The notes under the pieces were generated by a model. The model was given only the letters and a program-made list of their open reading frames with translations. It was not told the origin of the DNA and searched no databases. Shown piece by piece: positions 1-36,064 of a DNA stretch of 36,064 nucleotides (positions are counted from its first letter, which is position 1; each line of letters begins with the position of its first letter). The DNA is from Candidatus Iainarchaeum sp. (GTDB lineage Archaea; Iainarchaeota; Iainarchaeia; JAGGVJ01), in the NCBI GenBank assembly GCA_021158055.1, contig JAGGVJ010000039.1, positions 1 to 36,064 on the forward strand, given 5' to 3'. A program made the position numbers and the translations under genes.

Positions 1-406
1 CATTCTATATAAAAAGGTTAATATTTTGATTTGATTTTAGTCGGGTATTTTACTTTTTTGTTGGTTTTTATTTTTCGTTTTTGTTCATTTTTTTAGTTTA
101 CTTTTTATTTTTTTTATGTAAGATGTTTTTATTAGTAAAGAATTAGAATTAAAAAAATAGAGAACTAAAAATTAAAAAAAAATTTGAATAACCAGCAGAA
201 AAAGTAAATAAAATAATAATCAAGTTAGTGTTTTTGGTAAATCCGCAATCAATAATTTAAGTGAATTTGTAACTACTAATTAGTTTATACTTTTTTACGG
301 TTTTTTTGTAATTATTTCAACATTAAACATAGGTCTTTAAAAACAAGTTTTCTTCTTTTAGTTATATATTTTTGTTTTGAAAAGTTTAAGAGAAAATCTT
401 ATACTG
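1..406. other. AT-rich intergenic stretch, no gene seen
   Basis: This stretch is extremely AT-rich with frequent stops in all frames. I see no coding frame, tRNA or clear repeat in it. It is probably the upstream region of the surface-protein gene that follows. Confidence 0.6.
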
Positions 407-420
407 ACATATAATATTAT
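407..420 (+). promoter_or_regulatory. TATA box of the first membrane-protein gene
   Basis: ACATATAATATTAT lies about 45 nt before the proposed ATT start and about 35 nt before the ribosome-binding site AAGGTGAT. This would place transcription initiation near 438, giving a short leader that carries the binding site. The call rests on the motif and spacing only. Confidence 0.45.
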
Positions 421-459
421 GTATAATTATTATCCAATTGGTTAATTAAGGTGATTTAA

Positions 460-1443
460 ATTAAAGTACTAAAAATTTGTTTTGTTTTGGTTGCAGTGTT
501 TTCATTTTTGATTTATTCAAATGCGTTGATTTCTCTTTCTCCGGAAGCACAGTTTGGTGTTACGGAATGTTGCGGTGACTGTTGCCTGTATATAATTCCC
601 GGGGAACTGACTGTTAAAACCGTTCAACCTTCAGGAAATCCTTATTTTCAGGATTTTCTGGTCGTTGACGTAAGCACAGTGCCAGGTGCCTGTAACGAGG
701 GCGGTGTTTCTCTTGACATCACTTCAAAAGCAGCCAAAGAAAGCACCAATCAGTATGTTTCCCTTGCATCAGGACAGCCAGCCATCCTTAATTTTGCTGA
801 ACATTCAAATGGATATGCGTTTGTTTCAACGAAAATCATTACAGCTTCATCGCCTCTTTCAGCCTTTGACCAGCTTCGTTTTTACAGGGGCGCGGATATG
901 TGCGGCGCAGTACCCGTAAATATTTCTGTTGAAGGGACAAACAATGAAGCTTTTGGCTTTAACCCCCTTCACACGGAATTCCTTAACGCTTCTGTGGGCA
1001 GCGCTTCAGAGGATTCTTATTCACTTGCAGAGGAAAGCAATGTAAACCCAATGGATGTGACCGGTGCTTCCACTGAAGAATTTATTTATATTGATGACCT
1101 GAAAAACAGTGTGATAACCACGTTGGATATGAACGAAACTGTTTTTAACAAGTCGTCTTTTATAATACCTAAAAATAGTTCTGATTCAGTTTTTTTTTCA
1201 ATGACTCCGGGCACAACTGAAATTAGTTTGCCAAGTGTTTTTGTGTCTTTGAACGAATTCCAGACAGACAGGGGCCCGATAAAAATACCCATTGCAGCGA
1301 TGGTTTATCCCGCGGGTCTTGACGGCGGGGGATATGTCAGCAAATCAGTTCCGGGAATCGGTGTTTTGGGGTTTGCTCTGGTAAGCATGATCAGTTTAAT
1401 AATCTTGGTTTTTGCAAGAAGAAACAAGAAATCGGCGGTGTGA
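460..1443 (+). CDS. secreted or surface membrane protein, probable ATT start
   Basis: I do not recognise the family. A typical signal peptide (Lys-Val-Leu-Lys, then a hydrophobic run ending near Ser-Asn-Ala) only appears complete if translation begins at ATT 460, which sits 6 nt after GGTG (450-453). The first canonical start, TTG 487, lacks any ribosome-binding site and would remove the basic N-terminus. The mature part has a CCGDCC cysteine cluster near its start and reads as a beta-rich extracellular domain. One C-terminal membrane helix is followed by a basic tail (ARRNKK). The topology is an outside domain anchored at its C-terminus. The stop overlaps the leader of the next gene, so the two are probably one transcript. 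Confidence 0.7.
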   Translation: MKVLKICFVLVAVFSFLIYSNALISLSPEAQFGVTECCGDCCLYIIPGELTVKTVQPSGNPYFQDFLVVDVSTVPGACNEGGVSLDITSKAAKESTNQYVSLASGQPAILNFAEHSNGYAFVSTKIITASSPLSAFDQLRFYRGADMCGAVPVNISVEGTNNEAFGFNPLHTEFLNASVGSASEDSYSLAEESNVNPMDVTGASTEEFIYIDDLKNSVITTLDMNETVFNKSSFIIPKNSSDSVFFSMTPGTTEISLPSVFVSLNEFQTDRGPIKIPIAAMVYPAGLDGGGYVSKSVPGIGVLGFALVSMISLIILVFARRNKKSAV

Positions 1444-1446
1444 TAA

Positions 1447-2151
1447 ATGTTGGATAAATTAAAAGGTCGCAGTGAAATAAAAATCGGCGGAATCAAGCTG
1501 ATGGGTGAAAAGACCGATAAGAGAATAGTAATCGGCGGAGTTTTTCTGGTTCTTTTGGCTCTCGGGTTTATTATCTATATCGTGACCCCCTATTTGATGG
1601 ATCTGGCAGTGCCAAGAAACCCTGAGCTTGATGACATCATAACGATTGACACCGGAAAAAGCACTGCTGAAAGTTTTATACCTGTTGCCGGTGAAGAGCT
1701 AACTGAACAGCAAAAGCTCACTCTCAATTACATAGAGGAAGAGTTTAAGGACCCGATTATGGTTGCGGCAGTTTATGACGGGACTTCAACCGAGCTTAAT
1801 CCGAAAGGCGTCTGGAGTTATACTTTTGTGGACAACGGGACATACACGGGTGTGAAAATAAAAGTTGATGCTGAAACAAATGAACTGGTTGACACCCCGT
1901 TAAAATACACTCCGCAGCACCGCGCAACTGAAGAAGCAAGAAACAGGTTTACTGATATTGACGTTGTCAGGCTGGTCAAGCAAAAAACAGGCAATTCGGA
2001 TATTAAGTTTACTCAAATAGTTTATTTCTCTGAAATAAATACAGCCACAAAAACTTATGTAAGACTCTGGAATATCATTGTTGAAGGTCCGGAAGGTGTG
2101 CAGACCTACCAGCTTGATGACGTATCAGGAAACTTCAGGGGTCCGTTTTAA
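1447..2151 (+). CDS. single-pass membrane protein of unknown function
   Basis: This 234-residue protein has a basic cytoplasmic N-terminus of about 28 residues, one transmembrane helix (about residues 29-51, VIGGVFLVLLALGFIIYIV) and a soluble outer domain. It starts 3 nt after the preceding stop. The GGTG that spans the end of the upstream gene is 6 nt from its ATG, so translational coupling is likely. The outer domain contains WSYTF and WNIIVEG strands, which recall small alpha+beta PepSY-like folds, but I cannot assign a family. It probably works with the upstream surface protein. Confidence 0.75.
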   Translation: MLDKLKGRSEIKIGGIKLMGEKTDKRIVIGGVFLVLLALGFIIYIVTPYLMDLAVPRNPELDDIITIDTGKSTAESFIPVAGEELTEQQKLTLNYIEEEFKDPIMVAAVYDGTSTELNPKGVWSYTFVDNGTYTGVKIKVDAETNELVDTPLKYTPQHRATEEARNRFTDIDVVRLVKQKTGNSDIKFTQIVYFSEINTATKTYVRLWNIIVEGPEGVQTYQLDDVSGNFRGPF

Positions 2152-2189
2152 AGAGGGGCATGTATAATACTGCGGTAAAAGGATTGCGG

Positions 2190-2352
2190 TTGTCGCCCAC
2201 CAGGCTCCCCCAGTTGGCTTTGGATGTCAAAATTAATGGAAGGACTTGGGCGGGAGCAGGCAATCAACGAGGACTGGTGGAAAAGGAAAGCCTGGCAGCC
2301 CGGATGGAATACAGGCTTGAATGTTAAGCAATAGCCTGGGGGTTTATTTTTT
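2190..2352 (+). ncRNA. candidate structured RNA with terminator-like 3' end
   Basis: This stretch is GC-rich in otherwise AT-rich intergenic DNA and has no convincing coding frame. CCACCAG (2197-2203) pairs with CTGGTGG (2274-2280). Nested inside, GCTCCC (2204-2209) pairs with GGGAGC (2252-2257). Downstream, AGCCTG (2289-2294), CAGGCT (2312-2317) and AGCCTG (2333-2338) can form two mutually exclusive hairpins, the second followed by GGGGG and a T-rich run. A TATA-like TGTATAATAC at 2161-2170 is about 25 nt before the first helix. I checked it by eye against RNase P, SRP and common riboswitch signatures and recognised none. Confidence 0.45.
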
Positions 2353-3054
2353 CCCGCTCCATTCATCGAAAAATTCCTGAAGAAATGATTCCATGAATTT
2401 GTGCCTTTCTTTAGCCATGTTTTTTGCTGTTTCTGTATGCATGTTTTCCTTTAATTTCAGGAGTTTGCTGTGGAAATGATGTATTGTCGAGGGGTTGTTT
2501 TCGGATTCCTCGTATGTGTGCCTGTCAAAGGGTTTTTTAGGATTCCACATTGTGACATTGTTTGCCCCCCAAAGAAAAAGTCCTGCTTATTCCAATTGCT
2601 CCGATCGTATCCAGATTGTCGGCATCCTGCAGAATCATGGTTTCAAGGTCATTTACGGTTTTTCCATTTTCTGAAAAACTGTATTCCTCGTGATATTCAA
2701 TGCAATGGGTGATTTTTTCTTTTTGCTTTTCTGTCAAGTTTGTCTTATCAAGGATTTCCTTGACTTTTGGCAGGGAATCTTTTGGAGAGCAGAATTTTCC
2801 GGTTTCTTTTTGGATGATTCTGTGGATGTCATGCAGGAATGCAGAAACCCCAATAACTGCTTTGTCTCTGCCTTCTTTGCTTTGAAGAGCCAGGGCATTT
2901 TTAAAGTGCGCTTTAAGTGGTACATGTCGTGACCGCTGGGGTCTTCATGAAAAAGCTCTTTGACTTTTTCTTCAAGCTGGTTGATTGTTTTTTCTATAAA
3001 TATATGTAAATGAATTGAGATTAAGAATGTTTTGTTCTCTTTTTGAAGCCACAT
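2344..3054 (-). pseudogene. HD-domain phosphohydrolase gene broken by two frameshifts
   Basis: Three successive minus-strand frames together give one HD-superfamily hydrolase. Frame one carries GHDMYHLKR. After a shift at an A5 run near 2890 the protein continues as NALALQSKEGRDKAV and the HD dyad FLHDIHR, then HEEYSFS and ILQDADNLDTIGAIGI. After a second shift in a G6 run near 2570 it continues with MWNPKKPFD to the stop. Adding one A restores the first junction; losing one G (or gaining two) restores the second. Both shifts are in homopolymers, so either the gene is decaying or the sequence has two errors. An intact product would be a metal-dependent nucleotide-type phosphohydrolase. Confidence 0.75.
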
Positions 3055-3135
3055 TTAAGAATTGAATATAATTCCCGCAATTTTATGAAGTTCAATGATG
3101 CCGAAGGCAAAAAATCAAAGTTTTCGTGCCTGAAT

Positions 3136-4299
3136 TTAAATTAGGGGAGCCTTTGCCGTCGATTTATCCAATTGCTTTTCCTGGATAATTGATTTTAGTT
3201 CGCTTACGATGTGATTTATCAGCTCTTTTGATTTTATTTCGTTTATCTTTTTTCTAGGGTTCCAGTCTATTCCGGGCCTGTCGTTTCCTTCAATAAAATA
3301 TAAGTTGCCGTTATTGCTCCGGATAAAATCCAAAGAGTATATGGCGTGTTTTAAATCCAGTTTTTTGTTTAAATTTTTAATTATTTTCCTGGCCATGGTC
3401 AGAACGTCTTTGGGAATTGTGTTTATGGGCATATAGACTAGATTTCCCCCTTGTTGTTCATTGCATTTAAAATTCCCTTCTTTGGCAATTCTGATATAAG
3501 TCTGTATAATTTTTTGGTTTAGCATAATTATTCTCAAATCAATTAGCCCGCTGTATTTTCCAAAAACAAAGCCATTGTCGCAGTTAATGAATGGTTGAAT
3601 TATGTAAGGCGATGTTTTTCTGTTCTCTACGCCCGATTCATAAAGTTTTTTGTTTTCTTCAAAGTCAAATTCATCAAAATTTACTTTGAATATGTTGAAA
3701 CCGCCCACGCCTGTTTTGTCTTTTATTATATAATCGTCACTAAAATCAACGTTATGCCTGTGCTTTTTTAATAATTTATCCAGTTTGGTTTTAGCCTGGA
3801 TTATTTTTTGTTTTGAAAGGTTGGTTATTTCAACTGTCGGTATTGCAAATTCCTTAAACTGTTTATAGGTGTTTATTTTATTCTGGAAAACATTTTTTAT
3901 TTTTTTATTATTAAACATATAAGTGGATTTGGAAGATGTGAGCAATTTTAATTTATTTTTTTGTTTGCTATTGACGGAGGTGAATTTATCGAAAAAGACC
4001 TGCGAGTGCGCTTTGCCATTATTTTTAACCCATTTTTTATCATATGTCCAAAAACTCTGAAAAAGACCTGACCCGATAATGTCTTTGGATGTTGCAAAAG
4101 CGGCCTTAATGCCCATTTTTTTGCAGATCAATAAAAAATAACGATAACTATCATTGTAAATTACGCTGCTGCCAGTGGATGAAAACGGAGATTTTCCCCT
4201 ATATTGTTTGTCTCCAGCACTATTTGCGCTGGGTTTCGCGTAAACTACAATTGCATCATACTGTTGTGTGTTAACGTGCTGTTTTATTTTAATATCCAT
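3136..4299 (-). CDS. ATP-grasp ligase, RimK-like (stand-alone, AT-rich)
   Basis: The 387-residue product has the ATP-grasp layout: a nucleotide-binding stretch YIIKDKTGVGGFNIFKV, a linker strand YIIQPFI, a catalytic core IDLRIIML with QQGGN, and the metal-binding end LYFIEGNDRPGIDWNP. Such enzymes join a carboxylate to an amine through an acyl-phosphate; the substrate is unknown. The N-terminal third is variable. I chose ATG 4299, about 20 nt after a TATA-like TTTATATG, over longer in-frame starts (4308 is possible). Composition is strikingly Lys/Asn/Ile-rich compared with genes downstream, which suggests acquisition. It lies one pseudogene and two tRNAs away from two other ATP-grasp genes. 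Confidence 0.8.
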   Translation of the reverse strand: MDIKIKQHVNTQQYDAIVVYAKPSANSAGDKQYRGKSPFSSTGSSVIYNDSYRYFLLICKKMGIKAAFATSKDIIGSGLFQSFWTYDKKWVKNNGKAHSQVFFDKFTSVNSKQKNKLKLLTSSKSTYMFNNKKIKNVFQNKINTYKQFKEFAIPTVEITNLSKQKIIQAKTKLDKLLKKHRHNVDFSDDYIIKDKTGVGGFNIFKVNFDEFDFEENKKLYESGVENRKTSPYIIQPFINCDNGFVFGKYSGLIDLRIIMLNQKIIQTYIRIAKEGNFKCNEQQGGNLVYMPINTIPKDVLTMARKIIKNLNKKLDLKHAIYSLDFIRSNNGNLYFIEGNDRPGIDWNPRKKINEIKSKELINHIVSELKSIIQEKQLDKSTAKAPLI

Positions 4300-4482
4300 A
4301 TTTATCATAATGCATATAAAGAGTTTTGAATAACCTTTTTTGTAAGTTGACTTGGTTTTTTGTTGTTTTTGTCTTGCACATAATTTCTGCAATCAACTGA
4401 AATCCAAGCAGTAGGTACGGGTTTGGACAGAGCGGGGTGCAACGCAGTGAAGCGAGAGCATAACGTGATTGAAGCGAAGAAG

Positions 4483-4737
4483 TTAATTTTTAAATCCGTT
4501 ATGTAACTTAAGAACTTTGCCTTTTAAAACACCGTGGTTTATTTTGATTTTATTTCCGCTCATCTGATTCAATGCGTTTACGTCAATATTCATTTTATCA
4601 GGCAATTTGGCACCGCACACTATTCTTTTTATTCCCGCTCTCCACGCGGCAGAAAAACACAGGGGCAGGGGGTCGCGGTTGTATAGAGCGTGCAGTCCGG
4701 GATTTTCACGGCATTTAATTTTTTGCAGGTTAAGTAT
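4483..4737 (-). pseudogene. decayed C-terminal fragment of a deaminase-like protein
   Basis: An open minus-strand frame of 84 codons with no plausible start resembles the zinc-binding half of cytidine/guanine/tRNA deaminases: LYNRDPLPLCFSAAWRAGI followed by KRIVCGA, against the family pattern LYTs-EPCPMC-A--wAgI-RivyGa. The first zinc Cys of PCxxC is Leu here, and the N-terminal HAE segment is missing, replaced by a stop at 4738-4740. It therefore cannot be an active deaminase as it stands. It may be a remnant, or the tail of a gene disrupted upstream. The assignment rests on a short motif. Confidence 0.5.
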
Positions 4738-4854
4738 TTAAATATAATTTTTATTTTTGTATCCAGAAGACTTAACAACTCATAATTTTGATAGATTTAA
4801 ATAGTTTTTTATCATTATAATAATATTCTTATTGTGTTTTTTATTGTATTTTTC

Positions 4855-4932
4855 GCTCCCTTAGTCTAGTCCGGCCAAGGATACTGCCCTTTCGAGGCAG
4901 CGACGTGGGTTCAAATCCCGCAGGGAGCACCA
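4855..4932 (+). tRNA. tRNA-Glu (UUC anticodon), CCA encoded
   Basis: The acceptor stem GCTCCCT/AGGGAGC, the anticodon arm CTGCC-CTTTCGA-GGCAG and the T arm GTGGG-TTCAAAT-CCCGC fold as a standard tRNA. The anticodon TTC reads Glu codons. The discriminator is A at 4929 and CCA is encoded at 4930-4932. There is no intron. The next tRNA begins 7 nt later, so the two are probably cotranscribed. Confidence 0.93.
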
Positions 4933-4939
4933 TTAATTT

Positions 4940-5055
4940 GTGGGGGTCGCCTAGCCTGGTATGGCGCTAGCCTGCTATAAAGTTTTTTTGAAATGCAGTG
5001 TTTTGCAGAAAGCTAGTGTCTTTTAGACACGTGGGTTCGAATCCCACCCCTCACG
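4940..5055 (+). tRNA. tRNA-Ser (GCU anticodon) with a 33-nt intron
   Basis: Acceptor stem GTGGGGG/CCCTCAC, T arm GTGGG-TTCGAAT-CCCAC and a long variable arm (GTGTC/GACAC) mark a class II tRNA with anticodon GCT. The discriminator G fits serine. The anticodon stem CTAGC/GCTAG is interrupted by an intron at 4978-5010, at the usual position after nucleotide 37. The bulge-helix-bulge is clear: CTGC (4972-4975) pairs with GCAG in the intron, and the 3-nt bulges TAT and AAA are cut after their second base. CCA is not encoded. Confidence 0.92.
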
Positions 5056-5168
5056 CTTATTTTTTTTGAAATTTGTTTTTTGTTGTTGCGGATTCACGTG
5101 CTCGAAAAAATAAATGTTTTTTGCAACTTACAGAAAGATAAATATGTTATTGAACACACATTGTTTTC

Positions 5169-6791
5169 ATGCAGACTGAAGCAGAGATTTTTCTTGGCAC
5201 AAAAAGCCGCAAACTCTTGTTTGACGCAGAAGAAGTGGACGCAGCAGAGCTTCAGAGGCTTTTTGAGTCGCAGGGATTCGTGACAAAGTTCAGTGAAAAC
5301 CGCGGGAGTGAGCCGTTGCAGGGTCATGCCGGGCTGGCCAGAAAACTGTTTTTGGAGTCAGTTGCTTTTTTTTCAAAGACAAACAGCGTTGATGAACTGC
5401 CTTTTTTCGGGGATCATTTTGCAGTATTTGAACTCCCTGAAGAACTGGGTGGAAAGCGTGTTTTTTTTGCCTGTGACCCTGAAATTTGCGAGTGGGAAAA
5501 GCCGGTTGAAGTTGCTTTCAAAGTGTTTGAAAAAGTTGCGAAACTAAGAAAAATCAGGTTTGAAAACGGGCTTTTTGTGGGAATAACTTCAGGCAAAAAA
5601 ACAAGGAACAATGCTTCTTTTGGAATTCCGTCCGGGGGGTGGCACAAGTATTTTTGTGATTTCGGGGAAAAGGAATCCCTGCAGATATCAAAAAAACTTA
5701 TCTGGGGAATAAACAATTTTTTTGACCTTGCATACATCCGCTCTGATTTTCTTGACTGCAGCCCAAGTTTCCTCAATGTTTTTGCAGACTTGGTTCTTTT
5801 GGGGTTTTACCCGAAAGAAAGGTTGCCTGTGTTTTTTTTAAATGAAAAAAAGCTTGCCTCGCTTCCGGTTGCGTTTGGCGTTGTAAGCCACGAAGTCGAG
5901 CATTATCTGGCTGAGACATCTGGCTGGAAGAAAAACTACATTCAGGCAAGGGAAAAAATTGACTGGGACAAGAAACTTGCGCATTTTTTCAGGCACGAAT
6001 TTTACGAAAAAAACAAGGCAAAGCTTCGCGCGACTTTTTTAAAGTGGCTTAACAAAATTTTTTACGAAGTGGTAACAGATGCAAACCTGTACCTCAACGC
6101 AGTCGGTTCAGATTCAAAATGCAATGTTTTGTTGTGCCGGGACAGGGAAAAATCATGGGATTTCCGCATGAAAGTGTTTGAAAAGTTTGTCAGGCGGGGT
6201 GCGGAAAAAGACGATTATATTGTTTATTTTCTTTTTTCATATTACCCATATCTTCTTTCCCTTTACGTTGTCGAGAACAAGATCCCCGGGGAAAAATTCA
6301 AGGCAGCAGAAAACAGGCTGCTTGAGCAATCAAAAGATATTGCGCCTGGGTTTTCGGAATTCAACGCGTTCATGAAAAAAAAATCAATTGAACTTTACAG
6401 CAGGTTCCTGTTAGGAGAGGATCTTTCCCAAGACGTTGACGAGGTTTTGGCCAGAGTAATAGCTTTTTATTTTTCAGTTAACAGGGAGCAGATAAATTCA
6501 ATAGTTATGGAAAAGCACAAATCCGGGCAGTTTGGCAGCTGTGAAGTCGGCAAGACAGTTAATGAAATAGTTCTTTCAAGCAGGATAATTTCATTGAAAA
6601 AAAAACCCAATCATTTCCAGTTTTTGTTTGAGCGGCGCGGAAGAAAGTTTTACAGGTTCACGACTGAAAGAGTGGAAAAAGCATTGAATGATTTCACGCG
6701 CGAAAGACACGGGGCTGTTGCACGCAAGGGGCAAGAGACTGTTGCACGCGAGAGATGCGAAACTGTTTTGGAGGGAGACCAGCTTGGCTGA
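5169..6791 (+). CDS. zincin-like metallopeptidase, unknown family
   Basis: The 540-residue protein carries HEVEH at residues 241-245 inside a helix (GVVSHEVEHYLAE), and about 60 residues later FYEVVTDANLYL. HExxH plus a downstream E-x2-TD is the arrangement of gluzincin-type zinc peptidases, so zinc-dependent proteolysis is the likely activity. I do not recognise the family. There is no signal peptide, so it should be cytosolic. The ATG is about 27 nt after a TATA-like ATAAATATG, so it is probably leaderless. The C-terminus ends in three 8-residue repeats (RERHGAVA, RKGQETVA, RERCETVL). Its last 8 nt overlap the TTG start of an ATP-grasp gene, so the two form an operon. Confidence 0.7.
   Translation: MQTEAEIFLGTKSRKLLFDAEEVDAAELQRLFESQGFVTKFSENRGSEPLQGHAGLARKLFLESVAFFSKTNSVDELPFFGDHFAVFELPEELGGKRVFFACDPEICEWEKPVEVAFKVFEKVAKLRKIRFENGLFVGITSGKKTRNNASFGIPSGGWHKYFCDFGEKESLQISKKLIWGINNFFDLAYIRSDFLDCSPSFLNVFADLVLLGFYPKERLPVFFLNEKKLASLPVAFGVVSHEVEHYLAETSGWKKNYIQAREKIDWDKKLAHFFRHEFYEKNKAKLRATFLKWLNKIFYEVVTDANLYLNAVGSDSKCNVLLCRDREKSWDFRMKVFEKFVRRGAEKDDYIVYFLFSYYPYLLSLYVVENKIPGEKFKAAENRLLEQSKDIAPGFSEFNAFMKKKSIELYSRFLLGEDLSQDVDEVLARVIAFYFSVNREQINSIVMEKHKSGQFGSCEVGKTVNEIVLSSRIISLKKKPNHFQFLFERRGRKFYRFTTERVEKALNDFTRERHGAVARKGQETVARERCETVLEGDQLG
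6698..6772 (+). repeat. in-frame tandem repeat (24 nt, three copies) at the C-terminus
   Basis: Three imperfect 24-nt units encode RERHGAVA, RKGQETVA and RERCETVL near the end of the zincin-like protein. The shared core in the DNA is CTGTTGCACGC in the first two units. The repeat sits just before the TTG start of the overlapping ATP-grasp gene. It is probably a recent slippage product. Confidence 0.6.
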
Positions 6792-7785
6792 TTCAGTTGC
6801 CTTTGTTTACCGCCAGCTTGTGAGCTGGGAGGACCGGACTCCTTTTTCAAAGGAAAGTTCAGATAAGGCACTGGAGCTTTTTTCTCAAGTTGCTGAAATG
6901 CATTCAGTTAAGGTTTTCATCTGCCACTTTGACTGGATTGAAAAAGACACCTTAAAGAAAGCGTGGTGTTTTGAAGATTCGAAGTGGAAGAGGGTTTTTA
7001 ACGTGAAAGTTGACCTGCTCTACCAAAAGTTTGGGTTTAGGGAAGAGACAAGGAAAATAAAAGAAATACTTTCAAAACACTTCAATGTTGTGAATTCCCT
7101 GGAAATGGAAGAGGTGTGCAGGGACAAGTTTGCAACCCACAAGATGTTTTTTGATTACATGAAGCCCTGCTTTTTGGTTAAAAACAGTGATGACATCAAA
7201 AGCGTTCTTGAGGAAATACGCGGCGATCTTGTGGTGCTAAAGCCGAGGTACGGGTTTGCAGGCAGGGACGTGAAAGTTGTCCCGGCAGAGTTTCCTTTGC
7301 TTGTTCAACTGCTTGGCGGGTCAAAAGACGATATGCTTCTTGAAGAATTCATTGATTCCTCAAGGGGAGTCGAATGCCTTGGGATAAGCGGGGTCCACGA
7401 CCTTCGCGTGGTGGTTGTGGATAGCGTCATTGCAGTCTCTTATGCGAGGTTTCCAAAATCAGGTCTTGTGAGCAACGTCGCAAAAGGCGGGGAACTAAGG
7501 GTGCTTGATGTTGGAAAACTTCCGAAAAGCGTTGTGTGGATGGTTGCGGGAGTCGACCTGAAGCTCAAGAAGTTCGGGCTGAATGCCTACACCGTTGACT
7601 TCGTGTTTGATGCAAACCAGCAGCCATGGATTATTGAGCTGAACTGCCAGCCTGACTTTGAATTCAGCGATGACGAGGAAAAGAAGATGGAAACAGAGCA
7701 TTTTGGAGTTATGTGCGCGCAGTTCAAACGCTACCAAGTTCAAAAGAAGCAAGGGATAAAAGAGGAAATGAAGAAAAACAGGTAA
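6784..7785 (+). CDS. ATP-grasp ligase coupled to the zincin-like gene
   Basis: From TTG 6784 this is a 333-residue ATP-grasp protein: LVVLKPRYGFAGRDVKVV (nucleotide-binding strand and glycine loop), LLEEFIDSS, HDLRVVVVDS, NVAKGGELR, and the metal-binding end YTVDFVFDANQQPWIIELN. Such enzymes form amide or peptide bonds via acyl-phosphate. A longer frame opens at 6688, but its extra residues merely mirror the repeat of the upstream gene in another frame. GGAGGG just upstream of 6784 and the 8-nt overlap favour the short form. Translation is probably coupled to the zincin gene, so ligase and peptidase may act on the same product. Confidence 0.82.
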   Translation: MADSVAFVYRQLVSWEDRTPFSKESSDKALELFSQVAEMHSVKVFICHFDWIEKDTLKKAWCFEDSKWKRVFNVKVDLLYQKFGFREETRKIKEILSKHFNVVNSLEMEEVCRDKFATHKMFFDYMKPCFLVKNSDDIKSVLEEIRGDLVVLKPRYGFAGRDVKVVPAEFPLLVQLLGGSKDDMLLEEFIDSSRGVECLGISGVHDLRVVVVDSVIAVSYARFPKSGLVSNVAKGGELRVLDVGKLPKSVVWMVAGVDLKLKKFGLNAYTVDFVFDANQQPWIIELNCQPDFEFSDDEEKKMETEHFGVMCAQFKRYQVQKKQGIKEEMKKNR

Positions 7786-7805
7786 ACTAAAAAAATAAAG
7801 GAAAG

Positions 7806-8648
7806 CTACATTTTTGAAACAAAGCTTTTGGTAACTGCTATCGGAATTTCCGGGCTGGCTTCGGTCAGGTAAGAACTGTATTCAAACTGCACTGCCTGCC
7901 CGCGGGTTTTTTCAAGAAGTTCTTTTACAAGTGTTTTAACTGTTTTGCCGTTGAATTTGTGCTCAAAGGTTATTTCAAGAGGGCTTGAGCTGAACGCTTT
8001 TTTTATAGCTTCAAGGTAGCATGCAAAATCCCCTGACTCAATATACTTTTCAACCAGTTTTGCTTCTTTTTCAAAGCCCTTGCTTTTCAGGTTATTGATG
8101 TCTTTTTGAATGCTGTCTTCTTCAAGGTGATTGTAAAAAAATTTTGCGCAATAGCAGGCATAGTCGCAAAAGCCATGTCTTTGGGCTTTTATTTCTTCTG
8201 AAAACTCGCTGTTTACCTGCTTTGTCAACCTTTCGGCTTTTTTTGCATCAATGCCGATTCCTTCAATTGAACCAATGTCGATTATTGTGGGCAGCACAGA
8301 CAGTTTTGTCACAAGGTTGTGGACAAACACATATTTCGGGTTTTGTTGCTGCAAACCGGTTTTTTCAACTTCGCTCCAGAACCCGTTGTAAATGCCTTTT
8401 AACTCGTCTGTTTTTGAACCGGAATACTCGCTTAATCGGTAGTGGTTGAAATGCCAGCGGTTGTAGCGCGGAAAGCTTGAGATGATTGCTTTTCCCCCGC
8501 TCCTGCACAAGTTGTAAGCAATCGCTTCTGTTCCAATGTCCCCTCTGATGTGTTTTTTCAGCGAAGTTGCAGAGTGGGCGGCGACATAAACAGGGCCGGG
8601 TTTTTCAGAATCAAAGATCATAAATCCTTTTTTTATTTCCACTTTCAT
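7806..8648 (-). CDS. possible amidohydrolase (N-formylglutamate amidohydrolase-like?)
   Basis: The 280-residue product contains VYVAAHSATSLKKHIRGDIG near the N-terminus, then SSFPRYNRWHFNHYR, and ends with AVQFEYSSYLTE. The order of an N-terminal His-Ser, an Arg/Asp segment and a late QxEx strand recalls N-formylglutamate amidohydrolase-type zinc enzymes, but the match is weak and I hold it as a hypothesis. The start is ATG 8648, just after a TATA-like TTTATATT; a longer frame to 8711 would overlap the upstream gene's end. It follows the RimK-like gene by 40 nt on the same strand, and may remove or process what the ligase adds. Confidence 0.6.
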   Translation of the reverse strand: MKVEIKKGFMIFDSEKPGPVYVAAHSATSLKKHIRGDIGTEAIAYNLCRSGGKAIISSFPRYNRWHFNHYRLSEYSGSKTDELKGIYNGFWSEVEKTGLQQQNPKYVFVHNLVTKLSVLPTIIDIGSIEGIGIDAKKAERLTKQVNSEFSEEIKAQRHGFCDYACYCAKFFYNHLEEDSIQKDINNLKSKGFEKEAKLVEKYIESGDFACYLEAIKKAFSSSPLEITFEHKFNGKTVKTLVKELLEKTRGQAVQFEYSSYLTEASPEIPIAVTKSFVSKM

Positions 8649-8688
8649 GATTAATATAAACGGTTTGTTAAATAAAAATTTGCCGAAA

Positions 8689-9540
8689 TTATTTTTTTGC
8701 GTTTCTTTCAAGGAAATTGACTATTGCTTCCGCGGGGTTTATGCCGGTTGTTTTTGAAAAGTCCCGAAACTGCGGCGCCCTGTTGACTTCAACCACCATG
8801 AACCCGTTTGGAGATTCAAGCAAGTCAACTCCGGCGACCTGAAAGTCCAGTGCTTTAACCGCTTTTATCGCAAGCTCTTCTGCCTCTAAAGGCGCTTCGC
8901 ATGCTTTTCCTTTTCCTCCAAGCGCAATGTTTGAGCGGAAATCACCTTCGGGAACAAACCGGTACATTGACCCTATGACCTGGTTGTCCACTATGAAAAG
9001 CCGCATGTCGCGTCCCGGGTTCTGGATGAATGTCTGGACATAAATTTCTTCTTCCTTTGGAACAAATTCCCGCAGTTCAACCTCGTTTTCGGTTTTGACT
9101 ACCCCGCGCCCTTTCGCGCCGATAACAGGTTTTATTACCGCGGGATAGCTTGTCAGTTCAACAGTGTGGTCTGCAAGTTCCGCTCCAAAACCGTAAATTG
9201 TCCGGGGGGTTGGTATTTTGTGCTGCAAAAGCACAAAAGTGTGAACTGCCTTGTTGTCAAGCTTGTAAACCTCGGGTTTTTCAAAAACAGGAATGTGTTT
9301 GTTTTTAAGGTGTTGGGTGATGATGTAAGCAAGGTTTTTCCACCTTCCGACACCGCGCACGAGCGCAACGTCAGGCAGTTTGTATTTTTTTCCGCTGTAA
9401 TAAACATATGGCTTGTCTGAAAAGTCAATCAAAAACCTGTTGAAGTAACGAAACCGCACTTCGTGTCCGCGTCTGAGAGCTTCAGTCATAATCTCGCGGT
9501 TTTCCCAGCTTTTGCTTGCGCCGATAATCCATATTAACAT
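8689..9540 (-). CDS. RimK/LysX-like ATP-grasp ligase
   Basis: The 283-residue protein has a complete RimK-type ATP-grasp core: YPAVIKPVIGAKGRGVV (nucleotide loop), YVQTFIQNPGRDMRLFIV, RSNIALGGKG, and VAGVDLLESPNGFMVVEVNRAPQFRDF (metal-binding Glu and Asn). Relatives add glutamate or other amino acids to a C-terminus or to cofactors and carrier proteins; the substrate here is unknown. ATG 9540 begins MLIWIIGASKSWENREI, a normal first strand, and lies about 27-30 nt from a TTAATTAA element, so it is probably leaderless; an in-frame ATG at 9564 is less likely. It is upstream of the possible amidohydrolase on the same strand. Confidence 0.87.
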   Translation of the reverse strand: MLIWIIGASKSWENREIMTEALRRGHEVRFRYFNRFLIDFSDKPYVYYSGKKYKLPDVALVRGVGRWKNLAYIITQHLKNKHIPVFEKPEVYKLDNKAVHTFVLLQHKIPTPRTIYGFGAELADHTVELTSYPAVIKPVIGAKGRGVVKTENEVELREFVPKEEEIYVQTFIQNPGRDMRLFIVDNQVIGSMYRFVPEGDFRSNIALGGKGKACEAPLEAEELAIKAVKALDFQVAGVDLLESPNGFMVVEVNRAPQFRDFSKTTGINPAEAIVNFLERNAKK

Positions 9541-9617
9541 GAATGAAACTAAGTTCAGGATCATTAATTAATGTTTTGAGCATGTCCTTTTTTGAAAAAG
9601 AAACGCCTGAAAAAAAG

Positions 9618-9692
9618 TAGCGGGGGGTCGATTTGAACGACCGGCTTTCGGGTTATGAGCCCGACGGGCACTCCAGGCTGCCCTACCCCGCT
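9618..9692 (-). tRNA. initiator tRNA-Met (CAU)
   Basis: The minus strand reads AGCGGGG...CCCCGCT with anticodon loop CTCATAA. The anticodon stem has three consecutive G-C pairs (GGG/CCC) next to the loop, and the acceptor stem begins with an A-T pair. These are the marks of the archaeal initiator. There is no intron and CCA is not encoded. Confidence 0.93.
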
Positions 9693-10047
9693 TTTTTGAG
9701 TCGATTAAAACGCGCACTGTGAAGCACAAGTTTTTTTATTTTTTATCAATTAGGATTCACGCTACTGTTGCGCGTCAGTTTTTGTACTCAATTCTGTACT
9801 AATATTGTTTTTATCCCTTTTAAAATGAACTGATTTTTGAGTTTGATACAATATGTGACTATAGTTTGTTTTTTAGCTGTGTTCAGGTGAGTTTTTGCTT
9901 TCATGTCCTTTCGGATCAAAGGTTGTACACGTCATCACTACACATATAATATTGATTTTTTTTATTTTTAAGGTTTTGCGGAAAGACGCCTGCAAACAAT
10001 AAAAAAGCCCTTGTTTTCTATTATCTAACGGGATTTTTTATTTTAAG
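9693..10047. other. intergenic region between tRNA-iMet and uppP-like gene
   Basis: This stretch of about 350 nt is AT-rich. It contains a TATA-like ACATATAATAT at 9942-9952, probably for the uppP-like gene with a 5' leader of about 70 nt, and one possible 35-codon ORF listed separately. I see no RNA gene or clear repeat. Confidence 0.5.
9895..10002 (+). CDS. possible 35-aa hydrophobic small protein
   Basis: TTG 9895 is exactly 5 nt after GGTG (9886-9889), the spacing used by confirmed genes here. The frame encodes 35 residues with a hydrophobic centre (VITTHIILIFFIF) and a basic tail (KVLRKD). I recognise no family, and AT-rich DNA yields such frames by chance. The ribosome-binding site is the only positive evidence. 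Confidence 0.22.
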   Translation: MLSCPFGSKVVHVITTHIILIFFIFKVLRKDACKQ

Positions 10048-10932
10048 ATGGTTTTTATGGATCTGATTGCGTACATTTTTTTGGGAATCCTTCAGGGCAT
10101 TGCCGAATGGCTGCCTGTTTCTTCCCAGGGGCAGCTGATGCTTGCGGGAATGGCTTTTTTCGGGATGCTTCCTTCGCGCGCAATCGAGTTGAGTGTGTGG
10201 CTGCATCTTGGAACAATGCTTTCTGCGCTCGTTTATTTCAGGCGCGAGGTAGCCGGCCTTTTGCGCAGGTTTCCGGCGTTTGTTTTATTGATTGCTTCAG
10301 GAAAACACATTTTAGTTAAACAAGATAGGGTTTCAGTCAGGCAAGGCAGGGTTTTAGATGAACACGACAAGCTGACTTTTTTCCTTATTGTTTCAACGTT
10401 TTTTTCAGGGCTTGTCGGGATTCCGTTGTATGTTTTTTTAAAGAAATCGTTTGTTTTTTTCGGGGGGGAAGCGGCGGTTGCGTTAATCGGGTTTTTCCTG
10501 ATTGTGACGGGGGTCATGCTTTATGGGGCGGGCTCAGGGACATTCGGCAACAGGAAAATCACTGATTTGGGTTTGAAAGACGCGGTTTTTACAGGGGTCT
10601 TGCAGGGGTTTTCTGTTCTCCCGGGAATATCCCGCTCGGGAACTTCTACAGCGGCTTTGCTGTTTATGGGTTTTCGCCAGGAGGATTCCCTGAAAATCTC
10701 GTTTTTGATGAGTATCATTGTGGTGGGTGCCGCAGAACTTGTTTTCGGGTTATTTGAAGGGTTTTCGTTTTCAACAGGTTCGCTTGTAGCATTGCTTTTT
10801 GCGTTTGTTTCAGGGTTTTTGTCAATCGGGGTTCTTTTGAAGGTGGCGAAAAAAGTGCGTTTCTGGCTTTTTTGCATTGCTCTTGGGGTCGTGTCGCTGA
10901 TTCCGTTTATTTTTTCAGTGGTTTTTTCATAA
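10048..10932 (+). CDS. uppP: undecaprenyl-diphosphatase (UppP/BacA) family membrane protein
   Basis: The 294-residue polytopic protein has both UppP signature regions: LQGIAEWLPVSSQGQLML at the N-terminus and VLPGISRSGTSTAALL in the second half. The family dephosphorylates polyprenyl diphosphate to recycle the lipid carrier used for envelope or glycan assembly; in archaea the carrier would be dolichyl-like. The usual SSxGH histidine is Gln (SSQGQ), a substitution I believe is common in archaeal members. An inserted loop rich in Arg/Asp/Gln (about residues 90-110) separates two helices. An internal ATG at 10057 is an alternative start. Confidence 0.88.
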   Translation: MVFMDLIAYIFLGILQGIAEWLPVSSQGQLMLAGMAFFGMLPSRAIELSVWLHLGTMLSALVYFRREVAGLLRRFPAFVLLIASGKHILVKQDRVSVRQGRVLDEHDKLTFFLIVSTFFSGLVGIPLYVFLKKSFVFFGGEAAVALIGFFLIVTGVMLYGAGSGTFGNRKITDLGLKDAVFTGVLQGFSVLPGISRSGTSTAALLFMGFRQEDSLKISFLMSIIVVGAAELVFGLFEGFSFSTGSLVALLFAFVSGFLSIGVLLKVAKKVRFWLFCIALGVVSLIPFIFSVVFS

Positions 10933-11101
10933 TTTTTTTATAAGTGGGGTTTAAGTGTTTGCAAATAATTTTTATTTTTTTGACTCATTTTTTGAGGTTT
11001 TATTGTTGCTTTTGTTGTGGTTCTGCTGTATGGTTTTTTATTGATGCGTATTGATATTATTAATATATTGGCATTGATGGCATAATGCATTTTTGGCATT
11101 T

Positions 11102-11222
11102 GCGAGGGTTCCCAAGCGGCCAATCAACGGCAGTGCTTTTGCATTGCATTGGGTTAAAGGGGCTGGGCTTAGGACCCAGTAGTTTAGTGCTTTCGTCGGT
11201 TCGAATCCGGCCCCTCGCACCA
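11102..11222 (+). tRNA. tRNA-Leu (UAG) with an intron in the D loop
   Basis: Acceptor GCGAGGG/CCCTCGC, anticodon arm CTGGG-CTTAGGA-CCCAG (anticodon TAG), long variable arm, T arm GTCGG-TTCGAAT-CCGGC and encoded CCA (11220-11222) are all present. Compared with tRNA-Leu(CAG) 500 bp away, about 34 nt are inserted in the D loop (about 11124-11157) after GGCCAA. GGCC (11118-11121) can pair with GGTT (11152-11155) through two G-U and two C-G pairs. It is flanked by 3-nt bulges AAT and AAA, with CAA/TTG continuing the intron helix and a 7-bp hairpin inside. That is a relaxed bulge-helix-bulge at a non-canonical position. Confidence 0.88.
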
Positions 11223-11252
11223 ACAGGCAAAACCACTTGGTTTGGTGATTAA

Positions 11253-11600
11253 ATGACAGGCGCAACAGATTGCATAAGCTTTGATGATTTTTTGAAAGTG
11301 GACATCAGGGTCGGGAAGATAATTTCAGTAAATGATTTTCCGCAGGCAAGAAAACCCGCTTACAGGCTTGAAATTGATTTTGGAAAAGAAATCGGTGTCA
11401 AAAAGTCGTCGGCGCAGATAACTGAAAAGTATTCAAAAGAAGACCTTTTGGACAGGTTTGTTATCGGTGTCGTGAATTTCCCCCCAAAGCAGATTGCAAA
11501 TTTTATTTCCGAAGCACTTGTTTTGGGAGTGGCTGAAGAAGGAGGGGTTGTCCTGCTCGGCTTTGACAGGCAGGTTGAGATCGGGCAAAGGATATGCTGA
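11253..11600 (+). CDS. csaA: CsaA-like tRNA-binding (EMAPII/OB-fold) protein
   Basis: The 115-residue protein is a single OB-fold tRNA-binding domain: FLKVDIRVGKIISVNDFPQA, LEIDFGKEIGVKKSSAQIT and VVNFPPKQIANFISEALVLG are the family's three blocks, and the length matches stand-alone CsaA. These proteins bind tRNA and in bacteria act as secretion-associated chaperones; the archaeal role is not settled. ATG follows GGTGATTAA (GGTG plus 5 nt). The gene starts 30 nt after the intron-containing tRNA-Leu, so the two may share a transcript. Confidence 0.88.
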   Translation: MTGATDCISFDDFLKVDIRVGKIISVNDFPQARKPAYRLEIDFGKEIGVKKSSAQITEKYSKEDLLDRFVIGVVNFPPKQIANFISEALVLGVAEEGGVVLLGFDRQVEIGQRIC

Positions 11601-11730
11601 AATACAGTAATCAGTTGTTCAGAGAAGCATCCTGAAATCTTAATAAACCATAAAGACAGTTAGTTATATGCTATAAAATACCATAAAAGCAGTTTGTTTT
11701 GCAGTTCTTTTTACTGTTGTTTTTGATTTT

Positions 11731-11817
11731 GCGGGGGTACCCGAGTGGCCAAAGGGGTCAGGTTCAGGGCCTGATAGTTTAGCGCTTTCGTCGGTTCGAA
11801 TCCGGCCTCCCGCACCA
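11731..11817 (+). tRNA. tRNA-Leu (CAG), CCA encoded
   Basis: Acceptor GCGGGGG/CTCCCGC, D loop GAGTGGCCAAA, anticodon arm TCAGG-TTCAGGG-CCTGA (anticodon CAG), the same long variable arm and T arm as the neighbouring tRNA-Leu(UAG), discriminator A and encoded CCA (11815-11817). It has no intron and so serves as the template that exposes the D-loop insertion in the other gene. Confidence 0.93.
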
Positions 11818-11850
11818 GTTCTTTGTGAAAAACTGCCTTTGCCGGTTACT

Positions 11851-12522
11851 TTATTTTTTATTTAACAGCTCTTCATCTGCCCAGTGGTCTTTGTTTCCAC
11901 GCACATATAGCCAAAAAAATTGTTCGGGATAAATTTGTTTAAAAATATCAACTTTTTTCTCAAAAATGTCTTTGCTAAAAGAGATTCTTTGGTCTGATTC
12001 AAAATTTCCATAATTTTTCTTGTTTTCTCTTGACCAAAAATAAGGATATTCTTTGTAATATTTAGTTGCTATGCCCTCTAATAGCATAGAAACAAGAGAA
12101 TGCATGGGATGTTTTATTCCCATGGGGGCGATAATCTCTGTTTTTTTAGTAATATTTGATTTCACTTCTTTCAGCAAATCATTTGCTGTTTTCGAATCAG
12201 TATTGCAGTCTTCAAAAATTTTTGTCAAAAGCTCTTTTTTGTAGGTTGCATTTGTTTTGAAACCGTATTTTTCCCGCAACTCTTTTCTTTTTGTCTTCAC
12301 CCAGTTGATATCTACAAAATTAAGAAAAGTAACTTTTTTTACATTCTCTATTATTTCAGATAATTTTTCTGATGTAGATTTATTGCATGGGCTACTTGAA
12401 CAAGTGATTATTTCAAAATTTATTTTCGGGTGAGATAGAATGTATCCTCCCAAATTAAGCCAAGCATCATCTGGATGCGGTTCAATAATTACAATTTCTT
12501 TTTTCTCTTTGGATTCACCCAT
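11851..12522 (-). CDS. PIG-L/LmbE-family deacetylase
   Basis: The 223-residue protein opens with IVIIEPHPDDAWLNLGG, the zinc-binding PHPDD motif of PIG-L (N-acetylglucosaminyl deacetylase) enzymes, and has a later HPMHS that would supply the third ligand. The family removes acetyl groups from GlcNAc conjugates in glycolipid, mycothiol-like thiol or antibiotic pathways; the substrate here is unknown. It is cytosolic and Lys/Asn-rich, more AT-biased than its neighbours, which suggests transfer. It stands alone between a tRNA and a gene remnant. Confidence 0.85.
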   Translation of the reverse strand: MGESKEKKEIVIIEPHPDDAWLNLGGYILSHPKINFEIITCSSSPCNKSTSEKLSEIIENVKKVTFLNFVDINWVKTKRKELREKYGFKTNATYKKELLTKIFEDCNTDSKTANDLLKEVKSNITKKTEIIAPMGIKHPMHSLVSMLLEGIATKYYKEYPYFWSRENKKNYGNFESDQRISFSKDIFEKKVDIFKQIYPEQFFWLYVRGNKDHWADEELLNKK

Positions 12523-12541
12523 TAAGACCCCTTTTTTTGAT

Positions 12542-12772
12542 TTATTTCCTCACGCACCCGTGAAATTGGCGCATAAACAGTTTGCTGATGCTTTTTTTGT
12601 ATCCGGGTTTTTCAGGATAATCATATGCTTGTTTCCGCGTAAATTTTGTGTGCAATGGAAATTTGCATTTACCATCAATTGTTTTATGATAATTAAATGG
12701 AGTTTTTTCAAGTGTTTTATCTGCGATTTCACCGCACCAGTTCTTTTTGGGTTTCCCTGTTGTGTTATCCTG
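12542..12772 (-). pseudogene. 76-codon open frame fused in phase after a stop, unknown
   Basis: Directly after the TAA of the membrane-protein gene (12773-12775) the same frame stays open for 76 codons, with a plausible protein composition (KPKKNWCGEIADKTLEK, then CKFPLHTKFTRKQAYDY). It has no start codon of its own near the beginning. It could be a remnant of a separate gene, a domain cut off by a new stop, or chance. I do not recognise the sequence. Confidence 0.3.
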
Positions 12773-13480
12773 TTATTCAAACAGTCTCTTGAACCTGTTT
12801 GGCATGGCGATTCCCCAGTAGGTTATTATTGCAAAAACACCGATCAATGCTTTTATCGGGAGAAAGATGTGGTTCAGAATCCCTGTGAAATCAAGGTACA
12901 TTAGTATCCAAAGCCCCATTATGCCAAGGGTTCCGAGAGTTACTCTTGCTTTGTATTGCTTGAACTTTTTTTCCGGAAGTTCATCTCTGTGTTTAAGCAT
13001 GCGGATCTGAAAGAAAAAAAGAGCCCCGAACATTATTGCAAGGTTTGTGCTGAACAAAAAAGCGTCTCTTGAAATCTTGGTTGTAATGAATGAACCGGAA
13101 CCTGCAAACACCTGCAAATCAAAGAGCACGGCAACAGCGAAGGTTACAGCGGTAACAGTTACTGCGGCAATTTTTACTTTTTTCAGATGCTTTTCAGCTG
13201 TAATGGCTGCAACAAGGCTTAAAGTAACGGCAATGGCTGCAAAGACAGACGCAACGCCAAGGATCCAGAAAGGCAGTTCAAGCACAGGAAACATGTTTTT
13301 AGAAAACACAAAAAAGTAAGCCAGTCCCACAAATGAGAACAGTATTGAAAGGTACTTTTTTCCGATTCTTCTCTTGAGCTGGAATTTTTTTAATGACCTG
13401 TGAGCAAGAAGAAAGCTCACAAGTGCGATTGATAAGTTAATCGTAGGAATCAGATATGTGTTTTCCATTAAACCAATCAT
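12773..13480 (-). CDS. polytopic membrane protein of unknown function
   Basis: This 235-residue protein has about seven predicted transmembrane helices separated by short basic loops (HRSLKKFQLKRRIGKK, EKHLKKVK, RMLKHRDELPEKKFKQYKAR). I recognise no catalytic motif or family. GGTG plus 5 nt (GGTGAAAAAATG) fixes the start at ATG 13480 rather than the longer TTG form at 13498. The frame continues open after the stop (see the adjacent entry). Confidence 0.75.
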   Translation of the reverse strand: MIGLMENTYLIPTINLSIALVSFLLAHRSLKKFQLKRRIGKKYLSILFSFVGLAYFFVFSKNMFPVLELPFWILGVASVFAAIAVTLSLVAAITAEKHLKKVKIAAVTVTAVTFAVAVLFDLQVFAGSGSFITTKISRDAFLFSTNLAIMFGALFFFQIRMLKHRDELPEKKFKQYKARVTLGTLGIMGLWILMYLDFTGILNHIFLPIKALIGVFAIITYWGIAMPNRFKRLFE

Positions 13481-13597
13481 TTTTTCACCAATACCCAACA
13501 GGCCTTGACCCTCAATGCTTCAACAAATTTTGTTATAACCTAAATTGCAACTGATTTATTAACCAATAAGTTTTAGCAGGTATTTAAGAGGTTAACC

Positions 13598-13778
13598 GGT
13601 GTTTGCAATGGTTTGGCAGGTGTTTGCAATGGTTTGGGGGTGGGTGTTTGGAATGGTTTAATGCTTGTTTGGGCGGTTTTGTTATATTGCAGCGCAGTTT
13701 ATTTGGCACCTGATTGTTTATTATATTGCATTTGTTTGTTTATTATGCAGGCAGATGTTTGACGCAGGCAGATGTTTG
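13598..13778. repeat. short direct repeats in the region upstream of NIF3
   Basis: Three imperfect copies of GGTGTTTGCAATGGTTTGG begin at about 13598, 13619 and 13643. Two exact copies of GCAGGCAGATGTTTG lie at 13747-13761 and 13764-13778. The 340-nt intergenic region (13499-13838) has no gene that I can see. The repeats are not spaced like CRISPR units. Confidence 0.6.
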
Positions 13779-13838
13779 TTTAGTATGCAAGTGAGTTTTA
13801 AGTGTTTTTGATTTTGACAGTTTTTAAAAGGTGTTTTT

Positions 13839-14600
13839 ATGGTTGAGTTAACGAGAATAGTGTCGTTTTTAGATGACTATCTGGAAACAAAAAACTTTGC
13901 AGAAGACCAGTCATGCAACGGGTTGCAGGTGCAGGGGAAGAAAGAAGTCAAAAAGATTGCTTTTGCAGTTGATGCGTGCATTAGATCAATTGAATCTGCT
14001 TCAAGGCAAGGTGCTGACATGCTTTTTGTGCACCACGGCCTTTTATGGAACAAAGTAAACCCCATAACTGTGTTTGAAAAGAACAGGCTGAAACCTCTTT
14101 TTGACAGCGATATTTCGCTTTACGGCGTTCACCTTCCTCTTGACGCGCACGAAGAAGTCGGCAACAATATTGAGCTTGCAAGAATTTTCGGGTTGGGGAA
14201 AAAAGAGTTTTTCGGAACAGGAACAACAAAACCGCTCGGGTGCTTTGGTAATCTGGAAAAACCGCTTAAAGCAGAAGAATTTGCGGCGGTTGTGTCAGAA
14301 AAACTTGGCTCGAAAACAATTCTTGAGAAAAACGGCAAAGACATTATTTCAAGAGTGGGGATTGTTTCAGGTGGTGGGTCAGGATATGTCAGTGAATGTG
14401 CAGACCTTGGAATAGACTGCCTTGTGACGGGAGAGTCCACGCTTTCAGCGGTCCGGGAAGCAGAAGAAAGGAACATTGCAATGATATTTGCAGGCCATTA
14501 CGCCACAGAAACAGTTGGTGTAAAAGCAGTAATGAAAAAGATAAAGGAAGTTTTTCCGGAAATTGAAACGGTATTTATTGATCTTCAAACAGATTTTTAA
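13839..14600 (+). CDS. NIF3/YbgI-family dinuclear metal protein
   Basis: The 253-residue protein matches the NIF3 family along its length: SCNGLQVQGKKEVKKIAFAVD, the metal-binding LFVHHGLLW, LYGVHLPLDAHEEVGNN, the late GESTLSAVREAEE and the C-terminal GHYATETVGVKAV. Conserved His and Glu residues bind two metals in a toroidal hexamer. It is often annotated as GTP cyclohydrolase I type 2, but the cellular role is unresolved. ATG follows GGTG plus 5 nt. It is followed by the DUF116 gene after 51 nt on the same strand. Confidence 0.93.
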   Translation: MVELTRIVSFLDDYLETKNFAEDQSCNGLQVQGKKEVKKIAFAVDACIRSIESASRQGADMLFVHHGLLWNKVNPITVFEKNRLKPLFDSDISLYGVHLPLDAHEEVGNNIELARIFGLGKKEFFGTGTTKPLGCFGNLEKPLKAEEFAAVVSEKLGSKTILEKNGKDIISRVGIVSGGGSGYVSECADLGIDCLVTGESTLSAVREAEERNIAMIFAGHYATETVGVKAVMKKIKEVFPEIETVFIDLQTDF

Positions 14601-14651
14601 AAGAATTAACCGGATTTTGCAGATTTTCCGGCGCTTGTTTCAGGTGAAAAA

Positions 14652-15305
14652 ATGATAAATGATGCAATGTGGGTGTTTATAGGACAAGCAGTCGTGTACT
14701 TGGCAGCGCTGTTTCTTGTTGCCGGTTCACTTGTTTTTTTGCTGTTGCTTTACTCGCTTAAAACCGAAAGATTTTTTTTCCCGACATTCACGCTTGCATT
14801 AGTCGTGTTTTTCGAAGGGTTGCTTAAAGCGTTTTTTAACTTTTTTCACCTTGACAGTACAGCAGTTGATTTTGTGGTGATTGATTTAAAAAACAAGATA
14901 TCTTCGTCTGCTTTCAACAGCGCGCCAAACAATCGCGTTGCGTTGTTTCTTCCCCAGTGCCTCCGTGCAAAAACCTGCCCGGCAAAACTTTCGCCGCAGG
15001 GAATTCAATGCGTTTCGTGCGGGGCATGCGAGATACACAAGGCAAAAAAAGTAGCTGAAGATCTGGGTTACATGTTTTTTTTGATTCCCGGCGGAAGTTT
15101 CATTCCCCGTCTTGTAAGAGAACACAAGCCAATGGCACTCCTTGGAGTCGGGTGCCGAATGGAAGTGCGGCAAGGTTTTGAACTATGCGAAAAAATAAAC
15201 ATGCCTGCCCGCGGTATTTTACTGCTTCGTGACGGTTGCGTGGAAACAGACCTTGACTGGGATTTGTTTTACAGGACGATAAAGCGTGAAAAAGTTTTGT
15301 GCTAA
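14652..15305 (+). CDS. DUF116-family membrane protein with Cys cluster
   Basis: Two N-terminal transmembrane helices (about residues 7-32 and 42-62) precede a cytosolic domain with the DUF116 signature: LPQCLRAKTCPAK, then IQCVSCGACEIHKAK, GGSFIPRLV and LGVGCRMEVRQG. The many conserved cysteines suggest a metal or Fe-S site; no activity is established for the family. GGTG plus 5 nt precedes the ATG. It is probably cotranscribed with the NIF3 gene. Confidence 0.85.
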   Translation: MINDAMWVFIGQAVVYLAALFLVAGSLVFLLLLYSLKTERFFFPTFTLALVVFFEGLLKAFFNFFHLDSTAVDFVVIDLKNKISSSAFNSAPNNRVALFLPQCLRAKTCPAKLSPQGIQCVSCGACEIHKAKKVAEDLGYMFFLIPGGSFIPRLVREHKPMALLGVGCRMEVRQGFELCEKINMPARGILLLRDGCVETDLDWDLFYRTIKREKVLC

Positions 15306-15480
15306 GATAAGTTATTGTTGGGGTTTTTTATCGCTTTGTTTTTGCCTGAAGCAAAACCTGGAATTTACCGAAAGTTATTTTTAACCAGGCAACCAAATAA
15401 TAATTAAGCAGTGTTTTGCAATGCATTGCAAGACCAAAAGAGTTTTCAGCGCGGGTTTGCAGCATGCGTGGGCTTATTTT

Positions 15481-15634
15481 GGGGTCGTAGTATAGCTTGG
15501 CTAGTATGGCTGGCTCCAGACAGTTTAATGTTTGGAGCGATGAGTCCGCTTTGCGGGCAATGATGAAGTACTGGTAATACGGTTCGCTCCTTGGGAGAAA
15601 CCAGTAGACGGGAGTTCAAATCTCTCCGACCCCA
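15481..15634 (+). tRNA. tRNA-Trp (CCA) with an 80-nt structured intron
   Basis: Acceptor GGGGTCG/CGACCCC, T arm GGGAG-TTCAAAT-CTCTC and anticodon stem GCTGG/CCAGT surround anticodon CCA (15516-15518). The intron is 15520-15599, after nucleotide 37. CTCC (15514-15517) pairs with GGAG (15594-15597), with 3-nt bulges AGA and AAA, a canonical bulge-helix-bulge. Inside, GGAGCGA pairs with TCGCTCC and CCGC-TTT-GCGG forms a hairpin. ATGATGA at 15560-15566 equals a box C. CCA is not encoded, and an MBL gene ends 3 nt downstream on the opposite strand. Confidence 0.92.
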
Positions 15635-15636
15635 CT

Positions 15637-16302
15637 TTATTCCAGTTTGAGAATTATTACTTTCACGGAGTCGCCGGTTCTTTCCATGAACTTTTCCGCG
15701 TTCATTTCGAGCCCTGGAAGGCTTCCATAATGCATTGGGATGACAATTTTTGCTTTTATTGCGTTTGCTGCTTCTCCTGCTTCATTGCCGTCCATTGTGT
15801 AAGTGCCTCCGATGGGCAGCAGCGCGATATCAATATTTTGCGTGGCAAGATTTTTCATTTCAGGCGTCAGGTCAGTGTCTCCTGCAAAATATATTTTGAC
15901 ACCGGAAACAGTGAAAATAAATCCGACCCCGCATGCGTTTTTTGGGTGAAAGTTTTTTGAGATGTTGTATGCGGGAATTGTGCTTATTTCAATTCCTTTG
16001 ACTGTTGCGCTTTCCCCGGGCAGCATTGTTTTTATGTTAAAATCAAAGTTTGCAAGCTTGATTGCAGCATTTTTTGACGCGATTATTTTTGTGTCTTCTT
16101 TTTTTGCAGCATTGATTTTTGTGTCGTCGCAGTGGTCGTAATGTTCGTGGCTTACAAGTACAAGGTCTGCTTTTTCAGAGTAATTCCCAATTGTTCCTGC
16201 GTAAGGGTCAATGTACATGACAATGTCGCTTGTTTTTATTTTGAAGCTCGCGTGCCCGAACCATTGAATTGTGACGTCCCCTGTTTTAAAGAAATTCCCC
16301 AT
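15637..16302 (-). CDS. MBL-fold metal-dependent hydrolase (UlaG-like)
   Basis: The 221-residue protein is a metallo-beta-lactamase-fold hydrolase: IQWFGHASFKI, YIDPYAG, the metal-binding VLVSHEHYDHCDD, IYFAGDTDLTPEM and IPMHYG. This compact form is annotated as UPF0173/UlaG-like; its substrates are generally unknown. A strong GGGAGGT precedes the ATG. It stands alone, convergent with tRNA-Trp and 3 nt from its end. Confidence 0.92.
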   Translation of the reverse strand: MGNFFKTGDVTIQWFGHASFKIKTSDIVMYIDPYAGTIGNYSEKADLVLVSHEHYDHCDDTKINAAKKEDTKIIASKNAAIKLANFDFNIKTMLPGESATVKGIEISTIPAYNISKNFHPKNACGVGFIFTVSGVKIYFAGDTDLTPEMKNLATQNIDIALLPIGGTYTMDGNEAGEAANAIKAKIVIPMHYGSLPGLEMNAEKFMERTGDSVKVIILKLE

Positions 16303-16515
16303 GAAACAACCTCCCTTGCAGTTATTTTTTGCTGCCTGCTTTTAAGCTGTGCTGAATCTGTTTTGCTGACAAAAATTTTTTTTAACACACAGTTAATTAA
16401 TGCTAATTTTAATATTAATTCACATAGTTAATTAATACATAGTTGAACACATGTTAATAATGTTTTTAGTGCTCAAATTTTTTGATCTTTTGATTATCTG
16501 ATTAATAGCATGTGG
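16303..16515. other. AT-rich intergenic DNA, no gene seen
   Basis: This is AT-rich DNA with several AGTTAATTAAT-type words (about 16391-16438), which can act as TATA elements. No coding frame or RNA is recognisable. It leads into the 26-nt tandem repeat. Confidence 0.5.
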
Positions 16516-16645
16516 GATAATAATGTGGAATGGTAGTGTGAGATAATAATGTGGAATGGTAGTGTGAGATTGTAACACAGAATGATAATATAAGATGATA
16601 ACATAAAATGATGACATGAAGTAATAATGCAGGGTGAGAGGTTGG
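16516..16645 (+). repeat. 26-nt tandem repeat, five decaying copies
   Basis: Units start at 16516, 16542, 16568, 16594 and 16620, exactly 26 nt apart. The first two are identical (GATAATAATGTGGAATGG...). The third and fourth keep the GAT-TAA-A-AATG framework. The fifth ends in the ribosome-binding site and start codon of the following gene. It is an intergenic tandem array, not CRISPR, because there are no unique spacers. Confidence 0.75.
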
Positions 16646-17142
16646 CTAAAAAACATATTGACGGTAAAAAAAGGAAATTGGCTGCGGATTCAAACAAAAA
16701 CGCAAAAAAGTTTAACATGAAACAAGCCATGGATTACGTGGGAATTGCGGTTATTCTTTTGATTGCGGTTGCATCAATTTATTATGTGCTGGTTAGCGGC
16801 AGTCCTGAAAAAATGAAGGACAAGTTTAACATTGATGTAATGCTTTCAAAAGCAGTGAAAGATTCAATGAAAGTTCAGGGAAAGTCAATTGAGTACTTTT
16901 TTTTCCTGGCGCCGAATTCAAAAGTGTGTGTAAGCGACGCTGTTTTTGAAACCGGGCTGGAGCCGGAAAACATGTCGTTTGATTTCAGCAGGCTGACTGA
17001 AGAACCCGGTGCTTTGGACGGCTTTAAAATACCTGAAGAAGAAAACTGTCTTGAGTCTGTTTCTGAAAAAGACCAAAATTTAGTTTTGAAAATAAAATGC
17101 GAAAACGACTCCTGCAACGTGTCATTTTCAGCAGGAAAGTAA
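16642..17142 (+). CDS. single-pass membrane-anchored protein, unknown
   Basis: The 166-residue protein has a highly basic N-terminus (AKKHIDGKKRKLAADSNKNA), one transmembrane helix (about residues 31-52) and an outer domain with cysteines near its middle and end (NSKVCVSD, EENCLES, KIKCENDSCN). I recognise no family. GGTG (16633-16636) plus 5 nt selects TTG 16642 over the upstream ATG 16627. The start region is the last unit of a 26-nt tandem repeat, so repeat copy number could affect its expression. Confidence 0.65.
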   Translation: MAKKHIDGKKRKLAADSNKNAKKFNMKQAMDYVGIAVILLIAVASIYYVLVSGSPEKMKDKFNIDVMLSKAVKDSMKVQGKSIEYFFFLAPNSKVCVSDAVFETGLEPENMSFDFSRLTEEPGALDGFKIPEEENCLESVSEKDQNLVLKIKCENDSCNVSFSAGK

Positions 17143-17236
17143 TTGGATTAAACAAGTAATCGGATTGAACACCTGTCACTGCAGGACGCTTTCAAAAAGA
17201 TGAAAAAACAGAAAGAGTGGTTGGTTTTTTAGTGAA

Positions 17237-17617
17237 TCACTCTTTTATCAGTTTTGCGTTGATGACCATGTCCTGGGCAGGCCGTGATGTTACAATTGCT
17301 TTACCCAGTTCTGTTTCAATAACGGCGCCTTTGGTGATGATGTTCCGCCTTGAGTAGTGGCGGTTGGCGTTGTTTTCTGATACTTTCAGAATTTTTGTTT
17401 TTTGGATTTTTCCCGGTTCAACTGTTATATTTGCACTGTCAATTGCGCTGAACCTGACTTTAGTGGACCCGCCTTTGTTTTTGATTGTTTTGCTTTTGCT
17501 TTCTCCAACGGTTACTTCTGTCGGAATGTTTCCAATCTGTGAAAGCCTTTTTTTGCAGGACTTGGTGATTTTTGCTCCTGTAGACTTTGTTTTTGATTTC
17601 AAGTGCCATTGTGTCAA
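17237..17617 (-). CDS. rps8e: ribosomal protein S8e
   Basis: The 126-residue protein matches archaeal S8e end to end: TEVTVGE, NKGGSTKVRFSAID, ENNANRHYSRRNIITKGA and GKAIVTSRPAQD. It is a small-subunit ribosomal protein shared by archaea and eukaryotes. It begins at TTG 17617, preceded by GGAGGGAT. It is divergent from cgi121, with about 48 nt between starts. Confidence 0.95.
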   Translation of the reverse strand: MTQWHLKSKTKSTGAKITKSCKKRLSQIGNIPTEVTVGESKSKTIKNKGGSTKVRFSAIDSANITVEPGKIQKTKILKVSENNANRHYSRRNIITKGAVIETELGKAIVTSRPAQDMVINAKLIKE

Positions 17618-17665
17618 ATTAATCCCTCCGATGTTAAAGATTACTTTTTTATTTACTGGCTTGCC

Positions 17666-18253
17666 ATGTTAGATATGTTTTTTTTTAACGTGAAAACAAA
17701 TTTGAATAATGATTCAAACACTGCTTTTGCATGGGTGTGTTTTGCAAACAAAAACGAAGAAGGCATGTTAAAATCTGCAAACAGGGCTGCAAAGCGATTT
17801 GACTGCGTTGTCCAGTTGATTGATGCGAAAAATATCTGTTCAAAACAACACATAGTTAATAGTGTGTTTTTGGCTTTAAAATCTTTCGAAAATAAATCTA
17901 ATTTTTCCCAAAATTTGGGTCTTGAGATTCTCCTGCGTGCTTCTGCAGGGAAAAACATAAAAAACGCAATTGAAGTCATGGGCGTGAAAAACACACAAGA
18001 TACTTACGTTGCAGTTGCGCTTGGAGACTCGTGCAGGGAAGCGGTTTCTTTTCTGTTGTCTGACGCAGTCGGTTCAAAAGAAGTTGCGGAAAAAAAACCT
18101 TCGCAAGAGTCCACGGGTCATATTATGCAGGTGTTTGATGTTTCTTCTGCGCAAATCAGTTTGATTGCGCAAACCAAGGGGTTTGAAGAAAGATACAATG
18201 CATTATGCGGCCTTGTTCTTGAAAAAGTTGCACTGCTTGACCTTGAACGCTGA
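17666..18253 (+). CDS. cgi121: KEOPS complex subunit Cgi121
   Basis: From ATG 17666 this is a 195-residue protein. The diagnostic block is LGLEILLRASAGKNIKNAIEVMGVK, followed by TYVAVALGDS, as in Cgi121. This subunit binds tRNA and regulates Kae1-Bud32 in synthesis of t6A37. A longer frame from 17603 would overlap the S8e start and adds no family sequence; ATG 17675 is a further option. It converges with the Hef gene, a common partner of cgi121 in archaeal genomes. Confidence 0.88.
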   Translation: MLDMFFFNVKTNLNNDSNTAFAWVCFANKNEEGMLKSANRAAKRFDCVVQLIDAKNICSKQHIVNSVFLALKSFENKSNFSQNLGLEILLRASAGKNIKNAIEVMGVKNTQDTYVAVALGDSCREAVSFLLSDAVGSKEVAEKKPSQESTGHIMQVFDVSSAQISLIAQTKGFEERYNALCGLVLEKVALLDLER

Positions 18254-18277
18254 TTTTGCATTTGTCAGCTGCAGTAA

Positions 18278-20599
18278 TCAGTTGTTGATTTTGTCTTCTT
18301 CAAATTTTCTTGTCAGTATGTCGCGGATTGCCTGTGCTTTTTTCTCCCCAAGGTTTTCTGTTTTTTTCAATTCTTCATCGCTTGCACTGAAAACTGCTTC
18401 AACCGAGCCGAATTTTTTCAGCAGTTCACATGCCATTACAGGACCGATTCCGGGAAGGCTTTCAACGATAAACTGCTGCTGTTGCGCAGCCGTCATTGCG
18501 GTTTTTTCACCTTGAAGCCTGACAGGCCTTTTTTCGTCAAACTGCTCCCTTTTTGCCATGGCAGCCAAAATCATTGCGGTTTCCGCAGGGTTTTGCGTTG
18601 ACACGACCGGCATTGAATAATCCACGATGATTGATGCGATTGCTCCACTAATTGCTTTTGGACTGATGTTCCTGAGCGAGTAAATGTTGCTTCCTTCAAC
18701 GATTAGCACTGGTTTTTCAAAATTCCTGCGCAGTTCTTTAACTTGGGAAAAAAGCCTCCCGTCAAGCAGGGACTGCAAAAAGTCGTCTGCTGCTTTTCGC
18801 TCCACAGCGACCCTGTCGCTTAAAATGTAGTCTGCAACAGGCAACTGCTTTGCTTTCACTGCAATATCCAGTTCTGCAAGGTGCCGCATGACCCTGCTTG
18901 CTTTTTCCCTGTGGTCAACGATTATTATGGCTTGCGTCTGTTTCAAGTCAGTTTCCCCCTTGTTGTTTTCGCGTGAAAATTCAAGAATGCTTTTTTGATG
19001 CCGGTCTTCCGTCGGTTTGCTTTCACTTTTTTGTTCAAAGAGTGAAGTGTTTTTGCCGTTGAAAACTTTGCTCATGGAATTAAGCGTGCGGATCATTTTT
19101 CTTTCTTTTGATATGCTTGACCAGTAAAAGGATTCGTCGCGGGTTTTTTTTGCCATGAAGATGAATACTTTTCCTTTCTGCGAGCGTCCGGTCCTTCCGC
19201 GCCTTTGTATAAACCGTATTTCTGAAGGCACAGGCTCGTAAAGTATGACCGCGTCAACTGCGGGAATGTCAAGGCCTTCTTCTGCAACAGAAGTTGCAAC
19301 AAGCACATTGAATTTTCCTTTTCGAAAACGCTCAAGCATTTCATGCTGTTTTTTTTGTGAGAGCCCTTTGTCGTTTGTCTTCATGGCCTGCCCGATAAAC
19401 CGTTCTGCAGAGATGCCTTTGATGCCGTTGATTTCGTTGACTATCCTGCTGGCGGTGTTTCTGTAGTTTGAAAAAACAATGAATTTTGCCTTTGGGTTTT
19501 TTGAAAGAAGAAGTTTCAGGGTTTCAAGGAGTTTCGGAAGCTTTGGGTGATCTATTCCCTTGTTTTTGAGTTTTTCGCAAAGGACCCTGGCTTTAGTTAT
19601 CTGCATGTCGGAAAGCAGGCGTTTTTCTGCTTTGCTTTTGATTTTTTTTTCATTTATGGAATTGAAATACTTGCTTAAGGAATGAATGCCTTGCGTTTCA
19701 AGCAGTTCTATGGCGTAAGTGAGTTTCATTAATGATGCCTGCAGCGATATCGCAGCAAAACTGAGGGGATCCCGTTTTTCAAGCATGATGGTTCTTATCT
19801 TGCTTCCGAGGTCAAGCAGGTTTTTTTTGGTTAAGTTTTTGATGTCGGCGCTTTCGATAAATTCCATTTTTTTGAGTTCGTTCAGCCTTTGCGAACATAC
19901 GTTTTCAAGCAGCTTTTTTATGTCAGTGAACTCTTGCGGCAGGTCAACTTTCACCCAGTCGATCTCAAGCTCTTTTACATATTCTTTGACGTCGCTGTCT
20001 CCTGAAGTTTTTATTTCAATGTTGTTTATGTTCAAATTTGAGCACACGTCGTTTATTTTTTCAACGCTTGCTCCCGGAGACGCGGTAAGCGCAAGGACCA
20101 GCTGGTTTTTGCCCTGCCGTTGATACTGTTTTGATATAAAGACGTAGGCATAGTTTTTCACTGCGCGGTGCGCCTCGTCAAAGATAAGCAGTGAGACGTC
20201 GCTTAAGTCAATGTTTGAAGAGACAAGCTCGTTTTCAATGGTCTGGGGCGTTGCGCAGATGACTGTGCTTTTCCTCCATAAATCGCTTCTTTCTTCCGGT
20301 TTTAACGCGCCGGTCATGAGTGAAAAGGAATCTTCTTTGAGATTGATGAATGCTTTCATGGACCTGTGGTGCTGGACTGCAAGCGGTTTTGTTGGGGCAA
20401 GGAAAAGCACTTTTGACTTTGGGTTTTTTTTAAGGACGGCTGCAGACACCATTGCTGCAATGACTGTTTTTCCAAGCGCGGTGGGAGCAACCACCAAAGA
20501 GCTGCCTTTGTCGATTATTCTTGCAGTGAGGATTTCCTGATAAAGCCTTGATTTGATGGAACCGGACCGGATGAGCGGGTGTTTAATTGTGCCTGCCAT
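18278..20599 (-). CDS. hef: Hef, FANCM-type helicase with XPF nuclease
   Basis: The 773-residue protein has the full Hef layout. Superfamily 2 helicase: APTALGKT 38-45 (Walker A, with Ala where Gly is usual), DEAH 141-144, QRRGRTGR 465-472. Then a linker, the XPF nuclease domain with VERKAADDF (599-607, the ERKxxxD active site) and a tandem helix-hairpin-helix tail (LPGIGPVMACELLKKFG, then NLGEKKAQ). Hef processes stalled replication forks and branched DNA. ATG 20599 follows TATA-like sequence and is probably leaderless. The first third of the linker between helicase lobes is charged and helical, as in FANCM. Confidence 0.96.
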   Translation of the reverse strand: MAGTIKHPLIRSGSIKSRLYQEILTARIIDKGSSLVVAPTALGKTVIAAMVSAAVLKKNPKSKVLFLAPTKPLAVQHHRSMKAFINLKEDSFSLMTGALKPEERSDLWRKSTVICATPQTIENELVSSNIDLSDVSLLIFDEAHRAVKNYAYVFISKQYQRQGKNQLVLALTASPGASVEKINDVCSNLNINNIEIKTSGDSDVKEYVKELEIDWVKVDLPQEFTDIKKLLENVCSQRLNELKKMEFIESADIKNLTKKNLLDLGSKIRTIMLEKRDPLSFAAISLQASLMKLTYAIELLETQGIHSLSKYFNSINEKKIKSKAEKRLLSDMQITKARVLCEKLKNKGIDHPKLPKLLETLKLLLSKNPKAKFIVFSNYRNTASRIVNEINGIKGISAERFIGQAMKTNDKGLSQKKQHEMLERFRKGKFNVLVATSVAEEGLDIPAVDAVILYEPVPSEIRFIQRRGRTGRSQKGKVFIFMAKKTRDESFYWSSISKERKMIRTLNSMSKVFNGKNTSLFEQKSESKPTEDRHQKSILEFSRENNKGETDLKQTQAIIIVDHREKASRVMRHLAELDIAVKAKQLPVADYILSDRVAVERKAADDFLQSLLDGRLFSQVKELRRNFEKPVLIVEGSNIYSLRNISPKAISGAIASIIVDYSMPVVSTQNPAETAMILAAMAKREQFDEKRPVRLQGEKTAMTAAQQQQFIVESLPGIGPVMACELLKKFGSVEAVFSASDEELKKTENLGEKKAQAIRDILTRKFEEDKINN

Positions 20600-20779
20600 G
20601 AATTAATTAAGTTAATCAGGCCTTAAATAATATAAGTTTTCCAATTAGCACTGTATTTTGCATATGGGAATATGGTGGAAAACTCAATTTATTTTTGACA
20701 ATGTCCGAAAATCCACGGGTTTTTGCAGGAAAAATGCTGAAACGTTAGTGTGGGCACACATAACCCAGGCAAACAATCA

Positions 20780-21244
20780 TCACTTAATACCTAATTGTTC
20801 ATCTAAAGGTGGATTTGAAAAATATGCCCGTACATTAAAATCAAAATTCACAAGTTCAATCATTTCAAAGTCTTTTCTTTCTATTAATTTGAAGCCGTCT
20901 TTAGGTAAATATTTATTTTTAAAATCGAAATAGTTAAAAACAGTGAAATCTGCATCGCCACGTTCAGGCCTGGTTTTATCTGGATTACGTATCTTAAGTA
21001 ATCTGAGATTTCCTGCAACTGTTTTAATTGGATTAATCTCAAATAAAGGGCCTGTAGGAGTATCTTTAATTATTTTTCCGATTTTATTAGCAACCTTGAT
21101 TAAGATTTCAAATTCTTCAGAACTTTGAGAAAAGATGCAAGCATAATTTACTTGTGCATTCTGTTCTGCAGTATATTTATTTTTTAACTCGCAAGATTGT
21201 TTTACAATTCCTTGAACTTGTTTTTTTAAATCTTCTGTTTCCAT
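20780..21244 (-). CDS. conserved-looking small protein, unknown
   Basis: The 154-residue soluble protein is not recognised. It has a charged N-terminal helix, a central region IGKIIKDTPTGPLFEINPI and a run of charged residues (RNPDKTRPERGDADFTVFNYFDF). There are no membrane helices or obvious catalytic motifs. The composition is Lys/Asn/Ile-rich and AT-biased relative to Hef and histone on either side, so it may be acquired. ATG 21244 is followed at normal distance by TATA-like DNA upstream (AAACTTATTTTATATAG in the opposite reading), which suggests its own promoter. Confidence 0.6.
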   Translation of the reverse strand: METEDLKKQVQGIVKQSCELKNKYTAEQNAQVNYACIFSQSSEEFEILIKVANKIGKIIKDTPTGPLFEINPIKTVAGNLRLLKIRNPDKTRPERGDADFTVFNYFDFKNKYLPKDGFKLIERKDFEMIELVNFDFNVRAYFSNPPLDEQLGIK

Positions 21245-21387
21245 AACAATAATTAGATTAAACTTATTTTATATAGATTTCTAAACGGTTGTTTGATGGT
21301 GTGCTGACTTGACAGATTAGTTTTTAGATAATTATTTAAACAATTTTGCGGTTATTTGTTAATAGTTTAGTTGATGGAGGTTTTTAG

Positions 21388-21600
21388 ATGTCTGAATTGC
21401 CAGTAGCACCCGTAGCAAGGATTATTAAGAACGCGGGGGGTTCCAGAGTTTCTGATGTCGCTGCAAAAGAACTCGCGGAATTTCTCGAAGAAGTCGGAAC
21501 AGATGTTGCCATCCAGGCGATAGCAATGGCAAAACACGCCGGAAGAACAACTGTCAAAGCCGTTGACATAAAAATGGCCAAAAAAACACTTGGCGTCTGA
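21388..21600 (+). CDS. archaeal histone
   Basis: The 70-residue single histone fold reads [14 protein letters not shown], then [18 protein letters not shown] and [21 protein letters not shown], matching HMf/HPy-type histones over their whole length. It dimerises and wraps DNA into chromatin-like fibres. GGAGG precedes the ATG, and a TATA-like ATTATTTAAAC lies near 21330-21340. The gene stands alone. Confidence 0.95.
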
Positions 21601-21728
21601 CCACTTAAACTGAAAGCGCGGGAAAGAATAATTGCAGTTAAAATGCAGTCAATCGGATTGCTTTTAATTGAATTATTTCCTCCGTTTTTTGGTTATTTTT
21701 TATTTTAAAAAATTTTTAGGGTGATTTT

Positions 21729-23000
21729 ATCCAGTACATAGACCTTGGTTACCAGCCTACAAAAAACGACTTAATCTGTGAATACACTTTTGAATCCGGA
21801 CTCTCCCCGGAAGATGCAGCTTCAAGGCTTGCCGGCGAGTCATCCATAGGCACGTGGACTGAAATATCCACCATGAAACCGGGGATTGCGAAAAAACTTG
21901 CACCGCACGTGTTTTTTATTGATAAAAAGACAAAGACTGTGAGAATCGCGTATCCTGAAGAGCTTTTTGAACAGGGCAACATGCCGCAGATACTCAGCAG
22001 CATTGCAGGAAACATTTTCGGCATGAAAGCAGTGGACAATCTTCGTTTGCAGGATATTGATTTTCCTTCTTTGGTAATAAAATCGTTTAAGGGGCCGAAG
22101 TTTGGAATAAAAGGGATAAGAAAGTTCATGTCAGTGAAAAACAGGCCGTTTGTCGGGACAATAGTCAAACCAAAAGTCGGGCTGAATGAAACAGAACACG
22201 CCAAAGTGGCTTTTGATGCATGGACAGGTGGCTGTGACATAGTAAAAGACGACGAGAACCTCACTTCAATGACGTTCAATAATTTTGAGGACAGGGTGAT
22301 AAAAACCCTTGAAGCAAGGGACCGCGCGCAGCAAGAAACCGGTGAGAAAAAAGCATACATGCCGAATGTTACTGCCGAGACAGGCGAGATGATTAAAAGA
22401 GCCGAGTTTGTCAGGGAACACGGCGGCCGCTATGCAATGATTGACATAATAACAAGCGGTTTTTCCGGGCTCCAGTCGCTTCGGGAAGCAGACCTTGGCC
22501 TTGCAATCCACGCCCACCGCGCCATGTACGCGGCACTTTCAAGGAACCCAAAGCACGGCGTAAGCATGCTTGTAATTGCAAAGATTGCGAGAATAGTTGG
22601 GGTTGACCAGCTGCACATAGGGACTATTATCGGGAAAATGCACGGCGGTGCCGGTGAAGTGAAATCAATTCAAGATGCTGTTGAAAAACAAAAAATAAGC
22701 GCCGGCTCAAAGATTTCGTCGCACGTGCTTGGGCAAGATTGGGGTGATACAAACACTGTTTTGGCGGTTTCTTCGGGGGGATTGCACCCTGGACACATTT
22801 CAAAACTGGTTGAACTCATGGGCTCTGACGTGGTAATCCAGCTTGGTGGCGGAATACACGGTCACCCGGACGGGACATTTGCCGGTGCGAAAGCCGCGAG
22901 GGATGCGATTAACGCAAGCGTTTCAGGAGTTTCATTGGAAGAAGCTTCAAAGCAGTCAACAGAGCTTGCGGCAGCCATAAAAAAATGGGGCGTTGTGTGA
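21729..23000 (+). CDS. rbcL: form III RuBisCO large subunit, probable ATC start
   Basis: The archaeal RuBisCO fixes CO2 on ribulose-1,5-bisphosphate from nucleotide (AMP) breakdown. Translated from ATC 21729 it is 423 residues, normal for form III, and begins with the family block YIDLGYQPTKNDLICEYTF; the first ATG, at 21873, would delete about 48 conserved residues including GTWT. Key sites: GTIVKPKVGL (catalytic Lys about 147), GGCDIVKDDENL (carbamylated Lys about 173 with the metal acids), loop 6 IIGKMHG, SSGGLHPGH and GGGIHGHPDGT. GGTG (21720-21723) is 5 nt before ATC, the spacing used throughout this window. The XTP pyrophosphatase gene follows directly. Confidence 0.93.
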   Translation: MQYIDLGYQPTKNDLICEYTFESGLSPEDAASRLAGESSIGTWTEISTMKPGIAKKLAPHVFFIDKKTKTVRIAYPEELFEQGNMPQILSSIAGNIFGMKAVDNLRLQDIDFPSLVIKSFKGPKFGIKGIRKFMSVKNRPFVGTIVKPKVGLNETEHAKVAFDAWTGGCDIVKDDENLTSMTFNNFEDRVIKTLEARDRAQQETGEKKAYMPNVTAETGEMIKRAEFVREHGGRYAMIDIITSGFSGLQSLREADLGLAIHAHRAMYAALSRNPKHGVSMLVIAKIARIVGVDQLHIGTIIGKMHGGAGEVKSIQDAVEKQKISAGSKISSHVLGQDWGDTNTVLAVSSGGLHPGHISKLVELMGSDVVIQLGGGIHGHPDGTFAGAKAARDAINASVSGVSLEEASKQSTELAAAIKKWGVV

Positions 23001-23570
23001 TTGCCGGCTTTGTGCGGTTCCTTTGAAAAACAAGGCCGTGTTCTTCTTGCAACATCAAACAAGAAAAAAGTCAGGGAGTTTTCAGGCATTCTCGGCTTTG
23101 AACTTGAGCAGTTTGATGTTGACCTTGACGAAGTGCAGGCAGTTGATCCTGAAAAAGTGGCGTTTCACAAGGCAAAGAAAGCATTTGAGCTTTCACGGTG
23201 TCCTGTGGTAGTTGAAGACACGGCGCTTTATTTTTCTGCTTTGGGGGGTTTTCCGGGAGCGCTCATTAAATGGCTTGAGGACACAGCCGGGCTTGAATCA
23301 GCCTGCCGCGTCCTTGACGGGTTTTCTGACAGAAGCGCTGTTGCCGAGTCATGCGTGGTGTTTTTTGACGGTTCAGTGCAAAAAATGTTTCGCGGAAGAG
23401 TCAAGGGGATGATTTCAATGCATCCCTGCGGGGACAACGGTTTCGGGTGGGATTCCATTTTCATCCCGAAAAATGAAAACAAAAGCTTTGCACAGATGTC
23501 CGCAGTGAAAAAAGACTCCATGTCAATGCGAAAAAAAGCGCTTTTGCAACTGAAAGAATTTTTTTTCTGA
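23001..23570 (+). CDS. XTP/dITP pyrophosphatase (HAM1/RdgB family)
   Basis: The 189-residue protein carries the family signatures VLLATSNKKKVREF, VVVEDTALYFSALGGFPGA, the GFGWDSIF block and SMRKKALLQL. It hydrolyses XTP, ITP and dITP, cleansing nucleotide pools. It starts at TTG 23001 immediately after the RuBisCO stop; the ribosome-binding signal there is weak, so coupling is likely. A purine-nucleotide enzyme next to RuBisCO fits a nucleotide-salvage context, but this pairing could be chance. Confidence 0.93.
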   Translation: MPALCGSFEKQGRVLLATSNKKKVREFSGILGFELEQFDVDLDEVQAVDPEKVAFHKAKKAFELSRCPVVVEDTALYFSALGGFPGALIKWLEDTAGLESACRVLDGFSDRSAVAESCVVFFDGSVQKMFRGRVKGMISMHPCGDNGFGWDSIFIPKNENKSFAQMSAVKKDSMSMRKKALLQLKEFFF

Positions 23571-23592
23571 AAGTTTTTAATCGCGACTGTTT

Positions 23593-24252
23593 TTATTCAA
23601 TCATGATGTCTATTGCGTCATCCAGATCCGAAACAAATTTGACTTTGAGGCCGTTGATTTTTTGAAGCTCTTCTTTTTCGGTTGGTGTGTGAAATTCTGA
23701 AACCACAAGCACTTTCCCGCCGATGTTTCTCACTGCGTGTGCTTTTTCAAGTATTTTTTGCACTTTTTCAATTTTGCCGATATCTGAAATTGTCCCTGAT
23801 GCAAAATACCCTTCCCTGATTTTTTTGTTTTCCGCAAGGCAGTAAATGGCAAGTCCGATGGGAAGCCCGGCGCTCGGGCCCTTTGCAAGGGACGCTTCTG
23901 ATTCAATGTGAATATACAGGTCATGGTTTCCGAAAAAAAAATTTGTTTTCGGGTTAATGAAAGTCACGGCGTCTTTGAACGACTGCTGGATGCTTGAATC
24001 TATTTTTGATTTTGTTGCGTCAAAGAACATTTTTCCGCTTCCGGGAACTGCAGTGACGTTTATTTTTACAACGGTTGCTTTTCCGCCGAGAAATGCCATG
24101 TCGGAAACCGCCGGCACTTGAACTGAAACAGTTTTTGATCCCTTCAGTAAAGGGTTTATGTTCAGAGCCCCGTAAACAGCAAACGCGCCAAGCAGAAAGG
24201 AAAGAATGAGCAGTCCTGCAAGAACGGGTTTTTTGAAATTGTTTTTTTTCAT
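23593..24252 (-). CDS. membrane-anchored Lon-type (S16) serine protease domain
   Basis: The 219-residue protein has one N-terminal membrane helix after MKKNNFKKP, then a lone Lon proteolytic domain. It has the catalytic Ser in KGPSAGLPIGLA and the strand GTISDIGKIEKVQKILEKA, which carries the likely catalytic Lys. No AAA+ module is present. It resembles the archaeal predicted Ser-protease family (COG1750-like). GGTG plus 5 nt fixes the start at ATG 24252 rather than 24279. It probably degrades or trims proteins at the outer face of the membrane. Confidence 0.85.
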   Translation of the reverse strand: MKKNNFKKPVLAGLLILSFLLGAFAVYGALNINPLLKGSKTVSVQVPAVSDMAFLGGKATVVKINVTAVPGSGKMFFDATKSKIDSSIQQSFKDAVTFINPKTNFFFGNHDLYIHIESEASLAKGPSAGLPIGLAIYCLAENKKIREGYFASGTISDIGKIEKVQKILEKAHAVRNIGGKVLVVSEFHTPTEKEELQKINGLKVKFVSDLDDAIDIMIE

Positions 24253-24291
24253 ATTTTCACCTGCTGGTTTTGAGTTCACATGGTGGTTTCA

Positions 24292-24571
24292 AGCGCGCCG
24301 AAAGCATGCAAAGTGACTGTTCACGCCAAAGGGTTTCAACAGGAAAAGCTCCTTTCCGCAACCCAAAAGACGTAACTTCAAAAAGTTACAGTTGCTCCCT
24401 TCCGGGTCTGGCTGGGTTTACTTTATGAAGCCACCCTTTTGGACGGAAATTCAACGCTTAAATCAAGCTAAAAGGCCAACGGCAGAATACAGTGCCTTTG
24501 CAATTTCGCCCCTGCGTAAGCCCGCTGCAGGTTACAGGGGAGGGCTAGCCCCCCGGCATATTCCGGCGCAC
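24292..24571 (-). ncRNA. archaeal 7S signal recognition particle RNA
   Basis: Read on the minus strand, the 5' domain begins GCGCCG and pairs with CGGCGC at the 3' end (helix 1). It continues with the GGGGGGCTAGCCCTCCCC loops and CTGTAACC, as in archaeal SRP RNA. The helix 8 core is CCCGGAAGGGAGCA (plus 24393-24406) with its GGAA tetraloop and the SRP54-binding asymmetric loop. The length, about 280 nt, fits. Ends are estimated from the terminal helix to within a few nt. It targets nascent membrane and secreted proteins with SRP19 and SRP54. Confidence 0.92.
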
Positions 24572-24586
24572 AAAAATAATGCACTT

Positions 24587-24599
24587 GCTCTTATAAATA
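24587..24599 (-). promoter_or_regulatory. TATA box of the SRP RNA gene
   Basis: TTTATAAG on the minus strand is centred about 24 nt before the estimated 5' end of the SRP RNA, the spacing of a strong archaeal promoter. Confidence 0.65.
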
Positions 24600-24771
24600 T
24601 CTTGAGATTTGAGTGCCTTTGTTCAGGGGATTTATTTGATTTTTTGAAGGATTGACTGTAAATTTGCGGGAGCTTGACTGAAAAATAATCTTGTTTAAGG
24701 GCTTGCCATCAAAAAAATTTTGCAAAAAATAATCCAAAAATAGGTATCATGCAAATTGATTCTTCTAAAGC

Positions 24772-24782
24772 TTTTTATATAT
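24772..24782 (+). promoter_or_regulatory. TATA box of ftsZ
   Basis: TTTTTATATATC lies about 55 nt before the TTG start. This gives a leader of roughly 30 nt that contains the binding site GAGGTGG. The 260 nt between the SRP RNA and ftsZ hold no other feature I can see. Confidence 0.55.
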
Positions 24783-24833
24783 CTTTAATTCTAATTATAA
24801 CAATCTATTTTCTTTTTGGGTTGAGGTGGTTTT

Positions 24834-25901
24834 TTGGAATCAATAGTTAAAGAAGCATTGAGTAAAGAAGTTTCTGTAGACAAATACGCTGAAGAATTCG
24901 GCGTTCCAAAGATTCGGGTTATCGGTTGCGGTGGAGCAGGAAACAACACTATTAACCGGCTTGCAAAACTTGGTGTTTCAGGCGCGGAACTTATTGCAAT
25001 AAACACTGACAAGCAACATCTTTCAATTATTGATGAGTCAATCAAGAAAGTGCTTATCGGAAAAAGCATTACAAGGGGGCTTGGAGCAGGTGGTTATCCT
25101 GAAATGGGTGCAAAGTCAGCTGAAGTTTCAAGAGCATCTCTTGAAGAAGCGCTTTCTGACACCGATATGCTTTTCCTGTGCGCCGGAATGGGTGGGGGAA
25201 CCGGAACAGGTTCTGCACCTGTTGTTGCAGAAATTGCAAAAGAACAAGGCGCAATAGTAATCGGGATGGTTACTTATCCGTTTGCGCTTGAGCGTGCAAG
25301 GCTTTCAAAAGCCGACGACGGGTTAAAGGCTTTGTCTGAAGTCGCTGACACGGTGATTGTCATTGATAACAACAGGCTTGTTCACCTTGTGCCGAACCTT
25401 CCCATGAATCAGGCGTTTGCGGTTGCGGATGAGGTTATTTCAAGAGCAGTCAGGGGAATAACTGAAACCATTACCCAGCCGTCACTCATAAACCTTGATT
25501 ATGCGGACGTTCGTTCTGTCATGAGCAACGCAGGGCTTTCAATGATTGCCGTGGGTGAAGCAAAAGGCGTCAATAGGGTTGAAGAAGCAGCACAGTCCAC
25601 AATGGAAAACGCTTTGCTTGATGTCGACTGGAAAGGCGCAAAAGGCGCGTTGATTCACATAACCGGTGGGCAGGATCTTACGCTCGGTGAAGCAAATGAC
25701 CTTGGAGAACTCGTAACCGGTGACGTTGACTCGGCAGCAAGTGTTATCTGGGGCGCGAGAATTTCCCCGATGTTTGAAGGAAAAATTGAAGTTATTGCAA
25801 TCATGACCGGGGTTACAGGCGCCCACATTTCAGGACCTGTGTCAAAAGGAATGGATGGCTCAAAAGGCGGCCATGACCTTGGAATTGATTTCATAAAGTA
25901 A
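24834..25901 (+). CDS. ftsZ: cell division GTPase FtsZ
   Basis: The 355-residue protein has the FtsZ nucleotide motif GGGTGTG (residues 120-126), the N-terminal [15 protein letters not shown], and the T7 loop [11 protein letters not shown] that completes the GTPase site of the next subunit. It polymerises into the division ring. TTG 24834 is 5 nt after GGTG. The C-terminal extension after the core is short. It is monocistronic, with a hairpin terminator after its stop. Confidence 0.97.
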
Positions 25902-25928
25902 GTCTTCAGATATATTACCTGATGAAAA

Positions 25929-25951
25929 GGCATGCAAAAGCGTGCCTTTTT
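25929..25951. terminator. hairpin terminator between convergent ftsZ and helicase genes
   Basis: GGCATGC (25929-25935), loop AAAA and GCGTGCC (25940-25946) form a 7-bp stem with one G-U pair. It is flanked by four A and five T, so it reads as a terminator in both directions. Archaea mainly use U-runs, so a clear stem-loop is notable. Confidence 0.65.
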
Positions 25952-25998
25952 ACTTTTTCTTTTTTTGTTGAATTGTTTATTTGTTCATTTTGAATTCT

Positions 25999-27876
25999 TT
26001 AATCTTTCCAGAACTCTTCAATCGGTTCACCCATTCTGATGGATTCAAGATTGATTTCTTGTGGCATGCATTCCCTGAACTTGGACCAGTCAAACCGTTC
26101 ATCCATAAACACAATGACTCCCTTGTCAGTTTCGCTTCGGATGCATCTTCCCGCAGCCTGGACAGCGCGCTGTATTGCCGGGTAGTTGTAGCCGTAGTTT
26201 TGGCCTTGGCCGAATTTTTCCTCGTAATATTCAATCAATGCCTTTATTTCAATTGACGGAACGCTTAGCGCCACCCCGACGATTATGACTGAAAGCAGGC
26301 TTGTTCCGGGCAGATCTATCCCTTCAGCGAAACTGCCTCCCTGCACCCCGACAAGAACTCCTCCAAAACCCATGCCGGCGTTTTTGAATGCAATCAATGT
26401 GTTTTTTACGTCTTTTGGCTTCATTGCCTCTTCCTGCACAAACAACTGTTTTGATATCTTTTCTTCCATGAAAGGCAGAACCATTCTCAGGTAATTGTGG
26501 CTTGGGAAAAACACTGCACAGTTGCCTGGCGTCTTGCTGACGACCATTGCTATCCTTGACGCAATCCTTTCAAATTCAGAGGGGGTTCTTTTCGAGAAAG
26601 AGGTTGAAACGCTTCGGACAATCAAATCAATCCTGTTGTTTTTTGGAAAAGGGGAATCAAAAGACGCAAGTATTGCGCGGTCTTTTCCCACGCCGAGAAT
26701 GTCCGAATACATTTTCGGGGGGTAAAGGGTTCCGCTCATCATGATTGTGGAATGGGAATTGTCAATTACTTTTGAAGACGAAATTGACGGGTCAAGGCAT
26801 TTTACAGACAGTGCGGCTCCAAAGTTTTTCCGCGAGACAACCCTGACAAAAGAATTGCTTTTTTCTGCCCACGAATTAAGAAAAGAAGCTGTTTTGAATA
26901 ACGCCGCAAATTCCTTGTTTGTCTTTTCAGAAAAGGCTTCTCCGGCGCTGTCAAACAACCCGGCGTAGTTTTTTGCGTCTTCAGCGCTTAAGCCGAGTTC
27001 AGAAAATTCCACGCGTGCTGAATCGCATTTTTGAAGCTTTTTTGACGCAATGTTGTTTAATGAGTTTATCAGGACAGTCGCTTCTTCAGTATCCCATTCT
27101 ATTTCCGTCAATTCTTCTTTTGCTTTTTTCAGGAGGGAGTTGTTTATTGAAGTGCTTAAAAAATCGCGTATCCGGTCAGGCAAATTGTGCGCCTCGTCAA
27201 CGATTATTATGCAGTCCTCAAGGTTCAGGTTGTGCTTTGAAAGGAACGTTCCCCGGATTGACGGGGAAAAAATCTGCAGGAAATCGCAGATTATCAGGTT
27301 TGCTTTCCCGCATAAAATAGATGCTATTTCGTAAGCGCACGGGCTTTTCCCGTTTATTTTGTTGTTTTTGCAAAATTCCATTATCTGGGAATTTGAAACC
27401 ACTCTGTTGTGCCGGTCAAGCAGTTGTTCTGAAAAGTTTTTTGTTTCAGCAGTTATTTTTCCATTGTCTTTCATGACTGAAAGGTTTTGGCACGAATCGT
27501 TTTTCCTGTGGCTTTCGCAAATCCTGTAAAAGTCGCCTGACTGCATGTCCTGCATGAATGGGTTTGAGCACATGTTGTTTCTGCCCACGAAGTCCACTGC
27601 AGTTATGTCAATGTTGTGCTTTTCTTTTATTCCGCGCGCGACATCAATTGCCATCTGGTGCTGGGCGGTTTTCGGAGTCAAAAAGATTACTTTTTTGTTG
27701 TTTTGAATTGCGTAAGACATGCAGACTGAAATGGAGGCATCGGTTTTTCCAAGACCCGTCGGCGCGTTTGCAACCAGGTGTTTTTTTTCAGTTACTGCTT
27801 TTTGCATTTTGTCCATCAGTTTTTGCTGTTCTTTTCTTGGGTTGTCGTGCCTGAAATAAGTTTCCATGTTTATCAT
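25999..27876 (-). CDS. Rad3/XPD-type superfamily 2 DNA helicase
   Basis: The 625-residue protein has an XPD/DinG-like helicase order: APTGLGKT (38-45), DEAH in IIVDEAHNLPDR, MMSGTLYPPKMYSD, the FAEGIDLPG block and QAAGRCIRS (motif VI). Between motifs I and II lie several cysteines (MCSNP, RICESHRKNDSC, SPCAYE) placed like the four that hold the XPD Fe-S cluster. This predicts a 5'-3' helicase in repair or transcription-coupled work. The ATG at 27876 (MINMETYFRHDNP) or the one at 27867 could be the start. Confidence 0.92.
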   Translation of the reverse strand: MINMETYFRHDNPRKEQQKLMDKMQKAVTEKKHLVANAPTGLGKTDASISVCMSYAIQNNKKVIFLTPKTAQHQMAIDVARGIKEKHNIDITAVDFVGRNNMCSNPFMQDMQSGDFYRICESHRKNDSCQNLSVMKDNGKITAETKNFSEQLLDRHNRVVSNSQIMEFCKNNKINGKSPCAYEIASILCGKANLIICDFLQIFSPSIRGTFLSKHNLNLEDCIIIVDEAHNLPDRIRDFLSTSINNSLLKKAKEELTEIEWDTEEATVLINSLNNIASKKLQKCDSARVEFSELGLSAEDAKNYAGLFDSAGEAFSEKTNKEFAALFKTASFLNSWAEKSNSFVRVVSRKNFGAALSVKCLDPSISSSKVIDNSHSTIMMSGTLYPPKMYSDILGVGKDRAILASFDSPFPKNNRIDLIVRSVSTSFSKRTPSEFERIASRIAMVVSKTPGNCAVFFPSHNYLRMVLPFMEEKISKQLFVQEEAMKPKDVKNTLIAFKNAGMGFGGVLVGVQGGSFAEGIDLPGTSLLSVIIVGVALSVPSIEIKALIEYYEEKFGQGQNYGYNYPAIQRAVQAAGRCIRSETDKGVIVFMDERFDWSKFRECMPQEINLESIRMGEPIEEFWKD

Positions 27877-28047
27877 CTGTGTGTGTTTTTAGCTTGTGCG
27901 TGTCAATTTATGCGAGCATTGCAATGTGTATATTATCAATTAGTTTAATTACATGGAACTATTTTTTGAAAGTAACTTGCCGGTAAAATTGTCTGTTAGT
28001 TGCTTTGAATGTCTTTCAATTGATTTGAAATGGTTTCAATTGCTTTT

Positions 28048-29490
28048 TTACAAAAATAAAGGCAGGGCATTTAATAACAATATTGACAGCACTACGATGA
28101 GTGAGGTGCGGCTTACCAGTTCCTGTGCTTTTATTTCATTTATATTGAATTTTTTGGTTATGAATGCTCCAAGCGCAAGCGAGGTCATTTTTCCACCGTC
28201 AAACGGCTCCATTGGAATGAAGTTGACCATCCCGACCGCGAAGTTCAGCAGGATCATCCAGGAAAGCAAACTCACAATAAAAAAATAAACCGTTAAAGAA
28301 AAAGGCAGGGGCCCTGACAGCATTTCGTTCACAAAGATGCCGAATCTTTTTTCCTGGTTGATTTCAAGCATGAAAGGTTCGTCATATCCCTTTATTTTGA
28401 AAACAGCGCTTGAGCCCACTGCAAGATTTGGTTTTAGTTCTTCGAGGTCGTTTCTGGTTTTTATTGTTTTTCCGTTGATGGATTCTATCACCATGCCTTT
28501 TTCAAGAACCTCCAGTGCAGGCGGGGTTTCACCGGTTGAAGCGAGTGCTGTTTCGTCCAGGCCGGTAATTTCAAGACCTGTGACGTTTTTGTTGTATACT
28601 TCTGAAAATGCGGGTCCCAGAGTGAAAAGCGTTCCCATTAAGATTACAATCAAGACAGCCATTGCTGCAAAGTTTGCCATTGAACCTGCGGCATACATTC
28701 GTTGCTGTTCAAGAGCGGGTTTTTCCATGAGTTCTTTTTCGTCTGGTTCAGTGAATGCGCCGATTGGAATGATCCCGAGTGTAACAAGGCCAAGTGACTG
28801 GACTTTTACTTTGGCTACTCTTGAAAGAATTCCGTGCGCAAGCTCGTGAACAATCATGAGTGAAATCAGTGCAATCCAGCCTTCTGCAAACGGCACTACA
28901 AAGTCTGTTTTTGGTATTTTCATGCCGGGAATGATCGGGGCAATTCCCGGAAGTGCTTTTTGTCCGGCGGCAAGAGTTGAGATGATGATTATCGCCTGGG
29001 TGGCAAGCATTCCGACTCCGAACAAGGCAAACCCGCCGACTGCACCGGCAATTGTGAGGGGGATGACTGCAAAGGAAATGGTGTTTGACATATTGAGCGC
29101 AGAGATTAAACCCCCGAAAAACAGCCCGTTTGCAATTGACGTGACTGCAAAAACCCCTGCTTTTTTTGCCATGGAGTATTGTTTTTTGTAAAGGTGAAGG
29201 AGGTAAAGCGACCCAAGGCCGCCGAAAGCCATGATGATGCCGAGGTCTCCGAAGCCGTTCCAAAACCGTTCGTGTTTTGCCAGTCTGTCAAGTGTTTTGA
29301 GCCCGTGTTTTGTGCGCGTCATCAGGCAGATTTTTCCGTAAGTGTCAATGTTTGGCGCGAGTTTTTTTATGATGAAAGTCGGAATCACCACAAATAAAAG
29401 CAGGATTAAAATTATGTCCCAGTAAGGGATTGATGTAAGAGCGGAAATGGCTGTTGAAATAAAGTTGGTTGTTAAAAACGGGCAAGTCAA
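28048..29490 (-). CDS. site-2 intramembrane metalloprotease (M50) with PDZ domain
   Basis: The 480-residue polytopic protein has the zinc motif HELAH (about residues 215-219) in SLMIVHELAHGILS and the second metal ligand in NFIPMEPFDGGKM. A PDZ-like domain lies between them (GMVIESINGKTIKTRNDLEEL). Multiple membrane helices flank these. Such enzymes cleave membrane-bound regulators or signal-peptide remnants. GGTG plus 6 nt sets the start at TTG 29490; the longer form at 29541 has no binding site. Confidence 0.92.
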   Translation of the reverse strand: MTCPFLTTNFISTAISALTSIPYWDIILILLLFVVIPTFIIKKLAPNIDTYGKICLMTRTKHGLKTLDRLAKHERFWNGFGDLGIIMAFGGLGSLYLLHLYKKQYSMAKKAGVFAVTSIANGLFFGGLISALNMSNTISFAVIPLTIAGAVGGFALFGVGMLATQAIIIISTLAAGQKALPGIAPIIPGMKIPKTDFVVPFAEGWIALISLMIVHELAHGILSRVAKVKVQSLGLVTLGIIPIGAFTEPDEKELMEKPALEQQRMYAAGSMANFAAMAVLIVILMGTLFTLGPAFSEVYNKNVTGLEITGLDETALASTGETPPALEVLEKGMVIESINGKTIKTRNDLEELKPNLAVGSSAVFKIKGYDEPFMLEINQEKRFGIFVNEMLSGPLPFSLTVYFFIVSLLSWMILLNFAVGMVNFIPMEPFDGGKMTSLALGAFITKKFNINEIKAQELVSRTSLIVVLSILLLNALPLFL

Positions 29491-29916
29491 AATTTTCACC
29501 TTTTGTATTTGTTTAAATGTATCTGGCAACAGGTTCAGCAATCAGCCGCTGATTATTTGTGGTGATTGGGTTGTTGCTTTGATTTTTTTGCTTTAGTCTG
29601 TAATTGGTTCAGGGAGGTATATAATTTTTTATATTATTTAGGTTTTGTGTTCAATTATTTTTACAGGGTTTTAAATAAAAGTTGTTTTTTGTATTTTGGA
29701 ACTTATGCAGGTATTTTTAATATGCGGAGTAGTTTTAATAATGTCAATATCTTTAAATAATAGTTTTCTTTGATCTATAAATAGAAATATACAATAATAG
29801 AAATATGTAATTGTGATTATAGTAAGATTATTAAAAAATAAGTTTGTATTATGATAAGATATAAGATTATTAAAAAATTGAAAATATTGAAAGAAGTTTG
29901 TTGAGGGGTGTATGTC
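29491..29916. other. very AT-rich intergenic DNA with a repeated word
   Basis: No gene is visible. The word AAGATTATTAAAAAAT occurs near 29824 and again near 29863. The stretch probably carries promoters for the flanking genes; several TATA-like words prevent a single choice. Confidence 0.45.
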
Positions 29917-30057
29917 GTGGTTGATGCGAAAGAGAACGAGATATTGATGGAGATTGCAGTTGGAAAAGGAGTAATGCGAAAGCTGCCAAGTTACCTGAGA
30001 AACACGCAAAAAGAGACCTGTGAAAAGACTGTGGCTGAAGAAGTTCTTTTTGACTAA
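29917..30057 (+). CDS. 46-residue small protein, unknown
   Basis: GTG 29917 follows GGTG (29907-29910) by 6 nt, matching the local ribosome-binding rule. The frame reads MVDAKENEILMEIAV, then GKGVMRKLPSYLRNTQKE and ends EEVLFD: soluble, mixed charge, with no low-complexity bias. An overlapping ATG two codons upstream in another frame stops after 11 codons. I recognise no family. A downstream tandem-repeat block and an acyl-CoA ligase follow. Confidence 0.5.
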   Translation: MVDAKENEILMEIAVGKGVMRKLPSYLRNTQKETCEKTVAEEVLFD

Positions 30058-30149
30058 TCTGAACGGCAACTCAGATGCGGTAAGCGATGCATTATTTTGG
30101 ATAGCTGTGCTTTTTATTTTCAGTAATTTAGCATTTGTTTTTTAGCGAG

Positions 30150-30249
30150 ACCGTTTAACCTGGCGATAAACCGTTTAACCTGGCGATAAACCGTTTAACC
30201 TGGCGATAAACCGTTTAACCTGGCAGTAAACAATCTAACCTGACAATCA
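30150..30249 (+). repeat. 20-nt tandem repeat, five copies
   Basis: Units ACCGTTTAACCTGGCGATAA start at 30150, 30170 and 30190 (three exact copies). A fourth differs by two bases (30210) and a fifth is more diverged (30230). The array sits between the 46-residue gene and the acyl-CoA ligase, ending about 75 nt before the ligase ATG. It is not CRISPR. A regulatory or slippage-derived array is possible. Confidence 0.85.
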
Positions 30250-30325
30250 CGATTTGTGCGTGGTTGCAGGGGTGTTTTGGCATGGCAAGTTTTTGGCAAG
30301 GGTAAGTGTGACTGCGGAGTGGATA

Positions 30326-31771
30326 ATGATCAAACCTTTTTTTAACTTTGTTGAGTGGAAGAAAAATAAGGACAACATATTTTGCGTGAATGAAAATACG
30401 ACGTATGCCCAGTTAAAGGAAGAGATAGAAAAAACATGCGGGGAATTAAAAGGAATCATCAGCAAAAAAGACCGGGTGATGGTGAAGTTTTCAAATTGCG
30501 CCAAAGCAGTTGTGTATTTTTATGCAATAGACAAACTTGGAGGGGTGATGATCCCGCTTCATGATTTTGCAACGGAACAGGAAACAAAATACATGATTGA
30601 TGAAGTGCAGGCAAATGCTTTTGTGTCAAAGGGCGGTGCGGAAAGGCTCGGTGATGAAAAAGACGCGGGCTTTCTTCCGGAAGACGCAAGCATGATATTT
30701 TATACGTCAGGTACAACTGGGAAGCCGAAGGGAATAGTCCATACAAGGCAATCAATTTTTACCCCTTGTTTTGAGGAAGGCAAAGCTTACAGCATAACAG
30801 GAAACGATGTCGTGGGCGGGAACCCGTCATTGTCTTTTACTTACGGGTTCGGCGCTTTTGCAGTTATCCCGCTTTTGTTTGGAGCGTCGGTTTCGTTTTT
30901 TGATTCAAGGATTTCCGCAGAGAACCCGAAAGTACCCATAAAGACAGTGACTTATTGCGCAAAGCTGCTTGAGTCAATAACGGAACACAAAATTACGGTG
31001 CTTTACAGCATACCTACAGTTTACCGTGTTTTACTTGAAATATTGTTAAGAATGCCTCAAAAGTATGATTTGAGCTCCCTTCGGCTTCTGATTACTGCCG
31101 GTGAACCAATGGGGGTTCCGCTGCATAAGAGATTAAAGGAAACTTTTTCGCACGCGGGCATATTGGAACACCTTGGTTGCACGGAATCCTTTCACGCCAT
31201 AGCCTCAAACACGGTTGAATCCGTAAGACCGGGTTCTTTCGGAAAGAAAATGAGTTGTTTTGACATAAAAGTGGTTGACGAAAAAGGCAACGAATGCCCG
31301 CCGATGAAGAGCGGGAACCTGGTCTACAAAGGACCTTCAGGAAACCATATTGGAAAAGACAGTGGGTTTCAGGACCAATGGAGGTATACGGGAGATGTTG
31401 TGCATAGGGATGAAGAAGGGTTTTTCTGGTTTGAATCAAGAAATGATGACCTTATAAAAACCGCGGGGTACCTTGTTTCCCCGAGTGAGATAGAAGCTGT
31501 TTTAACAGCACACAAAGCTGTTTTGGAAGCAGTGGTTGTGGGTTTGCCTGATTTTTTCGTGAATCAGAAAATAGGCGCTGTTGTCGTATTGAAAGACGCG
31601 GCTGAACAGCCGGAAAAAATCAGGGAAAATTTAATAAGATTTGCAGGCGAGCGCCTGCCGCCGTACAAGATTCCTTACCATGTAATGTTTGCGGAGTCGG
31701 TTCCAAGAAACAAGAGGGGAAAAATAGTCCGAAAGGATATTTCAGCCATGTTCAGCGACTCGCCGGTTTAG
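30326..31771 (+). CDS. AMP-dependent acyl-CoA ligase, benzoate-CoA ligase-like
   Basis: The 481-residue protein is an ANL-superfamily adenylating ligase: MIFYTSGTTGKPKGIVHT (P-loop-like A3), EHLGCTESFHAIASN (A5), YTGDVVHRDEEGFFWFESRNDDLIK (A7/A8), and the C-terminal catalytic Lys in PRNKRGKIVRKDI. Blocks A5 to A8 resemble aromatic or benzoate-CoA ligases more than acetyl-CoA synthetase. It activates a carboxylic acid with ATP and CoA. ATG 30326 follows GGAGTGG; upstream in-frame GTGs add sequence that looks like leader. No acyl-CoA-using partner is nearby. Confidence 0.87.
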   Translation: MIKPFFNFVEWKKNKDNIFCVNENTTYAQLKEEIEKTCGELKGIISKKDRVMVKFSNCAKAVVYFYAIDKLGGVMIPLHDFATEQETKYMIDEVQANAFVSKGGAERLGDEKDAGFLPEDASMIFYTSGTTGKPKGIVHTRQSIFTPCFEEGKAYSITGNDVVGGNPSLSFTYGFGAFAVIPLLFGASVSFFDSRISAENPKVPIKTVTYCAKLLESITEHKITVLYSIPTVYRVLLEILLRMPQKYDLSSLRLLITAGEPMGVPLHKRLKETFSHAGILEHLGCTESFHAIASNTVESVRPGSFGKKMSCFDIKVVDEKGNECPPMKSGNLVYKGPSGNHIGKDSGFQDQWRYTGDVVHRDEEGFFWFESRNDDLIKTAGYLVSPSEIEAVLTAHKAVLEAVVVGLPDFFVNQKIGAVVVLKDAAEQPEKIRENLIRFAGERLPPYKIPYHVMFAESVPRNKRGKIVRKDISAMFSDSPV

Positions 31772-31834
31772 CCTTTCGTTTGCTTAATTTCCCAATCCTT
31801 TTGTGATTTGGTTGTTTTTTTGTACTTGGGTTGC

Positions 31835-32314
31835 CTATTTTTTGCGTTTGCTTTTAATCATGTCGGCAAGAGTGAAGTCAGCTGTTCCTTTTGGCGCAGG
31901 CGGTGCGATGTTTTTTACTTCCTCAAACAGGTTGATATTAAACAGGTTTTCAAGTTTTTTTGCAATTGACTCGCTTGGATGCATTTTTGATTTTTCAATT
32001 CTTTGGATAATTGATTCCTTTTCGTATATTTTTGCAGCGACCTGCTCTTGCGTCAGCCCTGTTTTTTCCCTTGCCTTCCTTATCCTTTCCGCGTAATCCG
32101 GCGCAAGTTCAAAGTCGGGCTGAGACGGTTTTTTTGAGGTTTGTTCAGTCAAGGTCCGGATTCCGGGGCCTGAAGCAGTATTATTTTGCTGCTCGCGCAC
32201 TTTTTTTATTACCCTGCCGTAGCTTGAGCAGTTCTGGCAGGCAAGAAGTTTTGTGCCTTCTGTTTCAATCAAAAACAAGAATTCTCTTTCTTTTCCGCAA
32301 ATTTCACAACGCAT
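31835..32314 (-). CDS. archaeal multiprotein bridging factor 1 (MBF1)
   Basis: The 159-residue protein starts with a zinc ribbon (CEICGKE, then CQNCSSYG) and continues with a helix-turn-helix domain (RIRKAREKTGLTQEQVAAKI, then IIQRIEKSKMHPS), the standard archaeal MBF1 layout. It is a transcription coactivator-like protein that in archaea associates with ribosomes. It is divergent from PAN with 34 nt between their ATG codons, and its TATA box (rev., about 32340-32348) lies at the start of the PAN gene. Confidence 0.95.
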   Translation of the reverse strand: MRCEICGKEREFLFLIETEGTKLLACQNCSSYGRVIKKVREQQNNTASGPGIRTLTEQTSKKPSQPDFELAPDYAERIRKAREKTGLTQEQVAAKIYEKESIIQRIEKSKMHPSESIAKKLENLFNINLFEEVKNIAPPAPKGTADFTLADMIKSKRKK

Positions 32315-32348
32315 ACTTTTAAATTGTTCAAACTTGCTTAAATATTTA
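32315..32348. promoter_or_regulatory. 34-nt divergent leaderless promoter between MBF1 and PAN
   Basis: TTTTAAAT near 32317-32324 is about 28 nt before the PAN ATG (32349). AATATTTAA near 32340-32348 in the opposite reading is about 29 nt before the MBF1 ATG (32314). Each TATA box therefore overlaps the start of the other gene, and both messages should be leaderless. Simultaneous initiation on both strands looks sterically difficult. Confidence 0.6.
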
Positions 32349-33539
32349 ATGAGTGGAAATACAGCAGACCCCGAAATCGAAAAGAGTCAGGAGAATATTT
32401 TTTCTTATCTTTACAAGCTTGAGTTAGAGCTGGAAACAGTTAAAAGGGACAATAAAAACATTTTAGATAAAAACGCCGATTTGGAAAATCGTTTCAACGC
32501 GGTTAACGCGGAACTCAGCAAAATGCGAAAACCGCCTCTTATTGTCGGATACGTAGCGGATTCGTTTGAAGACGGAACTGCAGTAGTGCGAAATTCAAAC
32601 GGCATGCAGTTTCTTGTTAGCATGGGTTCTGACGTTAAAGGAAAAGTGATGCACGGCAGCAGGGTTACAATGAATCAGCAAACGCTTGCCATAGTGAACG
32701 TGCTCAACGACGAGAACGACCCCCAGGCAAAAGCAATGGAGCTTGTTGAAAAGCCGGATGTCAGGTTTTCTGATGTCGGCGGATTAAAAAACGCGATTAT
32801 GGAACTCAAGGAAACAATCGAGCTTCCGCTTACAAACCCAGAGCTTTTTGAAAGAATAGGCGTCGAGCCGCCAAAAGGGGTTTTGATGCACGGTCCGCCA
32901 GGGTGCGGGAAAACCATGCTTGCAAAAGCCATTGCAACCGAAACTCACGCTTCTTTTATCCGCCTTGTCGGCTCCGAACTTGTGAAAAAATACATTGGGG
33001 AAGGCGCGCGGCTTGTGAAAAATGTATTCAAGCTTGCCCAGAAAAAAGCGCCTTGTATTCTTTTCATTGACGAAATTGACGCCGTGGGGGCGCTTCGCTC
33101 AGAGTCTTATTCCACTGGAGAGCGTGAAGTTCACCGCACAATGATGCAGCTTTTGGCTGAAATGGACGGGTTCAACAACAGGGGAGATGTGAGGGTGGTT
33201 GCTGCCACGAACCGCGTTGATATCCTTGACCCCGCGCTTATGAGGCCCGGGCGTTTTGACAGGATAATATACATCGAGGAACCTGATGAAAACGCAAGGA
33301 TGGAAATACTTAAGATTCACACGAAAAAAATGGGTCTTGAAAAAATTGATTTCAAAAGACTCATCAACATAACAAAAGCTGCAAACGGGGCTGATTTGAA
33401 GTCAATCTGCACTGAAGCAGGTATTTTTGCCATTCGCGCCAAGCGATCGAAAGTCACTCAAAAGGACTTTGAAAAAGCAATCGCAAAAGTCACGAAAGAC
33501 AAGCAGTTCCTTCTCGGCAGTTCAAGAATTTACGGATAA
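32349..33539 (+). CDS. pan: proteasome-activating nucleotidase PAN
   Basis: The 396-residue AAA+ ATPase has an N-terminal coiled coil (residues 14-58), an OB domain, Walker A GPPGCGKT (182-189), Walker B ILFIDE (237-242), pore loop KYIGEGA (214-220), and second region of homology TNRVDILDPALMRPGRFDR. It ends RIYG, a hydrophobic-Tyr-any motif that opens the 20S proteasome gate. It unfolds substrates for proteasomal degradation. ATG 32349 is leaderless; the longer frame to 32253 would run into the MBF1 gene. fen1 follows 12 nt later. Confidence 0.96.
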   Translation: MSGNTADPEIEKSQENIFSYLYKLELELETVKRDNKNILDKNADLENRFNAVNAELSKMRKPPLIVGYVADSFEDGTAVVRNSNGMQFLVSMGSDVKGKVMHGSRVTMNQQTLAIVNVLNDENDPQAKAMELVEKPDVRFSDVGGLKNAIMELKETIELPLTNPELFERIGVEPPKGVLMHGPPGCGKTMLAKAIATETHASFIRLVGSELVKKYIGEGARLVKNVFKLAQKKAPCILFIDEIDAVGALRSESYSTGEREVHRTMMQLLAEMDGFNNRGDVRVVAATNRVDILDPALMRPGRFDRIIYIEEPDENARMEILKIHTKKMGLEKIDFKRLINITKAANGADLKSICTEAGIFAIRAKRSKVTQKDFEKAIAKVTKDKQFLLGSSRIYG

Positions 33540-33551
33540 AGAGGCGTTTTT

Positions 33552-34580
33552 TTGGGTGTTGATTTTTCCGATATTGTGGAAAAACAAAAAATAGAACTTG
33601 AGTATCTTTCAGGGCGAAGGATCGCTTTTGACGCATTCAACAACATTTACCAGTTTCTTTCGATAATCCGCCAGCCGGACGGAACCCCGTTGATGGATTC
33701 TTCCGGGAAAGTGACAAGTCACTTAAGCGGGCTTTTTTACAGGACAATAAAACTGGTTGAAATAGGCATCAAGCCCGTGTTTGTTTTTGACGGAAAATCC
33801 CCGGAGCTGAAAACGAAAACAAAACAACAGCGCCGTGAAGTACGCGAGAACTCAAAGAAAAAATGGGATGATGCGCTTTTGCGCGGAGACATGGCGGATG
33901 CAAGAAAATATGCCATGGGCTCTTCTTCTCTTGACTCGCAAATGATTGAGGATTCAAAAAGACTGCTTTCATTGATGGGAATTCCTGTTGTCCAGGCGCC
34001 AAGCGAGGGCGAGTCGCAGGCAGCATACCTTGCAGGCACCGGGAAAGTTTGGGCAGTGGGCTCCCAGGATTTTGACTCACTGCTTTTCGGGGCACCGGTT
34101 CTTTTAAGGAATGTGACAATCACGGGCAGGAGAAAAATACCAAACAAAAGCATTTACAAGGAGATATCCCTGGAACTGATCGAGCTTTCAAAAGTGTTGT
34201 CTTCCCTTGAAATTTCCCGCGGGCAACTGGTTGACATTGCAATTCTTGCAGGGACTGATTTCAACAAAGGCCTTCCGAAAGTCGGTCCGAAAACCGCGCT
34301 GAAAGAAATACGCGCGGGAAAAACAGCGGAACAGGTGTTTTCAGAGCGCGGGGTTGAATGCGAAGTTGGAATAAGTGATGTCCGGGAGATTTTTTTGAAC
34401 CCGGAAATCAATGAAGACGTGTCTCTTGAATGGGGACAGGCAGATGTTGAAGGGCTTGTCGAGTTTTTGTGCATGGAAAAAGACTTCTCGCGCGAGCGGG
34501 TGGAAAAAGCAGGCGGAAACTTAAGATTAAAAATGAGCGACAAAACCGAACAATCACGCCTCACTACGTGGTTCGGGTGA
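33552..34580 (+). CDS. fen1: flap endonuclease 1
   Basis: The 342-residue protein begins MGVDFSDIV like other Fen1 proteins, which supports the TTG start at 33552. Catalytic acids lie in IAFDAF, PVFVFDG, APSEGESQAAY, GSQDFDSLL and LAGTDFNKGLPKVGPKTAL, the last with the helix-hairpin-helix. The C-terminus ends QSRLTTWFG, a PCNA-binding PIP box (Q334 to F341). It removes 5' flaps in Okazaki fragment maturation and repair. It follows PAN after 12 nt and is probably cotranscribed. Confidence 0.96.
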   Translation: MGVDFSDIVEKQKIELEYLSGRRIAFDAFNNIYQFLSIIRQPDGTPLMDSSGKVTSHLSGLFYRTIKLVEIGIKPVFVFDGKSPELKTKTKQQRREVRENSKKKWDDALLRGDMADARKYAMGSSSLDSQMIEDSKRLLSLMGIPVVQAPSEGESQAAYLAGTGKVWAVGSQDFDSLLFGAPVLLRNVTITGRRKIPNKSIYKEISLELIELSKVLSSLEISRGQLVDIAILAGTDFNKGLPKVGPKTALKEIRAGKTAEQVFSERGVECEVGISDVREIFLNPEINEDVSLEWGQADVEGLVEFLCMEKDFSRERVEKAGGNLRLKMSDKTEQSRLTTWFG

Positions 34581-34653
34581 GTTCAGTTGTTTTGATGACC
34601 CGCCTGATTATGCGACTTATTTTAGCCTCCCGCGATATGCTGGATGCGGAATG

Positions 34654-34675
34654 GCCGGGGATTTTTCCCGGGCCG
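34654..34675. repeat. GC-rich hairpin after fen1
   Basis: GGCCGGGG (34654-34661), loop ATTTTT and CCCGGGCC (34668-34675) pair in seven of eight positions. It lies between the convergent fen1 and lipoprotein genes. No T-run follows, so it is not a standard terminator. Confidence 0.45.
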
Positions 34676-34723
34676 CAACAAAAGTTTGCTGTGCATATTC
34701 ACGAACGGATAAATTTTAGTTTT

Positions 34724-35668
34724 TTACTGGAGTATGAACTCAGGCGGCGGCGTCAGGGGGATGTCAAAACCGGAAGAATCTCCAGTTGTTTCATCTTCTG
34801 CTTCAGGTCCGTTTGCCGGCGGGTCTTCAGGAGTTCCGCTTCCGAGCATGGCCAGGCAGTCGTTTTTCATTTCAAGCATGGTAATTGATTCGCATGATTG
34901 CGCGTCGTTGTTTTCGATAGCGACTGTCAGTATGCACTGGTTTAAGGAAATTTCGTCTTTGATTGCCTGGCATGCCGAAACGTCGTTGTTCAGGGCAGCG
35001 CGGCAGATAGTTGAAGAGTCTGATTTGCTTTCAGGGCATATTTCAATGTTTTTTGTCCGTAGAGCCATTGAAAAAAGGCAGTTTTCCTGTTCCATTTCGG
35101 TTCCGAGCCCGTTGCAAATTTCAGGGTCGGTTGAGGTCTGCGCAATGCAGGTGTTTTTGTTCAGGGGGTCAAGCACGTTTTCGCAGATTTTTATGTCTTG
35201 CGAGAAAATCGCGTAGTCCATGAAGCAGTTGTCTTTTTTCCACTGGGTGTCTTGGGCGTCGCAAAGCGAAGTGTCCTTGGTGACTTTTACGATGCAGCTT
35301 GTTTTTATCTCCTCGTATTCCAGTGCGTCGCAGATTGAAGCGTCATTCAATTCCAGTGCTTTTTCCACGATGCAGATTTCAACCATGGCAGGGTTATCCA
35401 GGTTTAATGCAGTGCATTCTTCCTGCGGGCTCAACCCTGTTTCAGGGGGCTGCAGGTTTGTCTGGTCAGCTGTGGGGTCAACAGCGGTTGTTTCAAAACC
35501 GGTTGCCGGGTTTTCCGGCAGGTTGTCGCCCGGGTCAGTTGCCGTGGCGTCTCCAATTGTGCTTTCCAAAGCACTCTTGTCTGAAGCAATGTCCTGCGGT
35601 GCTGTAACGCACCCGGCGAGAAATGCAATCAACAAAATTGCAGATATCTTGAAAGTTACTGGTTTCAT
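34724..35668 (-). CDS. lipoprotein with eight paired-Cys repeats
   Basis: The 314-residue protein has a signal peptide ending LIAFLAGC, a lipobox that predicts lipidation of Cys20. A Thr/Pro/Asp-rich linker follows, then eight repeats of about 25 residues, each with two cysteines 10-13 residues apart (for example CDALEYEEIKTSC, CDAQDTQWKKDNC, CENVLDPLNKNTC). Each unit looks like a small helical hairpin closed by a disulphide. The C-terminal tail is acidic and Pro-rich. Function unknown; extracellular protein-binding or surface adhesion is plausible. GGGGGA precedes the ATG. Confidence 0.85.
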   Translation of the reverse strand: MKPVTFKISAILLIAFLAGCVTAPQDIASDKSALESTIGDATATDPGDNLPENPATGFETTAVDPTADQTNLQPPETGLSPQEECTALNLDNPAMVEICIVEKALELNDASICDALEYEEIKTSCIVKVTKDTSLCDAQDTQWKKDNCFMDYAIFSQDIKICENVLDPLNKNTCIAQTSTDPEICNGLGTEMEQENCLFSMALRTKNIEICPESKSDSSTICRAALNNDVSACQAIKDEISLNQCILTVAIENNDAQSCESITMLEMKNDCLAMLGSGTPEDPPANGPEAEDETTGDSSGFDIPLTPPPEFILQ

Positions 35669-36064
35669 TTTAAATCCCCCGGTGTTTGATTGTTTTGTTT
35701 TATTGGATGTTGGTTTTGTTTAATTTTTACCTGTGATTCCTGTCTGTTATGTCTGTGATTCCTGCCTGTTATGTCTTTGATGTATTGTTAATTTAAACTT
35801 GAGATTTTGTTGTAAACTTTTTGTTATAAATTTAAATGCTTATTACTATTAAAAATGCAATGCATAATTTTTTGGTGTTAAGTTTAATTTTTTGAAGTTT
35901 GTTTTTTTCTATTAGATTTATTAAGTAAATTAGATTTATTACCTAAGTTTTTAGTCTTTTTTATACACTACGGTTTTTTGTGTGTTGTTGTTATGTTTAA
36001 ACGTGGGGTTTATATATTTGTAATGTATAACTTTATACATTATGGTTTTTGTTCGTAGAATTAA
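35669..36064. other. AT-rich intergenic DNA at the window end
   Basis: No coding frame is seen. It holds a 22-nt direct repeat (listed separately) and, at 36022-36041, the inverted repeat AATGTATA-actt-TATACATT just after TATA-like TTTATATATTT. This looks like promoter or operator DNA for a gene beyond the window. Confidence 0.5.
35731..35774. repeat. 22-nt tandem direct repeat, two copies
   Basis: CTGTGATTCCTGTCTGTTAT (with trailing GT) at 35731-35752 is repeated with one change at 35753-35774. A degenerate third start (CTTTGATG) follows. The array is upstream of the lipoprotein gene, whose ATG is at 35668 on the minus strand. Confidence 0.7.

Follow-up and report, generated by a model that had tools for sequence, protein, structure and literature searches.

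Three ATP-grasp ligases encoded close to candidate hydrolases raise the question of whether an archaeal genome carries a system that attaches amino acids to a target and takes them off again. The genes lie in a window of 36,064 nucleotides (Candidatus Iainarchaeum sp.). It corresponds to contig C42 of an archaeal genome of 1.15 Mb, whose completeness is estimated at 94.9%. An earlier note on this DNA had proposed that all five genes form one ligation/hydrolysis system. Our work gives a partly different picture: ligases and hydrolases of these kinds are associated in related archaea, in changing combinations. We would give an even chance to the idea that the block belongs to a modular system of the Rim/Rlo type, in which the erasing enzymes are interchangeable.

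The three ligases and the HExxH protein

All five open reading frames described in the earlier note, i.e. three ATP-grasp genes, the HExxH gene and the amidohydrolase-like gene, were confirmed (see table). Genes 2 to 5 do lie between a tRNA-Ser and a tRNA-Met gene, and both tRNAs are real according to Rfam and ARAGORN, respectively; the former was missed by ARAGORN, and its identity as tRNA-Ser was read by eye. The block consists of two convergent pairs: the HExxH protein followed by ligase 2, and ligase 3 followed by the amidohydrolase-like protein. Gene 1 is located outside the tRNA-bounded block. The overlap of 8 nt between the HExxH gene and ligase 2 is real if the ligase starts at the TTG at position 6784, as the stop codon of the HExxH gene occupies positions 6789-6791.

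Table. Features of the ligase/hydrolase region in the window
Feature	Position	Strand	Evidence
Gene 1: ATP-grasp ligase 1, TTL/RimK-like group	3136..4311	-	Pfam ATPgrasp_ST 41 bits, RimK 33 bits
tRNA-Glu	4855-4932		ARAGORN
Intron-containing tRNA, left block border	4940..5055	+	Rfam RF00005 43.3 bits
Gene 2: 540-aa HExxH protein, putative gluzincin	5169..6791	+	motif only
Gene 3: ATP-grasp ligase 2, TTL/RimK-like	6784..7785	+	Pfam RimK 37.3 bits, TTL 22.5 bits
Gene 4: amidohydrolase-like, predicted FGase fold	7806..8648	-	AlphaFold model and Foldseek
Gene 5: ATP-grasp ligase 3 of the RimK family, upstream partner of gene 4	8689..9564	-	Pfam RimK 133.6 bits
tRNA-Met, right block border	9617..9692	-	ARAGORN

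The three ligases share the Mg-ligand pattern D..E-x-N, and all of them exceed the Pfam cut-off of 21 bits for RimK (PF08443), with 33.2 bits for gene 1, 37.3 for ligase 2 and 133.6 for ligase 3. The pattern is kept in the alignment of gene 1 with its relatives (A4), and its residues D272, E285 and N287 are invariant in that of ligase 2 (A3). Ligase 3 also passes the subfamily cut-off of TIGR00768 (191 versus 143.4 bits), the model of the RimK family alpha-L-glutamate ligases; gene 1 and ligase 2 score below this cut-off. All three stay far below every curated cut-off matched among the LysX, MptN, CofF, GshB and S6 ligase equivalogs. Since no equivalog cut-off is reached, the profiles do not assign the ligases to any known pathway, and known cofactor pathways are ruled out for them by the same cut-offs. 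Ligases 1 and 2 are distant paralogues (23% identity, E=2e-12) that fall into one well-supported clade (0.997), and ligase 3 is a member of the RimK family outside the clades of tandem pairs. Gene 1 has a GC content of 31-33%, compared to about 42% nearby, and it shares 68% identity with a gene of another phylum (locus L088) but only 38% with its relative in the same class (L056 in genome G055). Because it is AT-rich and closer to the gene of the other phylum than to that of its own class, gene 1 was probably acquired horizontally.

The HExxH protein contains the sequence HEVEH at residues 241-245 and E300-x-x-x-D304, an arrangement resembling that of gluzincins. Of its earlier description as a zincin, the motif stands; the call is made from this motif, and no family match accompanies it in Pfam or NCBIfam, nor is there a relative in the PDB. 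Since 1.6% of shuffled versions of the sequence also contain an HExxH motif, we regard the protein as a putative zincin. Relatives were found neither in 55 genomes of the class nor in viral contigs and plasmids, and 156 genomes of a second archaeal phylum returned only a chance match of 55 residues in a frame with a stop. In two genomes of the class (G066 and G069, loci L051/L054), a true MATCAP gene lies directly upstream of a relative of ligase 2, i.e. in the position of the window's HExxH gene. A divergent MATCAP was considered and rejected: profile-profile comparison and shuffle-controlled HMM scoring gave nothing, the MATCAP HMM PF08014 does not match, and the protein has HExxH instead of HExxxH and lacks the EEG motif.

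An amidohydrolase family with a predicted FGase fold

When 156 genomes of the second phylum (that of G090) were searched with a profile built from the amidohydrolase-like protein of the window and a second sequence from locus L085 (28% identity), 32 proved to contain the family. Elsewhere in the window's own class there was no further member, two chance partial matches apart, and a search of a third phylum, run without a positive control, gave none in 301 genomes. The family has no model in Pfam or NCBIfam; it is a real, previously unannotated gene family.

The earlier note had likened this protein to N-formylglutamate amidohydrolases (FGases), and the predicted structure bears out this guess. 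The AlphaFold model based on 31 sequences reached a pLDDT of 91.4 and a pTM of 0.89; a model from two sequences only (pLDDT 41) was discarded. In Foldseek the best matches were the FGases 2odf and 2q7s (probability about 1.00, TM about 0.5, best E 2.5e-3). Matches to hemagglutinin and alpha/beta-hydrolase structures were attributed to chance, as they had E values above 0.02 or a low TM score with a high rmsd. The alignment of the 31 sequences (A6) revealed invariant H25, R61, W91, H110, D124, T227 and E256 as well as the motif PHSGPALE...SRD..SDTVASLCW...PR....GIDFNR, and in the true FGases of related genomes (alignment A2), H, D..GT, R..VDxNR, H and E follow one another in a matching order. 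The Pfam model of the FGases, PF05013, does not match the window copy and gives E=0.018 for the best of the 31 members, and a profile-profile comparison with FGases is not significant (E=0.03). As it comes from a predicted model, the assignment to an FGase fold is sound, though of moderate strength.

The window copy deviates from its relatives: it has A24, A27, H66, N68 and Y70 where they mostly have P, G, G, D and N, so that N-H-Y-R replaces the D-x-N-R motif. Residues 63-72 form a loop that is poorly modelled. Because residues conserved in the relatives are replaced, including G66 and D68, which are present in 30 of 30, the window enzyme may be inactive or changed in its specificity.

Ligase and hydrolase genes in related archaea

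Do such ligases and hydrolases belong together? Within three genes of the new amidohydrolase family, ATP-grasp genes account for 32 of 174 genes, compared to 5 of 130 at a greater distance in these loci (Fisher p=6e-5), and for MATCAP the corresponding counts are 16 of 102 and 5 of 131 (p=0.002); both p values are optimistic since the tests compare genes of phylogenetically related loci and thus overstate their independence. In about one third of the amidohydrolase loci, no ATP-grasp gene lies within three genes. Neighbours of the family include MscS-like membrane proteins (PF00924), tandem RimK-like ligases, RimB-like genes (PF05618) and GCS2 ligases; MATCAP is encoded near it in L127 and L145. 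In L085 (genome G217) the order is amidohydrolase-like gene, another ATP-grasp gene and a relative of ligase 2. Such relatives occur in about 11 of the 156 genomes of the second phylum, those of gene 1 in 2 of 156. In the window's class, relatives of ligase 2 adjoin MATCAP and M29 genes in G066 and G069, and a scan of genomes for ligase 2 returned only these two already known loci.

In the Iainarchaeota, MATCAP genes are present in 17 of 93 genomes and absent from that of the window. Family f15 of this phylum has varying combinations of a RimB-like gene, a pair of RimK-like ligases, an M29-like peptidase, MATCAP in one or two copies and, in some cases, ligase 2. Genuine FGases (PF05013) are encoded in 4 of the 93 genomes. 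Those of G055 and G058 come directly after ATP-grasp genes, and in G055 a convergent relative of gene 1 lies next. RimB-like genes flank pairs of tandem RimK genes both in Iainarchaeota and in the second phylum. The proposed conservation of the neighbourhood thus held for pairs, as the amidohydrolase family, MATCAP and FGase each recur with ATP-grasp genes, but not for all five genes. The five genes do not form one conserved unit: no other genome was seen with all five genes, gene 1 looks mobile, and the HExxH protein stands without relatives. Since no two lineages have the entire set in common, the association of ligases and hydrolases in these archaea is real but loose.

The same genome has a second locus of this kind. 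The window block has no gene for a RimB-like retropepsin beside its ligases; such a gene is present on contig C16 (DTGA; PF05618, 37 bits), and after it come two RimK-like ligases (L150, 8137-10240), the second of which was detected by a pooled ATP-grasp profile and has no match in Pfam. Ligase "a" of this locus groups with the "a" ligases of the amidohydrolase loci of the second phylum (support 0.998), and the genome therefore contains the two halves of a gene set that forms one contiguous stretch in other genomes. The genes of the window and those of C16 may act together.

As it stands, the whole is a set of genome-context predictions, and a writer/eraser module with interchangeable erasers is their most economical reading. 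In such a module, the ATP-grasp ligases would act as writers that add glutamate or another amino acid, singly, onto a free carboxylate, most likely at the C-terminal tail of a protein and less likely on a small carrier. Hydrolases encoded alongside would cut the added residues off: depending on the lineage, the eraser would be a RimB-like retropepsin, an FGase-fold amidohydrolase, a MATCAP carboxypeptidase or an M29-like peptidase. In the present genome, the RimB gene and the tandem RimK genes on C16 would be the core, to which the window would contribute further ligases and further candidate erasers. FGases cleave the amide bond of N-acyl glutamate. RimB strips the glutamates added by RimK from RpsF (PMC11957791), and metallocarboxypeptidases of the MATCAP family (TMCP) remove the tyrosine and polyglutamate that TTL and TTLL enzymes add to tubulin (PMC10499314). 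Because all three act on glutamate amides, it is plausible by analogy that hydrolysis of the amide bond at an added glutamate is the chemistry common to the partners of the ligases. We infer the reaction, its specificity for glutamate and its reversal from these parallels; no substrate gene or peptide for the system was identified.

Since GCS2 carboxylate-amine ligases also recur, a small-molecule pathway is the main rival to this module. The ligases would then add residues successively to a small metabolite or cofactor akin to a non-ribosomal peptide (similar to glutathione, F420 or a capsule peptide), and the hydrolases would trim precursors. GCS2 ligases adjoin relatives of ligase 2 in L083 and L084 and the amidohydrolase family in L138, and the neighbour in L141 looks alike; moreover, ligases 1 and 2 score about equally well against the models ATPgrasp_ST, GSH-S and RimK, and RimK-like ligases make cofactors and metabolites as well. 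However, no carrier protein and no cysteine or sugar enzymes were found to recur beside the ligases; instead, RimB-like proteases do, and these are peptide-specific in Pseudomonas. We therefore hold such a pathway to be possible, if somewhat improbable. That unrelated ATP-grasp and hydrolase genes came together by chance in a variable, tRNA-flanked region would fit the AT-rich gene 1 with its close relative in another phylum, the orphan HExxH protein, the absence of the complete five-gene set from other genomes and the tRNA borders, which are common integration sites. Yet ligase 2 is paired with the amidohydrolase family in L085 and with MATCAP in L051/L054, and a gene-1 relative with an FGase in L056; the recurrence of such pairs in distant genomes makes mere chance distinctly unlikely.

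Ligase 2 and the zincin candidate might also be the counterparts of TTL and MATCAP in a tyrosination-type cycle on a cytoskeletal tail, e.g. that of FtsZ. Ligase 2 and its relative in L004 do pass the Pfam cut-off for TTL, a true MATCAP directly precedes the ligase in L051/L054, and ftsZ is present on the same contig (24834-25901). But the zincin candidate shows no homology to MATCAP, FtsZ is encoded 17 kb away, and the TTL matches are weaker than those to RimK and ATPgrasp_ST, all of which makes this cycle highly improbable. A wider proposal is a general cycle of C-terminal glutamylation, or one similar to tyrosination, in which RimK/TTL-type ligases and swappable erasers, among them undescribed FGase-fold peptidases and archaeal MATCAPs, would extend the principle behind the tubulin tail code to other proteins in prokaryotes; we consider it rather unlikely. 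If the module is right, reversible tagging with amino acids by ATP-grasp enzymes would be widespread in archaea with reduced genomes, and eraser families new to this role, one of them without a Pfam or NCBIfam entry, would provide concrete candidates for how the writer/eraser pairs TTL/MATCAP and RimK/RimB relate to each other. Parts of the ligase-hydrolase association could already have been reported in the survey of ATP-grasp neighbourhoods by Iyer et al. from 2009.

Comparison with known systems

As in rimABK of Pseudomonas, where a RimK-family ligase is encoded with the glutamate-removing retropepsin RimB (PMC11957791, PMC10092738), a RimB-like gene precedes tandem RimK-like ligases on C16 and in relatives; in contrast, the window block lacks RimB, its ligases are not S6-ligase equivalogs, and in the archaea hydrolases of the FGase-fold, MATCAP and M29 kinds take the place of RimB or accompany it. 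The rlo operon of Pseudomonas encodes the retropepsin RloA, the membrane protein RloB and the ATP-grasp protein RloC (PMC12239564). This combination of ligase, retropepsin and membrane protein has its counterpart in the MscS-like protein found beside ligases in many archaeal loci, whereas no inactive transglutaminase turned up among the archaeal neighbours examined.

For the erasers, the new family resembles the FGases in its predicted fold and in the collinear H, D, R, D-x-N-R, H, E motif, and true FGases have a similar neighbourhood in G055 and G058; it differs in that it is not matched by the Pfam model, in the profile comparison mentioned above, and in the missing Asp of the window copy. 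With TTL/TTLL and MATCAP/TMCP of the tubulin system (PMC10499314), the archaeal loci share the pairing of an ATP-grasp writer with a metallocarboxypeptidase eraser, and MATCAP genes adjoin relatives of ligase 2 in Iainarchaeota; the genome of the window, however, has no MATCAP. The related gene sets of other archaea suggest a system that resembles the glutamate tagging of bacteria but uses families of cutting enzymes that have not been described in this role.

A second ligase set in the same genome

The genome that holds the window also encodes, on another contig (C16), a RimB-like retropepsin together with two RimK-like ATP-grasp proteins.

Features located in the window and on contig C16
Feature	Position	Basis
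Intron-containing tRNA, read as Ser	window 4940-5055	Rfam match; missed by ARAGORN
Divergent PIG-L-like deacetylase	window 11851-12522	Pfam score below cut-off
RuBisCO large subunit gene	window 21873-23000	Pfam
FtsZ gene	window 24834-25901	Pfam
RimB-like retropepsin gene, then two RimK-like ATP-grasp genes	C16 16136-18239 (locus L150, 8137-10240)	

Surroundings within the window

Gene 1, the first ATP-grasp ligase gene, sits in AT-rich DNA (window 2500-4500, 31-37% GC) with tRNA genes to its right, and this stretch is possibly a recent insertion. The orphan HExxH ORF carries an imperfect short repeat (VARKGQETVARERCETV) at its C-terminal end (window 6700-6770). The PIG-L-like deacetylase gene lies just past tRNA-Leu, and the FtsZ protein ends in ...DFIK.

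Ligase neighbourhoods in relatives

Operons with tandem ATP-grasp ligases in loci L076-L080 and L056 begin with a gene for a membrane or C39-peptidase-like protein: the one in L076 combines MscS-type helices with Peptidase_C39, the one in L056 is C39. In L040 and L042 (genomes G028 and G078), a RimK-like pair is followed by two MATCAP carboxypeptidase genes adjoining in tandem.
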